From: Aneurinibacillus uraniidurans
Lineage (GTDB): Bacteria > Bacillota > Bacilli > Aneurinibacillales > Aneurinibacillaceae
Direction of reading: 5' to 3'
Assembly (NCBI RefSeq): GCF_028471905.1
Contig: NZ_CP116902.1
Span: 2,454,501 to 2,518,500 of the forward strand
Length of the DNA: 64,000 nt
Of the stretch, positions 1 to 64,000 are shown one piece after another. The first letter of the stretch is position 1. Each line of letters begins with the position of its first letter. The translations under genes were made by a program, and so were the position numbers. The notes beneath the pieces were generated by a model, which saw only the letters and a program-made list of their open reading frames with translations, had not been told where the DNA came from and did not search any database.

Positions 1-344
1 GTAATATTTACATCTGTATGCCCACTGTTTGTAAGCTCGGTACAACAAGCCGCGCCTACCCAGTTTCCGAACTCAGAAAAAGCACTCCATCCCATGTCAT
101 CAATCTCAAGAATTTCCATACCACCATACATTTTACCAATAATGGCACAAACCGTAGCGGTTGACATCCCCATGATTAGTTCTGCCTTAATAGACCCTGT
201 TACCCCAACAATGACAGATACTTGCCCGGATAGTACGGGATTTACCTGTAATGTCGGTTTACCAGGGTTAACTTTCATACCAAGATGATTTTCCAGGACG
301 CTACGTGTCCCAAGCAAAATGGCATTAACTTGATTTGCTTGCAT
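1..344 (-). CDS. cheX: Chemotaxis protein CheX (partial, 3' end outside window)
   Basis: The visible N-terminal 114 residues begin MQANQVNAILLGTRSVLE and match the CheX/CheC-type phosphatase fold, which removes phosphate from CheY-P. A conserved segment reads WSAFSEFGNWVGAA, where the E-x2-N pair corresponds to the catalytic Glu/Asn of this family. The ATG at 344 follows a purine-rich GGAGGGCGGGGA site. It lies 36 bp downstream of cheY on the same strand, so the two are probably co-transcribed and act as response regulator plus phosphatase. The C-terminus lies beyond position 1. Confidence is limited by truncation. Confidence 0.82.
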   Translation of the reverse strand, partial: MQANQVNAILLGTRSVLENHLGMKVNPGKPTLQVNPVLSGQVSVIVGVTGSIKAELIMGMSTATVCAIIGKMYGGMEILEIDDMGWSAFSEFGNWVGAACCTELTNSGHTDVNI

Positions 345-380
345 ACTCCCCGCCCTCCACCTGTTTCTCTTTACAACATA

Positions 381-743
381 TTAACCAAGCACTTTTTTGA
401 TTGCTTCAATAACGCGGTCTTCCTGGAACGGCTTCACAATAAAGTCACGTGCACCGGCCTGAATGGCCTGTACAACCATGTTCTGTTGACCCATCGCAGA
501 ACACATAATAATTTTAGCGTTCGGGTCCAATGCGCGAATTTCTTTTACCGCTTCGATTCCATCCATCTCTGGCATTGTAATATCCATCGTTACCAAATCA
601 GGCGTAACCTGCTTGTATTTCTCAACTGCTTCTAGGCCATTCGCTGCTTCTTCCGCTACTGTATATCCATGCTTTGTAAGAAATCCTTTAATCATCATTC
701 GCATGAATGATGCATCATCCACAATCATAACTCGTTTACTCAT
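381..743 (-). CDS. cheY: CheY-like single-domain response regulator
   Basis: This 120-residue protein is one receiver domain with no output domain. The acidic pocket is D9/D10, the phospho-acceptor is D54 (in VTMDITMPEMDG), the switch position is S82 (MCSAMG) and the conserved lysine is K104 (IVKPF). These are all the residues needed for Mg2+-dependent phosphorylation. By family role it carries the chemotaxis signal from CheA to the flagellar motor, although CheY-like regulators of this type can serve other outputs. The start at 743 follows GAGGAGGAA. The gene is transcribed ahead of cheX from a recognisable sigma-A promoter at 833-861. Confidence 0.93.
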   Translation of the reverse strand: MSKRVMIVDDASFMRMMIKGFLTKHGYTVAEEAANGLEAVEKYKQVTPDLVTMDITMPEMDGIEAVKEIRALDPNAKIIMCSAMGQQNMVVQAIQAGARDFIVKPFQEDRVIEAIKKVLG

Positions 744-797
744 CCGTGTTCCTCCTCATTCTCTGCCTAATTTATATACCAATAAGAATAGTTAGCG

Positions 798-865
798 TCT
801 GTTGAAAAGGTATCTAATCACTCCACTAGGAGATTATACCTATTATTTCCCATTTTTTCAACAGA
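798..865 (-). promoter_or_regulatory. Sigma-A promoter of cheY-cheX inside an inverted repeat
   Basis: On the minus strand TTGAAA (861-856) and TATAAT (838-833) are separated by 17 bp, close to the sigma-A consensus. The region is bounded by an 11-bp inverted repeat, TCTGTTGAAAA at 798-808 and TTTTCAACAGA at 855-865. One copy of the repeat contains the -35 box and the other lies just downstream of the start of transcription, an arrangement that could serve a looping or paired repressor. Confidence 0.6.
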
Positions 866-1019
866 AACTGGATAAAAAATTATCTTTTATTACTTCAGTA
901 TGATGACTTTTACTGGTTTGGTCAATAACCAATCGATGAAAAAATTAGCACCCATACTGCAGTATCTGGCGGATATACTACATGTACGCCCCGAAAAAAC
1001 CTGGAGGTGACCGTAAGTA

Positions 1020-1223
1020 ATGACCAATAATCACGACCTATTCAGGAACAAACGTGACTTTGCCCGTGCTGAGTTTGCAACTGAGTTATACAAGCCACCG
1101 GGAAAACCGCGTGCTCGTGAAGCTCATACGCAGACAAATCAGGATACACCACGCAATGCCGGGTTTAAAAATGTAAAGGTTCCTTTTCAGCAGAAGGCTG
1201 GTCTACCAGGAAACCGGGCATAA
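1020..1223 (+). CDS. Small basic hypothetical protein (67 aa)
   Basis: This is a 67-residue, hydrophilic, Arg/Lys-rich protein with no hydrophobic core, which suggests a disordered or nucleic-acid-associated protein. A clear GGAGGTGA site lies 9 bp before the ATG and a hairpin terminator follows the stop, so it looks like a real gene. The RAEFATELYKPP stretch is loosely like the EFA-E-L segment of minor small acid-soluble spore proteins, but I cannot place it in a family. Its neighbours are cheY, divergent on the other side, and repeat copy 1 downstream. Confidence 0.55.
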   Translation: MTNNHDLFRNKRDFARAEFATELYKPPGKPRAREAHTQTNQDTPRNAGFKNVKVPFQQKAGLPGNRA

Positions 1224-1230
1224 AATACAT

Positions 1231-1269
1231 GAGGCTGTCTCAAAAGCTAGAATGAGGCAGCCTCTTCTT
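1231..1269 (+). terminator. Rho-independent terminator after the 67-aa gene
   Basis: GAGGCTG and CAGCCTC arms, extended by CTCA/TGAG inside, form a stem at 1231-1264 followed by a T-rich tail (TTCTT). It directly follows the stop at 1223 and directly precedes repeat copy 1. Confidence 0.7.
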
Positions 1270-1525
1270 GGTGAAAGTTTTTCCCAAAGTATGGTGGAGG
1301 AGTGGGATCGGGTGGGGCCTCGTCACTTCGGTATGCTCGCTACGAAGTAGGAACTTTCCGCTTCAGGTGCCAGATGAACTCGCCCACAAAAGAGAACCCA
1401 CGATGTATTTACATCGAAGGATTGTGGGCAAAAACCCGTTCACCTGACCCCTTCCGCTGGGGATCGCATACAGGCGTTCCGTTGCCCCACCCGATCCCAC
1501 TCCTAACACACTTTGAGTAAACACC
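1270..1525 (+). repeat. Long-hairpin repeat, copy 1 (GGTG-type ends)
   Basis: This 256-bp element is one long imperfect hairpin. The outer arms at about 1285-1317 and 1485-1515 pair through GGATCGGGTGGGG and CCCCACCCGATCC. Inner conserved blocks are CCGCTTCAGG, CTCGCCCACAAAAGAGA, GGATTGTGGGCAAAA and CCTTCCGCTGGGG. It is about 90 percent identical by eye to copy 2 (57170-57421). The similarity to copy 2 continues for roughly 80 bp downstream (to about 1600), almost to the mnmM stop codon. The open frames crossing it are by-products of composition. Function and mobilising enzyme are unknown. Confidence 0.85.
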
Positions 1526-1612
1526 ATCAAGTAATATCAAGATGCTGAGCTTCGCTATGCAGGTAAAAATAAGGAAGCAAGTTTCCAAAAACCAGTTGCG
1601 ATCGAATACATT

Positions 1613-2197
1613 CTATTTTTTTTCGATCGCAATAATATAAGGTGGTCGATTGTCCGGGTTGATGTAATCGTAACGCAGAACAAGATATTCTGTGATCGGC
1701 AACGACTGTGCATATGCCTCGATCTGTGCCGCTTCCTCCTCACCACCATCGTGTCCGCGATAAATGACAAGTACAATCATGCCCCCGCGTACAAGCTTCT
1801 CACGTGCAGCCTGTATAGCTGTAAGAGTCGATTCAGCCTGTGTAATCATGGTTTTGTCCGAGCCCGGCAGATAGCCAAGATTAAATACAACAGCCTGTAC
1901 TTCCTCTTTAATATGAACGATCTCCGTATGTGAAGCATGATACAGACGTACTTGCTTCTCAACCCCTGCCGTAGCAAGCCTGTCTGCTGTCGCAGCCACC
2001 GCTTGTTCCTGCACATCATAAGCATATACGAGGCCATTCTCGCCAACCAGTTGAGCTAAAAATAGCGTATCATATCCGTTCCCTGCTGTCGCATCGACAA
2101 CTGTATCGCCTGGTCGCACACGTCCTGCAAGTAGATGATGAGCTACTTCTGTAATACGGGGCAGCCGCTCCCGCCGCTCCTCTATTTTCTGTTTCAT
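1613..2197 (-). CDS. mnmM: Class I SAM-dependent methyltransferase, MnmM (YtqB) family
   Basis: This 194-residue protein has a Rossmann methyltransferase core. SAM motif I is DATAGNGYDT (residues 35-44), followed by FNLGYLPGSD (about 105-114) and YRGHDGGEEE. These fit the YtqB/MnmM family, which methylates the wobble-uridine side chain in tRNA (nm5s2U to mnm5s2U) in bacteria lacking the MnmC methyl domain. Older annotation calls it an rRNA methylase. The length is full for the family. The ATG overlaps the stop of the upstream MBL hydrolase by 4 bp, so the two are translationally coupled. Repeat copy 1 begins just past the 3' end. Confidence 0.78.
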   Translation of the reverse strand: MKQKIEERRERLPRITEVAHHLLAGRVRPGDTVVDATAGNGYDTLFLAQLVGENGLVYAYDVQEQAVAATADRLATAGVEKQVRLYHASHTEIVHIKEEVQAVVFNLGYLPGSDKTMITQAESTLTAIQAAREKLVRGGMIVLVIYRGHDGGEEEAAQIEAYAQSLPITEYLVLRYDYINPDNRPPYIIAIEKK

Positions 2198-2931
2198 AGT
2201 TCGATCACCTGTCCAATTTCAGCTAGTTCCCATACACCACTGTATCCGCCGGAGGCTGCGTCCTGTCTGTATTGCTCCCGTTCGACATCAGGCGACTGGT
2301 GCGTAATCAATAACCGTTTTGCCTTAATCTGCGCAGCCACCATAGCAGCTTCCTGCGCCGATAGATGACTGCGTTTGCCTGTCGGTACCCGATCAGTCGT
2401 AAACGTTCCCTCACAAATAAACAAATCACAGCCATGGGCAAATTCCCAATTCGTATCCGGACCGGAATCAGCCCCATATACAATCGTATGTGTGCCGTCC
2501 GTTATATGCATCGCATGACAAAGCGGTGGATGTGCAGTCTGGTAAAACGTAATCTCTACACCTGCGGCACGAATTGTCTGTCCCTGCCCGACCACATACA
2601 GACGGGTATAGTTCTGGTACGTCATTTTCTCGGCCCATGATTTGGGCTCAGCTGGCCCATATACAGGAAGTACCTGATTTCCTCGGCCCATAATCGATGC
2701 CATCAGCAAACCATATTGCACAATTGGCATATCACACACATGATCATGATGGTAATGAGACAGTAGTACAGCATCTAGTTCTTCTATTCGTATGTAATTC
2801 ATAAGTTTGGCATAAACGCCACTCCCGCAGTCGATCAGCAGCTTGCCACTTCCCGTATCAAGCAGGTAGCCTGCTGTCGCTCCATTCGGGCCGGGGGCAG
2901 GCGATTGACAGCCTAGAACAGTCAGCTTCAT
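2194..2931 (-). CDS. MBL-fold metallohydrolase (YhfI/RNase Z-like)
   Basis: The protein is 245 residues from the ATG at 2931, which has AAAGGAGG 8 bp upstream. An upstream in-frame ATG at 2979 lacks a site and falls in the korB terminator. The metal-binding motif HYHHDH is at residues 59-64, and further ligands are visible as GADSGPD and the late LLITHQSPD. The architecture is that of small metallo-beta-lactamase-fold hydrolases near RNase Z/YhfI; the substrate cannot be told. It is coupled to mnmM by a 4-bp overlap. No gene-specific promoter was recognised between it and the korB terminator. Confidence 0.8.
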   Translation of the reverse strand: MKLTVLGCQSPAPGPNGATAGYLLDTGSGKLLIDCGSGVYAKLMNYIRIEELDAVLLSHYHHDHVCDMPIVQYGLLMASIMGRGNQVLPVYGPAEPKSWAEKMTYQNYTRLYVVGQGQTIRAAGVEITFYQTAHPPLCHAMHITDGTHTIVYGADSGPDTNWEFAHGCDLFICEGTFTTDRVPTGKRSHLSAQEAAMVAAQIKAKRLLITHQSPDVEREQYRQDAASGGYSGVWELAEIGQVIEL

Positions 2932-2970
2932 GTTGATCCTCCTTTCAAACCATTTCTTCTTTATGATAAC

Positions 2971-3007
2971 AAAAAACACCGATCCCTCAAAATGAGGAAT
3001 CGGTGTT
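2971..3007 (-). terminator. Terminator of korA-korB
   Basis: A minus-strand stem AACACCGATTCCTCA / TGAGGGATCGGTGTT with a short loop is followed by a run of T. It lies directly after the korB stop at 3017. Confidence 0.85.
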
Positions 3008-3016
3008 GCTGTTTTC

Positions 3017-3883
3017 TTACATGAATTCAGCCATAAGCTTCTGGAAGCGATCTTCCGTAAGCGTCAGATCTTGTTTTACAAGACCTTCTTCGCGGAAGCC
3101 TGGTACGAGTGCTTCATATGGCTTACGCTCAGTGTTTTGATAGATCAGGCCATTTACGAGACCTTCTGTTTCCATCAGGATACGCATTGCCGCAATGCGG
3201 TCATGTGCATCGTAGCCTTCAACGTCACTCAGGTTTTTCACATGTTCTTTGAACCAGTCATATGTGTTTACTTTATTGAACGTTACACAAGGACTGAATA
3301 CGTTAACGAGAGAGAAACCTTCGTGCTGAATCGCTTGCTCAATCAAGCTAGTCATGCCTTTAAGGTCGCTTGACAATGTTTGCCCAACGAATGTAGCACC
3401 AGCCGCAATTGCCAGCTCAAGTGCATGCATCGGACGCTCAATAGAACCTTTTGGCGTAGATTTCGTAACAAATCCCTCTTCAGAACGAGGAGATGTTTGG
3501 CCTTTTGTCAGACCATAAATATGGTTATCCATAACAATGTACGTAATGTTCATGTTACGGCGAATCGCATGAATCGTATGGCTCATACCGATCGCGAAGC
3601 CATCGCCGTCCCCACCGGATGCGATAACAGCCAGCTCGCGGTTTGCCATTTTAACACCCTGTGCAATCGGAAGGGAACGGCCATGTATACCGTGCACACC
3701 GTATGCATTGATGTAGCCCGAAATACGTCCTGAACAACCGATACCAGAAATAACAGCAAGGTTCTCAGGCTCTAGACCCACATTCGCAGCAGCACGCTGA
3801 ATCGCTGCCTGCACGGAGAAGTCTCCACATCCCGGGCACCAGTTCGGTTTTACGCTATTGCGGAAGTCTTTAAACGTTGCCAT
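3017..3883 (-). CDS. korB: 2-oxoacid:ferredoxin oxidoreductase, beta subunit
   Basis: This is the thiamine-diphosphate-binding subunit, 288 residues. The cysteine motif NWCPGCGDF is at residues 14-22, the TPP/Mg motif starts GDGDG at 91-95, and MDNHIYGLTKGQ follows. With KorA it oxidatively decarboxylates a 2-oxoacid (2-oxoglutarate in most two-subunit enzymes) to the acyl-CoA, reducing ferredoxin. The ATG at 3883 is 1 bp after the korA stop and its AAGGAGC site lies inside the last korA codons, so expression is coupled. A longer frame starting at 3940 is less likely because it would overlap korA and has no site. Confidence 0.9.
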   Translation of the reverse strand: MATFKDFRNSVKPNWCPGCGDFSVQAAIQRAAANVGLEPENLAVISGIGCSGRISGYINAYGVHGIHGRSLPIAQGVKMANRELAVIASGGDGDGFAIGMSHTIHAIRRNMNITYIVMDNHIYGLTKGQTSPRSEEGFVTKSTPKGSIERPMHALELAIAAGATFVGQTLSSDLKGMTSLIEQAIQHEGFSLVNVFSPCVTFNKVNTYDWFKEHVKNLSDVEGYDAHDRIAAMRILMETEGLVNGLIYQNTERKPYEALVPGFREEGLVKQDLTLTEDRFQKLMAEFM

Positions 3884-3884
3884 A

Positions 3885-5621
3885 TTAGAACAGCTCCTTG
3901 CATTTATTATAGATCTCACCAGGCAGGAATGGGTTACCATCGTATTTCAGAATGCTTTCGATCTTCTCTGCCATTCCTACGTGCAGCTTGATCTGGTCAG
4001 TCAGTTGGCCAGTTGCATTATGCTCAATGACGATAACTTTTTTCGCTTTTGCCATCAGTTCTTTCATTTCTTGAGCCGGGAACGGATGGATCAGACGAAC
4101 GTGAGCTTGGTTTACTTTTTTGCCATCAGCTTCGAGGCGTTCTTTTGCTTCAGTAATTGTACCGCGTATACCGCCCATACCTACTACAAGCACATCCGCT
4201 TCTTCATGAGCGGCTTCTTTCCAAACTGGAGTATCCACTTTAAGGTTATCAAGTTTGCGGAAACGTTTGTCCATTTGTTTTGTCCGGATGATCGGATCTT
4301 CTGTCGGACGACCTGTTTCGTTATGCTCAACACCTGTTACGTGGTGAATGCCGTATTTTTGGCCTGGAATCACACGTGGTGATACCCCATCTTCTGTTAC
4401 TTCATAACGCTTGAACATTTCAGCATCTGATTCTGGAAGTTCTTGTCCGCCCATGAATTTACCACGGCGAATTTGAACACGGTTCATGTCGAACGGCTCA
4501 GATGTTTGCTTACCAAGAGAAAGCTGCAGGTCTGTCAGCAAAATAACTGGAACTTGGTATTCCTCTGCAATGTTGAATGCTTCTACTGCATCGTAGAACG
4601 CTTCTTCTACTGTACTTGGAGCAAGTACCACTTTCGGAATCTCACCGTGTGTGTTGTAGATCATCGCATTTACGTCAGATTGTTCTTGTTTTGTTGGCAT
4701 ACCTGTAGATGGGCCGCCACGTTGTGTATTTACGATCACAAGTGGTGTTTCTGTAATCCCTGCAAGACCGATTGCTTCTGCCATCAGAGACAGACCAGGA
4801 CCTGCGGATGCTGTCAGTGTACGAACACCGCCATAGTTACCGCCGATTGCCATTGTTACCGCAGCAATCTCATCTTCTGTCTGGATAACTGTACCGCCAA
4901 ACTCTGGCAGCTTCTTAACAAGGTATTCCATAACTTCAGAAGCCGGTGTGATCGGGTATGCCGGCATGAAACGACAGCCTGCTGCGAGCGCACCCATTGC
5001 GATTGCATCGTTACCGATCATGAACAGACGTTGTTTGCCATCTGCTGGCTCTAAACGCAGTTCTTCAATCGGACCGCCTGCTTCTTTATTTACGAATTCA
5101 GCCCCGCGTGAGATGGCTTCCATATTTTTCTCAACAACTTTGGCGCCTTTCTTGCCAAAGATTTCTTCTACTACATTTTTAAATGATTCAACTGGCAGTC
5201 CGAGCAGTGCAGTAGATGCCCCGATCGCTACCATGTTTTTCATAAGAGATGTTCCAAGCTCTTCTGCAATCTCTGTGAACGGAACTGCGAACAGACGCGC
5301 ACTTGATCCTTCCGGCGCTTTCGGGCCGAATTTTGCATCTGCAATGATAACACCACTTTTACCCAATTCTGGGCTGTTTACATCAATGGTTTCTTGGTCA
5401 AATGCCACGAGGATGTCGAGAGAATCCGCAATCCCCTGTGCTGGCTTTGTGCTTACACGAATTTTATTATTCGTATGTCCACCTTTAATGCGGGAAGAGA
5501 AGTGACGATATCCATACAGATAATAACCAAGACGGTTCAGCGCGATTGCGAAAATCTCGCCCGTACTGTCAATCCCTTCACCTTGTTGTCCTCCAACTTT
5601 CCAAGAAAGTTGACTAATCAT
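3885..5621 (-). CDS. korA: 2-oxoacid:ferredoxin oxidoreductase, fused gamma-alpha subunit
   Basis: This protein of about 578 residues fuses a gamma domain (residues 1 to about 190, with GGQQGEG at 10-16) to an alpha domain beginning near residue 200 (RFMPAYPITPASEVMEYL). It is the partner of KorB. This two-subunit form lacks a separate delta (ferredoxin-like) subunit, so electrons must go to a free ferredoxin. I chose the ATG at 5621, preceded by AAGGGGTGGAG; an in-frame GTG at 5630 overlaps that site. The leader contains two palindromes that may be regulatory. Substrate specificity (2-oxoglutarate versus others) is inferred from family. Confidence 0.9.
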   Translation of the reverse strand: MISQLSWKVGGQQGEGIDSTGEIFAIALNRLGYYLYGYRHFSSRIKGGHTNNKIRVSTKPAQGIADSLDILVAFDQETIDVNSPELGKSGVIIADAKFGPKAPEGSSARLFAVPFTEIAEELGTSLMKNMVAIGASTALLGLPVESFKNVVEEIFGKKGAKVVEKNMEAISRGAEFVNKEAGGPIEELRLEPADGKQRLFMIGNDAIAMGALAAGCRFMPAYPITPASEVMEYLVKKLPEFGGTVIQTEDEIAAVTMAIGGNYGGVRTLTASAGPGLSLMAEAIGLAGITETPLVIVNTQRGGPSTGMPTKQEQSDVNAMIYNTHGEIPKVVLAPSTVEEAFYDAVEAFNIAEEYQVPVILLTDLQLSLGKQTSEPFDMNRVQIRRGKFMGGQELPESDAEMFKRYEVTEDGVSPRVIPGQKYGIHHVTGVEHNETGRPTEDPIIRTKQMDKRFRKLDNLKVDTPVWKEAAHEEADVLVVGMGGIRGTITEAKERLEADGKKVNQAHVRLIHPFPAQEMKELMAKAKKVIVIEHNATGQLTDQIKLHVGMAEKIESILKYDGNPFLPGEIYNKCKELF

Positions 5622-6164
5622 GAACTCCACCCCTTCAAGACGATAGATTGCTCGCTCTTTTCAGCTGAAAAGTGTATCAATTTTTAAACAGATACACTAC
5701 AGTGTTGAGCCTCTTCCAAGCAAATAGGTCACGAACTATATGTATCTATTTAAAAATATGAACAAATTGTGTACTTCAAACTTTCCTCATTGTAGTCCTC
5801 TACGTAGTAAATTTCAACCCTTACATTAATTTTTCTTTCAGAAATTCCACATTCGCACAGAGATAAAATAAATGACCCCTTTTTTTCTTCTCCCCTTGCT
5901 ACATCAACATTTATCATTGTTGTATAACAACTTCTCACCCTGTTTTAGTACATTCCATTTTATTGTGTACGCAATCACTTGGTTTTATAATCCAATCTCT
6001 CTATACTTTTTGACCATTTCTTCACATTTTGATGGTGAGCTTGTTTTTGAAACACATGATTTTTGGAAATAAAACAGCAGAAAAAACGGTAAAACAGAAA
6101 AACACCTTTTCATTCTTTTCGAATAAAAAGGTGTTATTTTCCTAAAATATGTTTCAAACCTCTG
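5622..6164. other. Intergenic region between spoVS and korA with two palindromes
   Basis: No supported gene. Near korA there is a perfect 16-bp palindrome CTTTTCAGCTGAAAAG (5657-5672), overlapping by 2 bases an inverted repeat AGTGTATC-N12-GATACACT (5671-5698). Both would sit in the korA leader or promoter. The rest (about 5700-6090) is AT-rich with scattered short open frames on both strands and no convincing ribosome binding site. The spoVS terminator fills the left-hand 6092-6135. Confidence 0.5.
6092..6135 (-). terminator. Terminator of spoVS
   Basis: Minus-strand stem AACACCTTTT / AAAAGGTGTT (plus coordinates 6101-6110 and 6126-6135) followed by TTTCTGTTTT. Confidence 0.75.
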
Positions 6165-6425
6165 TTATCTAGGTTCAACAATCAGCTTAATTGCGGTCCG
6201 TTCTTCCCCTTCTATCATGATATCCGTAAAAGCTGGAATGCAGATTAAATCAACACCACTTGGCGCTACAAATCCTCGTGCAATTGCAACAGCTTTGATT
6301 GCCTGATTAAGTGCCCCAGCGCCAATAGCCTGCAGTTCCGCAGCCCCACGTTCTCGAAGAACGCCAGCTAAAGCACCAGCAACGGAGTTCGGATTCGACT
6401 TTGCTGAAACTTTTAATACTTCCAT
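6165..6425 (-). CDS. spoVS: Stage V sporulation protein S
   Basis: The 86 residues match SpoVS across the whole length (MEVLKVSAKSNPNSVAGALA at the start, GEERTAIKLIVEP at the end). SpoVS is an Alba-like small protein that affects septation and coat assembly in sporulating Bacillales. GGAGG lies 8 bp before the ATG. It follows rny on the same strand, as in Bacillus, but ymdB, which separates them in B. subtilis, is absent. A strong terminator lies between rny and spoVS, and a possible sigma-H promoter is at 6468-6497, so spoVS is likely transcribed on its own. Confidence 0.95.
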   Translation of the reverse strand: MEVLKVSAKSNPNSVAGALAGVLRERGAAELQAIGAGALNQAIKAVAIARGFVAPSGVDLICIPAFTDIMIEGEERTAIKLIVEPR

Positions 6426-6467
6426 CTTGTGACCTCCTTGGATCGATTGATCATTATCACCACTACT

Positions 6468-6497
6468 TTATTCACAGCATGTAAAAATCATTCCATT
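6468..6497 (-). promoter_or_regulatory. Possible sigma-H promoter of spoVS
   Basis: On the minus strand AATGGAATG and TGTGAATAA are separated by 12 bp, resembling the sigma-H pattern (RnAGGAwww, 11-12 bp, RnnGAATww) with mismatches in both boxes. spoVS is sigma-H dependent in B. subtilis, which is the main reason to consider it. Confidence 0.35.
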
Positions 6498-6530
6498 CTT
6501 CCTACCAATCAACACCTGATCTAGAAGGGA

Positions 6531-6571
6531 GAAAAATAAAAGGAGCTTCCGTATCGTAATACGGAAGCTCC
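6531..6571 (-). terminator. Terminator of rny
   Basis: Perfect 13-bp stem GGAGCTTCCGTAT / ATACGGAAGCTCC with a 4-base loop (6542-6571), followed on the minus strand by TTTTATTTTT. Confidence 0.9.
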
Positions 6572-6578
6572 TGCTCTT

Positions 6579-8120
6579 TTATTTCGCATATTCAACTGCT
6601 CGTGTTTCCCGAATGACGGTTACTTTAATATGTCCCGGGTAATCAAGCTCATTTTCGATTTTTTTGGTGATATCTCGCGCCAGTCTATGGGCGGCAAGAT
6701 CATCAACATGTTCCGGTTTTACCATAATGCGCACTTCACGACCTGCCTGAATCGCGTACGATTTCTCAACGCCCTCGAATGACTCGGAAATTTCTTCGAG
6801 TTTTTCCAGACGACGAATGTACGTTTCCAGCGTTTCGCGACGTGCACCCGGACGCGCAGCGGACAATGCATCTGCTGCTGCTACGAGCATCGCAATTACA
6901 GATGTCGGTTCACAGTCGCCATGGTGAGAGGCAATACTGTTAATTACAACCGGATTTTCTTTGTATTTCTTCGCTAATTCTACCCCAATCTCAACATGGG
7001 AACCTTCTACTTCATGGTCAATCGCCTTGCCGATGTCATGCAGGAGACCTGCACGCTTCGCAAGGATCTGGTCTTCTCCCAGCTCAGCTGCCATCAACCC
7101 GCACAAATGTGCGACCTCCATGGAATGTTTGAGCACATTCTGTCCGTAGCTTGTGCGGAACTTAAGTCGACCTAGAATCTTAATCAGGTCAGGGTGCAAG
7201 CCATGAATTCCCGTCTCAAAAGTAGCCTGCTCACCGTATTCGCGGATGCGTTCATCCACTTCACGGCGGGCTTTTTCCACCATTTCCTCAATACGGGCCG
7301 GATGAATACGCCCATCCGCCACCAGCTTCTCCAGCGCGGTTCGTGCGATTTCTCGACGAACGGGATCAAAACCGGATAAAATAACCGCTTCCGGTGTATC
7401 ATCAATGATTAAGTCGATACCTGTTAGCGTCTCAAGCGCCCGAATGTTGCGGCCTTCACGACCGATAATTCGACCTTTCATCTCATCATTTGGCAGGGAG
7501 ACAACGGAAACAGTCGTTTCTGCCACATGATCGGCAGCACAACGCTGGATTGCCGTTGTAATAATCTCACGTGCTTTCTTATCAGCCTCTTCTTTTGCTC
7601 GCTGTTCAATTTCTTTCGCAAGCATAGCGGCTTCATGTCGTACTTCGACTTCCACCTGCTGAAGAATAATCTCACGCGCTTCTTCCTGCGTCAAATTCGA
7701 GATGCGCTCTAATTCGGTAACCCGGGATGTGAGCAGCTCTTCTGCTTTCACATACATCTGGTTAATGGATTGTTCACGGCGCTCAAGTTCTACTTCCTTA
7801 CGCTCGTACTGCTCCATCTTCCGATCAAGAGACTCTTCTTTCTGAAGAAGACGTTTCTCTTGGCGCTGACTCTCATTCCGACGTTCCCGCAACTCTTTCT
7901 CAGCATCTGTTCGCAGCTTATGAACTTCGTCCTTCGCTTCGAGCACCTTTTCTTTACGAAGTGCTTCCGCTTCCTTCTCGGCATTCTCTACGATCTGACG
8001 AGCAGCCTCTTCAGCGCTCGAAATTTTTGCTTCGGCCAACGATTTACGAACAACGTAACCAATTCCCGCTCCGACCGCCAGAGATGCAAGTGCGATAAGA
8101 ATTACAATTCCTAGTGTCAT
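6579..8120 (-). CDS. rny: Ribonuclease Y
   Basis: The 513-residue membrane-anchored endoribonuclease starts mRNA decay. It has an N-terminal transmembrane helix (about residues 3-25), a long coiled coil rich in E/K/R (about 30-200), a KH RNA-binding domain ([16 protein letters not shown]) and an HD nuclease domain ([12 protein letters not shown]). The length is normal for the family (about 515-520). The start at 8120 has AGGAGGTGA 8 bp upstream; the reading frame continues further upstream to 8264 but without a site. It lies downstream of recX and upstream of spoVS. Confidence 0.95.
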
Positions 8121-8333
8121 TTTTTCTGTCACCTCCTTGCATCTGAGGTCTTGTTTTAATTGTTTACTTTTTACATTACAAGGTTCAGTAAAAACGAAAC
8201 CGTTCACACGGCTTCTGTGTGTTTTGTAAAACCTTATTGCAATCAGATGCATATCCGCCTTCAAGACAAATATACATTTTTATTTTGCCATCATGACGCA
8301 AGAATGTCAAGAATGGGCAAGAATACCCCTATT

Positions 8334-9017
8334 TTATTGCCCATTTTTTTCCTCATAAAGATCACAAAGTACCCGATTAATCGTGTCTAATGGAAATCCC
8401 TTACGCTGTAGAAAAGCACCTGTTTTACTCCTCATCTCAGCATGCGACACAAACGTTCGGCGAGCGTTTTTCTTCTGAGCACATATAAGGCAGGCCTCAT
8501 ATTCCTCATCACGATCAAGCTCATTCAACGCTTCAGTGATCAGACGCTTGTCTATTCCTTTATGGTGCAATTCCTGCTGAAGCAAATGACGTCCACGCGG
8601 TTTCAAGCGCATTCGCTCTTCAATCCACTGTTTGGCATATAATCTGTCATCAAGATACTTCCGCTCGACAAAGCGTGCTACGATCTCCACGGCAACTTCA
8701 TCCGAAAAGCCTTTACCAAGCAAATATCCCCTCAGCTCTTCCATCGTCCGGGGCCTATGTCCAATATAGCGCAGCGCATACTGTTCAGCACGACTGCGTT
8801 CCTCTGCTTCAAGCAATTCCCGCATATCCGCTTCATTAAGCTCTGCTCCTTTTGTCAGCCGATATTTAATCAGCACATCTTCGTGGAGCGCAAAGGCATA
8901 CTCTTCATTGATATACACATTGATGCGCTGCTTATTTCGCTTCTGTCGCTCAAGTCGTGTAATACGACCCGGGCTGTGCTGCACCCTTTCTTGCTCTGGA
9001 TGCTCTTGTTCCTCCAT
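8334..9017 (-). CDS. recX: RecA regulator RecX
   Basis: The 227-residue protein has the three-helix repeats of RecX (ALRYIGHRPRTMEELRGYL; AVEIVARFVERKYLDDRLYA; QWIEERMRLKPRGRHLLQQEL). It modulates RecA filament growth. Of two in-frame ATGs, the one at 9017 has AAAGGAGG at good spacing, whereas the ATG at 9026 touches the site. It lies just downstream of recA, separated only by the recA terminator, so it is probably expressed by read-through. Confidence 0.9.
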   Translation of the reverse strand: MEEQEHPEQERVQHSPGRITRLERQKRNKQRINVYINEEYAFALHEDVLIKYRLTKGAELNEADMRELLEAEERSRAEQYALRYIGHRPRTMEELRGYLLGKGFSDEVAVEIVARFVERKYLDDRLYAKQWIEERMRLKPRGRHLLQQELHHKGIDKRLITEALNELDRDEEYEACLICAQKKNARRTFVSHAEMRSKTGAFLQRKGFPLDTINRVLCDLYEEKNGQ

Positions 9018-9050
9018 ACTTTTCATCCTCCTTTACTCTCCTATTCAAAC

Positions 9051-9080
9051 AAAAAGCTGCCCGATTACCAGGCAGCTTTT
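9051..9080 (-). terminator. Terminator between recA and recX
   Basis: Minus-strand stem AAAAGCTGCC / GGCAGCTTTTT with an 8-10 base loop and T tail, located between the recA stop and the recX start. It would reduce, not abolish, recX expression from the recA promoter. Confidence 0.75.
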
Positions 9081-9093
9081 CTGCATACAGCTT

Positions 9094-10149
9094 TTATTCA
9101 AGATCAAGCGAAAACTCTTCATTTTCACGATCTTGATCTGCAGGAGGCACAACTACCTCCTGATCCAGTGCGTAATGCTCGCGAATCTTTATCTCGATGG
9201 AATGCGCAATGTCTGGATTGTCTTTTAAAAACTGCTTTGAGTTCTCACGTCCTTGTCCGAGACGTTCTTCATTATACGAATACCAGGCCCCGCTCTTATT
9301 CACAATATCCAGTTCGGTGCCAATATCAAGCAGACTGCCTTCACGAGAGATTCCCTCACCGTACATAATGTCTACTTCGCTAATTTTAAACGGCGGTGCT
9401 ACTTTATTTTTGACAACCTTAATCTTCGTCCGGTTACCAACCATGTCATTTCCCTGCTTTAATGTCTCTACACGGCGCACATCGAGGCGCACACTCGAAT
9501 AGAATTTCAGGGCACGTCCACCTGGTGTGGTCTCCGGGTTACCAAACATCACGCCAACTTTTTCACGAAGCTGGTTGATAAAGATTGCAATCGTCTTCGA
9601 CTTATTAATCGCACCGGCAAGTTTACGCAGCGCCTGTGACATCAGACGCGCCTGTAAGCCAACGTGTGAATCTCCCATCTCGCCTTCGATTTCGGCTTTT
9701 GGAACAAGCGCAGCTACCGAGTCGACTACAATAATATCGACTGCACCAGAGCGAACGAGTGCTTCCGCAATCTCAAGCGCCTGCTCCCCTGTATCTGGCT
9801 GGGACAAAAGAAGTTCATCGATGTTAACACCGAGCTTACTTGCATATATCGGATCCAGCGCATGTTCTGCATCAATAAACGCAGCTGTGCCGCCCGTTTT
9901 CTGTACTTCTGCGATTGCATGCAACGCTACTGTCGTCTTACCGGATGATTCCGGACCATAAATCTCAATAATACGACCGCGCGGATACCCACCAATCCCT
10001 AATGCAATATCAAGAGCGATAGAGCCACTCGATACAACTGATACTTGATGGCTTGCAGCGACCTCTCCTAATTTCATAACAGAACCTTTACCAAATTGTT
10101 TCTCGATCTGGCGAAGTGCCTGATCAAGTGCTGCCTTGCGATCGGACAA
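9094..10149 (-). CDS. recA: Recombinase RecA
   Basis: RecA catalyses homologous strand exchange and stimulates LexA self-cleavage. Walker A is GPESSGKT (residues 65-72), [19 protein letters not shown] is the Walker B/L1 region and the L2 loop contains [21 protein letters not shown] start the gene at TTG 10149 ([14 protein letters not shown]), which has GAAGGAG upstream and matches the usual N-terminus. The ATG at 10194 would add an atypical acidic extension. The result is 351 residues. A LexA-type box and a sigma-A promoter lie upstream. Confidence 0.96.
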
Positions 10150-10209
10150 AGCAATCGCTCCTTCCTCTATATCAATATCATAATAAATGAACAAACTTAA
10201 TGTACTTTT

Positions 10210-10238
10210 ATTTTACCTCTTTTCTACCTAGTTGCCAA
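10210..10238 (-). promoter_or_regulatory. Sigma-A promoter of recA
   Basis: On the minus strand TTGGCA (10238-10233) and TAAAAT (10215-10210) are separated by exactly 17 bp, about 60 bp before the recA TTG start. Confidence 0.7.
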
Positions 10239-10248
10239 GCTTTTTTTA

Positions 10249-10262
10249 CGAACGTTCATTCG
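10249..10262 (-). promoter_or_regulatory. LexA (DinR) box of recA
   Basis: CGAATGAACGTTCG on the minus strand matches the Bacillus SOS consensus CGAACRNRYGTTYC apart from one central-flank position (T for C) and the last base. It lies 11 bp upstream of the recA -35 box and is consistent with damage-inducible recA. Confidence 0.65.
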
Positions 10263-10297
10263 CTTATTATCATTTATTTGAATTTTTTACCATATAA

Positions 10298-10350
10298 TTG
10301 TTAACCTTATTTATTTTTTGGTTGACAAAAGAGTTGCTGATTTTTATGCT
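10298..10350 (+). promoter_or_regulatory. BirA operator and sigma-A promoter of bioY-bioD-bioA
   Basis: The operator half-sites TTGTTAACC (10298-10306) and GGTTGACAA (10320-10328) are separated by 13 bp, the spacing of the Bacillus BirA box. The right half-site overlaps the -35 box TTGACA (10322-10327), followed after 17 bp by TATGCT (10345-10350). Biotinyl-AMP-bound BirA would block RNA polymerase here. birA lies at 50435 in the same window. Confidence 0.85.
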
Positions 10351-10384
10351 AAAAAAGAATTTATTTGTAAAGGAGGTCATTAAC

Positions 10385-10972
10385 TTGACTACTCGTTCGA
10401 CACTTTCGGCTACCGGAATGGTATTAGCTGCGATGTTTGCTGCCCTTACAGCTGTTGGGGCTTTCATCAAAATCCCCGTACCGGTCGTCCCATTTACACT
10501 TCAAGTTCTATTTGTCTATTTCGCAGGCTCTTTACTCGGCAGCCGGCTTGGATTTATCAGCCAGCTGGTATATGTAGCGATTGGTCTCGCAGGCGTTCCT
10601 GTATTCACAGAAGGTGGGGGCATTGCCTACATACTCAAACCTACGTTTGGCTATCTCATTGGATTTATCGGTGCCGCCTATATTATCGGGCGCATGATTG
10701 AAACAAAACCCGCACCGCGTCTGCGCGATTTTATACTGGCTCATTTTGCCGGACTTGCCTTCGTCTATCTAGCCGGTACTTCCTACCTGTATATAGCAAT
10801 GAATTTTATCTCTAACACGCCCTTTACTCTCTGGCAAACATTTTTGTACGGGTTCGTGTTAGCTGTTCCAGGAGACATCATCCTCTGCCTGATTGCTTCG
10901 GTTATCGCTGCCCGTGTCTATCGCCAGCTCGCCCCATTTCGGGCGCGAATGAAAGGAACGATTCAAGCATGA
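10385..10972 (+). CDS. bioY: Biotin transporter BioY
   Basis: The 195-residue integral membrane S-component imports biotin, alone or with an ECF energising module. About six transmembrane segments are visible, along with the family signature around VPVVPFTLQVLFVYFAG and the glycine-rich ALAGVPVF-type loop (GLAGVPVFTEGGGIAYILKP). The start is TTG at 10385, 8 bp after AAAGGAGG; the earlier in-frame ATG at 10298 falls inside the BirA operator and cannot be right. It overlaps bioD by 4 bp. This is the first gene of a BirA-controlled operon. Confidence 0.92.
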   Translation: MTTRSTLSATGMVLAAMFAALTAVGAFIKIPVPVVPFTLQVLFVYFAGSLLGSRLGFISQLVYVAIGLAGVPVFTEGGGIAYILKPTFGYLIGFIGAAYIIGRMIETKPAPRLRDFILAHFAGLAFVYLAGTSYLYIAMNFISNTPFTLWQTFLYGFVLAVPGDIILCLIASVIAARVYRQLAPFRARMKGTIQA

Positions 10973-11700
10973 GTACATATAGTTTATTCATTACCGGAAC
11001 AGATACCGGCGTCGGCAAAACACTCGCCACTGCCTGTCTGACTGCTTTACTGAATGAATCAGGAGTCAATACGATCCCGTATAAGCCCGTACAGAGCGGG
11101 GGAATTGCAACAGCGGCTGGCTTACTTGCAGAGGATGTTTTGTTTTACCAGGATGTTTGTAGCCTGCCATACACCCAATCACAACTGTGCAGCTATTGCC
11201 TCGAACCTGCTTTCTCTCCTCATCTAGCAGCACGAGAAACAGGCGTACATATCGAGCCTGCTCACATACACACACAATTCCATCAACTCGCCCGCTCACA
11301 TGATGTTGTGCTCGTTGAAGGAGCTGGTGGGCTCGCTGTGCCCGTTGCAGAGACCGACAGTGGATTGTATATGACGACCGATCTCATTCGCGAGCTGCAC
11401 CTTCCGCTTCTGCTGGTCACGCATGCAGGACTTGGCACGATTAACCACACGGTGCTGACCGTTGAATATGCCCGCTCTTATGGACTTACAGTTATCGGAC
11501 TTCTGGTCAATCAAATGCCTGCAGTGCCGACGATTATGCAGCAGGATAACATACGAATGATCGAAAAACTAACCGGCGTCCCCGTACTCGGGACCATACC
11601 TGAATTGACAGATGCGAGCCCATCAGGTGTTCGCCAGGCGTTACCGGATCTCACACAACATATTCAACTTGAAACGATTCTTCAAAAAATAAAAGCGTAG
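10969..11700 (+). CDS. bioD: ATP-dependent dethiobiotin synthetase
   Basis: The 243-residue enzyme closes the ureido ring of dethiobiotin from 7,8-diaminopelargonate, CO2 and ATP. The P-loop is GTDTGVGKT (residues 10-18). The substrate-lysine region PYKPVQSG and the VEGAGGLAVPV motif are both typical. The ATG overlaps the bioY stop (ATGA), showing coupling. It precedes bioA by 13 bp. bioF and bioB, needed for the remaining steps, are not in this window. Confidence 0.95.
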   Translation: MSTYSLFITGTDTGVGKTLATACLTALLNESGVNTIPYKPVQSGGIATAAGLLAEDVLFYQDVCSLPYTQSQLCSYCLEPAFSPHLAARETGVHIEPAHIHTQFHQLARSHDVVLVEGAGGLAVPVAETDSGLYMTTDLIRELHLPLLLVTHAGLGTINHTVLTVEYARSYGLTVIGLLVNQMPAVPTIMQQDNIRMIEKLTGVPVLGTIPELTDASPSGVRQALPDLTQHIQLETILQKIKA

Positions 11701-11713
11701 GGAGGAACGGACA

Positions 11714-13093
11714 ATGACATATACATGTACTGAATTAGAAGCATGGGACAAGGACTATGTCTGGCATCCTTTTACCCAAATGAAAACATACAAACAGGAA
11801 CGCCCGCTCATTATTGAGCATGGCAATGGCAGCTATTTGTATGACGTAGAAGGAAAACGCTATTTAGACGGGTATTCATCGCTCTGGGTAAATGTTCACG
11901 GTCACAATCATCCCGAGCTGAATCAAGCTCTCGCGGATCAGGCCCAACAGATCTCTCATTCTACCTTACTTGGAGCCGCAAATGTCCCCTCGATTTTACT
12001 CGCTAAGAAGCTGGTGGAGCTAACACCGGATGGACTTACTAAAGTGTTTTATTCCGATTCTGGCTCGACTTCAGTCGAAATTGCCTTGAAAATGGCCTAC
12101 CAGTATTGGAAGCTAAAGGATGCTGAACGGTATGCGAACAAAAATAAGTTTATTTCCTTACGTGAAGCCTATCATGGGGATACAATCGGTTCAGTTAGCG
12201 TAGGGGGAATGGACACCTTTCACAAGATTTTTAAACCTTTGTTATTTGAGCGCATCGAGATGCCCGCTCCCTACACATATCGCATGACAGAAGACAATGA
12301 CCCAGAGGCATGTAAGGTTCATTGTTTAACCGAACTCGAAGCAATCTTACGCGAGCATCATGAAGAAGTCGCCGGGCTGATTATCGAGCCGCTTGTACAG
12401 GGGGCGGCGGGTATGCTGACAGCTCCAGATGGTTTTTTACATGGTGTACGCGAGCTTTGCACTCGCTATAATGTGCTGATGATTGCAGATGAAGTAGCCG
12501 TTGGTTTCGGACGTACCGGCACATTGTTTGCCTGTGAGCAGGAAAATGTCCAGCCGGATTTAATGTGTGTAGCCAAAGGATTAACAGCTGGCTACCTGCC
12601 GCTTGCCGCCACGCTTACAACCGATGACGTATACAATGCATTTCTTGGGGAACCGCACGAACTAAAAACATTTTTCCATGGTCATACGTATACGGGCAAT
12701 CAACTCGCCTGTGCTGTAGCCTTAAAAAACATCGAGCTTCTAGAACGTGACGATCTAATCAAGACGCTGCACGAAAAAATCAGCTTTCTCACGCAGCGTC
12801 TTGCAGCTTTTCGTGATCTCCCTCATGTTGGGGATGTGCGACAGCGCGGCATGATGATTGGCATCGAGCTCGTGCGTGACCGCGTGACAAAAGAAGTGTT
12901 CCCTTCGTCTCTCGCAGTCGAACACCGTGTTATTCTTCATGCCCGCCAAAATGGCGCCATCATTCGTCCACTCGGTCCTGTCATCGTACTCATGCCTGTA
13001 CTGGCCATGAGCATCAAGGAGTTGGATGAACTACTCATAATTACGTATGAAGCAATTAAAACCGTAACAATTGAAGTAGAGCAAACAATATAA
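11714..13093 (+). CDS. bioA: Adenosylmethionine/lysine-8-amino-7-oxononanoate aminotransferase
   Basis: The 459-residue PLP enzyme makes 7,8-diaminopelargonate. Motifs include WHPFTQM at the N-terminus, FYSDSGSTSVEIALKMA, DEVAVGFGRTGTLFACE and the PLP lysine in VAKGLTAGYLPLAA. The amino donor (SAM, or lysine as in B. subtilis) cannot be read safely. GGGAGGAACG precedes the ATG. It is the last gene of bioY-bioD-bioA and ends in a shared bidirectional terminator. Confidence 0.95.
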   Translation: MTYTCTELEAWDKDYVWHPFTQMKTYKQERPLIIEHGNGSYLYDVEGKRYLDGYSSLWVNVHGHNHPELNQALADQAQQISHSTLLGAANVPSILLAKKLVELTPDGLTKVFYSDSGSTSVEIALKMAYQYWKLKDAERYANKNKFISLREAYHGDTIGSVSVGGMDTFHKIFKPLLFERIEMPAPYTYRMTEDNDPEACKVHCLTELEAILREHHEEVAGLIIEPLVQGAAGMLTAPDGFLHGVRELCTRYNVLMIADEVAVGFGRTGTLFACEQENVQPDLMCVAKGLTAGYLPLAATLTTDDVYNAFLGEPHELKTFFHGHTYTGNQLACAVALKNIELLERDDLIKTLHEKISFLTQRLAAFRDLPHVGDVRQRGMMIGIELVRDRVTKEVFPSSLAVEHRVILHARQNGAIIRPLGPVIVLMPVLAMSIKELDELLIITYEAIKTVTIEVEQTI

Positions 13094-13101
13094 GACCATA
13101 C

Positions 13102-13134
13102 AAAAAGGAAGCTGCTCATCCAGCTTCCTTTTTT
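13102..13134. terminator. Bidirectional terminator between bioA and the DEAD-box helicase
   Basis: AAAAAGGAAGCTG / CAGCTTCCTTTTTT with a 6-base loop serves both converging transcripts. Confidence 0.88.
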
Positions 13135-13145
13135 ACATGATCGAT

Positions 13146-14738
13146 TTAGTCTCGTTTATTTCGCTTTGTGCGTGGCTTTGCCGGTTCGATGTTGACACGT
13201 TTCCCTCGCAGACGAGAATGACGCAGGGCTTCATAGATAAATGGTGCAATCTCTTGTGCTACTTCAAAGAACGTGAAGTTCTCAAACACATCAATGCGAC
13301 CGACTGCCTTCGTAGAAGCGCCGACAAGGTCAGCAATTTCCTTACTCAACTCTCCCGGATTAATGTCCGCTGTTCGACCAAGATTAAGGAAGAAACGGAC
13401 CATTCCTTTCGAGGCCCCTGTATCGCCAAAATCATACGCTTCTTCTTCTGCAGATGATACAGATGAAGAGAATGCGAGTGACAGCGCAGCAACCGCGATT
13501 TTCTCAGGTGGATACTCCGCTTGCAGTTGCTTAACAACGTCAGCATACGGCGTTACGTCCGCATCACCTTCCATAAGTGCAATGAGCTGCTCTTTCCAAA
13601 TGGACTGCTGCCGCTCCATGACTTCTTCGAAAGACGGAACATTACGCGACTGCAAAGTTGTTTTTGATACCTTCTCAATCGTGCGCAGCTGTTTCATCTC
13701 ACGCGGCGTAACAAGCGTCATTGCAATCCCATGGCGACCGGCACGACCTGTACGGCCAATGCGGTGGACGTAACTTTCCGGGTCCTGTGGGATATCATAG
13801 TTTACCACATGAGAGACGTTGCCTACATCAATCCCACGCGCCGCTACATCGGTTGCGATTAGCAGCTCAATGGTTGAATCCCGGAACGACTGCATCACTT
13901 TATCACGTTGCGCCTGGCTTAAATCGCCGTGCAGGCCACTTGCCATGTAACCGCGCTCCTGAAGCGCTTCAGTCAGCTCATCCACGCCGCGCTTCGTACG
14001 ACAGAATATAATGCCAAGTCCAATCTCTTCACTATCAAGAATACGGCACAGACTCTCGAGCTTGCTTCGTTCAAACACTTTGTAATAAACTTGCTCAATG
14101 TTTGGCGCCGTTACTTCCTTACGCGTGATCGTCACGGTTTCTGGATTGCTCATATATTTACGCGACAGACGCAAAATCTCCTGCGGCATCGTAGCGGAGA
14201 ACAGAAGCGTCTGGCGCTCTGCTGATGTTTCCTTAATAATCGCTTCAATGTCTTCCTGAAAACCCATGTCAAGCATTTCATCAGCTTCGTCAAGCACTAG
14301 CATGCTTACTTGATCGAGTTTTAACGTTTTGCGGCGCAGATGGTCAAGCACCCGACCTGGTGTACCGATCACAACATGCACGCCCTGTTTTAGCGCACGA
14401 ATCTGATGCCCAATGGACTGACCACCGTAGATCGGGAGTGTGCGCACCCGCTTGTACTTTGCAATTTTACGCAACTCACCGGACACTTGAATAGCCAGCT
14501 CACGTGTCGGTGTGAGAACGATTGCCTGCACGACATTGCGATTTGTCATTTTTTCAATGAGCGGAAGGCCAAATGCAGCTGTCTTCCCCGTTCCGGTCTG
14601 AGCTTGTCCGATCAAATCGCCACCTTCAAGAATCTTTGGAATACATTGTTCCTGAATTGGTGATGGTTCTTCGAAACCCATATCATGAATGGCCTGCTGA
14701 ATCGTTTTGTGCAACGCAAAATCAGAAAAATGTGCCAT
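13146..14738 (-). CDS. DEAD-box ATP-dependent RNA helicase with DbpA-type RNA-binding domain
   Basis: This 530-residue helicase has a Q motif (F.. PSPIQEQCIP), Walker A AQTGTGKT (46-53), DEAD in VLDEADEMLDMG, SAT in LLFSATMP, and HRIGRTGR. After a linker, about residues 440-515 (MVRFFLNLGRTADINPGEL...) form a DbpA/CsdA-type RNA-binding domain, and the C-terminus is basic. The family unwinds RNA in ribosome assembly and cold adaptation. The ATG directly follows the cinA stop, suggesting co-transcription. In most Bacillales cinA is followed directly by recA, so this gene and the bio operon interrupt that order. Confidence 0.9.
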   Translation of the reverse strand: MAHFSDFALHKTIQQAIHDMGFEEPSPIQEQCIPKILEGGDLIGQAQTGTGKTAAFGLPLIEKMTNRNVVQAIVLTPTRELAIQVSGELRKIAKYKRVRTLPIYGGQSIGHQIRALKQGVHVVIGTPGRVLDHLRRKTLKLDQVSMLVLDEADEMLDMGFQEDIEAIIKETSAERQTLLFSATMPQEILRLSRKYMSNPETVTITRKEVTAPNIEQVYYKVFERSKLESLCRILDSEEIGLGIIFCRTKRGVDELTEALQERGYMASGLHGDLSQAQRDKVMQSFRDSTIELLIATDVAARGIDVGNVSHVVNYDIPQDPESYVHRIGRTGRAGRHGIAMTLVTPREMKQLRTIEKVSKTTLQSRNVPSFEEVMERQQSIWKEQLIALMEGDADVTPYADVVKQLQAEYPPEKIAVAALSLAFSSSVSSAEEEAYDFGDTGASKGMVRFFLNLGRTADINPGELSKEIADLVGASTKAVGRIDVFENFTFFEVAQEIAPFIYEALRHSRLRGKRVNIEPAKPRTKRNKRD

Positions 14739-15983
14739 TTAACAACCACCCTTTTTTATTCGCTCAAGCGTCGCAAACAAAGCATGTTTAGCCGCACGTA
14801 TTTGAATGCCCGCTCGTGTGCCAGACAGCTGTACGTTCATTACGCGTGTGCCATCTGCACTGCTTACACCAATGTATACGAGCCCGATCGGTTTATTTTC
14901 TCCCGCAACAGGTCCTGCTTCACCTGTAATAGAAACTCCATATGTACTGCCCAAACGTACGCGCACCTCATCTGCCATAATGCGAGCTGCTTCTGCACTA
15001 ACTGCACCTTCGGAAGCAAGCACCTCATTCGGTACGCCAAGCAAATCATGCTTCACTTGATTCGTATAACAGACGATACTCCCACGCAATGCAGCCGAGC
15101 TGCCCGGTACGGATGTGACCATCTGACTGACAAGTCCTCCGGTTACACTTTCAGCGAATGCTACCGTTTCTCCACGGTTTGCGGCAAGCTGTACAAGCAC
15201 AGACGCAAGCGAATCGCTATTATACCCATAAATATATGAGCCGACCCGCTTCTCAATCTGTTCTTCCACGTTCTCAATCATCCGAACTGCTTCTGCTACA
15301 TCTGCAGCCCGGGCTGTCAGGCGAATGGTTACTTCCGCATCTGCAGCAAGCGGCGCAATGGTCGGATTCGTCTGGCTGTCAATCAGATCCATCAATTCCT
15401 CTTCGAGAGCGGATTCCCCGATTCCAAAGAAGCGAAGTACCTTCGAATGAACGACGACATTCTCATTCATGCAGGAGAGAATATGCGGCAACCCATACTC
15501 GGTAAACATCGGATACAGCTCGCGCGGTGGTCCCGGCAGCATGATAATCAACTTGTTATCGTACTCAATTGCCATGCCTGGTGCCATACCGTGATCGTTT
15601 GGTAACACGTGGCTTCCTTCCACAACGAGCGCCTGCTTGCGATTGTTCTCTGTCATCGGAATGCCGCGTCGCTCAAAATACTTCTCAATTCGCGCCATAG
15701 CCCCCGCATCTTCTACCAGCGGGCGGCCAACAACACGCGCCACCGTTTCTTTCGTAAGATCATCTTTTGTTGGACCAAGTCCCCCGGAAAATAAAAGTAC
15801 ATCAGATCGTTCAAGCGCCTGCTCAATTACGCTGTACAGCCGCGCAGCATTATCGCCCACAACCGTATGATAATACATGCCAACGCCAACTTCCGCCAGC
15901 TTTTGCGATAAAAACTGGGCATTTGTATTGGCAATCTGTCCAAGCAAAAGCTCTGTCCCCACCGCGATAATTTCCGCTTTCAT
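14739..15983 (-). CDS. cinA: CinA: competence/damage-inducible protein
   Basis: The 414 residues comprise an N-terminal MoaB/MogA-like domain (MKAEIIAVGTELLLGQIANTNAQ; LFSGGLGPTKDDLTKE) and a C-terminal PncC-type NMN deamidase domain (AFAESVTGGLVSQMVTSVPGSSA; GVSITGEAGP). Family members combine ADP-ribose pyrophosphatase and nicotinamide-nucleotide amidase activities. GGGAGG precedes the ATG. It follows pgsA, as in other Bacillales. Confidence 0.94.
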   Translation of the reverse strand: MKAEIIAVGTELLLGQIANTNAQFLSQKLAEVGVGMYYHTVVGDNAARLYSVIEQALERSDVLLFSGGLGPTKDDLTKETVARVVGRPLVEDAGAMARIEKYFERRGIPMTENNRKQALVVEGSHVLPNDHGMAPGMAIEYDNKLIIMLPGPPRELYPMFTEYGLPHILSCMNENVVVHSKVLRFFGIGESALEEELMDLIDSQTNPTIAPLAADAEVTIRLTARAADVAEAVRMIENVEEQIEKRVGSYIYGYNSDSLASVLVQLAANRGETVAFAESVTGGLVSQMVTSVPGSSAALRGSIVCYTNQVKHDLLGVPNEVLASEGAVSAEAARIMADEVRVRLGSTYGVSITGEAGPVAGENKPIGLVYIGVSSADGTRVMNVQLSGTRAGIQIRAAKHALFATLERIKKGGC

Positions 15984-16023
15984 ATTGATGCAATCCTCCC
16001 AGAAGGCATCTCCAGCCTACACG

Positions 16024-16602
16024 CTACGCGAGCGGGATGACCTGTTTATTTTTTACAAAATATTCAACGCCGGATACAATCGTCATGATTACCGCCAGCC
16101 AGACCATAATGGTCGCAAACGGAATGTGCAAGGCTTCAAACGGGAAGTTCTGCAAGATCAACGAAGCTACGGCAATAATTTGGAACACCGTCTTCCACTT
16201 ACCAAGCTTACTAGCTGAAATGACGAGCCCTTCAGCCGCTGCCACAAGCCGCAAGCCCGTTACCGCAAACTCGCGGCTGATGATGACAACCGCCACCCAC
16301 GCATCAAGCCGCTGTAATTCAACAAGCGAGATCAACACAGCCGAGATGAGCAATTTATCTGCTAATGGGTCTAGGAACTTGCCGAGATTCGTCACCATCT
16401 TGCGAGAACGGGCAATGTAACCGTCAAGCCCATCTGTAATGGCTGCTACGATGAAAATGAGCGCGGCAATGAACTCGCTATATGAAATATACACGGTTCC
16501 TACTTTAATGCCACCTAAATGCTCAAACCGTACAAGCAAAAACAGCATAACGACCGGAACAAGAAAAATGCGTACGAGTGTAATCCGGTTTGCGAGGTTC
16601 AC
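16024..16602 (-). CDS. pgsA: CDP-diacylglycerol--glycerol-3-phosphate 3-phosphatidyltransferase
   Basis: The 192-residue membrane enzyme commits CDP-diacylglycerol to phosphatidylglycerol synthesis. The CDP-alcohol phosphotransferase motif DG-x2-AR-x8-G-x3-D-x3-D is complete: DGLDGYIARSRKMVTNLGKF followed by LDPLADKL. Several transmembrane helices are visible. The start is GTG at 16602 after GGGGGAGG, immediately after the rimO stop. Confidence 0.95.
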   Translation of the reverse strand: MNLANRITLVRIFLVPVVMLFLLVRFEHLGGIKVGTVYISYSEFIAALIFIVAAITDGLDGYIARSRKMVTNLGKFLDPLADKLLISAVLISLVELQRLDAWVAVVIISREFAVTGLRLVAAAEGLVISASKLGKWKTVFQIIAVASLILQNFPFEALHIPFATIMVWLAVIMTIVSGVEYFVKNKQVIPLA

Positions 16603-17940
16603 CTACACAACCTCCCCCGCCAGATCAAAATCGTACGAGTGCGTAATACGAACCGCAACGATCTGGCCGAGCTCACCTGTATAGCCCGTTACAAACACTT
16701 CTCCATCAATTTCACTTGCATCAAACTGGGAACGCCCCACATATACATCGTTCTTGCCATCGTAGCTTTCGATAAGCACCGGAACGGTTTTACCAACAAA
16801 ACGACCATTGCGCTCTGCCGCAATTTCACGTTGTACTTCCATCAGTTCATTCGCACGACGTTCGATTATGTCTGCTGGAACTTGATCTGGAAGCTTTGCT
16901 GCTGCCGTGCCTTCTTCCTGGGAGTACGTGAATACGCCTAAGCGATCGAACTGAATGTCATGCAAGAACGCTTTAAGATTCTCGAACTCTTCCTCGGTCT
17001 CGCCCGGAAAACCAACAATAATAGACGTACGAAGCGCCACATCTGGAACAGCTTTCCGAATTTTAGCGACCAATTCACGAATATCACGTTGACGCCCTGG
17101 ACGGAGCATACGTTTCAATACCGCATCTTCGCTATGCTGAAGCGGCATATCAATATACTTACAAACTTTCGGATTGGAAGCAAATTCTTCAATCAGCTCG
17201 TCCGTGAAATATCCCGGATAAGCGTAATGCAGACGAATCCATTCAATCCCTTCCACTTCTGATACTTCACGCAAGAGCTTGTGCAGCACGCGTTCACCAT
17301 ACAGGTCAAATCCATAGTTCGTAGAATCCTGGGCAATCAAGTTTACTTCTTTAATACCCTGTGCTGCCAATTCCTTCGCTTCTGCTACAATAGATTCAAT
17401 CGTGCGGCTGCGGAATGCGCCACGCAACTGCGGAATGATACAGAATGTGCATTTGTTGTCGCACCCTTCGGCAATTTTGAGATAAGCCGAATACGTACCA
17501 GCCTCAACTTTGCGACGGGCTGCATTTTCGTAAGAAAAGGCCGGGTTTCCGACAAATACCGGCTTCTTGCCTTCGAGAGACTCTTCAATAATACGTGTAA
17601 TTTTATCAAAATCGCCAGTGCCGACGATACCGTCGATTTCCGGCATTTCATTCATCAATACTTCTTTATAGCGCTGGGTTAAACACCCGGCTACAATGAG
17701 AGATTTAAGATTTCCACTTTCTTTCAGATCTGCTACATCGAGAATCGTATTGACAGATTCCTCTTTCGCGGCATCAATGAAGCCACATGTGTTAACGATG
17801 ACAACATCGGCTTCCTTGGGGTCCTCGACGAGAACATAGCCGCGCTCATCGATCAGCTGTGACATAATATCAGAGTCGACCAGGTTTTTTTCACACCCTA
17901 GGGTGATAATCGCGACTTTTTCTGCTGCTGTTTTTTCCAC
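16603..17940 (-). CDS. rimO: Ribosomal protein S12 methylthiotransferase
   Basis: This radical SAM enzyme adds a methylthio group to the conserved Asp of S12. The N-terminal Fe-S domain begins VAIITLGCEKN, the radical SAM motif is GCDNKCTFCIIP, and a C-terminal TRAM-like domain ends GQIVAVRITHSYDFDLAGEVV. I place the start at GTG 17940, with GGAGG 9 bp upstream. An ATG at 17976 would lie only about 7 bases after the predicted transcription start. The protein is then 445 residues. pgsA follows with no gap. Confidence 0.93.
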   Translation of the reverse strand: MEKTAAEKVAIITLGCEKNLVDSDIMSQLIDERGYVLVEDPKEADVVIVNTCGFIDAAKEESVNTILDVADLKESGNLKSLIVAGCLTQRYKEVLMNEMPEIDGIVGTGDFDKITRIIEESLEGKKPVFVGNPAFSYENAARRKVEAGTYSAYLKIAEGCDNKCTFCIIPQLRGAFRSRTIESIVAEAKELAAQGIKEVNLIAQDSTNYGFDLYGERVLHKLLREVSEVEGIEWIRLHYAYPGYFTDELIEEFASNPKVCKYIDMPLQHSEDAVLKRMLRPGRQRDIRELVAKIRKAVPDVALRTSIIVGFPGETEEEFENLKAFLHDIQFDRLGVFTYSQEEGTAAAKLPDQVPADIIERRANELMEVQREIAAERNGRFVGKTVPVLIESYDGKNDVYVGRSQFDASEIDGEVFVTGYTGELGQIVAVRITHSYDFDLAGEVV

Positions 17941-17989
17941 TGTGTATTTCCTCCGTCCACGGACAAACCTGTCCATTTTTCCACCTACA

Positions 17990-18019
17990 AGTATAATATA
18001 CCGATAAATCACATGTCAA
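17990..18019 (-). promoter_or_regulatory. Sigma-A promoter of rimO-pgsA-cinA
   Basis: Minus-strand TTGACA (18019-18014), 18 bp spacer, TATACT (17995-17990). Its position supports the GTG start of rimO at 17940. Confidence 0.65.
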
Positions 18020-18070
18020 AAGAAAGAGAAGCGCCAGTATTCGAAGGAAGATTCTAAGATGAACACAGAA

Positions 18071-18103
18071 GGGGCTGTTCCATCGTGCCGATGGAACAGC
18101 CCC
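18071..18103 (-). terminator. Hairpin terminator downstream of rodZ
   Basis: Perfect 15-bp stem GGGGCTGTTCCATCG / CGATGGAACAGCCCC with a 3-base loop. The T tail on the minus strand is weak (TTCTGTGTTC). It lies 110 bp past the rodZ stop; the DNA between holds no supported gene. Confidence 0.65.
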
Positions 18104-18214
18104 GCTTCTATACATCGATAACAGAGCTGCTGTATCAAAAATTTGTGTAAAACGCGGGACCGCCACCAAACTTTGCGGCAACCACATCCCTTTACATCAA
18201 ATTATGGAATAGAT

Positions 18215-19069
18215 CTACTTCCGTACAATCTTAATCTTTTGCGAGCCGCTCTTACGCGCCCCTGATGTGTCAACAGGCTGACCGTTCACAAGCACATCTA
18301 CATCACGAGCACGAACGATGCTAAGCCGTACTTCGCTTCCCTCTTTCACTTCGAAATCCCGGCTTTCTCCTTCGTTTAAAGTAGCTTGATCAAGCATACC
18401 GTTCTCATTGCCTACCGACATCCAGTGCGCTCCTGTTTTTACAGTGACCTTCACTTTAACCGTCTGTGCTCCTGTTAGATCGTAATTGATCGTAGAACCT
18501 GTTTTCGGAGCTGGCGTCAGTTTGCCATCTGCAGCCGGCTGTGGAGCTGGTGCCGGTGTCGCTGGTTTCGGTACGGCTACTTTCTCCGGTGGCGGTACTG
18601 GCATCTTGCTTTTATCAGCGGCCGGCGTACTTGGCTGTGTCTTCTGAGTTGGCGCTTGCGGCGCAGCATTTTGTCCATTCAGCCATTTGATCGCCCCCCC
18701 AATGACTACAAGCACGAGAATCACGAATAAATACAGCAAAACACGCGACATCCATTTACCACTGCCATCGCTGCCTTCCTTACGTGGCTGACGCGACTGA
18801 CGCAGCGGAGTTGGCGCCTCTTCCACCTTAGGCGGGCTTGGCAGCTCAGAACCGTACTCAGAAAGAAGCTGCTCCGAATCAAGCCCAACTGCTTCAGCAT
18901 AATTTTTAATAAACGCACGGGCATAAAAATGTCCCGGGAGCACATCAAAGTTCCCGGCCTCAATCGCCTCGAGATAACGGCGCTGAATTTTCGTTATCTC
19001 TTGAATGTCGGTAAGCGACATTCCTTTATCCTGTCTGGCTTTCTGTAATGCCTGTGTGAGCTCAGACAC
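18215..19069 (-). CDS. rodZ: Cytoskeletal/cell-shape protein RodZ
   Basis: The 284-residue bitopic membrane protein has an N-terminal Cro-like HTH (LTDIQEITKIQRRYLEAIE), a transmembrane helix (VLLYLFVILVLVVIGGAI, about 105-125), a Pro/Ala/Lys-rich linker and a C-terminal beta domain (DUF4115; SEVRLSIVRARDVDVLVNG). It links MreB to the wall-elongation machinery. The start is GTG at 19069; the GTG at 19078 overlaps the AGGAGGTG site. It lies between ymfK and rimO as in other Bacillales. Confidence 0.92.
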   Translation of the reverse strand: MSELTQALQKARQDKGMSLTDIQEITKIQRRYLEAIEAGNFDVLPGHFYARAFIKNYAEAVGLDSEQLLSEYGSELPSPPKVEEAPTPLRQSRQPRKEGSDGSGKWMSRVLLYLFVILVLVVIGGAIKWLNGQNAAPQAPTQKTQPSTPAADKSKMPVPPPEKVAVPKPATPAPAPQPAADGKLTPAPKTGSTINYDLTGAQTVKVKVTVKTGAHWMSVGNENGMLDQATLNEGESRDFEVKEGSEVRLSIVRARDVDVLVNGQPVDTSGARKSGSQKIKIVRK

Positions 19070-19101
19070 TGTATCCACCTCCTACTTTTCCCATCCCCGT
19101 T

Positions 19102-19899
19102 CTACGGGATATCAAAACCGGAAAAGCCTGTCTCAATATTTTCATACGTAATTTCTTCATCTGGATGATTGCGCAGTTCAATAATGTAGTCAAAATCCGT
19201 CAAATCATATTCTGTCTCACGCACGAAGACATCCGGATGCTCAATAACTTTCGTGTACGGCATACGAAGAATTTCGCGCATGAGCGTCACATGTTTCTCT
19301 GTACTCCGCATCGTTGATACAATTCCATCAATCATATAAATATGCTGGCCGCTCATCTCATCCATTGTCAACTGATTGCGAACAGTCTGGCGAAGCAGCG
19401 TGGATGAGATGAAAGTCCAGCGCTTATTGGCTGATACACAGGCAGCAACGGTTGATTCTGTCTTCCCAACCCGTGGCATGCCCCGTACTCCAACAAGCTG
19501 ATGCCCGTCCCGCTTAAAAATTTCAGCCATAAAATCGACAAGCACCCCGATCTCTTCCCGTACAAAGCGGAATGTTTTCTTATCTTCCGCATCGCGTTCG
19601 ATATAGCGACCGTGACGAACGGCCAGGCGATCGATTATAGTCGGCTGCCGCAATTTGCGCAGCGTAATGTTTTCCACTTTTTCAAGTGCGCTTCCAAGTA
19701 ACTCAATTTTTTTAGCGTCGTCTGTCTGAACAAGCATCCCACGACGACGATTAATTTTACCGTTCAGCGACTCCACTCCGTTAATCGTTACAATATTGAT
19801 GGATAACATACCAAGGAGGGAAGCGACGTCCCCGAGCAAACCGGGTCTATTTTTATGAATTTCGTATTCAAGATACCAATCCTGCTTTTCTGGTTCCAT
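19102..19899 (-). CDS. ymfK: YmfK-type protein: ACT-like domain plus P-loop-like domain (DUF3388)
   Basis: The 265-residue cytoplasmic protein has an N-terminal ACT-like domain (WYLEYEIHKNRPGLLGDVASLL) and a C-terminal nucleotide-binding-like part with GVRGMPRVGKTES, a possible degenerate P-loop. The family is conserved next to rodZ in Bacillales and its biochemical role is unknown. The ATG at 19899 gives the family-like N-terminus and has GTAAGGCG upstream; an upstream in-frame ATG at 19938 has no site. The gene is 32 bp from rodZ and probably in its operon. Confidence 0.82.
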   Translation of the reverse strand: MEPEKQDWYLEYEIHKNRPGLLGDVASLLGMLSINIVTINGVESLNGKINRRRGMLVQTDDAKKIELLGSALEKVENITLRKLRQPTIIDRLAVRHGRYIERDAEDKKTFRFVREEIGVLVDFMAEIFKRDGHQLVGVRGMPRVGKTESTVAACVSANKRWTFISSTLLRQTVRNQLTMDEMSGQHIYMIDGIVSTMRSTEKHVTLMREILRMPYTKVIEHPDVFVRETEYDLTDFDYIIELRNHPDEEITYENIETGFSGFDIP

Positions 19900-20015
19900 C
19901 TTGCGCCTTACGCCCTTTCTCACCTGTTCTTCTTCCATAACGACATTATTCTACACTAAAAAATAAAATTCTTCCAACATAAATAAGGAAAGACGCAAGG
20001 AAAACTTGCAAAAAT

Positions 20016-20041
20016 AGAAAATCCCCTCCAGAAAAGAGGGG
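20016..20041 (-). terminator. Terminator after the DUF3243 gene
   Basis: Minus-strand CCCCTC-TTTTCTG-GAGGGG followed by ATTTTC, just past the stop at 20052. Confidence 0.55.
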
Positions 20042-20051
20042 ACAGCCCGCA

Positions 20052-20306
20052 TTACTGCTTTTTGTTTTGCACGTAGTTGATCATAACACTTGCCATTGCG
20101 CGGCGTTCCTCATCGTTCCCTGCATCCCACAGTTCTTTCAGCAGACGCTCCTCGTCATTTTTCGGATCTACCTGATTGGACAGGTAGGTGCCGATCTGGT
20201 ATGCAGCATTTTCCATTGTATCGCGATTCATACCGCTGTTTGCTGCCTGTGTCACACGGCTGGCAAGAAAGTGTTTCCAGTCATCGAAGCTCTCAAGGAT
20301 TGACAT
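20052..20306 (-). CDS. ymfJ: DUF3243 family protein (YmfJ-like)
   Basis: The 84-residue helical protein (MSILESFDDWKHFLASRV at the start) matches the YmfJ/DUF3243 family, a small regulator-like protein next to ymfI and ymfK in Bacillales. No catalytic residues are expected and its function is not established. GAAGGAGGAA precedes the ATG at 20306. The frame is open to 20414, but that part is not conserved and overlaps ymfI. Confidence 0.85.
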   Translation of the reverse strand: MSILESFDDWKHFLASRVTQAANSGMNRDTMENAAYQIGTYLSNQVDPKNDEERLLKELWDAGNDEERRAMASVMINYVQNKKQ

Positions 20307-20397
20307 GTAACTTCCTCCTTCATGTTGGCATTGCAGGGGGTATGCTTCCCCTCCATTTGTAAGGTGCCACACGCCTTTCCTTTTTATACACGATGGG

Positions 20398-21138
20398 TCA
20401 GCAAATCCAGGCACCGTTTGGACTGATCACCTGGCCGTTCACGTATGCTGCTTCCTCCCGCGCCAGAAACGCTGCCACCGCTGCTACTTCTTCCGGTGTG
20501 CCCGCTCGCCCGGCGGGAATATCGTCTGCAATCGCTGCTAACTCGTCTGGGCTAAATGCATTTGCCATCATCTCAGTCGCAATCATCCCCGGCGCAATAC
20601 AGTTCACCGTAATGCCGGATGGCGCTACCTCCTTGGCAAGTGCTTTCGTAAACGCAATCACCGCGCCCTTAGCTGTAGAATACAACACTTCAAAACTTGC
20701 TCCCGTTAATCCCCATACAGATGAGACTGTAATAATACGTCCAAATCCTCGGCGAACCATATCCGGTACGGCCTGGCGGGCACAGAAAAACGGGGCACGC
20801 ACATGCACATTCATCATGGTATCCCACTCCGCTCCGCTCACATCCTGAATGAGTCCATAACGACTTATGCCCGCATTGAGCACGAGAATATCTGGCGTGC
20901 GAGACAAACCCGCTTCCCAATCCGCACTCCCATCTGTCTGCGAAAAATCAGCTTGTATCAGTGTGACATGCGCACCAAACGTACGGCAGCGATCGGCCAC
21001 ACACTCTGCCTCTTCCCGTGCCCGATTATAATGAAGCACGAGATCATATCCATCCTGCGCGAAGCGGACGGCCATTGCCGCCCCAATTCCCCGGCTCGCA
21101 CCTGTAATACCTGCAAGCCTCCGCTGGCGTTCCTCCAC
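20398..21138 (-). CDS. ymfI: Short-chain dehydrogenase/reductase, YmfI (FabG-like)
   Basis: The 246-residue Rossmann enzyme has cofactor motif GITGASRGIGAAMA, NAG in LVLNAGISRYG, catalytic Ser in ITVSSVWG and Tyr/Lys in YSTAKGA. It resembles 3-oxoacyl-ACP reductases, but its conserved place between ymfH and ymfJ points to the YmfI branch of unknown substrate. The start is taken as GTG 21138 with a weak GAGGGAGA site. It follows ymfH by 21 bp. Confidence 0.88.
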   Translation of the reverse strand: MEERQRRLAGITGASRGIGAAMAVRFAQDGYDLVLHYNRAREEAECVADRCRTFGAHVTLIQADFSQTDGSADWEAGLSRTPDILVLNAGISRYGLIQDVSGAEWDTMMNVHVRAPFFCARQAVPDMVRRGFGRIITVSSVWGLTGASFEVLYSTAKGAVIAFTKALAKEVAPSGITVNCIAPGMIATEMMANAFSPDELAAIADDIPAGRAGTPEEVAAVAAFLAREEAAYVNGQVISPNGAWIC

Positions 21139-21159
21139 TGTCTCTCTCCCTCTCTATAT

Positions 21160-22452
21160 CTACTGCTTCGTCTCAGACGACGTCACGATTGACACGGAAA
21201 ACTGCTTGAAGTCGACATGTTCACGCAATCGCTCGTTTACATCAGCAAGCGTAATTGCTTCTAGCACATCCACACGGCGGAACAGATCCGTACCACCAAA
21301 TTTATATTTCGTAAAGGAGTTAGCAATGAACTCCACCGAATTCAATGACCGTAAAAACTCCCCGATTTTCTTTTTGCGTGACAGTTCAAATGACTCTTCA
21401 TCAATTCCTTGTTCCACAATGTGTATAAGCTCCGTCCGAATAGTAGACACGAGCGCATCTGGATCTTTTGTATCGCCGCCGATTACCGAAAACCCATACG
21501 CCACTTCTCCTGAGTAATCTGCACCAAAGCTATCCGTAATCAACCCTTCATCATACAATTTCTGATATAGGGCTGAACTCGGACTAAATAGTACATCCAT
21601 CACAATCTCGGTCGTAACTTCTCGCTTTAACAGAGCTTCTCCTGTAAGACCCGGCTCCTTGTCCTTGAAGCCAAACATGCACTTTGGTACCCCAACTGGC
21701 AGGTGAACGACAGAACGCTCCTGGGCTACAGAAATCGGCTCCTCTGGATAAAAGCGCGGGATCTCTGCCTGTTTTTGATACGGCTTTGCAGCTTGATTGC
21801 GGCGCACAAGTTCGATCATTTCATCCGGATTTACAGCGCCCACAATAAACAACAGCATATTGGACGGATGATAAAACGTGTTGTAGCAATCATACAGTAG
21901 ATCTTTTGTAATCGCACTGATTGATTCGACCGTTCCCGCAATATCGATTTTGACCGGATGATGATGATAAAAGTTCGCAATCAATCCGAAGTACACCCGC
22001 CAGTCGGCATCGTCATCATACATACGAATTTCCTGGCCAATGATTCCTTTTTCCTTCTCTACATTCTCATCCGTAAAATGCGGGTCCTGCACAAAATTCA
22101 GCAATGTCTCTACATTATGCGGCACATCCTGCGTGCTTGAGAACAAGTATGCTGTTCGATCGAAGCTAGTAAAGGCGTTGGCAGATGCGCCGTGTGCCGA
22201 GAATTCAGCAAACACATCGCCTTCCTCCTGCTCAAACATTTTATGCTCCAGAAAATGGGCAATACCGTCCGGCACATGCATCCGCTCTTTGCCTGGCTGT
22301 GCGAATTCATTATCAATCGAACCGTATTTCGTTGTAAACGTTGCATATGTCTTACTGAAGCCCTGTTTCGGCAAAATGTACACCTGCAGGCCATTCGGCA
22401 GTTCTTCGTAATATAACGTCTCATTCAGTTGTTCATACTGTACCGTTTTCAT
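21160..22452 (-). CDS. ymfH: M16 zinc metallopeptidase YmfH (active subunit)
   Basis: The 430-residue insulinase-family peptidase has the inverted zinc motif HFLEHKMFE (HxxEH) near residue 67 with a downstream glutamate. It is paired with YmfF, which lacks the motif; such pairs form heterodimeric processing peptidases. The ATG overlaps the ymfF stop by one base (TGATG), so synthesis is coupled. Substrate unknown. Confidence 0.9.
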   Translation of the reverse strand: MKTVQYEQLNETLYYEELPNGLQVYILPKQGFSKTYATFTTKYGSIDNEFAQPGKERMHVPDGIAHFLEHKMFEQEEGDVFAEFSAHGASANAFTSFDRTAYLFSSTQDVPHNVETLLNFVQDPHFTDENVEKEKGIIGQEIRMYDDDADWRVYFGLIANFYHHHPVKIDIAGTVESISAITKDLLYDCYNTFYHPSNMLLFIVGAVNPDEMIELVRRNQAAKPYQKQAEIPRFYPEEPISVAQERSVVHLPVGVPKCMFGFKDKEPGLTGEALLKREVTTEIVMDVLFSPSSALYQKLYDEGLITDSFGADYSGEVAYGFSVIGGDTKDPDALVSTIRTELIHIVEQGIDEESFELSRKKKIGEFLRSLNSVEFIANSFTKYKFGGTDLFRRVDVLEAITLADVNERLREHVDFKQFSVSIVTSSETKQ

Positions 22453-23732
22453 CAGGCTTCCCCCTTACCGCTCAGGAAATAAATCGTGTCGATCTGTACC
22501 TGCTGGGCAACACGCGCGATGTCTTCTTTCGTAACGGCCTGAATCGCTGCCAGCGTTTCTTCCAGCGTCCGGCGTTTACCCGCGATGCGACCGTTATAAT
22601 CCATGCTGGCAATTGCAGATGCACTATCTTGCGTTTCCCGCAACTGGTTAATGAGCATCGCCTTCGTCTGATTAAGTTCGAGATCGCTTATATCGCCACT
22701 CGCCATCATCGCTAGCTGCTCTTTAATGATACTAAGCGCCTGCTCGTAGTTAGCCGTTTCAATCCCGGACATAATCATACATAGCCCCTTCTGGCTTTCC
22801 AACTGTGAGACTGCATAATAAGCAAGCGATGCTTTTTCCCTCACATTCATAAACAGCTTGGAATGCGGAAAAGCACCGAGCACACCATTATAGACCATAA
22901 GGGTGACATAATCACGATCAACGTATGTAATGCCAGTACGCAGTCCAATGTTAAGCTTGCCCTGAGCCACGTCCATTTCTTCTTTCACCACATTCGCTGT
23001 TTCGGGGGCAGATACTTGAACCATCGTTGGAAGTGCTTGCCCTCCGTAAGCTGGTAGCGACAGATGGCGATCAATCAATATCTGTACCTCATCCGGGTTC
23101 ACATCCCCTACCACATACAGGTCAATCGGATACGCTGTCAAAACATGCTGATATAACTCATACAGCGACTGCGGCGTAATCGCACTAATCTCTTCCTTAC
23201 GCCCATATACAAGCAGGTGATACGGTTCTCCCTGACACATCTCTTCTACAAGACGCTGGTTCGCATACCTCATTTTATCATCAATTAATCCTGCAATCCG
23301 CTTCGTTAGCGCATCCTTCTCAAGCGCCACGAACTTCTCGGAGAACGCACCATTCTCTACTAGCGGACGCAACAACACATCTCCAAAGAAAGCGACCGCC
23401 TTCTCAAGCAACGGTTCTGCCTCATGCAGAAATTTTTCATTCGCCACTTCGAGATACAGCTGAATAATTTGACGTTCGCCTCGCTTCATCACTCCCGTGC
23501 TAAAAACAGCGCCGTATAACGCATCAAGATGACGCTGAAGGCTCGCTGGGTCAGGGTGATTCGCTGTCCCACGCCCCAGTACGTTCGGCAGAAGTGCTCC
23601 CTTCGTTACGAGTTGTTCATCAAGCGGCAGTGCGATGTTCATAAGGATCGTCGTCGTTTTAAATTTATCAGTCGGCAATATATGTACGCTGCGACCTGGG
23701 TTCGTATGGCTTACAAATGTTAGTTCACTCAT
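22452..23732 (-). CDS. ymfF: M16 family peptidase-like subunit YmfF (no zinc motif)
   Basis: The 426-residue M16-fold protein is related to YmfH, but the position of HxxEH reads LGRGTANHPDPASLQRHLDALYG, so it is probably a non-catalytic partner. It is the first gene of ymfF-ymfH-ymfI and is coupled to ymfH. An AAAGGAGCGACGAG site precedes the ATG at 23732. The role is inferred from the pair. Confidence 0.88.
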   Translation of the reverse strand: MSELTFVSHTNPGRSVHILPTDKFKTTTILMNIALPLDEQLVTKGALLPNVLGRGTANHPDPASLQRHLDALYGAVFSTGVMKRGERQIIQLYLEVANEKFLHEAEPLLEKAVAFFGDVLLRPLVENGAFSEKFVALEKDALTKRIAGLIDDKMRYANQRLVEEMCQGEPYHLLVYGRKEEISAITPQSLYELYQHVLTAYPIDLYVVGDVNPDEVQILIDRHLSLPAYGGQALPTMVQVSAPETANVVKEEMDVAQGKLNIGLRTGITYVDRDYVTLMVYNGVLGAFPHSKLFMNVREKASLAYYAVSQLESQKGLCMIMSGIETANYEQALSIIKEQLAMMASGDISDLELNQTKAMLINQLRETQDSASAIASMDYNGRIAGKRRTLEETLAAIQAVTKEDIARVAQQVQIDTIYFLSGKGEA

Positions 23733-23792
23733 CTCGTCGCTCCTTTCTCTCTTCCGTTATTGTACCCCATCTGGAAAGGTACACCAACACTG

Positions 23793-23957
23793 CTATAAAT
23801 CAGACGTATAGAAATGTTCTTCCTCTTCCTGACTTTCCGCCTCAGTCATCGCATGCATGCGACCACAATTAGGTTCTAAGCACAGCATCCCCACCAGATT
23901 GCGATCCTGATAGGGCATCCCCTGCTGACTTCCGCAATACGGACACTTCCATGCCAT
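23793..23957 (-). CDS. Small zinc-ribbon-like protein (54 aa)
   Basis: The 54 residues contain CPYCGS and a second cysteine pair in CLEPNCGR, which together could bind one zinc, followed by an acidic tail (EAESQEEEEHF). The ATG at 23957 has AAAGGAG about 9 bp upstream. The site lies in one arm of a perfect 13-bp inverted repeat (see 23963-24014), so translation or transcription may be controlled by structure. I do not recognise the family. Confidence 0.65.
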   Translation of the reverse strand: MAWKCPYCGSQQGMPYQDRNLVGMLCLEPNCGRMHAMTEAESQEEEEHFYTSDL

Positions 23958-23962
23958 AAATA

Positions 23963-24014
23963 AAAACTCCTTTCCGATCATACTATTTGTAGTCTGTACC
24001 AGGAAAGGAGTTTT
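23963..24014 (-). promoter_or_regulatory. Stem that sequesters the zinc-ribbon gene's ribosome binding site
   Basis: On the minus-strand RNA AAAACTCCTTTCC (from 24014) pairs perfectly with GGAAAGGAGTTTT (ending 23963), with a 26-base loop. The second arm contains the Shine-Dalgarno sequence and is followed by T-rich bases, so it could act as a translational switch, an attenuator or a terminator for the upstream 62-aa gene. Confidence 0.5.
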
Positions 24015-24097
24015 AAACAGTATTGTACACCTGTTTTGTTATGCTTATTTGTCGAAACGTTACTTATCTCGTCTATTCTTGCGCTTCCCCGGGAAAT

Positions 24098-24286
24098 TTA
24101 TTGCTGCATATTCGTATCAGGCGTAGCGACAATAAGCGAATCGAGTTGACGTAACCAGCCGTTAGAAGCGCAAAGATCAGCTTCGATCTCTACTAAATCT
24201 GTTGTTGTATTTAACAGCCTAGCCAATTCCCTTACCTCTACGCATCCCTTCTCCCATACGATCGATAACAGTTCATTTCTAAACAT
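24098..24286 (-). CDS. Small hypothetical protein, winged-helix-like (62 aa)
   Basis: A 62-residue protein (MFRNELLSIVWEKGCVEVRE at the start) whose helix pattern resembles a small winged helix (VRELARLLNTTTDLVEIEADL as a possible recognition region). A strong GAGGAGG site lies 6 bp before the ATG. It has no recognised family. It lies upstream of the zinc-ribbon gene on the same strand and divergent from tetR. Confidence 0.55.
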   Translation of the reverse strand: MFRNELLSIVWEKGCVEVRELARLLNTTTDLVEIEADLCASNGWLRQLDSLIVATPDTNMQQ

Positions 24287-24410
24287 AGTATGCCTCCTCT
24301 CTTATTGCACTGCCTGTATTACTATTTTCATCATACTTTATTTTGTATGAAAATTTTGTCTTTACATGTCAAAGCCTTTTCACTTTTTTATGCCTTTATT
24401 CGGCAAAGTC

Positions 24411-24459
24411 TTGACAGCAGCTTTTCCACGTTTTACAATCCATGCAAGTGCATACTTAC
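24411..24459 (+). promoter_or_regulatory. tetR promoter and operator 1
   Basis: TTGACA (24411-24416), 17 bp, TACAAT (24434-24439), then the operator GCAAGTGCATACTTAC (24444-24459) over the expected transcription start. The operator is a slightly degenerate copy of the perfect palindrome before the efflux genes, indicating autoregulation. Confidence 0.75.
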
Positions 24460-24490
24460 ATGAAAAAAATAAAAATAAGGAGCGAGGTAA

Positions 24491-25078
24491 TTGGAAAGCA
24501 CGCCCAACGAGACACGCGAAAAAATCTTACAGGCTACCATTACACTCATGCGTGAAAAAGGAATAAAAGCGATGACTACCCGATCGATTGCAGAAGCTGC
24601 CGGGGTGAATGAAGTAACACTATTCCGTCATTTTGGAAATAAAGCCGGTTTGATCGGGGCAGCAGTCGCCACCTTTTCTTATGTACCTAGCATTACAAAA
24701 GCGTTCCGCGAAACGATTACGTGGAATCTTGAACACGATCTTTATTTGTTTAGCAAGGCGTATTTTGATGTAATGGAGCAAAACCGTGATGTGATTGTGA
24801 TCGGCTTCAAAGAGGCAGATCAGCTACCGGAACTTCAGGAGGAAATCGCCAAAATTCCTCGCCAGCTCAAAGATCTGCTCATCGAGTATTTAACCGAAAT
24901 GCAGCGGCGCGAGCATGTGATTGAGACGGACATCGAAGCACAAGCCATGCATTTTATCTGGATGAATTTCGGTTATTTTATTTCCCGAGCACGGTTTCAA
25001 CAACGAATCACGATGCTTACGCATGACGAATTTATCCGCAGCTGCCTGCATATACTCGCACGCGGACTGACTCCATAA
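24491..25078 (+). CDS. TetR/AcrR family repressor of the efflux operon
   Basis: The 195-residue regulator has an N-terminal HTH (ATITLMREKGIKAMTTRSIA then EAAGVNEVTLFRHFGNKAGL) and a variable ligand-binding C-terminal domain. The start is TTG at 24491 with AAGGAG upstream. It lies directly before the efflux genes, with matching operators in front of itself and of the adaptor gene, so it most likely represses both and releases on drug binding. The ligand is unknown. Confidence 0.9.
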   Translation: MESTPNETREKILQATITLMREKGIKAMTTRSIAEAAGVNEVTLFRHFGNKAGLIGAAVATFSYVPSITKAFRETITWNLEHDLYLFSKAYFDVMEQNRDVIVIGFKEADQLPELQEEIAKIPRQLKDLLIEYLTEMQRREHVIETDIEAQAMHFIWMNFGYFISRARFQQRITMLTHDEFIRSCLHILARGLTP

Positions 25079-25094
25079 TTTTTTTACACATCAT

Positions 25095-25110
25095 GCAAGT
25101 ATGTACTTGC
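25095..25110 (+). promoter_or_regulatory. TetR operator 2 before the efflux adaptor
   Basis: Perfect palindrome GCAAGTATGTACTTGC, 28 bp before the adaptor ATG, between the tetR stop and the efflux genes. It shares GCAAGT and ACTT with operator 1 at the same spacing. Confidence 0.75.
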
Positions 25111-25137
25111 TTCACTGTATACCAAGGGGGAATTTTG

Positions 25138-25782
25138 ATGGACAAAAAGAAAGTGGCCCGCACGCTAATCGGAGGCGTGATTGTGGCGGCGCTCGGGATA
25201 GTCGGGTATTACGGGTATGAGGATTACTACTATGTCAAAACTGAAGACGCGGCTGTAACCGGGGATATTTACAAAGTAGCGTCCACGATTCCAGGTAAGA
25301 TTGCCCGGGAGACATTTGAAGAGGGCAGTCAGGTAAAGGCGGACGATATTTTGTTTGAACAGGAACAGACGAATGTCGGCAGCGTAGATAATGCTTTCGT
25401 TCGTTCTCCGATCACAGGTGTTGTGCTGCAAAAAATCGCCAAGCCGGGGGAAGTCGTCGCAGCAGGCAGTACACTTGCAACAGTTGTTAGCAAAAAAGAT
25501 TTGTACATTAAAGCCAATATCGAAGAGACAAATGCAAATCGAATTAAGATTGGACAGCCTGTTGATATTGAGATCGACATGTATCCAGGCACGGTATTTC
25601 ACGGCAAGGTCAAAGAAATTATGGAGGCAACACAATCTGCCTTTTCTCTGCTTCCGCCGATGAATACCGGGGGCAACTTCACCAAGGTCACCCAGCGTGT
25701 GCCGGTCAAGATCGTGTTTACAGACGGCCCGTACGATTTCAAGCCTGGATTGAACGCTGTCGTGAAGATTCATGTGCGATAA
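25138..25782 (+). CDS. HlyD/EmrA-type efflux adaptor
   Basis: The 214-residue protein has one N-terminal transmembrane helix (VARTLIGGVIVAALGIVGYY) and a short barrel-sandwich hybrid split into two half motifs (AAVTGDIYKVASTIPGKIAR; SPITGVVLQKIAKPGEVV), with almost no coiled-coil hairpin between them. It is shorter than Gram-negative EmrA. The start at 25138 has AAGGGGGAA upstream; the earlier ATG at 25093 overlaps the operator. It acts with the following EmrB-like transporter. Confidence 0.87.
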   Translation: MDKKKVARTLIGGVIVAALGIVGYYGYEDYYYVKTEDAAVTGDIYKVASTIPGKIARETFEEGSQVKADDILFEQEQTNVGSVDNAFVRSPITGVVLQKIAKPGEVVAAGSTLATVVSKKDLYIKANIEETNANRIKIGQPVDIEIDMYPGTVFHGKVKEIMEATQSAFSLLPPMNTGGNFTKVTQRVPVKIVFTDGPYDFKPGLNAVVKIHVR

Positions 25783-25794
25783 GGAGGTAGCCTG

Positions 25795-27342
25795 ATGAAA
25801 CCATCTTTCTGGCCCGCCCTGTTTGCGATCGTAACGGGCACGTTCATGGCGATTCTTGATACGAGTATTGTAAACGTCGCCCTCCCTAAAATGATGAATG
25901 TGTTCGGCGTATCTGCCTCAGAAATTCAATGGGTGCTCACCTCGTATACGTTAGCTATGGCTGCTGTTATCCCACTCACGGGCTATCTCGGTGACCGATT
26001 CGGCATGAAGCGTACGTATATTAGCGCGTTTATCCTTTTTACCGTCGGCTCGTTGTTGTGCGGCATTGCCTGGAGCAACACCAGCATGATTGTCGCCCGC
26101 ATCATTCAGGCGATTGGCGGCGGCATGCTTATGCCAGTCGGTCAGGCACTTATCTATCATGAGGTCCCGCAGGAGAAAATGGGACCGGCAATGGGAGTAT
26201 TCGGCATCTCGGCTATGGTTGCGCCTGCGGTGGGACCGACACTGTCTGGCTATATTGTCGAGCATTTAGATTGGCATTTTATTTTTACGCTGAATGTACC
26301 AATTGGAATCATCGGTATTCTGCTTGCTTGGACATTCCTGCGCGAAACGCCAATTCGTACTGATCTTCGCTTCGATCTACCCGGCTTTTTGTACTCTGCT
26401 CTTATGCTTACTACTTTGCTTCTAGCCGTGGCAAAAGGAGAAGAAAAAGGTTGGACATCGTTTTATATCGTTAGCCTGCTGATGGCGTCGTTGATTTGTT
26501 TGCTGCTGTTTGTTTATCGAGCACTGACGACAAAACAGCCTATTTTGAACATTCGTCTGATGGTCATCCCTGATTTTACGCTTGGCATGGCGGTAAACTG
26601 CCTCATGATGATCGGCATGTTTGGCGTCGTCTTTCTTATTCCGATTTATGCGGAGAATCTGCTGGGCTATTCTGCCATGAAAACCGGTGTACTTATGTTG
26701 CCGCAGACGCTAGCGCAAGGGTTCATTACGTTTATTACATCAGCGATTTTGCTTAACCGGATGGGTGGTCGAAAGCTCATTCTACTTGGACTTATTATTT
26801 CTTCTCTGAGCGGCCTTCTCCTCATTCATCTGAATGACCAGACATCATATAGCTACATCCAGCTCGTTCTACTTCTGCGCGGCTTCGGTCTTGGCTTCTG
26901 TATGATGACATCGATGCAGCTACCACTTCAGGCGCTTACTCGTGAACAGACTGGTGGCGCAACCGCTCTGCTGAATGTAGCGCGTCAGATTGCGACATCT
27001 GTTGGAGTTGCCATTCTTACATCTGTCTATCAGACACAAGGAACGAAACATGCTGTGCATTATGCTGAAACTGTGACAGCAGACAACTTACCTACCTCCA
27101 CCTATTTATCCGCAATGCAGCAGCAATATGTGGGGGCTGGACTCGACAGTTCACAGGCATACGGACAGGCGATGGCGTCAGTAGCTGGACTTGTTCGCAA
27201 ATATGCAGCCATTCAAGCACTCGACGATGCATTTCTTGTCTCTTTATTATTCCTTGCAGCCGCCATTCCAATCACTCTGCTCATTAAAGAAACAAAACCA
27301 GCGACCAGAAAGCAGGACGCTCCGCTTGCAGCCGAAGCGTAA
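25795..27342 (+). CDS. DHA2 family multidrug MFS transporter (EmrB-like)
   Basis: The 515-residue drug:H+ antiporter has about 14 transmembrane helices. Motif A-like GYLGDRFGMKR follows TM2, and the family start MAILDTSIVNVALPKM is present. It exports hydrophobic compounds. AAGGAGG precedes the ATG; it lies 12 bp after the first adaptor gene and 26 bp before a second one. Confidence 0.92.
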   Translation: MKPSFWPALFAIVTGTFMAILDTSIVNVALPKMMNVFGVSASEIQWVLTSYTLAMAAVIPLTGYLGDRFGMKRTYISAFILFTVGSLLCGIAWSNTSMIVARIIQAIGGGMLMPVGQALIYHEVPQEKMGPAMGVFGISAMVAPAVGPTLSGYIVEHLDWHFIFTLNVPIGIIGILLAWTFLRETPIRTDLRFDLPGFLYSALMLTTLLLAVAKGEEKGWTSFYIVSLLMASLICLLLFVYRALTTKQPILNIRLMVIPDFTLGMAVNCLMMIGMFGVVFLIPIYAENLLGYSAMKTGVLMLPQTLAQGFITFITSAILLNRMGGRKLILLGLIISSLSGLLLIHLNDQTSYSYIQLVLLLRGFGLGFCMMTSMQLPLQALTREQTGGATALLNVARQIATSVGVAILTSVYQTQGTKHAVHYAETVTADNLPTSTYLSAMQQQYVGAGLDSSQAYGQAMASVAGLVRKYAAIQALDDAFLVSLLFLAAAIPITLLIKETKPATRKQDAPLAAEA

Positions 27343-27368
27343 ACCGCTGGTATAACAGGAGGAATTTT

Positions 27369-28505
27369 ATGAACAGATTACGATTCATCGCACCTGGACT
27401 TCTGCTTCTTGTCGCACTCACCGGCTGCGATACGGCAAAGCCAACGAGTCTGGCTATGACAGGCGATGCCAAAACCACAACTCAATCCATATCGGGCAAA
27501 ACAAGCTATTCTGGTCGCCTGACTGCTGTTGTCGAGACCGTGATCGTATCACGCATATCCGGTCGGGTAGCTGGCGTACATAAAGATGTAGGCGATACGG
27601 TTAAGCCGGGTGATGTACTCGTTACACTGGAGCAGACCGATCTTGCAGCGCAGCTAAACAGTGCACAGGCGGATCTAGCTGCTGCCGAAGCCAAATACGC
27701 AGAAATCAAACGCGGCACCCGCACTGAAGAGATTCGTGCCGCACAAGCTGCCTATGATCAAGCATACGAGCGCTACCTAGATGCTAAAAAAGGCAAACGT
27801 CCAGAAGAAATCGCCAAGCTGGAAACAAGCGTACTTGACGCGAAAACAGCGCTCGATGCCGCCTCTGTCAAATGGAACCGCGCCAAACAGCTATACAGCC
27901 AGGGCGCACTTGCCAAACAATCATACGAAGATACTGAACTAGCCTTTAAGCAGGCTGATGCCCGCTATGCAAACGCGAAAAATGATCTCGCACTTGCCCG
28001 CGCAGGCTCCACCCCTGAAAATCTGCGTGCTCTGGCAGCCACTGCTGAACAGATGAAAGCCTTGCTTGCAAAAGCTCAAAATGGAAGCATCCCCGAAGCA
28101 AAAGCGCAAGCCGCTGCTGCGGTAGACAAATCGAAAGCACTGGTCGACGTACAGACATACAACCTGGCAAACAGTACGATTAAAAGTCCGAGTAAGGGCA
28201 TAGTTGCGACAAAAACTATCCATCCAGGCGAGCTGGCAAGTCCTACTCAACCACTCATGACGATTGTCGACTTAGATGAGATGTACGTATCTACTAGCGT
28301 ACCGGAGCAGGAGCTGCTCCATATTAAGGTCGGTCAGCAGGCTTCTGTACGAGTTGAAGCACTGCAACAAACCCTGCCTGGTACGATTAAATCAATCAGT
28401 CCGAAAGCTGATCCCGGTACGAACAAATTTACCGTGAATGTTTTGCTTGCCAATCCTAACCATACGCTACGCTCCGGTATGACGGGAATCGTTACCTTTA
28501 AATAA
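27369..28505 (+). CDS. Lipoprotein HlyD/RND-type efflux adaptor
   Basis: The 378-residue protein has a lipoprotein signal peptide with lipobox LTGC (Cys about residue 20). The barrel-sandwich domain (YSGRLTAVVETVIVSRISGR; VGDTVKPGDVLVTLEQTDL) is split by a long alpha-helical hairpin with Ala/Lys/Glu-rich repeats (about 85-240), followed by a beta-barrel domain. It is anchored outside the membrane by lipid, unlike the first adaptor. Having two adaptors of different design flank one EmrB gene is unusual. A strong terminator follows. Confidence 0.88.
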   Translation: MNRLRFIAPGLLLLVALTGCDTAKPTSLAMTGDAKTTTQSISGKTSYSGRLTAVVETVIVSRISGRVAGVHKDVGDTVKPGDVLVTLEQTDLAAQLNSAQADLAAAEAKYAEIKRGTRTEEIRAAQAAYDQAYERYLDAKKGKRPEEIAKLETSVLDAKTALDAASVKWNRAKQLYSQGALAKQSYEDTELAFKQADARYANAKNDLALARAGSTPENLRALAATAEQMKALLAKAQNGSIPEAKAQAAAAVDKSKALVDVQTYNLANSTIKSPSKGIVATKTIHPGELASPTQPLMTIVDLDEMYVSTSVPEQELLHIKVGQQASVRVEALQQTLPGTIKSISPKADPGTNKFTVNVLLANPNHTLRSGMTGIVTFK

Positions 28506-28508
28506 GTC

Positions 28509-28561
28509 AGCAAAATAAAACCGGACGGCTTTACGCTCTGTCCGGTTTTATTTTGCTTTTA
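28509..28561 (+). terminator. Terminator of the efflux operon
   Basis: Perfect 18-bp stem AGCAAAATAAAACCGGAC / GTCCGGTTTTATTTTGCT with a 13-base loop. AT-rich flanks make it usable in both directions, so it may also serve the converging sulfurtransferase gene. Confidence 0.85.
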
Positions 28562-28585
28562 CAACGTTTAGTTCACATAATGTGT

Positions 28586-29422
28586 TTATGGTTGTGCACC
28601 CTGCTTTTTCTCATTATCAGCATACGAAATCCAGTCACTCCAGCTTCCTGTATACAGCTTCACATTGCGATATCCGATCTGCTCCAAGGCAAACAAGTTT
28701 GCACACGCCGTCACACCAGACCCGCAATATACAATGACCTCTCGATCACGCGGCACCTGAGCAAAATGACGCTCCAACTCTTCATTCGTTTTCCATATCC
28801 CGTCACCATTCACAACATGCTGCCAATCATAATTGACTGCACCCGGAATGTGGCCGCCTACTGGATCAACGGTTTCTGCTTCACCCGTGTAACGGTTATA
28901 CGCCCGCGAGTCGATCAGCAGCGCCTCTCCATTCTTGCAATTTGTTCGCACATCTTCCATAGAACGCAGCATCTCAGCTTGAATACGCGGCTCATAAGCT
29001 GTACGCTGTACGCGCGGTATTTCTTTCGTAAGCGGATATACCGCCTTCCATGCTGCATACCCGCCATTCAGCAAGGCTACCTGTTCATGTCCGATATAGC
29101 GCAGTAATCGATACGCGCGGGCAGCCATCGCTCCATTCTGGTCATCATATAATACAACCCGCGTCTCATGAGTAATGCCCGCTGCTTCGACCACACGTAC
29201 AAATTCGTCTACCGACGGCCATGGATGACGTCCACCATGTGCTGCTTTCGGTGCTGATAGGTCACGTTCGAGATCCCAGTAGATCGCCTCAGAAATATGT
29301 CCTTCTTCATATGTCGTCCGCCCCGCTTCCGGGTCTCCCAACACGAACCTACAATCGATAATTCGCACATCCTTTTCTTGCCCATTCTCCTTCAACCATG
29401 ATACGGTAACAAGCTTGTCCAT
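28586..29422 (-). CDS. Sulfurtransferase (tandem rhodanese)
   Basis: The 278-residue protein has two rhodanese domains. The N-terminal one is inactive-type (YDDQNGAMAAR replaces the Cys loop) and the C-terminal one has active-site Cys in YCGSGVTAC. The loop CGSGVT is of the mercaptopyruvate/thiosulfate sulfurtransferase kind; the preferred donor cannot be read. GAGGAGACG precedes the ATG. Divergent from ppdK with a cre-like site between them. Confidence 0.9.
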   Translation of the reverse strand: MDKLVTVSWLKENGQEKDVRIIDCRFVLGDPEAGRTTYEEGHISEAIYWDLERDLSAPKAAHGGRHPWPSVDEFVRVVEAAGITHETRVVLYDDQNGAMAARAYRLLRYIGHEQVALLNGGYAAWKAVYPLTKEIPRVQRTAYEPRIQAEMLRSMEDVRTNCKNGEALLIDSRAYNRYTGEAETVDPVGGHIPGAVNYDWQHVVNGDGIWKTNEELERHFAQVPRDREVIVYCGSGVTACANLFALEQIGYRNVKLYTGSWSDWISYADNEKKQGAQP

Positions 29423-29462
29423 TGTACGTCTCCTCTTCTCAACTGCCTGATTAGCAGGAATT

Positions 29463-29476
29463 TTAAAGCGTTTACA
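29463..29476. promoter_or_regulatory. Near-consensus cre (CcpA) site
   Basis: TTAAAGCGTTTACA differs from TGAAAGCGTTTACA at one base. It lies 41 bp upstream of the sulfurtransferase start and about 195 bp upstream of ppdK. Carbon catabolite repression of either gene is plausible. Confidence 0.5.
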
Positions 29477-29545
29477 GAATTACTTATAAGTATACCGGAG
29501 AAAAAAGGAGGCAGACAATTAAAAACATATGACCTTATGAAATGT

Positions 29546-29587
29546 AACCGTTATGTCACACAACGGTTAGTTGCTCCGCAATATAAT
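29546..29587 (+). promoter_or_regulatory. Inverted repeat and -10 box upstream of ppdK
   Basis: AACCGTT-N9-AACGGTT (29546-29568) is a perfect 7-bp-arm inverted repeat. It sits over the -35 position of a TATAAT (29582-29587) that has no recognisable -35 box. This looks like an activator or repressor site at the ppdK promoter; the regulator is unknown. Confidence 0.4.
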
Positions 29588-29641
29588 ACATGTATGATCG
29601 TATTAATAGCATTTTGACAATCCCAAACTTGCTGGAAAATT

Positions 29642-29674
29642 GGAGGTGTCTGTCGCCTAGCGCGATATACCATG
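29642..29674 (+). promoter_or_regulatory. ppdK Shine-Dalgarno separated from ATG by a hairpin
   Basis: GGAGG (29642-29646) is 25 bases from the ATG (29672). Between them GGTGT-CTG-TCGC and GCGA-T-ATACC can pair around a CTAGC loop, ending exactly at the ATG. Folding would bring the site close to the start codon. No other in-frame start with a site exists. Confidence 0.5.
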
Positions 29675-32323
29675 AGTGAAAAATATGTATACCTGTTCCA
29701 TGAAGGTAATGCGTCGATGAACGAGCAGCTTGGACGTAAAGGTGCGAATCTTGCGGAAATGGCCGGTCTCAACCTGCCGGTACCGCCTGGTTTTACCATT
29801 ACGACGAGCGCATGCCGACGCTTCTACGAAGAAGGAAAAAAGATTCATCCTCTGATTGAGCAGGAGATCTACAAAGCACTCGATTTACTGGAAGAAAAAA
29901 CAGGCAGACGTTTTGGTCACCCAGAAAATCCGCTGCTTGTGTCTGTTCGTTCCGGTTCATCCACTTCCATGCCCGGCATGATGGATACGATTTTGAATCT
30001 TGGAATGAATGATTATACGGTGTCCGCCTTAGCAAAACAAAACGGGCTGACACACTTTGCCTATGACTCGTATCGCCGCTTCATCCAGATGTTTGGCTCC
30101 ATCGTACTTGGAGTGGATAGCGATCTATTTGAAGATGAACTTGAGAAAATGAAGGAAGCAGCCGGAGTTACGCAGGACTCACAACTAAGCACGGAACACC
30201 TGTTAGACCTAATCGTAACGTTCAAAGACATTGTATGCCAGGAGAGCGGTCGCAAGTTCCCACAAGACCCGCGCCAGCAGCTGCTGATGTCGATTGGAGC
30301 GGTGTTTGATTCATGGTACAACAACCGGGCGATGATCTATCGGCGTATTCACAAAATCCCGAATCATATCGGAACAGCTGTCACCATTCAACAGATGGTA
30401 TTTGGCAATTTGGGCCCGAATTCAGGAACCGGTATCTCCTTCACCCGCCATCCGTCCACCGGGGATGATCAACTATTTGGGGAATTCATGTTTAATGCCC
30501 AGGGTGAAGATATTGTGGCTGGTATCCGTACGCCGCTTTCGCTTGACGTGTTGCGTCAGAAGCTGCCAGCTGTATATGATGAGTTTGAACAGGTAGCCAT
30601 TCAGCTTGAACGCCATTACCATGATGTGCAGGACATTGAGTTTACCATTGAAGAGGGAAAGCTGTACATTTTGCAGACACGATCTGCGAAACGAACAGCA
30701 GAAGCCAACATTAAGATTGCAGTCGATATGGCAAATGAGGGCCTGATTACAAAAGAAGAAGCGATTCTGCGCGTAGACCCAGGTTCCCTCTCGCCGCTTA
30801 TGCAGCATACAATTGACCCGGATGCAGACTTAGAAGTGCTTGGCTACGGATTAGAAGCAAGTACAGGGGCTGCCACCGGCATTATTGTATTCGACGCCGA
30901 AGAAGCAGAACGCCAGCATCGTACCGGACATTCGGTTATTCTTGTCCGCCAGGAAACCACACCAGAAGATATTCATGGCATTGTCGCCAGCTCAGGCGTA
31001 TTAACAACACGCGGCGGGGTCACAAGCCACGCGGCTGTCGTAGCACGGGATCTCGGCACACCGTCTGTCGTCGGATGTGAGTCGTTTAAAGTCGATATGA
31101 ACCAGCGCCAGCTCATTACGGATACGACCGTGCTGCATGAAGGTGATGTCATTACCATTTGCGGCTCCACCGGACGTGTGATTCTCGGTGAAGTACCGCT
31201 TGTACCGCCTAGATTCTCTCAGGAATTCCGTACCCTTCTCGGCTGGGCGAATGAATATAAAACATTAGAAGTACACAGCAGTGTAAATACGCCGCAGGAA
31301 GCGGAACTAGCAGCACGCATGGGCGCAGAAGGCGTGGGCTTATGCCGCACCGAGCTCATGTTTATGGACCCGGAGCGCCTCCCAATTGTGACCCAGATGA
31401 TTCTTGCCCCTACAAAGCGGGAGCGGCGCAGAGCACTAAATAAGCTTATTCCCATGCAAAAATCTGATTTCTGCGGCATCTTCCGCGAGATGGAAGGCAA
31501 GCCGGTCACCATCCGACTGCTTGATCCGCCACTGCACGAATTCCTGCCGAATCCATCCCAACTGGCGATTGAAATTGAACGGGCTCGTGTGGCAGGAGAT
31601 CTCGAACTCTTGGCGGAAAAAGAAGAGTTGCAGAAACGAATCAGCGTCCTGCATGAGCTCAATCCGTCGTTTGGTCATCGCGGTTGCCGGATCGGCATTA
31701 CGTACCCGGAAATTTATGAAATTCAGACACGCGCTATTGCAGAAGCGGCTCTACAGCTCAAAGCGCAAGGGATTACGGTCTATCCGAACATCATCGTGCC
31801 GCTCGTCAGCGACTGGCGCGAGATGAAAGCTGTGAAAGAAACCGTGACCGAAACGCTCGAACAAGTATTCAGTGTGTACCGTGATCGCATCGATATCCCG
31901 GTCGGTGCCTTTATCGAGCTACCACGCGCCTGCATGACGGCCAATAAAATGGCCCAATACGCCGATTTTTTCACATTCGGTACGAACGATTTAACGCAAT
32001 CAACGTACGGCTTCAGCCGTGATGATGCAGAAGGCAAATATCTGGCTTACTATCTCGATCATAAGATCCTACCGGAAAACCCGTTCGTTGTCCTCGATGA
32101 GGAAGGTGTCGGTCAGCTGATTACATACAGCATCAAGCAGGGTCTCATACAGAACCCAAATCTTCGCCTTGGTGTGTGCGGCGACCATACGAGCGAGAAA
32201 AACTCGGTTCTCTTCTTGCAGAATACTGGATTGAATTTTATTTCGTGCCTGCCACCACGCATCCCGGCAGCACGCCTAGCTGCTGCCCAGGCGGCGATTA
32301 AATCGGAAATCGCTTCGGTATGA
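29672..32323 (+). CDS. ppdK: Pyruvate, phosphate dikinase
   Basis: The 883-residue enzyme interconverts pyruvate + ATP + Pi with PEP + AMP + PPi. Domains in order: N-terminal ATP-grasp (KGANLAEMAGLNLPVPPGFT; SVRSGSSTSMPGMMDTILNL), phosphohistidine domain (GGVTSHAAVVARDLGTP), and C-terminal PEP/pyruvate TIM barrel ending FGTNDLTQSTYGFSRDD and GVCGDHTSE. Length is typical. It supports gluconeogenesis or PPi-linked glycolysis. No PPDK regulatory protein gene is nearby. The start has an unusual leader hairpin. Confidence 0.97.
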   Translation: MSEKYVYLFHEGNASMNEQLGRKGANLAEMAGLNLPVPPGFTITTSACRRFYEEGKKIHPLIEQEIYKALDLLEEKTGRRFGHPENPLLVSVRSGSSTSMPGMMDTILNLGMNDYTVSALAKQNGLTHFAYDSYRRFIQMFGSIVLGVDSDLFEDELEKMKEAAGVTQDSQLSTEHLLDLIVTFKDIVCQESGRKFPQDPRQQLLMSIGAVFDSWYNNRAMIYRRIHKIPNHIGTAVTIQQMVFGNLGPNSGTGISFTRHPSTGDDQLFGEFMFNAQGEDIVAGIRTPLSLDVLRQKLPAVYDEFEQVAIQLERHYHDVQDIEFTIEEGKLYILQTRSAKRTAEANIKIAVDMANEGLITKEEAILRVDPGSLSPLMQHTIDPDADLEVLGYGLEASTGAATGIIVFDAEEAERQHRTGHSVILVRQETTPEDIHGIVASSGVLTTRGGVTSHAAVVARDLGTPSVVGCESFKVDMNQRQLITDTTVLHEGDVITICGSTGRVILGEVPLVPPRFSQEFRTLLGWANEYKTLEVHSSVNTPQEAELAARMGAEGVGLCRTELMFMDPERLPIVTQMILAPTKRERRRALNKLIPMQKSDFCGIFREMEGKPVTIRLLDPPLHEFLPNPSQLAIEIERARVAGDLELLAEKEELQKRISVLHELNPSFGHRGCRIGITYPEIYEIQTRAIAEAALQLKAQGITVYPNIIVPLVSDWREMKAVKETVTETLEQVFSVYRDRIDIPVGAFIELPRACMTANKMAQYADFFTFGTNDLTQSTYGFSRDDAEGKYLAYYLDHKILPENPFVVLDEEGVGQLITYSIKQGLIQNPNLRLGVCGDHTSEKNSVLFLQNTGLNFISCLPPRIPAARLAAAQAAIKSEIASV

Positions 32324-32332
32324 GCGATTATG

Positions 32333-32363
32333 GCGCAGAGATGGATGTCTCTGCGCTATTTTT
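32333..32363 (+). terminator. Terminator of ppdK
   Basis: Perfect 9-bp stem GCGCAGAGA / TCTCTGCGC, 6-base loop, then TATTTTT. Confidence 0.88.
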
Positions 32364-32426
32364 ATGCAACTTCACATGTCTGCGATTCGTACATAGTAGG
32401 AAGAGAGAAAGAAGGAGAGATTACTG

Positions 32427-33548
32427 TTGGACAATACAAAAAAAGAAAAACGCGGCTGGAAAACGCTTGGCGGTATTGGCGGGTTTCTACTGCTATTCGG
32501 TGGGAAACTAAAATTCCTACTGCCAATTCTTAAAATGGGGAAATTCGGCACGATGATCTGGAGTATGCTCCTATCAATCGGCGCCTATATGTTAATTTAT
32601 CCGTGGAGCATCGCGCTTGGCCTTGTAGCGATGCTGCTGATTCATGAGCTTGGCCATGTCTGGGCCGCTAAGCGTCGGGGGCTACCTGTCAGTCTGCCTG
32701 CCTTTGTTCCGTTTTTTGGCGCAGCTGTGATGATGAAAAAACTGCCGCAGGATGCAGAGACAGAGGCGTATATTGCGATTTATGGACCGTTTATTGGCGG
32801 GCTCGGTGCAATCGCCGCACTTATAATGGGATTTGTGACTGGCTCTGAGCCGCTGTATGTTATTGCCTTTCTCGGTTTCCTACTGAACTTATTCAACCTA
32901 CTTCCTATGTATCCACTTGACGGAGGCAAGATCGCCGCTGCGATCTCCCGCTGGTTATGGGTGATCGGACTCGTTGGAGGACTTGTGCTGATTGTGCACT
33001 TCAAAATGTTTATTCTGTTACTATTCTGGGGGCTGTTTGCCTGGGAATTATACAGCAGCTACCGCCGCAAGAAGAAAGCTGCCGCCGTACCGGAACCGAT
33101 CACTGCCTCTCCGTTTACTGCACAGTATATTGTCTGGTCAGTTCCACGACGCCTGTTTGATGAACAAGGAGCGTTTATTCCGGCAATTGAACATTCGCGG
33201 CGCCTACCGTTCCATCATGTAGGAGATATCACGGCGCAAAAAGATGTCGTCGTTCTTTATTATCCGGGGCTTGATCATGAAGAAACGTTCTCATTCACAG
33301 ACGGTCTAGTTCATGACGCACAGCTTGTTCAAACACGGGTAGAAGGCGATACGGTACATTTAGGCATCAAGCTTACTGTGGAACGATACGAACCGGTGCC
33401 AGAAGAGGTTCATATGATCCGTGACGAGCCGTACTACGAAGTACCAGCACGCATCCGCTGGATATACGGGGCAGCGTACATCGGGCTTGCTGCTGTGCTG
33501 GCGGCAGGCATGATGTATACGTCTACCTTTATGAATACAGTTCGCTAA
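32427..33548 (+). CDS. Site-2-protease-like M50 family membrane metalloprotease
   Basis: The 373-residue multi-pass protein has the zinc motif HELGHVWAA (HExxH) in a transmembrane segment and a downstream NLLPMYPLDGGKIAAA, giving the third ligand Asp. Family members cleave substrates within the membrane. A soluble C-terminal part of about 130 residues precedes a last hydrophobic helix. The start is TTG at 32427 after AAGGAGAG. No obvious anti-sigma substrate lies next to it. Confidence 0.88.
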   Translation: MDNTKKEKRGWKTLGGIGGFLLLFGGKLKFLLPILKMGKFGTMIWSMLLSIGAYMLIYPWSIALGLVAMLLIHELGHVWAAKRRGLPVSLPAFVPFFGAAVMMKKLPQDAETEAYIAIYGPFIGGLGAIAALIMGFVTGSEPLYVIAFLGFLLNLFNLLPMYPLDGGKIAAAISRWLWVIGLVGGLVLIVHFKMFILLLFWGLFAWELYSSYRRKKKAAAVPEPITASPFTAQYIVWSVPRRLFDEQGAFIPAIEHSRRLPFHHVGDITAQKDVVVLYYPGLDHEETFSFTDGLVHDAQLVQTRVEGDTVHLGIKLTVERYEPVPEEVHMIRDEPYYEVPARIRWIYGAAYIGLAAVLAAGMMYTSTFMNTVR

Positions 33549-33558
33549 CCGAAAAAAA

Positions 33559-33583
33559 GGAGCTCTCCGATGAGCTCCTTTTT
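33559..33583 (+). terminator. Terminator of the M50 protease gene
   Basis: GGAGCTC-N6-GAGCTCC followed by TTTTT. Confidence 0.85.
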
Positions 33584-33636
33584 GCGTGTATCTGGCGTGT
33601 GTTTTTGACGAAATCGAGAATATAGGCAAAGCTGCA

Positions 33637-34044
33637 CTACTCAAGCGGCTTCAGCTCAAATCCTTCCTCAAACAATTGTTTATATCGGATGTCCTCAAAT
33701 GGTACATCCGTATGTGTATAATAGCGTGTGTCAAACACAATGCGTCCGTCTTCTGGAAACCCAAGGTTATCAAAGTATGGTTTTGCAAGCACAAGTCGTC
33801 TTTGAATTTCCGTCCACGATTCATACTGCCAGCAAATCTCAAGCTTATCGTTGAAGATGCTAAAATGCACGCCGGTCTCTGTAATGTACGGCATCACTTT
33901 TGTGTGCATAATATCACCATTCCACACGATCATATCTCCATTGGCAAGCAAAATCCCGCGCGCGTACTTCTCGTCACGGTATATATTTTTCACATCACGC
34001 CGTGTCGGATTCGTGCACAAAAACAAATCATCCAGATTGCCCAA
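33637..34044 (-). CDS. Hypothetical protein (135 aa)
   Basis: A soluble, aromatic-rich 135-residue protein (GDMIVWNGDIMHTKVMPYI; SWTEIQRRLVLAKPYF). It has no signal peptide or transmembrane helix and I do not recognise a family. The start is TTG at 34044 after GGGGTGGAG. It lies 73 bp downstream of dnaD, where nth is found in B. subtilis; no relation to Nth is visible. Confidence 0.65.
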   Translation of the reverse strand: MGNLDDLFLCTNPTRRDVKNIYRDEKYARGILLANGDMIVWNGDIMHTKVMPYITETGVHFSIFNDKLEICWQYESWTEIQRRLVLAKPYFDNLGFPEDGRIVFDTRYYTHTDVPFEDIRYKQLFEEGFELKPLE

Positions 34045-34117
34045 TCACTCCACCCCGTTTTATTTATTTATCTTGTAACTTATACTATTTCGCAATTACA
34101 GATACATATTCCTTCCT

Positions 34118-34849
34118 TTATACCTCGGTTTCTTCCTCCAGCCAATTATAGAATGGAAACTCCTGCTGTGCGGCTGCACCGGATTGCACCACTTCTCGCT
34201 TTTCTAACGAACGCGGTTGCTGATGCTTGCGAAACTTCAGGCTATGTTCACGTGCTTGCTTGGGGGTACGGATATTCTGACGATTCCATTCAAACAAAAT
34301 CCGATCAATATATCGAAAAAATAGCTTGCCCGAAATAACCGCTTCCCGCAGCGCTGACATTATAAGCGCTTCGGAATATCCATCCTGATCCAGCCACATG
34401 GCCAGATTCTCACACTCAATTGGCGACAGCGGACGACCAAACTCTTCTTCAAAAATGGCGTACAAATTTTTGGTCCGACTCTCTTCGGTTTTCTCTTGCT
34501 CGACCCGTACCTTCTCCTGTAGACAGGCAGCAATTCTCCGATACAATAACGTGAAACAATACCACTCCGAACGAACGCCCGTTGTACTGTCTACTGCTTC
34601 CTCGATGGATATGTATTGCTGCTGCACAAGGCGCTGCATGATCTTGACAATCTCCGCTGCATCCTTCGACATTCGCTCTTCGATTTCATACAGCGTCGGG
34701 AACCGCTTCCCTTCTGTTTTAAATACAAGGAGATGAATGATCAGCATCATTTCCTCGTCTGTTAACCCAATCTGCCGATAATGCCGAAGCAGCAGGTTCG
34801 GCAGTGCCGTCGTCCCTGCTTCAAGCATTTCCAGTATACTATCACTCAT
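34118..34849 (-). CDS. dnaD: DNA replication initiation protein DnaD
   Basis: The 243-residue protein has an N-terminal winged-helix domain (LLRHYRQIGLTDEEMMLIIHLL) and a C-terminal DnaD/DnaB-like domain (EFGRPLSPIECENLAMWLDQDG; ALREAVISGKLFFRYIDRIL). It helps load the replicative helicase at oriC and at restart sites. The start at 34849 has GGGGTGG upstream. In B. subtilis the order is aspB-asnS-dnaD; here aspB is 2.3 kb upstream and asnS is missing, replaced by a decayed response regulator and a chemoreceptor. Confidence 0.9.
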   Translation of the reverse strand: MSDSILEMLEAGTTALPNLLLRHYRQIGLTDEEMMLIIHLLVFKTEGKRFPTLYEIEERMSKDAAEIVKIMQRLVQQQYISIEEAVDSTTGVRSEWYCFTLLYRRIAACLQEKVRVEQEKTEESRTKNLYAIFEEEFGRPLSPIECENLAMWLDQDGYSEALIMSALREAVISGKLFFRYIDRILFEWNRQNIRTPKQAREHSLKFRKHQQPRSLEKREVVQSGAAAQQEFPFYNWLEEETEV

Positions 34850-35050
34850 CGAAATTCCACCCCTCATGTATGACGATTATAGCAGGATATGATCGACAAG
34901 TTTAGTCTTGTAAATTAACTTTCTTTTGTACGAACCCAGATAGTCTAACGGACCTGGAGCACTCATGAATTTTTTACTGGAAATCCACAGATTTTGTAGA
35001 TACAATTAACGATGGAATAATACCCACATCCTCCATAAGGAATTCCCCCA

Positions 35051-35289
35051 GTGAAAATTATCCTTGCTAATGATGAGCAATCTAGCTCCTCTTCCACTTT
35101 GTACGGCAGCGCTGGGATGCTATCATCTCGCCACTATCCATTTTACTTTTACTCCTCCCTACTTTTGATTTACTTATTACGCTGATGCCAAGTATGGATG
35201 GAATTACCCTGTATTGTTTCATTCGCAAGAAATCTCACTGTGGCACTGTTCCAATTGGTAACTACTTAGATAATCCAAAACACCTATAA
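35051..35289 (+). pseudogene. Degenerate response-regulator receiver domain
   Basis: A GTG at 35051 with AAGGAATTCCC upstream opens a frame starting VKIILANDEQSSSSSTLYGS, like the receiver start KIILADDE. That frame stops near 35180. After a frame shift, 35164-35289 reads FDLLITLMPSMDGITLYCFI followed by RKKSHCGTVPIG, the receiver core in which the phospho-acceptor Asp (LLITD) has been deleted. The remains end just before the chemoreceptor gene. No intact copy of it is in the window. It appears to be a recently decayed, transferred two-gene signalling unit. Confidence 0.65.
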
Positions 35290-35312
35290 AGCAAATGATA
35301 GAGGGGAGAAAT

Positions 35313-37070
35313 ACCATGCAAAGTTTGCAAACAAAACTTCTGCTGTTTTTCGGAAGCCTAATCCTGCTCGCTGGCCTGCTGCTTAGTTACATTCTGTACG
35401 CAAGTTCCACGAAACTTGTCCTGTCTTCTGTCGGTACACAAGCTGAAGTTACCGCAGAAAAGGCGCGAGCACTCATTGATACCGACACATTAGTCGCCCT
35501 GACAACGGAAGCACTCAAAAAAACAGACGATGAAGAAAATGCCAAGCGAGTAACCATGCTACCAGGCTATGCTACGATGCGGGAGAAACTGTACGCATAC
35601 AAAGAAATGAATGGACTGAAATACTTATATACGATGGCAGAAGTCAAACCAGGTACATATGCGTACATCGTAGACGGGGCAGCTCCAAATAGTGAAGAAG
35701 TCTCCTTGCCAGGGTTCACGGAAAAAAATGAGTATCCTCAACTAGCTTCTATTTTCGCGACAAAAACAGCGCAGATTGGTGAACTCAACTACGATGAGAA
35801 ATACGGAGCAACGATTACGGCTTATATACCCGTAATGGATAAAGCCGGGCGTATGGTTGGCATTATTGGAGCTGACTTTGATGCGACGGCGATTTATAAA
35901 ATGATGAGCAGCCAGAAAAAACATATGATTCTCATCACCTTCTGTATTCTTTTGCTTGCTCTTATTATCACCTATCTTGCTGCTCGTCTCATTGTTCGCC
36001 CGCTTCGTCTTCTGTCTCACACTGTACAGAAGATTCGTACGGGAGATTTGACCGCACATTTTGTTCATACAAGTAAAGATGAAATCGGGCAGCTTGCCCA
36101 TGCATTCGAGGAAATGGTATCCGATCTGAACACGATGATCGGCGGAATCCATAACAGTTCACGTCAGCTAACTGACGCATCTGGTGAGCTAAATGTAAGT
36201 AAAGAAGCCGCCGTCAATACAAGTGAACGCATGGTGGAACAAGTAGAGCACCTAAAGCACGGTGCCGATGAACAGCTCCACATCATTCAAGATGTCAATC
36301 ATACTGTACGGGCGATCTTTCAAGAAATTGAAAGCATTGCAACTCATTCAGAAAGCGTACACCAGCGTTCTGAGTCTGCTGCAGCTCTCGCCCGTCAGGG
36401 ACATACAGATATTACAGGCGCAGTTGAACAGATGCGAGCCATTCAGACGTTACAAGCATCCCTTGAAGTAGACATTAGTCATCTCGGCCGACGCTCTCAA
36501 GAAATCGATGAAATCGTTGTGACAATCAGTCAAATCGCCGAACAAACGAATCTGCTCGCTCTGAATGCCGCCATTGAGGCCGCACGCGCCGGGGAAGCTG
36601 GCAAAGGGTTTGCTGTCGTTGCGGACGAGGTGCGCAAACTCGCAGAACAGTCTGGTAAAGCTGCTAGCCGCATTACCTATTTGATTGAGGAAATCCAGAC
36701 ACATACGTCACATGTTGTTGAACAGATGAGCACCTCTACTGGACAAATCGACAGCGGAGCTGTTGTAATTGAACGATCCGGCAGCGCCTTCACTGCCATT
36801 CTGGATGCCATTCATATCGTTACACAGCAAATTGAAGAAGTCACTGGATTCACACGTCAACTGGCCGTAAATAGCCGGGCTATTACACACTCGGTTGGCG
36901 ATGTAGAAGCGATCGCCTCTCGTACATCAGCGGCGACAGCTACCTTCGGAATACTGACAGATGAACAGCAGGCAGTCATTGAAGAATTTACTGCGTCCAT
37001 TGATGAGTTAACACAGATGTCACACCGGCTGCATGCCCTGATTGGAAAGTTCAAAGTGGAACAAGAGTAA
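35313..37070 (+). CDS. Methyl-accepting chemotaxis protein
   Basis: The 585-residue transmembrane receptor has TM1 (about 7-27), an extracellular Cache-like sensor domain (about 30-195, with [20 protein letters not shown]), TM2 ([20 protein letters not shown]), a HAMP domain and a cytoplasmic coiled-coil signalling domain. The hairpin tip is [20 protein letters not shown], the CheA/CheW contact region. The start at 35313 has GAGGGGAG upstream. It follows the decayed response regulator and lies opposite to its neighbours. The ligand is unknown. Confidence 0.93.
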
Positions 37071-37088
37071 AGAAACCAAAGACAAAAT

Positions 37089-37123
37089 AAAGGCTGTCCC
37101 ATGAGATAAGGGACAGCCTTTTT
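37089..37123. terminator. Bidirectional terminator between MCP and aspB
   Basis: AAAGGCTGTCCC-N9-GGGACAGCCTTTTT; A- and T-rich flanks suit both converging genes. Confidence 0.88.
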
Positions 37124-37140
37124 GTCGACGATTGTGATAT

Positions 37141-38319
37141 TTATTCGCCTTCTACGAACTTTTTAATACGAGCCAGGCCTTTTTGAAGCTGTTCAAGCGA
37201 TGTAGCATACGAAATACGAATGTGGTTCGGCGCACCAAAGCCGCTACCTGGAATCAGAGCCACATATTCTTTTGCCAGCAGTGCTTCTGCCCATGCATCT
37301 ACATCTGAATAGCCGCCTTTTTTCATTGCTTCGCTTACGTTTGCAAACAGGTAGAATGCACCCTTCGGCGCCACACAGTGAATGCCCTCAATGTCATTCA
37401 TCAGTTCTACTACTGCTTTGCGGCGCTTGTCGAATTCAACACGCATCATCTCAAGCGCTTCCTGTGAACCTTCGAGTGCTGCAAGTGCACCGTATTGAGC
37501 AAATGTTGTTGGGTTAGATGTACTGTGGCTTGACAGGTTCGTCATCGCTTTAATAAGCTCTTCGTTCCCTGCCGCATAGCCAATTCGCCAGCCTGTCATA
37601 GAGTATGGTTTGGACATACCGTTAATGACAATCGTACGATCATATACTTCTTGTCCAAGGCTTGCGATGCTTACATGTTCAGCACCATCATATACAAGCT
37701 TCTCATAAATTTCATCTGATACGATCAGGATGTCTTTCTCCACACATATATCTGCAAGCGCCTGCAGATCTTCACGGCTGTAGATGCTGCCTGTCGGATT
37801 GCTTGGGGAGTTGATTACAACCGCACGTGTTTTGTCAGTAATCGCATCACGCAGTTGTTGCGGCGTGATTTTGAATTCGTTCTCTTCCGCACCCTCTACG
37901 AATACAGGAACGCCATCCGCAAGTGTAACCATTTCCGGGTAGCTTACCCAGTACGGAATCGGTACGATTACTTCATCACCTGGATCAAGAATCGCTTGGA
38001 ACAAGTTATATAATGCATGCTTCGCACCGTTGCATACAACGATCTGCGATGGCTTATATGTCAGGTTATTATCGCGCTGAAGTTTATCGCAGATTGCCTG
38101 CTTTAATTCCACAATTCCAGACGCTGCTGTGTATTTTGTCAGGCCTTGCTCCATCGCTTTAACAGCCGCATCAATAATATGCTGCGGAGTATTAAAGTCC
38201 GGTTCACCGGCACCAAGACCTACTACATCATAACCCTGGCTTTTCAGTTCTTTCGCTTTTGCCGTGATGGCAAGCGTCTTGGATGGAGTAATCTGCGCTA
38301 CGCGCTGTGCTAACTTCAT
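37141..38319 (-). CDS. aspB: Aspartate aminotransferase, class I
   Basis: The 392-residue PLP enzyme starts MKLAQRVAQITPSKTLAI. Visible motifs include GLGAGEPDFNTPQ, NSPSNPTGSIYS, the PLP lysine in NGMSKPYSMTGWRIGY, and FGAPNHIRISYATS. It transfers amino groups between aspartate and 2-oxoglutarate. The start at 38319 has GAGGAGG upstream; the longer frame from 38340 lacks a site. A tRNA synthetase gene normally next to it (asnS) is absent. Confidence 0.93.
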   Translation of the reverse strand: MKLAQRVAQITPSKTLAITAKAKELKSQGYDVVGLGAGEPDFNTPQHIIDAAVKAMEQGLTKYTAASGIVELKQAICDKLQRDNNLTYKPSQIVVCNGAKHALYNLFQAILDPGDEVIVPIPYWVSYPEMVTLADGVPVFVEGAEENEFKITPQQLRDAITDKTRAVVINSPSNPTGSIYSREDLQALADICVEKDILIVSDEIYEKLVYDGAEHVSIASLGQEVYDRTIVINGMSKPYSMTGWRIGYAAGNEELIKAMTNLSSHSTSNPTTFAQYGALAALEGSQEALEMMRVEFDKRRKAVVELMNDIEGIHCVAPKGAFYLFANVSEAMKKGGYSDVDAWAEALLAKEYVALIPGSGFGAPNHIRISYATSLEQLQKGLARIKKFVEGE

Positions 38320-38400
38320 TACAGGGACCTCCTCAATCAAATCAAAAGTATGTACTATTTTGTAAATTCATAGCTCCTGTTCATTGTACCCTTAATACGT

Positions 38401-38438
38401 AAAAAAAGAAAGAAGCAACCCGAACTGGCTGCTTCTTT
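38401..38438 (-). terminator. Terminator of the FtsH-like gene
   Basis: Minus-strand AAAGAAGCA-N12-TGCTTCTTT followed by CTTTTTTT, just past the stop at 38461. Confidence 0.75.
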
Positions 38439-38460
38439 TTTAACAACATGTATGCTGTTC

Positions 38461-39990
38461 CTATGCCCGTAGCATATGTGAGTCGAGCTCTTCTACATTG
38501 TTTTTCTTCGGCAAGCGGCGGGCTTCTTCCAGCATAGCCCGGAATTCCTCGCCATTGAGCACTTCTTCACGCAATAGATGATCAAGCGCATGCGTAAATA
38601 CCGGGAAATATTCACGAAGCACAGCGCGAGTGCGGTCTAATAGTTCGTTGAGAATCCGCTGACGCTCTTCATGCAACGCTTCCTTGCTCACCATATCAAG
38701 CTTCACAATACCCAGGTCAGACAAGCCGGTATCAATAATTGTATTTGCCAGATGCAGCGCCTGCTCGAAGTCGTTACGTGAGCCGGTACTGCGTCCACCG
38801 TACAGCATCTCTTCCGCAACCGCACCACCAAGTGCGATCATGATCTGCTGTTCAAGGTTTTCAAGCGTATACAAGTAGCGATCCTGCTGCGGGCTCTGGC
38901 GCACATAGCCAAGCGCCTGACCGCGCGGACGCAGTGATACTTGGGACACCGATTTCGGACGAACAACTTCCGATACAATCGCATGCCCTAACTCATGATT
39001 CGCCACACGTTCACGCTCTTCTGCTGTCGATTCACGATCTGTCTGCTCACCCATCATAACTTTGTCAATCGCCTGAGCGAAGTGACGCTGCGTAATATCA
39101 GAACTCTTATCACGGAATGCATAGATAGCCGCTTCATTCGTTACACTCTCCAGCTGCGCACCAGAAAAATTAAACGTATCACGCGCAATCGCTTCAAGAT
39201 CAACATCGTCAGCGAGCGGCTTATTCTTCGTATGAATCTTAAGAATCTGTTTGCGGGCTTTCATATCGGGCAGATCGACGACAATCTGACGATCAAAGCG
39301 GCCCGGACGCAGCAGTGCATCATCGAGCATATCAGCACGGTTTGTGGCCGCAATCATCAAAATACGTGGACTTTCAGACGTCGTAATCCCGTCCATTTCC
39401 GTCAGGAGCTGGTTAAGCGTCTGATCATACTCACGATGCTGATTGCCTTCACGTTTGCCGCCGAGCACATCGATTTCATCAATAAAAATAATCGCGCTAT
39501 CCTGATTATTTTTCTCTGCTTTTTGCTTCGCTTCTTTAAAAAGATCACGAACACGCTGAGCTCCGACCCCGACATACATCTCCACAAACTGTGAACCAGA
39601 TGCAGCCACAAAGGCAGAATTCGTGTAATTCGCTGCTGCTTTGGCCATCAGCGTTTTTCCCGTTCCTGGCGGTCCCGTTAACAGCATGCCTTTGAGCGGG
39701 CGGATGCCGTACTGTTTCAACGAATCTTTATGAATTAGAAAGTCGAGCGCTTCCTTCAATTCCTGCTTGGCACGCTCCTGCCCGCCAATTTCGCCAAACT
39801 GGGTCGTTGTTTGGGGTACTTCTACTGTTTGTTTTTTCTGTGTTAAACTCATCCCGCCTTGTTTAGACAGAAGAAACGCCAAAATACCAAACACAAGCAC
39901 CGCAATGATGAATGGTGCAATGTTCACACCGATAAACACGAGAAACGCCAGAAGGACCGGGATCACACCAATGATTATCTCTTTACCCAT
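38461..39990 (-). CDS. Compact FtsH-like AAA+ zinc metalloprotease
   Basis: The 509-residue protein has two closely spaced N-terminal transmembrane helices (residues 5-41) without the roughly 70-residue extracytoplasmic domain of true FtsH. The AAA domain has Walker A GPPGTGKT (106-113), Walker B IIFIDEID and second region of homology ATNRADMLDDALLRPGRFDR. The protease motif is HELGH (FtsH usually HEAGH), with a third zinc ligand Asp in RSTGSRNDFEQA. It is therefore a paralogue and not the housekeeping FtsH. It overlaps the upstream membrane-protein gene by 8 bp, pointing to a joint function. Confidence 0.88.
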   Translation of the reverse strand: MGKEIIIGVIPVLLAFLVFIGVNIAPFIIAVLVFGILAFLLSKQGGMSLTQKKQTVEVPQTTTQFGEIGGQERAKQELKEALDFLIHKDSLKQYGIRPLKGMLLTGPPGTGKTLMAKAAANYTNSAFVAASGSQFVEMYVGVGAQRVRDLFKEAKQKAEKNNQDSAIIFIDEIDVLGGKREGNQHREYDQTLNQLLTEMDGITTSESPRILMIAATNRADMLDDALLRPGRFDRQIVVDLPDMKARKQILKIHTKNKPLADDVDLEAIARDTFNFSGAQLESVTNEAAIYAFRDKSSDITQRHFAQAIDKVMMGEQTDRESTAEERERVANHELGHAIVSEVVRPKSVSQVSLRPRGQALGYVRQSPQQDRYLYTLENLEQQIMIALGGAVAEEMLYGGRSTGSRNDFEQALHLANTIIDTGLSDLGIVKLDMVSKEALHEERQRILNELLDRTRAVLREYFPVFTHALDHLLREEVLNGEEFRAMLEEARRLPKKNNVEELDSHMLRA

Positions 39991-40507
39991 TATTGCGGAT
40001 CACCTCTTTATAGCGCGGAAGCACCGTATAATATGGATGTTTGCCATCGTTTAAATAAATGTACACATTCTGATCGTCCATATACGAGCTTGCATTTTTC
40101 AGATTGTGCTGTTGTTTCATGGTAGCGAGTACAGATGGAATTCGTGAGTACGTATGCAAGTCCATCGCCTCTGCAATCGAAAACTCATACTGCTGCCATA
40201 CATTCTTCAGTGCATTATTCTCACCGTTCAGTTCAATATCTGCTTTCTTACCGTTCGTTTGTTCTTTTACAACCTTCTGTACTGCTTTATATTGCTCCGC
40301 AAATTTATCAGGGTCACTGAACTTCAGTTCAAGTTTAACCGCATCACGTCCCATTGTGATATGGTCAACCTTCACACCCTTCATGGCGGAGATTTCTTCG
40401 ACAATTGGTTTTTTCACAAACTGATTTTGAAAGATGTACCAGCCACCGAACAAGAGCACACTGCTCACGATAACTGATAAGAATATAGGCATTGCACGAA
40501 ACTTCAT
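39983..40507 (-). CDS. Membrane-anchored hypothetical protein (174 aa)
   Basis: One N-terminal transmembrane helix (FLSVIVSSVLLFGGWYIF) is followed by an extracytoplasmic domain of about 145 residues rich in charged residues (VDHITMGRDAVKLELKFSD). I do not recognise the family. It is not the PepSY protein YpmB, although it occupies the dinG-to-aspB interval where ypmB lies in B. subtilis. The 8-bp overlap with the FtsH-like gene suggests an adaptor or substrate-delivery partner (inference). GAGAGGGGTGG precedes the ATG. Confidence 0.72.
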   Translation of the reverse strand: MKFRAMPIFLSVIVSSVLLFGGWYIFQNQFVKKPIVEEISAMKGVKVDHITMGRDAVKLELKFSDPDKFAEQYKAVQKVVKEQTNGKKADIELNGENNALKNVWQQYEFSIAEAMDLHTYSRIPSVLATMKQQHNLKNASSYMDDQNVYIYLNDGKHPYYTVLPRYKEVIRNNG

Positions 40508-40619
40508 TTCTCCACCCCTCTCTCCAGAAGTGATATATCATTTGTATATCAAACAGTATAGCATACCTGTATCATGCTGGGGAATTATTTTTCCTGCCAA
40601 AAAAGAGAGAGTTTGTGTG

Positions 40620-40880
40620 TTTTGTGGAATGGCGTAACTTTGGTGGGGGAAGGAGAGAAGAGAGAAGCCGTTCGCTCGGGTACGCTTGGCAGGGATGTAT
40701 GGACTGGCCGCTTCAGGAGCCCAGCGAACGTGCCCGCAAAGAAAAGCACAGGATGTTTTTTCATGGAAGGATTGCGGGCAAAGGCTCGTTGGCCGATCTC
40801 CTTCCGCTGGGGGAAAAGCGTACAGACGCTCTCTTGCTTCTCTCTTCTCTCCCTCCCAACAATGTTTCGATTCACAAAAA
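40620..40880 (+). repeat. Long-hairpin repeat, copy 3 (TTTTGTG-type ends)
   Basis: The 261-bp element has ends TTTTGTGGAAT and ATTCACAAAA. The inner left arm is a 23-base pure-purine tract (40645-40667) pairing with a 21-base pure-pyrimidine tract (40837-40857), for example GGAGAGAAGAGAGAAG with CTTCTCTCTTCTCTCC. The core carries GGTACGCTTGGCAGGGATGT, CCGCTTCAGG, GATTGCGGGCAAAGGCTCGTT, CCTTCCGCTGGGG and GCGTACAGACG. It is nearly identical to copy 6 where they overlap. It forms a convergent pair with copy 4. Open frames in several phases are not coding. Confidence 0.88.
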
Positions 40881-40893
40881 CAAAACTTAGAGT

Positions 40894-40910
40894 GTACGGC
40901 AAAGCCGTAC
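40894..40910. other. Small perfect hairpin in the spacer between copies 3 and 4
   Basis: GTACGGC-AAA-GCCGTAC lies in the 63-bp spacer of the convergent repeat pair. It is symmetric in sequence with no T tail beyond TAAAA on one side, so terminator function is doubtful. Confidence 0.4.
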
Positions 40911-40943
40911 TAAAATCAGTGCTTGATGAGTGACGGATGAACT

Positions 40944-41160
40944 GAGCGGAGAAGGGAGGCAGCTCGGAACGCCTGTACGCGCGTTGCTCAGCGGAAGGGT
41001 TCTGGTGCACGGGCTTTTGCCCACAATTCTTCTACGAAATATCTTCATCGCCCTTTTGTGGGCGAGTGCACCGGGGCCCTGGAGCGGACAGTTCATACAT
41101 CCCTGCCAAGCGTACCGAAGTGACAGATGCCTCCCTTCCCCGCTCCTCCACTGCACGTTG
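40944..41160 (-). repeat. Long-hairpin repeat, copy 4 (reverse orientation)
   Basis: Reading on the minus strand, GGAGGAGCGGGGAAGGGAGG opens and CCTCCCTTCTCCGCTC closes the element. The core blocks of copies 1-3 recur: GTCACTTCGGTACGCTTGGC, CCGCTCCAGG, CTCGCCCACAAAAG, GAATTGTGGGCAAAAGC, CCCTTCCGCTGAG and CGTACAGGCG. An inner stem uses GGTGCAC/GTGCACC where other copies use different but still complementary bases. It is convergent with copy 3, 63 bp away. Confidence 0.85.
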
Positions 41161-41343
41161 GACAGATCGATCCATCCCAGCTCTTCAAATGCAAAAAGGA
41201 GCGGCCTCATTCGCCACAGTATGGCTTTTGAGATCGCTCCGTTGTTATGTATGGCAGATTGATGGGGGGAAGATCAGAAAATGCTAAACATACGCCCCTG
41301 CTGCACGGAGATACTAAAGTCAAGCGCAGGAGGAGGTGAGCGT

Positions 41344-41535
41344 GTGCAGCAACCGCACCTTGCGCAGTGGATGAATGAGCTGCCGGAAGACGTACGCAAG
41401 CTGGTAAGTGAACAATGGACGCCGTCCTGGATGATGCTATCGTCGCCATTTCGTAGCGGACGAGAAGATCGTTCGTTTGCCGCTTTCCGCCAGCCAAACC
41501 TTCATGCCTGGGTTACACTTGAAGAACCCGGTTAA
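41344..41535 (+). CDS. Small hypothetical protein (63 aa)
   Basis: From a GTG at 41344, preceded by GGAGGAGGTGA, a 63-residue product is predicted (core WMNELPEDVRKLVSEQWTPS). It is amphipathic with two Trp-rich stretches and has no recognised family. An in-frame ATG at 41281 has no site. A good terminator 43 bp after the stop supports a real transcript. It lies between repeat copy 4 and mtaD (convergent). Confidence 0.5.
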   Translation: MQQPHLAQWMNELPEDVRKLVSEQWTPSWMMLSSPFRSGREDRSFAAFRQPNLHAWVTLEEPG

Positions 41536-41577
41536 GAGCATTTTATTCTGATTTCATTCCCCTACCTACCCGACATT

Positions 41578-41607
41578 CCCTGCCGCACGATTGGGCAGGG
41601 CTTTTTA
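41578..41607 (+). terminator. Terminator after the 63-aa gene
   Basis: CCCTGCC-N9-GGCAGGG followed by CTTTTTATTT on the plus strand. Confidence 0.82.
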
Positions 41608-42903
41608 TTTCTTTTCAAGCGTTGCAAACATGCGATTCGCATTCTCGATTACAGCAGTTTCATCCATGGTCAGACACTGGCCATCCTTCACCACTTGTAC
41701 ACCCTGCACGTATACGTCTTTCACATCGCGTCCGCTGGCCGCATAGACGACGTGAGAGATCGGATCATGCGCTGGCTGGAAAAACACTTGCTTCGAATCG
41801 ATCACAATAAAGTCAGCCTCTTTCCCCACTTCCAGTGAACCGATGCGATCTTCCATAAAGATTGCTTCTGCGCCGCAAATCGTCGCCATGCGCAGCGCCT
41901 CTGTCGCTGGAACAGCTACCGGGTCCTTGCGTACACCTTTGTGCAGGAGTGCTACCATTTTCATTTCTTCAAACAGATCGAGGTTATTGTTGCTTGCTGA
42001 GCTGTCTGTTCCAAGTGATACACAAATGCCTTTTTCAAGCATTTCTGGTACACGGGCTACCCCGCTGCCCAATTTGAGATTGCTGATTGGATTATGGGAT
42101 ACTTTCACATCATATTTCTGCATAATGTCAAGCTCTTCATCCGTCAAATGCACAGCATGCGCAACGAGTGTTGGACGATTGAATACGCCAAGCTTCTCCA
42201 GATGCTCAACTGGACGCGAGCCGTAATCGTTCACATTTTGCTGCACTTCCCATTCTGTTTCAGACATATGAATATGAAGCGGCAGATCAAGTTCATACGC
42301 ACGGGCTACAATGCGTTCAATATAATCTGGCGGGCATGTATACGCCCCATGCGGCGACATCATCGTCGTGATTCGACCACCAGCAGCTCCGTTCCATTTC
42401 GCAGCAAATGCGCTTGCCTCTTCGAGCTTTTGCGTTTGCACATCCGGCGGGCACAGCCCGATTACACCACGGCACAGACGGGCACGCATACCAGATTCGG
42501 CTACAAGCTCAGCAACGGTATCCATATGATCATACATATCAACAAACGTTGTCGTGCCTGTTTTTAGCATTTCTACGATTGACAAGGATGTGCCCCAGCG
42601 TACATGTTCTGCTGTGAACTGCGCTTCGAGCGGCCACATTTTAGTCTCCAGCCATTCTTGCAGCGGCAGATCGTCCGCATAGCCGCGCAGCAGAGACATC
42701 GCTGTATGGCCGTGTGTGTTTACAAGGCCCGGCATAACGATTCGGCCTTTTGCATCGATAACTTCTTCGTAGTCAGACAAATTGTCCGGCGTTGGTCCGA
42801 CGTACGTAATCCGGCCATTCTCAAACGCAATAGCTCCGTCATATACTACGTCATTTTTTTCATTAACCGTCAACACTGTCGCATGAATGATAATTTTTTT
42901 CAT
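41605..42903 (-). CDS. mtaD: 5-methylthioadenosine/S-adenosylhomocysteine deaminase
   Basis: The 432-residue amidohydrolase has metal-binding NTHGH (HxH) after VMPGLV, a later HIHMSETEWE, VAHAVHLTDEE and the catalytic Asp in SLGTDSSASNNN. It deaminates SAH/MTA-type nucleosides to inosyl derivatives in methyl-cycle recycling. The start at 42903 has CAGGAGGA upstream; the longer frame to 42972 overlaps rex. It is 22 bp downstream of rex. Confidence 0.9.
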   Translation of the reverse strand: MKKIIIHATVLTVNEKNDVVYDGAIAFENGRITYVGPTPDNLSDYEEVIDAKGRIVMPGLVNTHGHTAMSLLRGYADDLPLQEWLETKMWPLEAQFTAEHVRWGTSLSIVEMLKTGTTTFVDMYDHMDTVAELVAESGMRARLCRGVIGLCPPDVQTQKLEEASAFAAKWNGAAGGRITTMMSPHGAYTCPPDYIERIVARAYELDLPLHIHMSETEWEVQQNVNDYGSRPVEHLEKLGVFNRPTLVAHAVHLTDEELDIMQKYDVKVSHNPISNLKLGSGVARVPEMLEKGICVSLGTDSSASNNNLDLFEEMKMVALLHKGVRKDPVAVPATEALRMATICGAEAIFMEDRIGSLEVGKEADFIVIDSKQVFFQPAHDPISHVVYAASGRDVKDVYVQGVQVVKDGQCLTMDETAVIENANRMFATLEKK

Positions 42904-42925
42904 AAAGTCCTCCTGTTGTATCTGC

Positions 42926-43543
42926 CTACAAATAATAGGCAAGACTGTGCAGCTCCATCGTGACATCTGCATCGTGCACGCGAACCCCTTCGATCACTCT
43001 AAGGTTTACGGGGGCGAAATTTAGAATGCCAGTTATGCCGCACCGCATCAATTCATCCGCTACGTTCTGTGCAGCTTCTGCTGGCACCGCGATAATGGCG
43101 ATGCGAATGTTCATCTCTTTGACCGTTTCCGGAAGCGTAGATAACGCCTGAATGGTCAGTCCAGCGATTTTTTTACCGACTTTGTTGGGATCGGCATCAA
43201 AAATCGCCGTGATGCGCATGTTATCTTTTAGATAGGCATTATAATTACTAATCGCATGGCCAAGATGACCGGCTCCAATTAGCACGACATTAATTTTTTG
43301 ATCAAGCTTTAGGATGCTTTTAATTTTTTCGATCAGATAATTCACTTCATAGCCGATCCCTTTGCGGCCAAATTCCCCGAAACAGGCAAGATCTTTACGA
43401 ATCTGCGCCGGATTCAAGTCAAGTGCTTCCCCGAGCTGCTGGGAAGAAACCGTTCGTACATGCAGGTCCTGCAAGCTATCTAAATAGCGCAAGTATACGG
43501 GAAGCCGCCGTACGACGGCTTCCGAAATTCTCGGAACTTTCAC
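42926..43543 (-). CDS. rex: Redox-sensing transcriptional repressor Rex
   Basis: The 205-residue protein has an N-terminal winged helix (SSQQLGEALDLNPAQIRKDL) and an NADH-binding Rossmann domain (GAGHLG, 90-95; IFDADPNKVGKKI). It senses NADH/NAD+ and represses anaerobic and respiratory genes when NADH is low. The start is GTG at 43543 with AAGGAGAGG upstream. It follows dinG by 51 bp and precedes mtaD. I found no Rex operator (TTGTGAAN4TTCACAA) in the window. Confidence 0.95.
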   Translation of the reverse strand: MKVPRISEAVVRRLPVYLRYLDSLQDLHVRTVSSQQLGEALDLNPAQIRKDLACFGEFGRKGIGYEVNYLIEKIKSILKLDQKINVVLIGAGHLGHAISNYNAYLKDNMRITAIFDADPNKVGKKIAGLTIQALSTLPETVKEMNIRIAIIAVPAEAAQNVADELMRCGITGILNFAPVNLRVIEGVRVHDADVTMELHSLAYYL

Positions 43544-43594
43544 CTTACGTCCTCTCCTTCTTACCGCGTTCCTTTTCCCTATGTAGTGGCCAGA

Positions 43595-46456
43595 TTACGG
43601 TTTGTCCAGCCAATCTGCAATATCATCAAGCAGTTCTGTGGTGGGTTTCGTTAATACGGTCGTTTCCGGAAGTGACTGTAGGAACAGCCGCCCGTAGCGT
43701 GCCTCAACAATGCGGCGGTCATACACCAGTACGACACCACGGTCAGTACTCGTACGAATCAGACGCCCAAATCCTTGTTTGAAACGAATAACAGCTTGCG
43801 GAACTGAAAGCTGCATAAAAGCATTTTTCCGCTCTGCCTCAAGCTGCTGATTGCGTGCTTCCGTGAGCGGGTGATTAGGCGGCACGAACGGCAGGCGAAC
43901 GATCGCCACACAGGACAGGTCCTCTCCTGGAATATCGATACCTTCCCAGAAGCTACTTGTACCGAGCAGCACACACGCCTCAAGCGTTCGGAACTGCTTT
44001 GTCAGCTTCGTTCGACTTCCTCCATCGACCCCGTGGCCAAGCACACTAATGTCAGCTTCTTTGAGCCGTTCCTTAAGCGGTTCGTACACGACCTTTAGCA
44101 TCGAATACGATGTAAATAGTACAAGCATCCGCCCGCGTGTCGTAATAGCTACTTGTGCAAGCGAGTCAATCAGCGCCTGGACAAACTGTGCTTCTGACGA
44201 ACCTTTGATGCTTGGAATATCGCTTGGAATACAAACAAGTGTCTGCTCTTTATAATGAAAAGGAGAAGCAAGCATAGCTGTGTCCATGCTGCCTTCTGCC
44301 AGCAAGTCCGCAAGCCCGAGCCGATCTGACGCATAACGAAACGATGACTGAACGCTCAAAGTAGCGGATGTTAACACAACACTTTCCTTTTTATCAAAAA
44401 ACAGTTCACGCAGCGTGCCGGATACATCAATCGGTACGCGGTGCAAATATATGCCGCGTCGGGTACTGCTGCGCACATCCAGTTCAATCCAGTATACATA
44501 CTCGTCATCGTTCTGCAATACCATATTGTGCAGCAGTTCTGCATACGACTGGCAGTCTTTGCATACACCGCCCAGGTCTGTCAGCAGCCCGCGCATGTCA
44601 GACGGCGCATCATCGCCATGAATCCCGGCATAAATCAGTTCTAGCTTACGCCCGACATCAAGCAGCATATCGACGCCGTTGCGCACCGCCGATACAGCAG
44701 CGCGTCCAAAGCGGCTATTCAAATCATCCGGCTTGTAGCGCATAACCGTATGACCGACTTCCTCCGCTTCTCTGGCACGCTGATACGACCACTGGTACAG
44801 CATCTGATACATCTCACGCATCGTATCCTTTGCTTCACGCACAAGCTGGTATGCCGTCTCAATCGCATGTTTGCTTTCTTCATAACTTCCTTGATCCCAC
44901 GCTTGAACCGCTATCTCCACTTCTTCAAGCAGGCCCACTCCTTTATCAGGATGGAGGCGGGCAAGCATGCCCTCTACCTGATAGGAAGATACCATGTCCC
45001 CAAGATGATGGCTTGCCACTTCTTCAAAATGATGGGCCTCATCAATCACAGCATACCCATACGCCGGCAAAATCCGGTGCTCAGCGTGCATATCTGTAAA
45101 CAACAACGAGTGATTCGTAACGATAACCTCAGCCTGCTGAGCCCGTCGCCGTGCCTGATGATAATAGCAACGGGAAAACCATTGGCACTGGCGGTTCAAA
45201 CACGAGTTCGAATCGCTCTGCACCTGCTTCCAGTACACTTGCCCACCAGATGGCAGGCTAATTCCCTCCGCATCCCCGGTTTCCGTCTCTGTCAGCCATA
45301 CAAGCATCTGCGATTTACTTAGCTGCACGTCATAATTATCTTGCGTCTCCTCTAGGCTGTGTGCAAATTTGCGCATACATACGTAGTTGTTCCGCCCTTT
45401 GAGCACCGAGATGCGTGGTGCATCCTCGCCAAAAATCGCTGTCAAAATCGGCAAATCCCGGTCATACATCTGTTCTTGCAACTGAATCGTATGCGTAGAG
45501 ATAACGACTTTTTCCTGCTGCTGTTTCGCCCAGTATACAGCAGGGATTAAATACGCCAGTGATTTTCCTGTACCCGTGCCCGCTTCAACAAGCAGATGCC
45601 GCCCTGATTCAAACGATTCATACACTTGTTTCATCATCGTCACCTGTGCCGGACGCAGTTCGAATCCGGGCATGTACGCAGCAAGTGCTCCATCTTCCCC
45701 AAACAATCCATCCACAAACGAAAGAAAATCACCATCTAAGGCAAGCGGACTATCCGTTAGGCGCTCGGTCCCCAGTCTGCGCTTCAGACAAATCTGATGA
45801 ACGGCTTCCAGCATCTCCCCTGGTTCATATTCTCCCGCTCTCACTTTGGCCTGCTCTACATCAGCAAGCAAACTCTCGATATCTGAATGGAAAGATCGAC
45901 TCATCTGACGGAGCCGCTGAATGGTTAGAAGTGGCAAGCTTCTGAGTTTTTTAAGTAAATGTAGCAAAATATACGCCGTTGCTTCCGCATCAGAATCCGC
46001 CTGATGAGGTCGATCGTGCATAATATCAAGACCCACCGCCAAGTCGGACAGCCGATATCCCTCTTGTGCCGGCAGCAAAAGCCGAGAGAGCTCGACGGTA
46101 TCGAGTAAAGGGCCTGTGAATGAACGATAGCCTGCATCGGCCAATGCATTCTGTAGAAAGGAAAGATCGAAGAAAACATTATGGGCGACAAACACCGCCC
46201 CATCAAGCATTTTTAACAGCTGTGGAAGCACGTCTTCGATACGCGGTGCATCTGCCACCATCTCATCTGTAATTCCTGTCAGCTTTTCAATAAAAGGAGA
46301 AATGGTCACTTCCGGATTGACAAGCGAAGCAAACCGGTCGACAATCTCGCCGTCTCGTACAAGTACCGCCCCGATCTGAATAATTCGATCTCCTTCTTTC
46401 GGACGATTACCTGTCGTTTCAAAATCGACCACCGCAAAAGTATTCAAACGTTTCAC
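43595..46456 (-). CDS. dinG: DinG-type helicase with N-terminal 3'-5' exonuclease domain
   Basis: At 953 residues this fuses a DEDDh exonuclease domain (VVDFETTG at 9-16; AHNVFFDLSFL; HQADSDAEATAY) to an XPD/DinG-like superfamily 2 helicase (Walker A EAGTGTGKSLAYL; DEAHHFEEVA; GTSSFWEGIDIPGE; FGRLIRTSTDRGVV). A cysteine group (SCLNRQCQWFSRCYY plus an earlier YVCMRKF) sits where Fe-S ligands lie in relatives. In Bacillus-type DinG the exonuclease, not the helicase, is known to be active. The start is GTG at 46456 with a modest AAGAGGTAGAG site. Confidence 0.93.
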   Translation of the reverse strand: MKRLNTFAVVDFETTGNRPKEGDRIIQIGAVLVRDGEIVDRFASLVNPEVTISPFIEKLTGITDEMVADAPRIEDVLPQLLKMLDGAVFVAHNVFFDLSFLQNALADAGYRSFTGPLLDTVELSRLLLPAQEGYRLSDLAVGLDIMHDRPHQADSDAEATAYILLHLLKKLRSLPLLTIQRLRQMSRSFHSDIESLLADVEQAKVRAGEYEPGEMLEAVHQICLKRRLGTERLTDSPLALDGDFLSFVDGLFGEDGALAAYMPGFELRPAQVTMMKQVYESFESGRHLLVEAGTGTGKSLAYLIPAVYWAKQQQEKVVISTHTIQLQEQMYDRDLPILTAIFGEDAPRISVLKGRNNYVCMRKFAHSLEETQDNYDVQLSKSQMLVWLTETETGDAEGISLPSGGQVYWKQVQSDSNSCLNRQCQWFSRCYYHQARRRAQQAEVIVTNHSLLFTDMHAEHRILPAYGYAVIDEAHHFEEVASHHLGDMVSSYQVEGMLARLHPDKGVGLLEEVEIAVQAWDQGSYEESKHAIETAYQLVREAKDTMREMYQMLYQWSYQRAREAEEVGHTVMRYKPDDLNSRFGRAAVSAVRNGVDMLLDVGRKLELIYAGIHGDDAPSDMRGLLTDLGGVCKDCQSYAELLHNMVLQNDDEYVYWIELDVRSSTRRGIYLHRVPIDVSGTLRELFFDKKESVVLTSATLSVQSSFRYASDRLGLADLLAEGSMDTAMLASPFHYKEQTLVCIPSDIPSIKGSSEAQFVQALIDSLAQVAITTRGRMLVLFTSYSMLKVVYEPLKERLKEADISVLGHGVDGGSRTKLTKQFRTLEACVLLGTSSFWEGIDIPGEDLSCVAIVRLPFVPPNHPLTEARNQQLEAERKNAFMQLSVPQAVIRFKQGFGRLIRTSTDRGVVLVYDRRIVEARYGRLFLQSLPETTVLTKPTTELLDDIADWLDKP

Positions 46457-46506
46457 CTCTACCTCTTGTTCCCTTATTATTTTCTATTACTTAAAGCAGA
46501 AGTGCA

Positions 46507-46561
46507 ATAAAAAGAAGCAGGAAACTTGCCTCTTATGACCAAAATTGCCATGCTTCCTGCT
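46507..46561 (-). terminator. Terminator overlapping the end of the TPR gene
   Basis: AGCAGGAA (46516-46523) pairs with TTCCTGCT (46554-46561); the minus strand then has TCTTTTTATT. The TPR stop codon (46533) lies inside the loop, so the stem includes the last codons. Confidence 0.6.
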
Positions 46562-47936
46562 GTTTTCCGCTTGTATAATGAACAAATCCAGCATACAATT
46601 CACTCTCTGGAATCATCCCGCTCTCTTTGCTGGCGGTAAAATGACGCAGCGCATCCGCCCCCCGTCCTTCGGCAAGCGCAATGCGACCAAGATGATAATG
46701 TCCAAGCGAACGCACATCCTCGTCTTCGTGTTCAAGCAATGCTTCACTCATTGCAAGCGCCTCCTTCATCCGGTGCGCCCGCAATAACAGCTCGATGCGT
46801 CCGGCCCGTGCGAGTGGATAGGCATACTCCTGCTCAATCCGCTGAAAAATACGGTCGGCCCGTTCGTAATCTCCATTCTCAAGTAAAACCCATGCATACG
46901 AACAAGCATAATCTGGCCGCTTAGGCGCAAGTGTAAGCGCATACTGTAAATACAGGGCAGCCTGTACCTCACGCTTCTCCTGCCAGAGCGACCAGCCAAG
47001 CCCGTGCCATACATCGGCGTCATCCCGTCGTCTTGTAAGAAGTTCCCGATAGCAGCGCACCGCATCCGTATACCGATGCAGCTGTTCATACATATGGGCA
47101 ATATCATCCTGCTGGTCTGCCGCAAGTGTAAGCGACTCAGCCAAACCAAGCAGCTCAGCCGCACGATCCGGCTGCTTCTCTTCCACATAACAAGTCGCAA
47201 GAAGCAGGAGAACATCCGCATCCGGATCAGCTTCATCAAGCAATGGTTTCGCTGCTTCTACTGCATCCCGGAAACGACCAGCGTGGGCCAGTACAAGGGC
47301 ATAATTATACCGGGCATCTGCAAAAGCCGGATACGTTGCCAACGCCTGCTCGAACAGCACAAGACTTTGCTCGATTTGCCCATCCAATGCGGCCATACAA
47401 CCGAGCGCACTTGCGGAAGCCGCTTGAATAAAAGCATGACTGCTCGTCTGGAGTAACAGGCGGAACTGCGCAGCTGCCACATCCTGATGACGAGACAACC
47501 AAAAGCCAAAGGCAAGATACAGACGTGCTATCTCCATATCAGGCGCCTCCTCGACTACACCAGCAAACGACTGTACAGCCTGCTCATACATCGACAATGT
47601 AAAATACCCCTGTCCCTGGCGAAACCGCATAGCAAGTGGACGAGACAAATAAATTTCGCTATGTGAGCTAGAAGGAGACTCTCTCTCATCGATTGCTCCT
47701 GCTTCACCCGATGCAAAGTACACTTCCTCGTTTTCCTCCTGTTCAAAAGCCCGCTGCACACCGACCAACTTCTCCTCAAACCGGAGCCATTCCTCCACAA
47801 TCCGGTCACTTGCCGCACGCAAATGTAATACTTCTAAATACAGCGCCTGTCTGCACTCGGAGTTTGCTTGTTTCATCGCTCCTTCAATTTTGACAAGCTG
47901 TTCGATTAGCGTAGAAAAATAATGGGTAAGCAGCAT
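46533..47936 (-). CDS. Tetratricopeptide-repeat protein
   Basis: The 467-residue soluble protein consists mainly of TPR-like helix pairs (GYFTLSMYEQAVQSFAGVVE; ALATYPAFADARYNYALVLA; WHGLGWSLWQEKREVQAALY; YAWVLLENGDYERADRIFQR), with a short N-terminal helical segment. It probably acts as a binding scaffold; the partner is unknown. The start at 47936 has AAAGGTGG upstream. It lies between panD and dinG with terminators on both sides. Confidence 0.82.
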   Translation of the reverse strand: MLLTHYFSTLIEQLVKIEGAMKQANSECRQALYLEVLHLRAASDRIVEEWLRFEEKLVGVQRAFEQEENEEVYFASGEAGAIDERESPSSSHSEIYLSRPLAMRFRQGQGYFTLSMYEQAVQSFAGVVEEAPDMEIARLYLAFGFWLSRHQDVAAAQFRLLLQTSSHAFIQAASASALGCMAALDGQIEQSLVLFEQALATYPAFADARYNYALVLAHAGRFRDAVEAAKPLLDEADPDADVLLLLATCYVEEKQPDRAAELLGLAESLTLAADQQDDIAHMYEQLHRYTDAVRCYRELLTRRRDDADVWHGLGWSLWQEKREVQAALYLQYALTLAPKRPDYACSYAWVLLENGDYERADRIFQRIEQEYAYPLARAGRIELLLRAHRMKEALAMSEALLEHEDEDVRSLGHYHLGRIALAEGRGADALRHFTASKESGMIPESELYAGFVHYTSGKQQEAWQFWS

Positions 47937-48012
47937 ACAGATACCACCTTTCGCATTCACTTGTGAATACTTTCAGTGTGTCTCCTAGAAGAGAAGGTAT
48001 GCGCTTATAAGC

Positions 48013-48041
48013 AAAAGGGACTGTCCCATTTAGACAGCCCC
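48013..48041 (-). terminator. Terminator of panB-panC-panD
   Basis: Minus-strand GGGGCTGTC-N7-GACAGTCCC followed by TTTTGC. Confidence 0.75.
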
Positions 48042-48061
48042 TCTTCGTAGAACGTATTTAC

Positions 48062-48445
48062 TTACAGCACAGTCGCATGAATTTCTTCACCGATCATCTG
48101 AGAAATTCGATTATTTTCATCCATGATCGCTACTTTCGGCTTATACGCGCGAGCATCCACATCCGTCATCATCGCGTATGCAATGATAATCACAATATCA
48201 CCTGGCTGTACAAGACGGGCCGCTGCACCATTCAGACAGATCACGCCACTGCCGCGTTCGCCTTCGATTACATACGTTTCCAGGCGAGCACCATTGTTGT
48301 TGTTCACGATCTGCACTTTCTCATTCGGCAAAATGTCAACCGCATCCATAATATCACGGTCAATCGTAATACTACCTACATAGTTTAAATTTGCCTCTGT
48401 AACAGTAGCACGGTGAATTTTAGATTTCATCATCGTACGGAACAT
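48062..48445 (-). CDS. panD: Aspartate 1-decarboxylase proenzyme
   Basis: The 127-residue protein makes beta-alanine. The autocleavage site is G24-S25 ([10 protein letters not shown]), which gives the pyruvoyl cofactor on the new N-terminus. A full-length C-terminal part ([20 protein letters not shown]) is present. GAAGGAGGAAAG precedes the ATG, and the gene overlaps panC by 16 bp. It supplies beta-alanine to PanC. Confidence 0.96.
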
Positions 48446-49299
48446 ACGCTTTCCTCCTTCGCAACCTCAACCAGTATGTTATCAATGAGACGGGTAGTTC
48501 CAAACCGGACCGCCAGCGCAATTAGACAGGTGCCTTCGAGTTCATCCGTAAGCTGCAAATCCGGATACGTCCGCAGCTCGATATAATCAATTTCAGCAAG
48601 CGAGCTTGTGCTAATTACCGCCTCCATCGCCTGACGCAATACCGCTGTATTACGTTCACCGTCTGCAAGCAATTGTCGTGCTTCTGTAAGAGCACGGGAC
48701 AATACAAGCGCCTGCGTGCGTGCTTCTTCCGAGAGATATACATTACGTGAGCTTAAGGCTAATCCATCTGCTTCCCGCACAATCGGACACGGAATCACTT
48801 CCACCTGCATATTGAGATCACGTACCATCTGCATAATAACCGCAACTTGCTGTGCATCTTTCATACCGAAAAATGCATAATCCGGATTTACAATGTTCAA
48901 CAACTTCATCACAACCGTTGCCACACCATCAAAGTGCCCAGGGCGAGAAGCTCCGCACAGCGCATCCGTAATCTCGTGCACGGATACGATCGTGCGGCTC
49001 CCTGTCGGATACATCTCTTCAACCGACGGGAAGAACAACAAATCCACACCTGCCTCGGCTGCCAGCTGGCTGTCACGCTCTAAATCGCGCGGATAACTGT
49101 CAAGATCTTCATTCGGACCAAATTGAAGCGGATTTACAAAAATACTCATCACCACAAAATCAGCTGTCTCTCGTGCCTTTTTGACAAGGCTGATATGACC
49201 TTCATGCAAGTACCCCATCGTCGGAACGAAACCGATTTTGTTCGGGCGAATATTTTTCAGCGCTGTGCGCAGTTCCTGAATGGTTGAGACCGTTCTCAT
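48430..49299 (-). CDS. panC: Pantothenate synthetase
   Basis: The 289-residue enzyme condenses pantoate and beta-alanine with ATP. The nucleotidyl-transferase HIGH-type motif is [14 protein letters not shown] and the KMSKS-like region is [10 protein letters not shown]. Pantoate-binding [13 protein letters not shown] is also visible. It overlaps panB by 4 bp and panD by 16 bp, so the three are a tight operon. Confidence 0.96.
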
Positions 49300-50153
49300 T
49301 GTTTGACACCTTCTCCGTATAATTGTTCAATCACTTCTTCTTTGATCGTAAATGTATGCTCGGCTGCCGGAAACGCCCGGGTACGTACTTCATGCGCATA
49401 CTGTGCAATCGCCTGATGTATGATGGCCCCTGCTTCACCGTACCGCTTCACAAACTTCGGCACATGGCCTCCACCATACCCGAGAATATCATGATAAACA
49501 AGCACCTGGCCATCACAACCCACACCCGCTCCAATCCCAATGGTTGGAATAGAGAGCTGCTTCGAAATGAGTGTCGCAAGCTGCTCAGGTACGCATTCCA
49601 TCACAAGTGCGAACACCCCTGCTTCTTCCAACGCTTTCGCATCGTCAAGTAATTTTTGGGCAGCTTCTGGTGTTTTGCCCTGTACTTTATAGCCGCCAAG
49701 CTGATGAACCGATTGTGGCGTTAATCCAATATGACCAACAACCGGGATACCTGCCTGTGTACAGCGGCGAATGAGTGGTGCAAGCTCTGCACCGCCTTCA
49801 ATTTTAACGGCTTTCGCCAGACCTTCCTGCATGATGCGGCCCGCATTGCGCAGCGTCTCTTCTATCGTGCCGTGGTATGTCAAAAACGGGAGATCCGTAA
49901 CAACAAATGCCCGACTAGCCCCACGGGTAACCGCTTTCGTATGATGAATCATGTCATCAAGTGTAACAGGAATCGTCGAGTCATAGCCGAGGACGACCAT
50001 TCCAAGCGAGTCACCCACTAGAATCATATCTACCCCCGCTTCTTCTGCTATCTTCGCGGACGGATAGTCGTACGCTGTCAGCATAACGATCTTCTCACCA
50101 TTCTTTTTTTGTTCTTTCAGTGATGCCGTTGTTATAGGCTTTGTGCTTGCCAT
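49296..50153 (-). CDS. panB: 3-methyl-2-oxobutanoate hydroxymethyltransferase
   Basis: The 285-residue TIM-barrel enzyme makes ketopantoate from 2-oxoisovalerate and methylene-THF. Conserved blocks are [39 protein letters not shown] and [32 protein letters not shown] precedes the ATG. It is the first gene of panBCD and is preceded by the birA terminator. Confidence 0.97.
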
Positions 50154-50211
50154 TCATTCATTCCTCCTTGTACAATGTGAGCGATGAAGGGAGGTCAACA
50201 TGCACCCATAT

Positions 50212-50239
50212 AAAAAGCGCCTTCCGCACAGGAAGACGC
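50212..50239 (-). terminator. Terminator between birA and panB
   Basis: Minus-strand GCGTCTTCC-TGTGC-GGAAGGCGC (one G-T pair) followed by TTTTTATAT. A second, weaker hairpin around an AGGCATGCCT palindrome with a T7 tail lies at about 50338-50360. The 280-bp birA-panB gap otherwise shows no gene on the minus strand. Confidence 0.72.
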
Positions 50240-50434
50240 ATCATATCCACATTCGTCATGGGCATGCTTGTCCTCTGTCTCGGTCCTTATCGGCTCAGAG
50301 CAGATTTGCATTACGTATTTATAAATGATTCCAAAAATAAAAAAAGGCATGCCTGGTGCCGTTCATATGATACAGCCCTGACATCCCCATTATAAAACAA
50401 CTTCAAAATAAACCGCAATGCTTTTGCGTTCAAC

Positions 50435-51412
50435 TCAAGCGTGTACTTCTACATCCGCTGCGTACACGTTAGTCAGTTCACCATCATCTTTTCGCACCAG
50501 CAATACGCCCGAATCATCAATACCTTCCGCCACACCTGTAAACGAACCGTGCAGCGTACGAATGGTAACTCGCTTGCCGATTGTAATGGCACATGCTTCC
50601 CAGCGCTTGCGAATCGGCGCAAACCCTTCAGCTATATACAGATCGTACAACTCTTCTAAACGGCGCAGCACCTCCTGAATGAGCGGCACACGACGCAGCG
50701 GTTCTCCTTTCACGATACGAAGCGATGTTGCTACTCCCAATACATCTTCTGGAAACTGTTCCGGCAGCGTATTTACATTAATCCCCATCCCGATGATCAG
50801 CCAGTTGATGCGGTCCGCTTCGGCATTAAGTTCTGTCAAAATGCCGCAGATTTTTTTTCCATCTATGAGCACATCGTTCGGCCACTTAATCTCAGCTGGA
50901 ATCCCATAAGTCGCACGAACCGCTTCGACAATCGCTACCGCCGCCAGAAGAGTCAGCTGTGGGCAGCGCTGCAGTTCAAGCTCCGGGCGTAACAGCAAAC
51001 TCATCGAGATGCTTGTACCTGGCGGTGAATGCCACACGCGTCCGAGGCGTCCCTTGCCACCTGTCTGGGTGTCTGCGACAACAAGCGTTCCCTCAGGCGC
51101 TCCTTCTTTAGCCAGCTCCTGGCACCGATTCTGCGTGGAATCAATCTCAGTATAGTAATGAATATGCTGGCCGAAAACTTGTGTGGCAAGCCCGACTTTA
51201 ATTTCTTCTGCAATCATCACATCCGGTGTCGATAGCAGACGATATCCTGCACGACGCACCGCTTCAAATACATAGCCTTCCTGACGCAGCTCCTCGATAT
51301 GCTTCCATACAGCGGTGCGCGAAACGCCCAACTGTTTACTAATCTCTTCTCCGGAAATAAACGCATCCCCGCTCTGTTTCAATAGCGCTAGCATTTTTTC
51401 ACGTATTGACAT
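50435..51412 (-). CDS. birA: Bifunctional biotin ligase/repressor BirA
   Basis: The 325-residue protein has an N-terminal winged HTH (ISGEEISKQLGVSRTAVWKH), the ligase domain with GKGRLGRVWHSPPG for biotinyl-AMP, IKWPNDVLIDGKKICGIL and a C-terminal SH3-like domain. It biotinylates acetyl-CoA carboxylase and represses biotin genes; its operator lies in front of bioY in this window. The start at 51412 has AAGGAGATTG upstream and lies inside the cca 3' end. Confidence 0.95.
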   Translation of the reverse strand: MSIREKMLALLKQSGDAFISGEEISKQLGVSRTAVWKHIEELRQEGYVFEAVRRAGYRLLSTPDVMIAEEIKVGLATQVFGQHIHYYTEIDSTQNRCQELAKEGAPEGTLVVADTQTGGKGRLGRVWHSPPGTSISMSLLLRPELELQRCPQLTLLAAVAIVEAVRATYGIPAEIKWPNDVLIDGKKICGILTELNAEADRINWLIIGMGINVNTLPEQFPEDVLGVATSLRIVKGEPLRRVPLIQEVLRRLEELYDLYIAEGFAPIRKRWEACAITIGKRVTIRTLHGSFTGVAEGIDDSGVLLVRKDDGELTNVYAADVEVHA

Positions 51413-52613
51413 CCACAATCTCCTTTGCCCGGATCAGAAGTCCCGCTCTTTCATTTGACCTCTGTCCCTCGTTTACTTCTTCCGCAAGCGCCATGAGCGT
51501 CTCTCGAATCCACGGTCCACCCCTGCGGGCAAGTTCTCGCTGCAGATCTGCTCCACTTACAGCAAGCTCGGTCAGCGTGTGGATGGCCATCTGCTCATAT
51601 TGTCTGCGCACTTCATCTACTAGAACGGCTTGTCCATTCAATACGTCTGCGACCGTTGCGGCACGCTCGACGACTGCAAGGCCGTTTTCGACAAGCAGCT
51701 TGCCAATCTCACGCTGATCAGGGCGGGTGCGCAGCACCTGCGCAATGCGCACGATCGATCCACACATCTGAATGAGTTTTTTCTCACACCGCAGCGCCCG
51801 AAGCACCGCAGACACTCGCTCTGTTTTTTCTACGCTCAAAAATAAATACGCCCAGCGCTCGGCTAACCCGGACAGACGCGTAATCGCGACAGGCTTCCAG
51901 TCTGTCGAACAAGTGACCAAAAGCTCATCAATCCCCGGCATATGTGCTGCAAGCCCTGTCGTAAGCACATCCTGAACGGCGCGAGACGCACCCGAAGCAG
52001 CAAGCGCCTTGTTCCATTCTGTCTGAATGCGCTCCACTGCTACATGACGAAGTGTCTCCGCCTGTTTACATACAGCTTTAAATGTCGATTCATCAATCAC
52101 AAACGCTAACTGGCTAGCAAACCGGATACAACGAAGCATACGAAGCGCATCCTCTGCAAACCGCTCCTCAGGACGTCCGACTGCTCGAATTACACCGCGT
52201 TGCAAATCCTCCTGTCCGCCAAACGGGTCGATTACTTCACCACGCAGCCCAAGCGCCATCGCATTCACCGTAAAATCCCGCCGGGCCAGATCTTCTTCAA
52301 TCTGATCCACAAACGCTACGCTATCCGGTCTCCTGTGATCGGCATAGCCGCTTTCGGTCCGATATGTGGTTACCTCAATGGGCACATCATCAATTAGCAC
52401 CGTAACGGTACCATGCTGCATGCCAGTTGGCACCGTACGGGCAAACAGGCGAATTACGTCTTCCGGGTGCGCTGACGTGGCGACATCGAGATCATGGACC
52501 TCTCGTCCTAAAATCGTGTCACGCACATAGCCGCCCACAAAATATGCCGTATATCCCGCTTTCTCAAGCGCTGTCAGCACCTGCTTCCCCGCTGTGAGCA
52601 CTCGCTCGTCCAT
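51399..52613 (-). CDS. cca: CCA-adding tRNA nucleotidyltransferase
   Basis: The 404-residue class II enzyme adds or repairs the tRNA 3' CCA. Motif A: GGYVRDTILGREVHDLDVAT (DxD at 41/43). Others: RRDFTVNAMALG and RPEERFAEDALRMLRCIRFA. The start has GGGAGGCGTAAGCTG upstream within bshA. It overlaps bshA by one base and birA by 14 bp. Confidence 0.95.
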   Translation of the reverse strand: MDERVLTAGKQVLTALEKAGYTAYFVGGYVRDTILGREVHDLDVATSAHPEDVIRLFARTVPTGMQHGTVTVLIDDVPIEVTTYRTESGYADHRRPDSVAFVDQIEEDLARRDFTVNAMALGLRGEVIDPFGGQEDLQRGVIRAVGRPEERFAEDALRMLRCIRFASQLAFVIDESTFKAVCKQAETLRHVAVERIQTEWNKALAASGASRAVQDVLTTGLAAHMPGIDELLVTCSTDWKPVAITRLSGLAERWAYLFLSVEKTERVSAVLRALRCEKKLIQMCGSIVRIAQVLRTRPDQREIGKLLVENGLAVVERAATVADVLNGQAVLVDEVRRQYEQMAIHTLTELAVSGADLQRELARRGGPWIRETLMALAEEVNEGQRSNERAGLLIRAKEIVDVNT

Positions 52614-53755
52614 CAGCTTACGCCTCCCGCTGAGTTGTCCTGCTTCAGCACCCGTCGATAAATCGCTTCGTACTGCTCTGTAATCGTAGTATGGCAGAAT
52701 GTATGATACGCCCGCTCAATCGACTGACGAGCAAACTTCTCATACATACCTGGATCAGATACAAGCTGAATCGCCCGAGCCGCCATACCATCTACATCCC
52801 CTATCGGCAGCACAAAGCCTGTTTCTCCATCCAACACAACTTCAGGAAGGCCGCCCGCATTACTTGAAATGACCGGCTTGCCGCACGCCATCGCTTCCAG
52901 CGCAACAAGTCCGAAGCTTTCCTGCGCAGACGGAAGCAGCAGCACATCTGCCATGGATAGCACACAGGCGATATCTTCCTGCTTACCCAGGTAAATAACG
53001 TCTTCATGTAAGCCAAGTGTATCACTTAGATTACGGACGACCGGCAGCTCTGGCCCTTCCCCAATCATCAACAACTTAGCCGGGATGCGCTTCCGGATGC
53101 GATGGAACGTATGAATCACGTCTTCAGGACGCTTCACCGACCGGAAATTAGAAATATGAATGAACACTTTTTCCCCGTTTGGTGCATACTCGTTCCGCAC
53201 CTCACACATATCACGCGGATAATATTCTCGCTTATCGATGAAGTTGTACACAAGATCAATCGGCTTCTCGACCTGAAGAACTTCCCGCGTCTGCTTGATG
53301 AGACTATTCGATACAGCCGTCACCGCATCACTATGCTCAATGCCAAAGCGGATCATATCTTTTAATGTATGATCATATCCAAGCACAGTAATATCCGTTC
53401 CATGCAACGTCGTGACCACTTTTAACTGATCGCCGACCATTTGCTTGGCCAAATACGCAGAGATCGCATGCGGTACCGCATAATGTACATGCAGAAGATC
53501 AAGCTTTTCCATCTTCGCCACCTCTGCCATCCGACTTGCCAGCGTCAAGTCATAAGGAGGGTATTGAAACACCGAATAACTGCTTACATCTACTTCATGA
53601 AAATAAATATTCCGGTAATACTTACCGAGGCGGAACGGCATCCCTGATGTAATAAAATGCACAATATGTCCGCGTTCAGCCAGCAGTTTTCCAAGCTCGG
53701 TTGCCAGAATACCGGAGCCGCCTACAGACGGATAGCATGTAATTCCAATTCTCAT
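52613..53755 (-). CDS. bshA: N-acetyl-alpha-D-glucosaminyl L-malate synthase
   Basis: The 380-residue GT-B glycosyltransferase (GT4) catalyses the first step of bacillithiol synthesis, joining GlcNAc from UDP-GlcNAc to malate. The family start reads MRIGITCYPSVGGSGILATE; EX7E-type residues lie in PSAQESFGLVALEAMACGKP. bshB1 is immediately upstream in the operon. Confidence 0.95.
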   Translation of the reverse strand: MRIGITCYPSVGGSGILATELGKLLAERGHIVHFITSGMPFRLGKYYRNIYFHEVDVSSYSVFQYPPYDLTLASRMAEVAKMEKLDLLHVHYAVPHAISAYLAKQMVGDQLKVVTTLHGTDITVLGYDHTLKDMIRFGIEHSDAVTAVSNSLIKQTREVLQVEKPIDLVYNFIDKREYYPRDMCEVRNEYAPNGEKVFIHISNFRSVKRPEDVIHTFHRIRKRIPAKLLMIGEGPELPVVRNLSDTLGLHEDVIYLGKQEDIACVLSMADVLLLPSAQESFGLVALEAMACGKPVISSNAGGLPEVVLDGETGFVLPIGDVDGMAARAIQLVSDPGMYEKFARQSIERAYHTFCHTTITEQYEAIYRRVLKQDNSAGGVS

Positions 53756-53778
53756 AATCGTTTGTCGTCCTTCCCCGT

Positions 53779-54495
53779 TTACAAAAAGCTCGGAAGCAAC
53801 AGCGGTGTCCGGCTTACGTATCCTTCTGCGTATGCCACACCTACATTCTGCCCAAACCCATACTCACGCGCCCGTACCCGCTCAAGATAGCCTGTTGTCA
53901 GCGGAGTTGCCACCGAACCTTCTTCCATCTCAAACTGCGAACGGTACGCGCCAAGCGCAGACATTTTCGCTTCCATCTCTTCACTAATATCAAGCAAAAA
54001 CTGCGGCTCTGTCTGACCGTTAATAAAATAAGCGAGATCATGTTCGACTTTATGAGTCGGCAGCGATACGGATTCGTTTGTTTCGTATTTGCGGATGCGT
54101 GCATTAAAGATCGCTTCCCGTACAAGCATGCTGCACATGCCATGATCAGGATGACGATCCTCCCAATATGGAGAAAGCACAACACGCGGTCGGTACAGTC
54201 GGATAACATGGGCAATCGCCCGGATTTGCTCCGGTACGAGCGCAAGCCCCCGATCTGGCAGTCCAAGTGTTAAACGGACATGCAGCCCGAGCGTACGGGC
54301 TGCTTCCGCTGCTTCCTGCTGTCTACGTTCTGGCGTTCCGTTTGATGACAATTCGGCATATGTCAGATCACAAATGCCGACTTTCTTTCCTTCTTTCGCC
54401 CATTTATGTAGAAGTCCTCCGGCGCCGATCTCCACATCATCGGGATGTGCGCCAAATGCGAGGGCATGGAGCGGTTCCTGGTGCTGATTATTCAT
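53779..54495 (-). CDS. bshB1: Bacillithiol pathway deacetylase BshB1
   Basis: The 238-residue zinc LmbE-like deacetylase has the [15 protein letters not shown] metal motif (HPDD) and a later [10 protein letters not shown]. It removes acetate from GlcNAc-malate. It overlaps mgsA by 4 bp and precedes bshA by 23 bp, the order seen in Bacillus. Confidence 0.93.
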
Positions 54496-54911
54496 GCTCG
54501 TGCATCCCCTTTATACTTGTGCACAATATCGCGCCATGCAAAATTCCCCCGTTCGAGCGCATGAATAAGCATCTCGCCCGTCGCAATATTTGTCGCAAGC
54601 GGAATGCTATGTACATCACACAGGCGCAAAAGTGCCGTTACATCCGGTTCATGCGGCTGCGCCGTCAGCGGGTCGCGCAGAAAAATGACCAGATCCATTT
54701 CGTTCTGGGCAATAAGCGCCCCGATCTGCTGATCTCCTCCAAGCGGACCAGATAAAACACGGTGGATGGTGAGTCCAGTCGCGTCTGCAATGCGCGAGCC
54801 CGTTGTTCCGGTTGCGTATACAGTATGTTCTGCCAGTACATTCCGGTAGGCAATCGCAAAATTCACCATCTCATTTTTCTTGTTATCATGAGCAATGAGC
54901 GCAATATTCAT
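54492..54911 (-). CDS. mgsA: Methylglyoxal synthase
   Basis: The 139-residue enzyme converts dihydroxyacetone phosphate to methylglyoxal. Motifs: [32 protein letters not shown] and LVIFLRDPL (catalytic Asp). Full length. It follows dapB by 14 bp. Being beside bacillithiol genes is meaningful since bacillithiol helps detoxify methylglyoxal. Confidence 0.95.
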
Positions 54912-54925
54912 CGGGTAGGTTTCTC

Positions 54926-55729
54926 CTAAAACATAATGTTTTCCAGCCCATAGACGAGCCCGGTATATTCCATAACTTTCTTAACAGACAGATTAATGCC
55001 TGGCATAAATGATTCTCGGTTAATCGAGTCATGGCGAATCGTCAGTGTCTGGCCAACCGCACCGAAAATTACTTCCTGATGTGCGACTAGACCTGGCAGA
55101 CGTACGCTATGGATACGGAAGCCACCATAGTAGCCACCGCGTGCCCCATCAATCGTTTCTTTCTCATCCGGGTGACCCTGGCGCAGCTCCTCACGCACGG
55201 CCTGAATCATCTCAGCCGTTTTCACAGCCGTTCCAGATGGCGCATCCAGCTTCTGGTCATGATGCTGTTCAATGATTTCAACATGCGGCATGTATTTGGC
55301 TGCTTCCTGAGCGAAACGCATCATCAGCACCGCCCCAATTGCGAAGTTCGGAGCGATGATCGCGCCCACATTATTTGCATGACAAAGTTTGTCCAGTTCC
55401 TCAATATCCTCTGGCGTAAATCCAGTTGTACCTACTACCGGACGAACTCCCATCTCAATTGCAATTCGCATATTCTGCTTCACAACGTGCGGCGTTGTCA
55501 GATCGACGAGCACGTCTGGTTTATGTACGGCAAGCGCCTCACGAAGATCTGCGACGAAAGGAGCCCCAATTTCTCCGATTCCGATGGTCACCCCAACATC
55601 TCCCCCGTTGTATTTCGGGTCAATCCCGCACACGAACTCTAAATGCTCACTATCTTTTATAATCATTTTTACCGCTTCTGCCCCCATGCGGCCACGCGGT
55701 CCTGCTACTGCAACTTTAATTTTTGTCAT
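54926..55729 (-). CDS. dapB: 4-hydroxy-tetrahydrodipicolinate reductase
   Basis: The 267-residue lysine/dipicolinate pathway enzyme has NAD(P)-binding VAGPRGRMG (8-16), [10 protein letters not shown], and substrate-binding [18 protein letters not shown]. It also feeds dipicolinate synthesis for spores. GAGGGATTTGG precedes the ATG. It is the first gene of dapB-mgsA-bshB1-bshA-cca-birA. Confidence 0.96.
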
Positions 55730-55837
55730 GTTCCAAATCCCTCTTTCTCGTTTTCTCTCGCGTTATTTCTTTTCGCCAATTATATTGTAAATCCCTTGCA
55801 TCGCCACACTTTGTAGCAAGCTTATGATATATGTATA

Positions 55838-56188
55838 CTAGTTTTCAGCCGTATCGATTTTTGTCCATCGGTCTTTATCACGCGTATTAAACTTATGCAT
55901 CATCGCATGGAACGCTTCTTCGAGATCAATGTTTAACGAGTTGGCGAAACAAATCAAAATAAACAGACAGTCCGCAAGCTCCATATCAATTGTATTCTCC
56001 GCTTCGTCTTTGCGCTTCGGTTTCTCTCCATAGTAATGATTTACTTCTCGCGCCAGCTCACCTGCTTCTTCTGTCAGACGTGCCATCAAGGCAAGCGGAG
56101 AGAAATAGCCTTCTTTAAATTGCCCGATATAGCGATCGACCACCGCCTGCATCTCCTGCATGGTCATCGACTGTTTCTCCTGCGCCAT
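55838..56188 (-). CDS. MazG-like nucleotide pyrophosphohydrolase (YpjD family)
   Basis: The 116-residue helical protein carries the Mg2+-binding EExxE in RLTEEAGELAREVNHY and ExxD in TIDMELADCLFILICFAN. It hydrolyses NTPs or dNTPs to monophosphates; the substrate preference is unknown. GAAGGAGGTAC precedes the ATG. Upstream of dapB, as in B. subtilis (ypjD). Confidence 0.9.
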   Translation of the reverse strand: MAQEKQSMTMQEMQAVVDRYIGQFKEGYFSPLALMARLTEEAGELAREVNHYYGEKPKRKDEAENTIDMELADCLFILICFANSLNIDLEEAFHAMMHKFNTRDKDRWTKIDTAEN

Positions 56189-56302
56189 ACTTGTACCTCC
56201 TTCCGTATTTGTTCTTAGTTTCTATGTTACCGCACAGGTGGAAGATTGACAAATTTATGGCTATAATAAAAGCGATATGGAACACATTCTGGGAGGACAT
56301 GC

Positions 56303-57160
56303 ATGAACTACCATATTCGCAATATTACAGCAATCCTGATCGGCTCTGCCATCATGGGTTTTGGCATTAATTACTTTAATATCGCAAATCGACTATCGGA
56401 AGGCGGCATAACCGGGATTTGTCTCCTTCTCAAGTATGTATTGAACTGGGACCCGGGTGTAATGAACTTGCTTCTAAACATCCCCCTGCTGTTCATCGGC
56501 TGGAAACTTCTCGGGCGTCAGACAGCGATTTATACCATTATTGGAACGATCGCCGTTTCTGTATTTTTGACCGCCTTCGCACCCTTCCGCCACCCGATTG
56601 AAAACGATAAACTTCTGGCCGCCCTTTATGCAGGTGTCACCGTCGGGATCGGCTTAGGCATCGTATTCCGGTTCGGCGGCACGACAGGCGGCGTCGACAT
56701 TGTCGCACGATTGTTTCATAAATATTTTGGCTGGAGCATTGGACGAACGATGTTTATTTTTGATATTGGCGTTATTTCGTTATCGCTGTACTACCTGAAT
56801 CTCGATCTGGCAATGTATACGCTTGTCGCACTCTTCCTATCAGCACGCGTTGTAGATTTTGTTCAGGAAGGGGCGTATGCCGCTAAAGCGATTATGATTG
56901 TTTCTGATCATGCGGAGGACATCTCGCAAAAAATTATGCAGGAAATGGGACGTGGCGCTACCCTTCTAAAAGGGCGCGGTGGTTATACAGGGCTTGATAA
57001 GGAAGTGTTATACTGTGTGGTCAGCCGTAATGAGCTCGTTCGGTTTAAAAATATCGTGCATAAAACTGACCCTCATGCCTTTATCACTGTTAACGATGTG
57101 CATGAAGTGTTCGGAGAAGGCTTTACGCTGGATGAGAAGAAGCAGCCGCTTGCGCGTTGA
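56303..57160 (+). CDS. YitT family membrane protein (YpjC-like)
   Basis: The 285-residue protein has 5-6 transmembrane helices followed by a C-terminal soluble DUF2179 domain (AKAIMIVSDHAEDISQKIMQ; TLLKGRGGYTGLDKEVLYCV). The family has a DUF161 repeat with GGTTGGVDIVARLFHKYFG. Function unknown, possibly transport. It is divergent from the MazG-like gene and ends 10 bp before repeat copy 2. Confidence 0.9.
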   Translation: MNYHIRNITAILIGSAIMGFGINYFNIANRLSEGGITGICLLLKYVLNWDPGVMNLLLNIPLLFIGWKLLGRQTAIYTIIGTIAVSVFLTAFAPFRHPIENDKLLAALYAGVTVGIGLGIVFRFGGTTGGVDIVARLFHKYFGWSIGRTMFIFDIGVISLSLYYLNLDLAMYTLVALFLSARVVDFVQEGAYAAKAIMIVSDHAEDISQKIMQEMGRGATLLKGRGGYTGLDKEVLYCVVSRNELVRFKNIVHKTDPHAFITVNDVHEVFGEGFTLDEKKQPLAR

Positions 57161-57169
57161 TGGATGGAT

Positions 57170-57421
57170 GGTGGTTTCTCCAAAGTGTGGTGGAGGAGCG
57201 GGATCGGGTGGGACCTCGTCACTTTGGTACGCTCGCTAAGGAGTAAGAGCTGTCCGCTCCAGGTGCTAGGTAAACTCGCCCACAAAAGAGAGCCCACGAT
57301 GTATTCGCATCGAAGTATTGTGGGCAAAAGCCCGTTCACCTAGCCCCTTCCGCTGGGGATCGCGTACAGGTGTTCCGTTGCCCCACCCGATCCCGCTCCT
57401 AACACGCTTTGGATAAACACC
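57170..57421 (+). repeat. Long-hairpin repeat, copy 2 (GGTG-type ends)
   Basis: The 252-bp element has outer arms of about 40 bp, GGTGGTTTCTCCAAAGTGTG opposite CACGCTTTGGATAAACACC, continuing as GGATCGGGTGGG / CCCACCCGATCC. The core blocks are those of copy 1. The homology with copy 1 runs on to the right through ATCAAG(T/C)AATATCAAGATG and AATAAGGAAGC, about to 57520, beyond the hairpin. It starts 10 bp after the YitT stop. Copy 5 follows in inverse orientation after about 105 bp. Confidence 0.88.
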
Positions 57422-57526
57422 ATCAAGCAATATCAAGATGCTTAGCTTTGCTATGTAGGTAAAAAATAAGGAAGCCTTCTCTGGAGAAGTCAGTGGTGAT
57501 CGAGCAAATACGTTCTGGCGTGCATG

Positions 57527-57795
57527 TTTTTTGTAAATCAAAACGTTGTGCGGGGAGTGGGAGAAGGGAGGAGCAAGAGAGTGCCTGTACGCGCCTACTC
57601 AGCGGAGGGAGAACGGTGAACGAGCTTTTGCCCGCAATCCTTCACTGAATCAACATCGTAGGCTCTTCTTTGCGGGCACGTTCGCCTTTCTTCCGAAGCG
57701 GACAGTCATCGCTTCCCTGCAAACGCGTACGGAAACGAACGGCTCCTCCCTTCTCCTACTCCCTCACCACTACACGTTGTCGATATCACAAAAAG
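57527..57795 (-). repeat. Long-hairpin repeat, copy 5 (reverse orientation)
   Basis: Read on the minus strand, the ends are TTTTTGTGATAT and TGATTTACAAAAAA, and the arms GGAGAAGGGAGGAGCC / GGCTCCTCCCTTCTCC pair over a purine/pyrimidine tract. Core blocks: CCGTACGCG, GTCCGCTTCGG, GTGCCCGCAAAGAAGAGC, GGATTGCGGGCAAAAGCTCG, CCTCCGCTGAG and GCGCGTACAGGC. It abuts the 3' end of the ECF41 sigma gene (stop at 57808). Confidence 0.85.
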
Positions 57796-57807
57796 CTATC
57801 AGCATCT

Positions 57808-58671
57808 CTATATACGCTGTAATTTATCCGGGTTCCGCACAAAATAAAGACTCGCAATTGCATCATTCTCTACATGGATGAGCACCACAGTCTGGATCAC
57901 ACCTGCTGCTCGAATGACCAACCCGGTTTGACCATTCAGCTGGGCCAGCTCGATTTGAATACCTTCTTCATAATAAGAGACCTTTTGAATCAAACCAAAG
58001 AGGAAGTGAGCCACACGCTCAGACGTTTCGATCGGATGAACTGCAGCGGATGCTTTTCCACCACCGTCCGATACAAGTACAACATCCTCAGCAAGCAAAG
58101 ACAGTACGGAATTGATGTTGTTTTGCGTAAGTGCTGCAATGAACTTCTGTACCCATTCTTCTCCCGCTGCCTCAGCTCTAATCAGTTCTTCTTCAGAAAA
58201 CCCCATTTTCCCCCGAGCACGGCTCATCAACTTGCGGCAGTTCACCTCGCTTTTATTAACAAATTCAGCAATGACCGGGTAATCAAAGCAAAGTGCTTCT
58301 CGCAGAACAAATATCGTTCGCTCGGCTGGAGATAATCGCTCAAGCAGCACAAGCATGGCATACGACAACAAATCGCTGCGAACGACGGACTCAAATCCAT
58401 CTCCATCCGGGGTTGCTATCGGCTCAGGGAGCCACGGACCCACATACTGTTCCCTCCGTCTTCGTGCCGATTTAAGTAGATCGAAACAGCGATTCGTTAC
58501 CATTTTGCACAAATACGCTTTCGGTTCCTCGAGATGGTCAAGATGCAGCTTGTAAACTTTCATAAATACGTCTTGAACTACATCCTCCGCGTCAGCAACC
58601 GAACCTGTCAATTGATAGGCAAGCGTAAACAGCAGAGCCTTATATTTCTCGTAAAGTTCTGTCATCCCCAT
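57808..58671 (-). CDS. ECF41-family RNA polymerase sigma factor with SnoaL-like C-terminal domain
   Basis: The 287-residue protein has sigma region 2 (LYEKYKALLFTLAYQLTGSV; AEDVVQDVFMKVYKL) and region 4 (LSPAERTIFVLREALCFDYP). An ECF41 linker YVGPWLPEP (76-84) and a NTF2/SnoaL-type C-terminal domain with DGGGK (202-206) and NPDKL (280-284) follow. These three motifs define ECF41, in which the fused C-terminus replaces an anti-sigma factor. It lies 35 bp after its oxidoreductase partner and is co-transcribed from an ECF41-type promoter. The inducing signal is unknown. Confidence 0.92.
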   Translation of the reverse strand: MGMTELYEKYKALLFTLAYQLTGSVADAEDVVQDVFMKVYKLHLDHLEEPKAYLCKMVTNRCFDLLKSARRRREQYVGPWLPEPIATPDGDGFESVVRSDLLSYAMLVLLERLSPAERTIFVLREALCFDYPVIAEFVNKSEVNCRKLMSRARGKMGFSEEELIRAEAAGEEWVQKFIAALTQNNINSVLSLLAEDVVLVSDGGGKASAAVHPIETSERVAHFLFGLIQKVSYYEEGIQIELAQLNGQTGLVIRAAGVIQTVVLIHVENDAIASLYFVRNPDKLQRI

Positions 58672-58706
58672 TAGTTAATCCTTTCCCCTCCTAACAACTC
58701 TCCCTT

Positions 58707-59879
58707 CTACTGTACTAAACTTGCAGAATCCCAGGTAAACTTTCTGATTTTTAAACCAAGTTTCCCTGTGAGTACAAAGTCTAGTCCCCATTGACGAGCC
58801 CATACCAGTCCCTGTTCCGGACCCAAACCGATGCAGAAGAGTTCCATATACGCCTGATGAGCAGGGGCCGGGCGATTGCTCAAATCTGCTACGATCACTT
58901 TTGCTAGTCGATTTGCTTGCGGAATTGCTTCCTTACACGTCATCCGATCCGCTCGACCACTCACCGGATCTGTAATGTGGGCACAGTCTCCGATACTGTA
59001 AATTCCTTGTGTTCCTTTGACACGATAACTAGCATCCACAGCGATCTGACCATCGGGTGTGAGTGGCAGTCCGAAGCTGCGAAGTTCAGGATTAGGCAGC
59101 AGACCGAGCGTCCAGATACATAAGCCGATAGGAATTGCTTTACCATCAGCCAGCAACAGCAGACCATCCTTCTCTTGCACGGCTTTACATCGATGAAGAA
59201 CTGTGACTCCATTGCGTGTAAGAACACGTTCTAGTTTTCGACCTACCTTGGCAGGACCTTCTGGAAACAGCCTATCCTGCGCATTAATAAGGAAAATTCG
59301 GATGTCTGCCGGATCAAGCTGTAGAGCTGCTGCTTCCTGCCGCATGACGTAAGCTAACTCAGCGGACGTCTCAATCCCGCTAATACCCGCTCCCGCAACC
59401 GCGGCAGTCAGCAACCGTTGGCGTTCAATCTTATCCGTTTCCTTAACTGCCGCAAGCAAATTCTCCTGCCAGCGCTGTCGAATGCTAGCCGCAGTATGCA
59501 AGTCTGTGAGAGCCATTCCACCCTGCTCAGAGGACGGCTGTCGGATCACGCTACCGACTGCAACAACCAGAATATCATAGCTTATATCGTGTAAAATCCC
59601 TTCAGTATCTTCATATTGCAGTTGTTTTTCCTGGCTTTTAATCATCGTTACCGCACCTTGAAGGAAGGAAACTCCTTCTGAAAATATTTCTGACCAAGGA
59701 ATCGTAATCGTTACATCTTCGGCAGCCGATTTAAATAACAGTACTTTTCTCAGATGGTAAGGCTGTTTATCAATTAGAATAACCCGCAGCGGGATCCCGT
59801 GCGTAGTTTTTCTAATGGCGTTAATCGCATTAATCCCGGCGTATCCGCCGCCAATAATGATGCATGTTCGTTCTTTCAT
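58707..59879 (-). CDS. FAD-dependent pyridine nucleotide oxidoreductase (NDH-2-like), ECF41 partner
   Basis: The 390-residue flavoprotein has FAD-binding IIIGGGYAGINA (8-19), a second Rossmann motif AVAGAGISGIETSAELA, and GIYSIGDCAHI before the C-terminus. It resembles type II NADH dehydrogenases, though no C-terminal amphipathic membrane helix is clear. ECF41 sigma genes are generally linked to a carboxymuconolactone decarboxylase, oxidoreductase or epimerase (COE) gene, and this gene fills that role. The ATG has AAAGGAG upstream. Confidence 0.88.
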   Translation of the reverse strand: MKERTCIIIGGGYAGINAINAIRKTTHGIPLRVILIDKQPYHLRKVLLFKSAAEDVTITIPWSEIFSEGVSFLQGAVTMIKSQEKQLQYEDTEGILHDISYDILVVAVGSVIRQPSSEQGGMALTDLHTAASIRQRWQENLLAAVKETDKIERQRLLTAAVAGAGISGIETSAELAYVMRQEAAALQLDPADIRIFLINAQDRLFPEGPAKVGRKLERVLTRNGVTVLHRCKAVQEKDGLLLLADGKAIPIGLCIWTLGLLPNPELRSFGLPLTPDGQIAVDASYRVKGTQGIYSIGDCAHITDPVSGRADRMTCKEAIPQANRLAKVIVADLSNRPAPAHQAYMELFCIGLGPEQGLVWARQWGLDFVLTGKLGLKIRKFTWDSASLVQ

Positions 59880-59913
59880 ACAAATCCACTCCTTTTAGCT
59901 GATTTGCACATAT

Positions 59914-59940
59914 AACGACATGCCCACTCAATTTGTGACA
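59914..59940 (-). promoter_or_regulatory. ECF41-type promoter of the oxidoreductase-sigma operon
   Basis: On the minus strand TGTCACA (59940-59934), 16 bp, CGTT (59917-59914), then 34 bp to the oxidoreductase ATG. The known ECF41 consensus is TGTCACA-N16-CGTC, so it differs at one base. It implies autoregulation by the sigma factor of the same operon. Confidence 0.8.
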
Positions 59941-59966
59941 TGGACGAGAGAAAGTAGTCTACCTTT

Positions 59967-59995
59967 TTAAACAATAGGCTCTGTTAAAGGATAAT
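59967..59995 (+). promoter_or_regulatory. Possible sigma-A promoter of the AT-rich orphan gene
   Basis: TTAAAC, 17 bp, GATAAT. The -10 overlaps the first in-frame ATG (59994), arguing that translation starts at 60027. Confidence 0.5.
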
Positions 59996-60026
59996 GTTGA
60001 AAAAAGTTTATTTTGGGAGGAATTAT

Positions 60027-60506
60027 ATGAAAAAATTTCGTGGAAAAAAGCGTTACTTTAGGAATCTTTGGAGGGATGTATCGAATTTTAAATTAAACCT
60101 CGACAGCGATTGCTGGTTTGATTTTTGGCATATACATTTGGATTTCATGAGGAGAGGTAATGATAGTTTAAAAGTACGGAGAGAGCACATAAAAGCTCAT
60201 CTCGCTCTTTATAGCCATTTATTAAATAGACTTGAAAAATTTAAAAAACCTTACCAATCTTGGGTTTGTATTCACGAAGAAGACACAGGAGCAGATGCTG
60301 TATATATTCATACACCAAACCCAAACGATGATTACTTTCCTCATAGGGTACAACATATTAAATGGAACTGTGAAATTCCAATTTCGTTCACGGATTTAAT
60401 AGACAAAGACAAATATAATGTCGGATACTTGAAATCAGAATACGAAGAATTATTTTTTATTCAATCCAAGTTGAATGGAATTCCATTAGAAAATGGGAAC
60501 TTATAA
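60027..60506 (+). CDS. Hypothetical protein, AT-rich (159 aa)
   Basis: A soluble, basic and aromatic-rich protein (KKFRGKKRYFRNLWRDVSNF; SWVCIHEEDTGADAVYIHTP). I recognise no family. Its DNA is clearly richer in A/T, with AAA/TTT codon use unlike its neighbours, suggesting recent transfer. The ATG at 60027 has GGGAGGAA upstream. Divergent from the ECF41 operon. Proteins of this style include immunity and phage-related orphans, but no such role is shown here. Confidence 0.65.
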   Translation: MKKFRGKKRYFRNLWRDVSNFKLNLDSDCWFDFWHIHLDFMRRGNDSLKVRREHIKAHLALYSHLLNRLEKFKKPYQSWVCIHEEDTGADAVYIHTPNPNDDYFPHRVQHIKWNCEIPISFTDLIDKDKYNVGYLKSEYEELFFIQSKLNGIPLENGNL

Positions 60507-60547
60507 TGATTTTACAGTTCCCATTTATATGGCTAAAAATCAACAAT

Positions 60548-60586
60548 AAAAAAGCAGTTTCATTGTCATTTTGACTATGAAACCGC
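60548..60586 (-). terminator. Terminator of ypjB operon
   Basis: Minus-strand GCGGTTTCAT / ATGAAACTGC with an inner TCA/TGA pair, followed by TTTTTTATTG. Confidence 0.85.
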
Positions 60587-60599
60587 CCTTGTTCGTTTT

Positions 60600-61439
60600 T
60601 TAACTATCCCGCTCCCGCTTTCGCCCCTCATTCTCGGCCCGGTACTTCTTCCAGGCGAAATATCCCAATCCGCTGACAATGCACGAGGCAAAGAGGGCAA
60701 TAATCAAAATCGGTGACTGCGGTGGAATCCCAAGCCCAAATGTAGATTGCTCTTTACCAAGGAAAATAATCTGCGTCTGCCGATTTAGCTCCTCCAGCGC
60801 ATTCGTAATGCCTTCCCAATTGTATTCCTGCTTCCGCGTCTCCTGAATCAGAAAGCTATAAATCGAATACAACGTCTCCATATTTTGTACCGGAGTATGA
60901 ATGCTCATCGCTGGCTTCAATGTCTGGTATAACTGCAAATTTTGCGTAAAGGCGCGGGCGAACTCATTTTGCTTGCGGCTCGCCACAAGCAGCATCATTT
61001 TATTGACATGTTCCTGATACGGATTGTAATAGTTTTTCCAGAGCGGCTCGGATTCGTGCGTTAGGCTATCAATCGTCAGCCGTACTTGCAAGGCATGCCA
61101 GATCAAGCGATTCGGCTCTGCTTCCACCGCAGCAAATGCACGCTTCGCTTTTACCACTGTATCTGTTAATGCATTAACCGCCTCTAGCGACAATCCTCGT
61201 GGGGGCTTAGTACTCGCTACAAGTGTTCCAAGCTCAGCGAGCTGTTTTTTCGCTTCGTTATATTTCCCCTCTTTGGCAAGCCTGTACACATCCTCGGACA
61301 ATACATCCATCTTCTGATAGACTGACTGTGCCTGCTCAGTAACGGGAGGCGGAGATTTCGCTGCCCGCATAGTAGTTCCCATATACAACGCCGCTCCTAG
61401 GCAGGCGATTATGACAACGAGTACCAGTGCTCTTTTCAC
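60600..61439 (-). CDS. ypjB: Sporulation-associated membrane protein YpjB
   Basis: The 279-residue protein has an N-terminal signal-anchor (VLVVIIACLGAALYMGT), a helical extracytoplasmic domain and a C-terminal transmembrane helix (ILIIALFASCIVSGLGYFAW) with a charged tail. It matches the YpjB family of Bacillales, a sporulation-linked protein of unknown mechanism. It follows ypjA by 62 bp. Confidence 0.85.
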   Translation of the reverse strand: MKRALVLVVIIACLGAALYMGTTMRAAKSPPPVTEQAQSVYQKMDVLSEDVYRLAKEGKYNEAKKQLAELGTLVASTKPPRGLSLEAVNALTDTVVKAKRAFAAVEAEPNRLIWHALQVRLTIDSLTHESEPLWKNYYNPYQEHVNKMMLLVASRKQNEFARAFTQNLQLYQTLKPAMSIHTPVQNMETLYSIYSFLIQETRKQEYNWEGITNALEELNRQTQIIFLGKEQSTFGLGIPPQSPILIIALFASCIVSGLGYFAWKKYRAENEGRKRERDS

Positions 61440-61501
61440 GTCTCGTCCTCCCCCCTCTTATCCTCATATGTATGGGGATAGGGACAAGGATATGCGCGTA
61501 A

Positions 61502-62101
61502 TTATGTACGAGTCCGATAAAAGCGCACCAGACGATAAATAAGTGCCATGCTTACCAAACTCAAGCCAACAGTTGCTACGCCAACGATATGATCGTACGG
61601 CTCCAACTCTTCTGCCAGCCATGGATGAATATCAAGCGTATAATCAAGCAAGTCATTAAGCAATGTCCAGACAGCAACATACCCAATATGCCGCAAACGA
61701 ATGGTGTAGAAGCGAGCATACAATAGTGATTCTACGGCCATCCCGCCATGCGAGATCATCAGCATATAGTGCTGCCAAGTAAGCGTACTGCCACAAGCGG
61801 CCCCGGCGATAATAACAGAGACTGCCCACACGCCATATTTAAAATTCGTAACAGAAGCAAACGCCTCTAGCGCCGGGATACTACGCCCGAGCGCGTATGT
61901 AAGAAGCACAAGCGTAAACAGTGTGCTTGCTGTCGGGCTGTCCGGAACAAATATACGTAACCATGCCGGATGTGTGTCCGCCAGCTGGTCCCCATACCAG
62001 ATAAATCCGTACACGGAACCAAGTCCATTAATAACAATCATCGTCCACAAAAACCACGGTGCACGCAGCTGGTGGACAAACCAACTCCAGAGAAGCATCA
62101 T
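61502..62101 (-). CDS. ypjA: DUF1405 membrane protein YpjA
   Basis: The roughly 199-residue protein has about six hydrophobic helices (PWFLWTMIVINGLGSVYGFI; GVWAVSVIIAGAACG; VATVGLSLVSMALIYRLV) and matches YpjA/DUF1405. Function unknown. Start: an ATG pair at 62101/62098 after AAAGG; the frame is open up to 62215 but that part runs through the upstream gene's terminator. Same strand as ypjB. Confidence 0.83.
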   Translation of the reverse strand: MMLLWSWFVHQLRAPWFLWTMIVINGLGSVYGFIWYGDQLADTHPAWLRIFVPDSPTASTLFTLVLLTYALGRSIPALEAFASVTNFKYGVWAVSVIIAGAACGSTLTWQHYMLMISHGGMAVESLLYARFYTIRLRHIGYVAVWTLLNDLLDYTLDIHPWLAEELEPYDHIVGVATVGLSLVSMALIYRLVRFYRTRT

Positions 62102-62134
62102 CTTCATCCTTTGCGAAATGTAGTAGAATCCACG

Positions 62135-62181
62135 AAAAAAGGAGCTTGCTCGATTGTCATAATCGACGTTGAGACAGCTCC
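62135..62181 (-). terminator. Terminator of the IDEAL-domain gene
   Basis: Minus-strand GGAGCT / AGCTCC outer stem with inner TCGATT / AATCGA type pairing, followed by TTTTTTCG. Confidence 0.72.
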
Positions 62182-62255
62182 TCTTTATCATACTTGACTG
62201 TTTTCGAATACTCAATCACGGAATTCAGCAGCTGCTACTTGCTTCTCTGACAGCC

Positions 62256-62459
62256 CTAAAGAACGGAACGAGATGCCTGAATTTGTTTTAATTCAGTGGT
62301 TAGTTGATTAAAGCTTGCTTCATCTTTGTTCTCAAGCGCCTCGTCAATCCGTTTATATAAACTTTCTATGCGGTACTTGTAAATTGCCTCGTCTAAAACC
62401 ATTTCAGCTAGTAAGCTCAGCATTGAAGGATTAAGAATGCTCGGTTTTTGCTTTTCCAT
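62256..62459 (-). CDS. Small IDEAL-domain protein (67 aa)
   Basis: The C-terminal half (LLAEMVLDEAIYKYRIESLY then KRIDEALENKDEASFNQLTT) is the IDEAL domain, a short helical module found at the C-terminus of YpiB-type proteins and in small Bacillales proteins such as those linked to competence or stress. It is probably a protein-interaction peptide. GGAGGGAACGT precedes the ATG. Confidence 0.85.
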   Translation of the reverse strand: MEKQKPSILNPSMLSLLAEMVLDEAIYKYRIESLYKRIDEALENKDEASFNQLTTELKQIQASRSVL

Positions 62460-62651
62460 TACGTTCCCTCCATTTCACAATTACACGCTGTGATTCGCCC
62501 TGCTTCATTTGGAACCTGGCGCTGCTAGTTTGCGTTCTATAATAGTTACAATTTTCTGAATAATTTATGGTAAGAGATTCGTTCTTCGTAAAGAAACGAA
62601 TCATTGTCTTTCTTTATCATATTCTCGTCCGGCTATTGTGTACGCTATATT

Positions 62652-63740
62652 TTACAATTTTATGTCTTTATTTAGTATGGTACGCCCCCACTCGGTTACG
62701 GAATAAGCGCAGCTTCCTGATGGCAAGATTCCTCTGCGAAGCAGCCCGAGATGAGTCATCATCGAAAGCATTCTACGGCGAATTACAATTTCCTGTGTAT
62801 CGTAATAAAACCCATGTGTCCAGTTCGAAAGCACCTGCACCAGCTTCTCTTCTTCCAGCCAGCTTTCCATGCAAACACAGGCAATCAACATCCAAAGACT
62901 TTCTATGGCAGGAATCGCCTTTTTATAAGACAAGATCCAGAAATGCACAAGACGCGCTGCCATCTCCTCTCTTCCCCACTCCTGCTGTGCGATGCGCTGT
63001 ACGCCGTCTTCTGTCACATACAGCCCAATGTCTCCCTCCTGTACCCATCTCTCATAGTGTGCATAATCGTATAAAAGTGCCAGCCGATCTGGATATACAC
63101 GAAACATTCTGCCATAGCCGAAACGCCATTCCCTCCCTGTCAGAAGCGGCTCAGATACCGCAAGTAACTCCATCAGCTTCAGCTGATGCTTACGGTACAT
63201 CGCTCCCTCCTTCGAAAGCGGAACGCTCTCGCGGTGTATATACGCAAGAAATGTGTACACATCTGAGGCAAGCGCGAACGTATCATCACGATACTTATCA
63301 GGTATCGTATAATAACCATATGCAGCATCCCGTACTTCTTTAACAAAAATCTCGCGCCAACGTACACGAAGATCATCCGGCATCGCATATGTTACCATGC
63401 CGTTCACATTCTTCATCCGAAACAACCAACCGGCAGCAAGCGCTCGCTCAATCAACCGATCATATCCGCCATCCTCACCGCATGCACGCCTTGCTTTACT
63501 CATAAGTCCTTCTCGCGTATACTGTGTCTTTTTTTCATACACCAGCATGAGCAGAAATCGTTTCTCCGCCCAGGTAAGAGCCGTATACGATTCATTCAAA
63601 AATAGCCGAGATGTAAAACGGCTGTACAAACTTTGAATGAGTTCATGTTTGGAATTCCGGTTGCACTCAAGTTCATAGACACGCGCTAGTTGGTGCAGCT
63701 GCGCAATGTCTGCATATCCAAGTGTTTCGGCCAGATTCAT
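62652..63740 (-). CDS. Hypothetical protein with winged-helix-like segments (362 aa)
   Basis: The protein starts MNLAETLGYADIAQLHQLAR, a SAP-like or XPB-N-terminal-like helical opening (IAQLHQLARVYELECNRNSK). Later segments (LTWAEKRFLLMLVYEKKTQY; LIERALAAGWLFRMKNVNGM; MLSMMTHLGLLRRGILPSGS) look like winged helices. It resembles helicase-associated (Ssl2/XPB N-terminal-like) proteins of Bacillales, but there is no ATPase motif. Start ATG 63740 has AAGAGGTGA upstream; the frame further upstream enters repeat copy 6. Confidence 0.72.
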   Translation of the reverse strand: MNLAETLGYADIAQLHQLARVYELECNRNSKHELIQSLYSRFTSRLFLNESYTALTWAEKRFLLMLVYEKKTQYTREGLMSKARRACGEDGGYDRLIERALAAGWLFRMKNVNGMVTYAMPDDLRVRWREIFVKEVRDAAYGYYTIPDKYRDDTFALASDVYTFLAYIHRESVPLSKEGAMYRKHQLKLMELLAVSEPLLTGREWRFGYGRMFRVYPDRLALLYDYAHYERWVQEGDIGLYVTEDGVQRIAQQEWGREEMAARLVHFWILSYKKAIPAIESLWMLIACVCMESWLEEEKLVQVLSNWTHGFYYDTQEIVIRRRMLSMMTHLGLLRRGILPSGSCAYSVTEWGRTILNKDIKL

Positions 63741-63820
63741 GCGTATGTCACCTCTTTTCCCCATTATTAACCGAAAAAAGGGGCTGATATACAGGCCGGC
63801 TGTCAAAAATATGCTTGTGA

Positions 63821-64000
63821 TTTTTGTGGAATGACGTAACTTTGGTGGGGAAGGGGGAGAAGAGAGAAGCCGTTCGCTCGGGTACGCTTGGCAGGGATGT
63901 ATGAGCTGTCCGCTCCAGGAACCCGGCGAACGTGCCCGCAAAGAAAAGCACAGGATGTTTTTTCATCGAAGGATTGCGGGCAAAGGCTCGTTCGCCGATC
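63821..64000 (+). repeat. Long-hairpin repeat, copy 6 (cut by window end)
   Basis: Starts TTTTTGTGGAATG and continues with a purine arm GGGGGAGAAGAGAGAAG, then GGGTACGCTTGGCAGGGATG, CCGCTCCAGG, GTGCCCGCAAAGAAAAG, GATTGCGGGCAAAGGCTCGT. Nearly identical to copy 3 over its 180 visible bases, with matched changes in an inner stem (GGCGAACG / CGTTCGCC here). The right half lies beyond 64000. Confidence 0.85.

What the first reader, a model, noticed from the sequence alone, without database searches (positions are those of the whole stretch)
57170..57795. Repeats occur as convergent pairs
Copy 2 (+) and copy 5 (-) are 105 bp apart; copy 3 (+) and copy 4 (-) are 63 bp apart. In both pairs the left member is plus and the right minus, but the members come from different sequence subtypes. 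Copy 1 alone has the conserved right flank of copy 2 yet no partner. Two independent same-polarity pairs are unlikely by chance and suggest that pairing is part of insertion or function, for example target preference for another copy or a two-hairpin transposon.
Basis: seen in the sequence. Interest (0 to 1): 0.7.

Follow-up and report, generated by a model that had tools for sequence, protein, structure and literature searches.

The report
Twin-hairpin repeat element in Aneurinibacillus
The paired repeats are two halves of one non-coding element of about 620 bases: two long DNA hairpins facing each other across a fixed gap. It lies at about 50 gene ends in this bacterial genome and behaves like an oversized relative, in design only, of the small twin-palindrome parasites known from other bacteria.

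Summary
The own genome (3.85 Mb, genus Aneurinibacillus) has 53 element loci in the DNA examined. All 34 adjacent A/B neighbour pairs are convergent, usually 96-109 bp apart (a second subtype 30-68 bp). In sister species G005, 43 of 44 pairs are convergent. Copy 6 does have a minus-strand partner, truncated, about 150 bp past the window's right edge.

The unit is a composite: hairpin A (~260 bp), conserved spacer (~100 bp), inverted hairpin B (~260 bp). It is often bracketed by inward-pointing intrinsic terminators of one family (T). A and B distances co-vary across loci (Mantel r 0.64 and 0.87), so A-spacer-B is inherited as one unit. The pairs are therefore not independent events, and several singles are deletion derivatives joined at short direct repeats. 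Stems show compensatory changes in 23 of 37 consensus pairs. Elements sit at gene 3' ends. At several sites the element-free sister has an unrelated terminator hairpin instead. Other Aneurinibacillus species carry single hairpins.

Best reading: a non-autonomous dispersed element that spread as a unit at terminators and works like a giant REPIN, but is not a REPIN. The mobilising enzyme was not found. Function beyond self-spread is not shown.

The parts
57172..57428 (+). Hairpin A (copy 2) of the composite; folds on itself, RNA MFE -133.3 kcal/mol, z -8.6
   Evidence: profile hit; fold; up to 91% identical to other A copies
57429..57527 (+). Conserved spacer between hairpins A and B
   Evidence: alignment of 50 spacers from two genomes, mean majority fraction 0.85
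57528..57791 (-). Hairpin B (copy 5), inverted relative to A; RNA MFE -118.7, z -6.7
   Evidence: profile hit; fold
40622..40880 (+). Hairpin B (copy 3), short-gap subtype; this composite lies on the minus strand
   Evidence: profile hit; fold z -6.0
40881..40922 (-). Short spacer (42 bp) of the second composite
   Evidence: borders; similar short gaps of 30-68 bp at four other loci of this genome
40923..41168 (-). Hairpin A (copy 4), short-gap subtype
   Evidence: profile hit, 189 bits; groups with other subtype-2 A arms
41198..41240 (-). Flanking intrinsic terminator of the T type, pointing at the element (GGAGCGATCTCAAAAGCC...GGCCGCTCC then T run)
   Evidence: terminator scan; T-family orientation rule
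1231..1264 (+). Left T terminator of copy 1 (GAGGCTGTCTCAAAAGCTAGAATGAGGCAGCCTC), pointing at the element
   Evidence: sequence; pattern hit; sister species has an unrelated hairpin here
1276..1531 (+). Hairpin A (copy 1), unpaired
   Evidence: profile hit
1532..1614 (+). Spacer remnant of copy 1 (end approximate); B lost
   Evidence: spacer match up to about ATACATTCT, then unrelated sequence
63824..64000 (+). Hairpin B (copy 6), cut by the window end; continues to window-equivalent 64082, truncated A partner at 64152-64248
   Evidence: locus L032

Best explanation
The pairs are one non-autonomous, non-coding dispersed element of about 620 bp. Hairpin A and an inverted hairpin B face each other across a roughly 100-bp spacer, and the unit is often bracketed by two terminators of one family (T) whose T runs point inward. 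SHOWN: the polarity and spacing are constant, the three parts are inherited together, and several singles are deletion products. SHOWN: elements sit at gene 3' ends, and two closely related genomes differ in occupancy. INFERRED: the whole unit was copied to new sites, landing at or next to intrinsic terminators and taking over termination with its own T hairpins, so that insertion costs the host little. INFERRED: the hairpin ends are what a host or trans-acting enzyme recognises as folded single strands or cruciforms, as REPIN doublets are thought to be by RAYTs. INFERRED: the composite arose once in the lineage of this species and its sister from a single-hairpin ancestor of the kind still found in A. 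aneurinilyticus and other relatives. It then decays by deletion of the palindromes between short repeats and sometimes leaves only a T scar.
For: 34/34 and 43/44 adjacent pairs convergent, modal gap 100-104 bp. A-A and B-B distance matrices correlate across loci: r 0.64 (4 of 2000 permutations) and 0.87 (0 of 2000); main subtype alone r 0.45 (0 of 2000) and 0.33 (22 of 2000). B arms of both gap subtypes fall in one supported clade. Spacer conserved in 50 copies. Compensatory changes in 23 of 37 consensus pairs. T hairpins at the left always plus (22/22; 32/32) and at the right always minus (20/20; 27/27). Convergent contexts 25/52 and 32/59 against 5/30 in a window control; divergent only 3/52 and 6/59. 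Empty orthologous sites with an unrelated terminator hairpin, whereas most non-element terminators of the window stay alignable between the species, identity about 0.7-1.0. B lost between ACGTTGT repeats at several loci and A internally lost between CCGCTCC repeats at two. Single hairpins without a detected partner in G003, G004 and G006; G004 corresponds to A. aneurinilyticus ATCC 12856.
Against: No mobilising gene was found: the only Y1 transposase in this genome is an IS605-type tnpA/tnpB pair with no A/B sequence within 1.5 kb, and no reverse transcriptase was found in either genome. No consistent target-site duplication was seen at the element or T borders (by eye). The closest main-subtype A arms within a genome still differ by 7-8%, so there is no sign of very recent spread. 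Some 'empty' sites hold a solo T or a residual B end and look like losses, not pre-insertion states. No T was detected on either side at 24 of 53 and 26 of 62 loci, so whether T belongs to the mobile unit is uncertain.
Confidence: 0.72

Rival explanations
1. A and B are two separate mobile hairpins, each with a preference for inserting opposite an existing copy.
For: Single A and single B loci exist, and relatives carry only single hairpins.
Against: Several singles keep the spacer and the ends of the deleted partner; A and B distances are correlated across loci; several sites are a pair in one species and a single in the other; a spacer constant to within a few bp in most pairs would need very precise targeting.
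Confidence: 0.05
2. The elements are functional bidirectional terminators, insulators or structured RNAs kept by selection at gene 3' ends, with dispersal a side effect.
For: Very stable hairpins, compensatory changes, strong 3'-end bias, flanking terminators, many sites shared between two species whose flanks differ by about 10%.
Against: Frequent loss of one or both hairpins at orthologous sites; no sigma-70-like promoter at the examined locus; no Rfam match; external transcription should already stop at T; paired stems may also be kept by palindrome self-correction at DNA level.
Confidence: 0.2
3. A classical MITE: an internal-deletion derivative of a DDE insertion sequence with T hairpins (GAGGCTGTCTCAAAAG) as terminal inverted repeats.
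For: T hairpins form outer inverted repeats around the composite; non-coding, multicopy.
Against: No target-site duplication seen; no plus/minus T pair at IS length stands out among the 86 T-like hits, only composites of about 700 bp; the ORFs between distant A/B copies look like ordinary chromosomal genes; T undetected at nearly half the loci.
Confidence: 0.12

Closest known systems
REPINs (REP doublets forming hairpins; Bertels and Rainey 2011, PMC3116915)
   Same: Two palindromic units in inverted orientation with a spacer; the doublet is the replicative unit; singlets are decayed remnants; extragenic; non-autonomous (paper text; here).
   Different: REP palindromes are 20-40 bp (PMC3733652 abstract); here each arm is a hairpin of about 260 bp and the unit about 620 bp. 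No RAYT gene was found linked to it. Flanking terminators are an added feature.
MITEs and composite small repeats (e.g. BOX and RUP of Streptococcus pneumoniae, PMC3049150)
   Same: Short, non-coding, multicopy intergenic repeats with inverted-repeat structure.
   Different: Each terminal arm is itself a long foldback; no target duplication and no parent IS with matching ends found.
Group IIC introns (target preference only; PMC10190682 abstract describes a structured DNA target)
   Same: Location at structured DNA; insertion next to intrinsic terminator stems is from general knowledge of group IIC introns.
   Different: No reverse transcriptase in either genome, no intron RNA match; a composite of palindromes.

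Membership tests
REPIN / REP-RAYT | Two inverted palindromic units forming the replicative unit | tested here: met
   34/34 and 43/44 convergent pairs; correlated A and B divergence
REPIN / REP-RAYT | Short (20-40 bp) REP palindromes tagged GTAG or CGTC | tested here: not met
   Arms are hairpins of about 260 bp; no GTAG/CGTC tag stands out at the aligned arm borders
REPIN / REP-RAYT | Cognate RAYT (Y1) gene in the genome, flanked by the repeat | tested here: not met
   Single Y1 in this genome is an IS605-type tnpA/tnpB pair; no A or B match in its flanks
MITE of a DDE insertion sequence | Terminal inverted repeats shared with a full-length IS | tested here: inconclusive
   Plus/minus T pairs among pattern hits are composites of about 700 bp, but parents outside these genomes or with diverged ends are not excluded
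MITE of a DDE insertion sequence | Target-site duplication of fixed length | tested here: not met
   No consistent duplication in six G000-occupied and several G005-occupied sites, judged by eye
Rfam structured RNA family | Match to a curated covariance model | tested here: not met
   Whole window: only pan motif; element itself: nothing significant
Group II intron / retroelement | Reverse transcriptase available in the genome | tested here: not met
   No PF00078 match in G000 or G005
Intrinsic (rho-independent) terminator (T parts only) | G+C-rich hairpin followed by a T run | tested here: met
   Sequences; termination activity itself not testable with these tools

The most novel reading that the evidence does not exclude
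The composite spreads without a dedicated transposase: terminator hairpins or the long palindromes are cut or stall replication, and repair copies a T-A-spacer-B-T block from elsewhere, replacing the local terminator hairpin. This would be a DNA-structure-driven element that swaps host terminators for its own.
Probability: 0.1. Interest if true: 0.8.

Novelty: new variant of a known kind. Interest (0 to 1): 0.52.

Why it matters
It shows the doublet-of-palindromes design, known from 20-40 bp REP sequences, at about ten times the size, in a Gram-positive genus, with neighbouring terminators of one family and no detectable RAYT. Two collinear sister genomes with paired, collapsed, scarred and empty states at the same sites make insertion and decay of such elements directly readable, and make testable whether hairpin recognition or terminator targeting drives their spread.

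Tried and rejected
(1) A coding parent element between distant B and A copies (5.6-7.1 kb intervals): the ORFs look like ordinary chromosomal genes. (2) The IS200/IS605 transposase as mobiliser: no element sequence near the Y1 genes. (3) Reverse transcriptase: none. (4) Plasmid, phage or viral-contig carriers: none. (5) Exact-pattern scans of genome contigs: first pattern nothing, relaxed pattern 3 hits, one in A. aneurinilyticus, the other two not followed and in line with my estimate of about 2 by chance. (6) A strict terminator pattern was wrongly written and found nothing; replaced by a shorter one. (7) Strand bias of mismatches as a sign of RNA function: A-C versus G-T 344:274 in A and 344:232 in B; too weak, and the cells are not independent. 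(8) A first alignment used a wrong strand assumption for loci; corrected. (9) The long insert in one G005 copy (L149) looks like an unrelated transposon fragment in the spacer.

Full report
WHAT WAS CHECKED. The window is bases 2454501-2518500 of a single-contig genome of 3,853,322 bp. A and B are homologous when B is reverse-complemented.

PAIRING. Profile models of A and B scanned over the fetched DNA (about 590 kb of this genome, 486 kb of sister genome G005) give 53 and 62 loci. Adjacent A/B neighbours are convergent in 34 of 34 and 43 of 44 cases. Most gaps between full pairs are 96-109 bp; a second group has 30-73 bp. Copy 6 has its minus-strand partner just beyond the window, truncated. 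In folding of the whole pair as DNA, A pairs with itself and B with itself, not with each other. The fetched DNA was chosen around elements, so these counts are not a full-genome density; the A and B searches covered the whole genome but scored only the 40 best first-look candidates each, so a few diverged copies may be missing.

ONE UNIT. The spacer is conserved across 50 copies. Pairwise distances of A and B arms correlate across loci (Mantel r 0.64, 4 of 2000 permutations; G005 0.87, 0 of 2000; within the main subtype 0.45 and 0.33). In the tree, B arms of both gap subtypes form one supported clade, and the single hairpins of other species form another (many inner forks are weak). The simplest reading is that the composite formed once and was copied as a whole. 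The two pairs in the window are therefore not independent pairings; the case rests on constancy and co-inheritance.

SINGLES. Loci 415937, 1607653 and 3068073, and G005 2974321, keep A, the spacer and both outer ends of B, joined at ACGTTGT, a 7-bp repeat present at both B ends. Two A copies lost the inner part between CCGCTCC repeats. At orthologous sites one species can have the full pair and the other a single or collapsed copy, e.g. 1491956, 1578288, 1585439, 3276231. Copy 1 lies at a site where G005 has no element. Not every single was traced to a deletion.

FLANKS AND TARGETS. A terminator family T (GAGGCTGTCTCAAAAGCTG...CAGCCTC plus T run) lies next to many elements: left always plus, right always minus, in both genomes. 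T also occurs alone, and several solo T in this genome sit exactly where G005 has an element. Elements lie at gene 3' ends: convergent 25/52 and 32/59, divergent 3/52 and 6/59, against 5 convergent of 30 gaps in a window control with simple ORF calls. At G000-occupied sites 655210, 741162, 1607653, 1664299, 2455776 and 3003355, G005 has an unrelated terminator hairpin; the converse is seen at 1582473 and 3148407 of G005. At non-element terminators of the window the hairpins mostly stay alignable between the two species. This suggests, but does not prove, that arrival of the element displaced the local terminator. At 1332639, 1543108 and 3430814 of G005 the element-free G000 site looks like a loss or scar. 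No consistent target duplication was seen.

STRUCTURE. Each arm is far more stable than shuffles (z -8.6, -6.0, -6.7). In an alignment of 29 arms including another species, 23 of 37 predicted pairs have changes on both sides that keep the pair. This shows that pairing is maintained. It does not tell RNA function from DNA-level maintenance. No sigma-70-like promoter was found at the locus examined, and Rfam gives nothing.

DISTRIBUTION. Among 60 relatives, matches were found in four further genomes of the genus (G003, G004, G005, G006) and one weak match in another genus. The flanks of L065 (G004) and L213 are the same, and L213 is A. aneurinilyticus ATCC 12856, which places the genus. G003, G004 and G006 show single hairpins; no T was seen in the flanks read. 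The models were built on the pair-bearing lineage and could miss diverged partners. No hit in plasmids, phages or viral contigs.

MECHANISM. Nothing found identifies a mobiliser. Architecture, doublet as unit and singlets as decay products match the REPIN picture (PMC3116915); size, terminators and absence of a linked RAYT do not. I therefore say it works like a REPIN-type doublet but do not file it as one. A literature search found no paper on such repeats in Aneurinibacillus in the open library, which does not cover most subscription journals.

Noticed in passing
window 50271-50379 (-): Rfam pan motif (RF01749), 50.9 bits, upstream of the minus-strand genes whose first start is near 50153; presumably an ordinary pantothenate-gene leader.
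   Followed up: no
L181:16814-17418 (G005) versus window about 18030-18260: In G005 two diverged hairpins (A-like plus, A-like minus) flank a terminator that is conserved in both species; this genome seems to keep only collapsed ends. Possibly an older composite type.
   Followed up: partly
G000 C1:1615294 versus G005 C1:2072294; G000 3278765 versus G005 3817844: Orthologous sites carry the element in opposite orientation, or different subtypes right after the same host terminator: inversion between inverted arms or repeated insertion at one terminator.
   Followed up: partly
L149:1810-2670 (G005): About 870 bp inserted in the spacer of one composite, with transposase-like ORF fragments; identity judged by eye, no family search run.
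   Followed up: partly
Solo T hairpins, e.g. G000 C1:2903571, 2299972, 1152939, 2673013: Solo terminators of the T family at places where G005 has the element; possible scars that would let past occupancy be mapped.
   Followed up: partly
G006 loci L064, L069, L073, L084, L090: Single hairpins, several with an extended outer stem (CAATATCAAAGAATGTGCTTGAC / GTCAAGCACAGAGTTTGATGTAGACCC) and no T terminators seen; a clean set for studying the presumed ancestral unit.
   Followed up: partly
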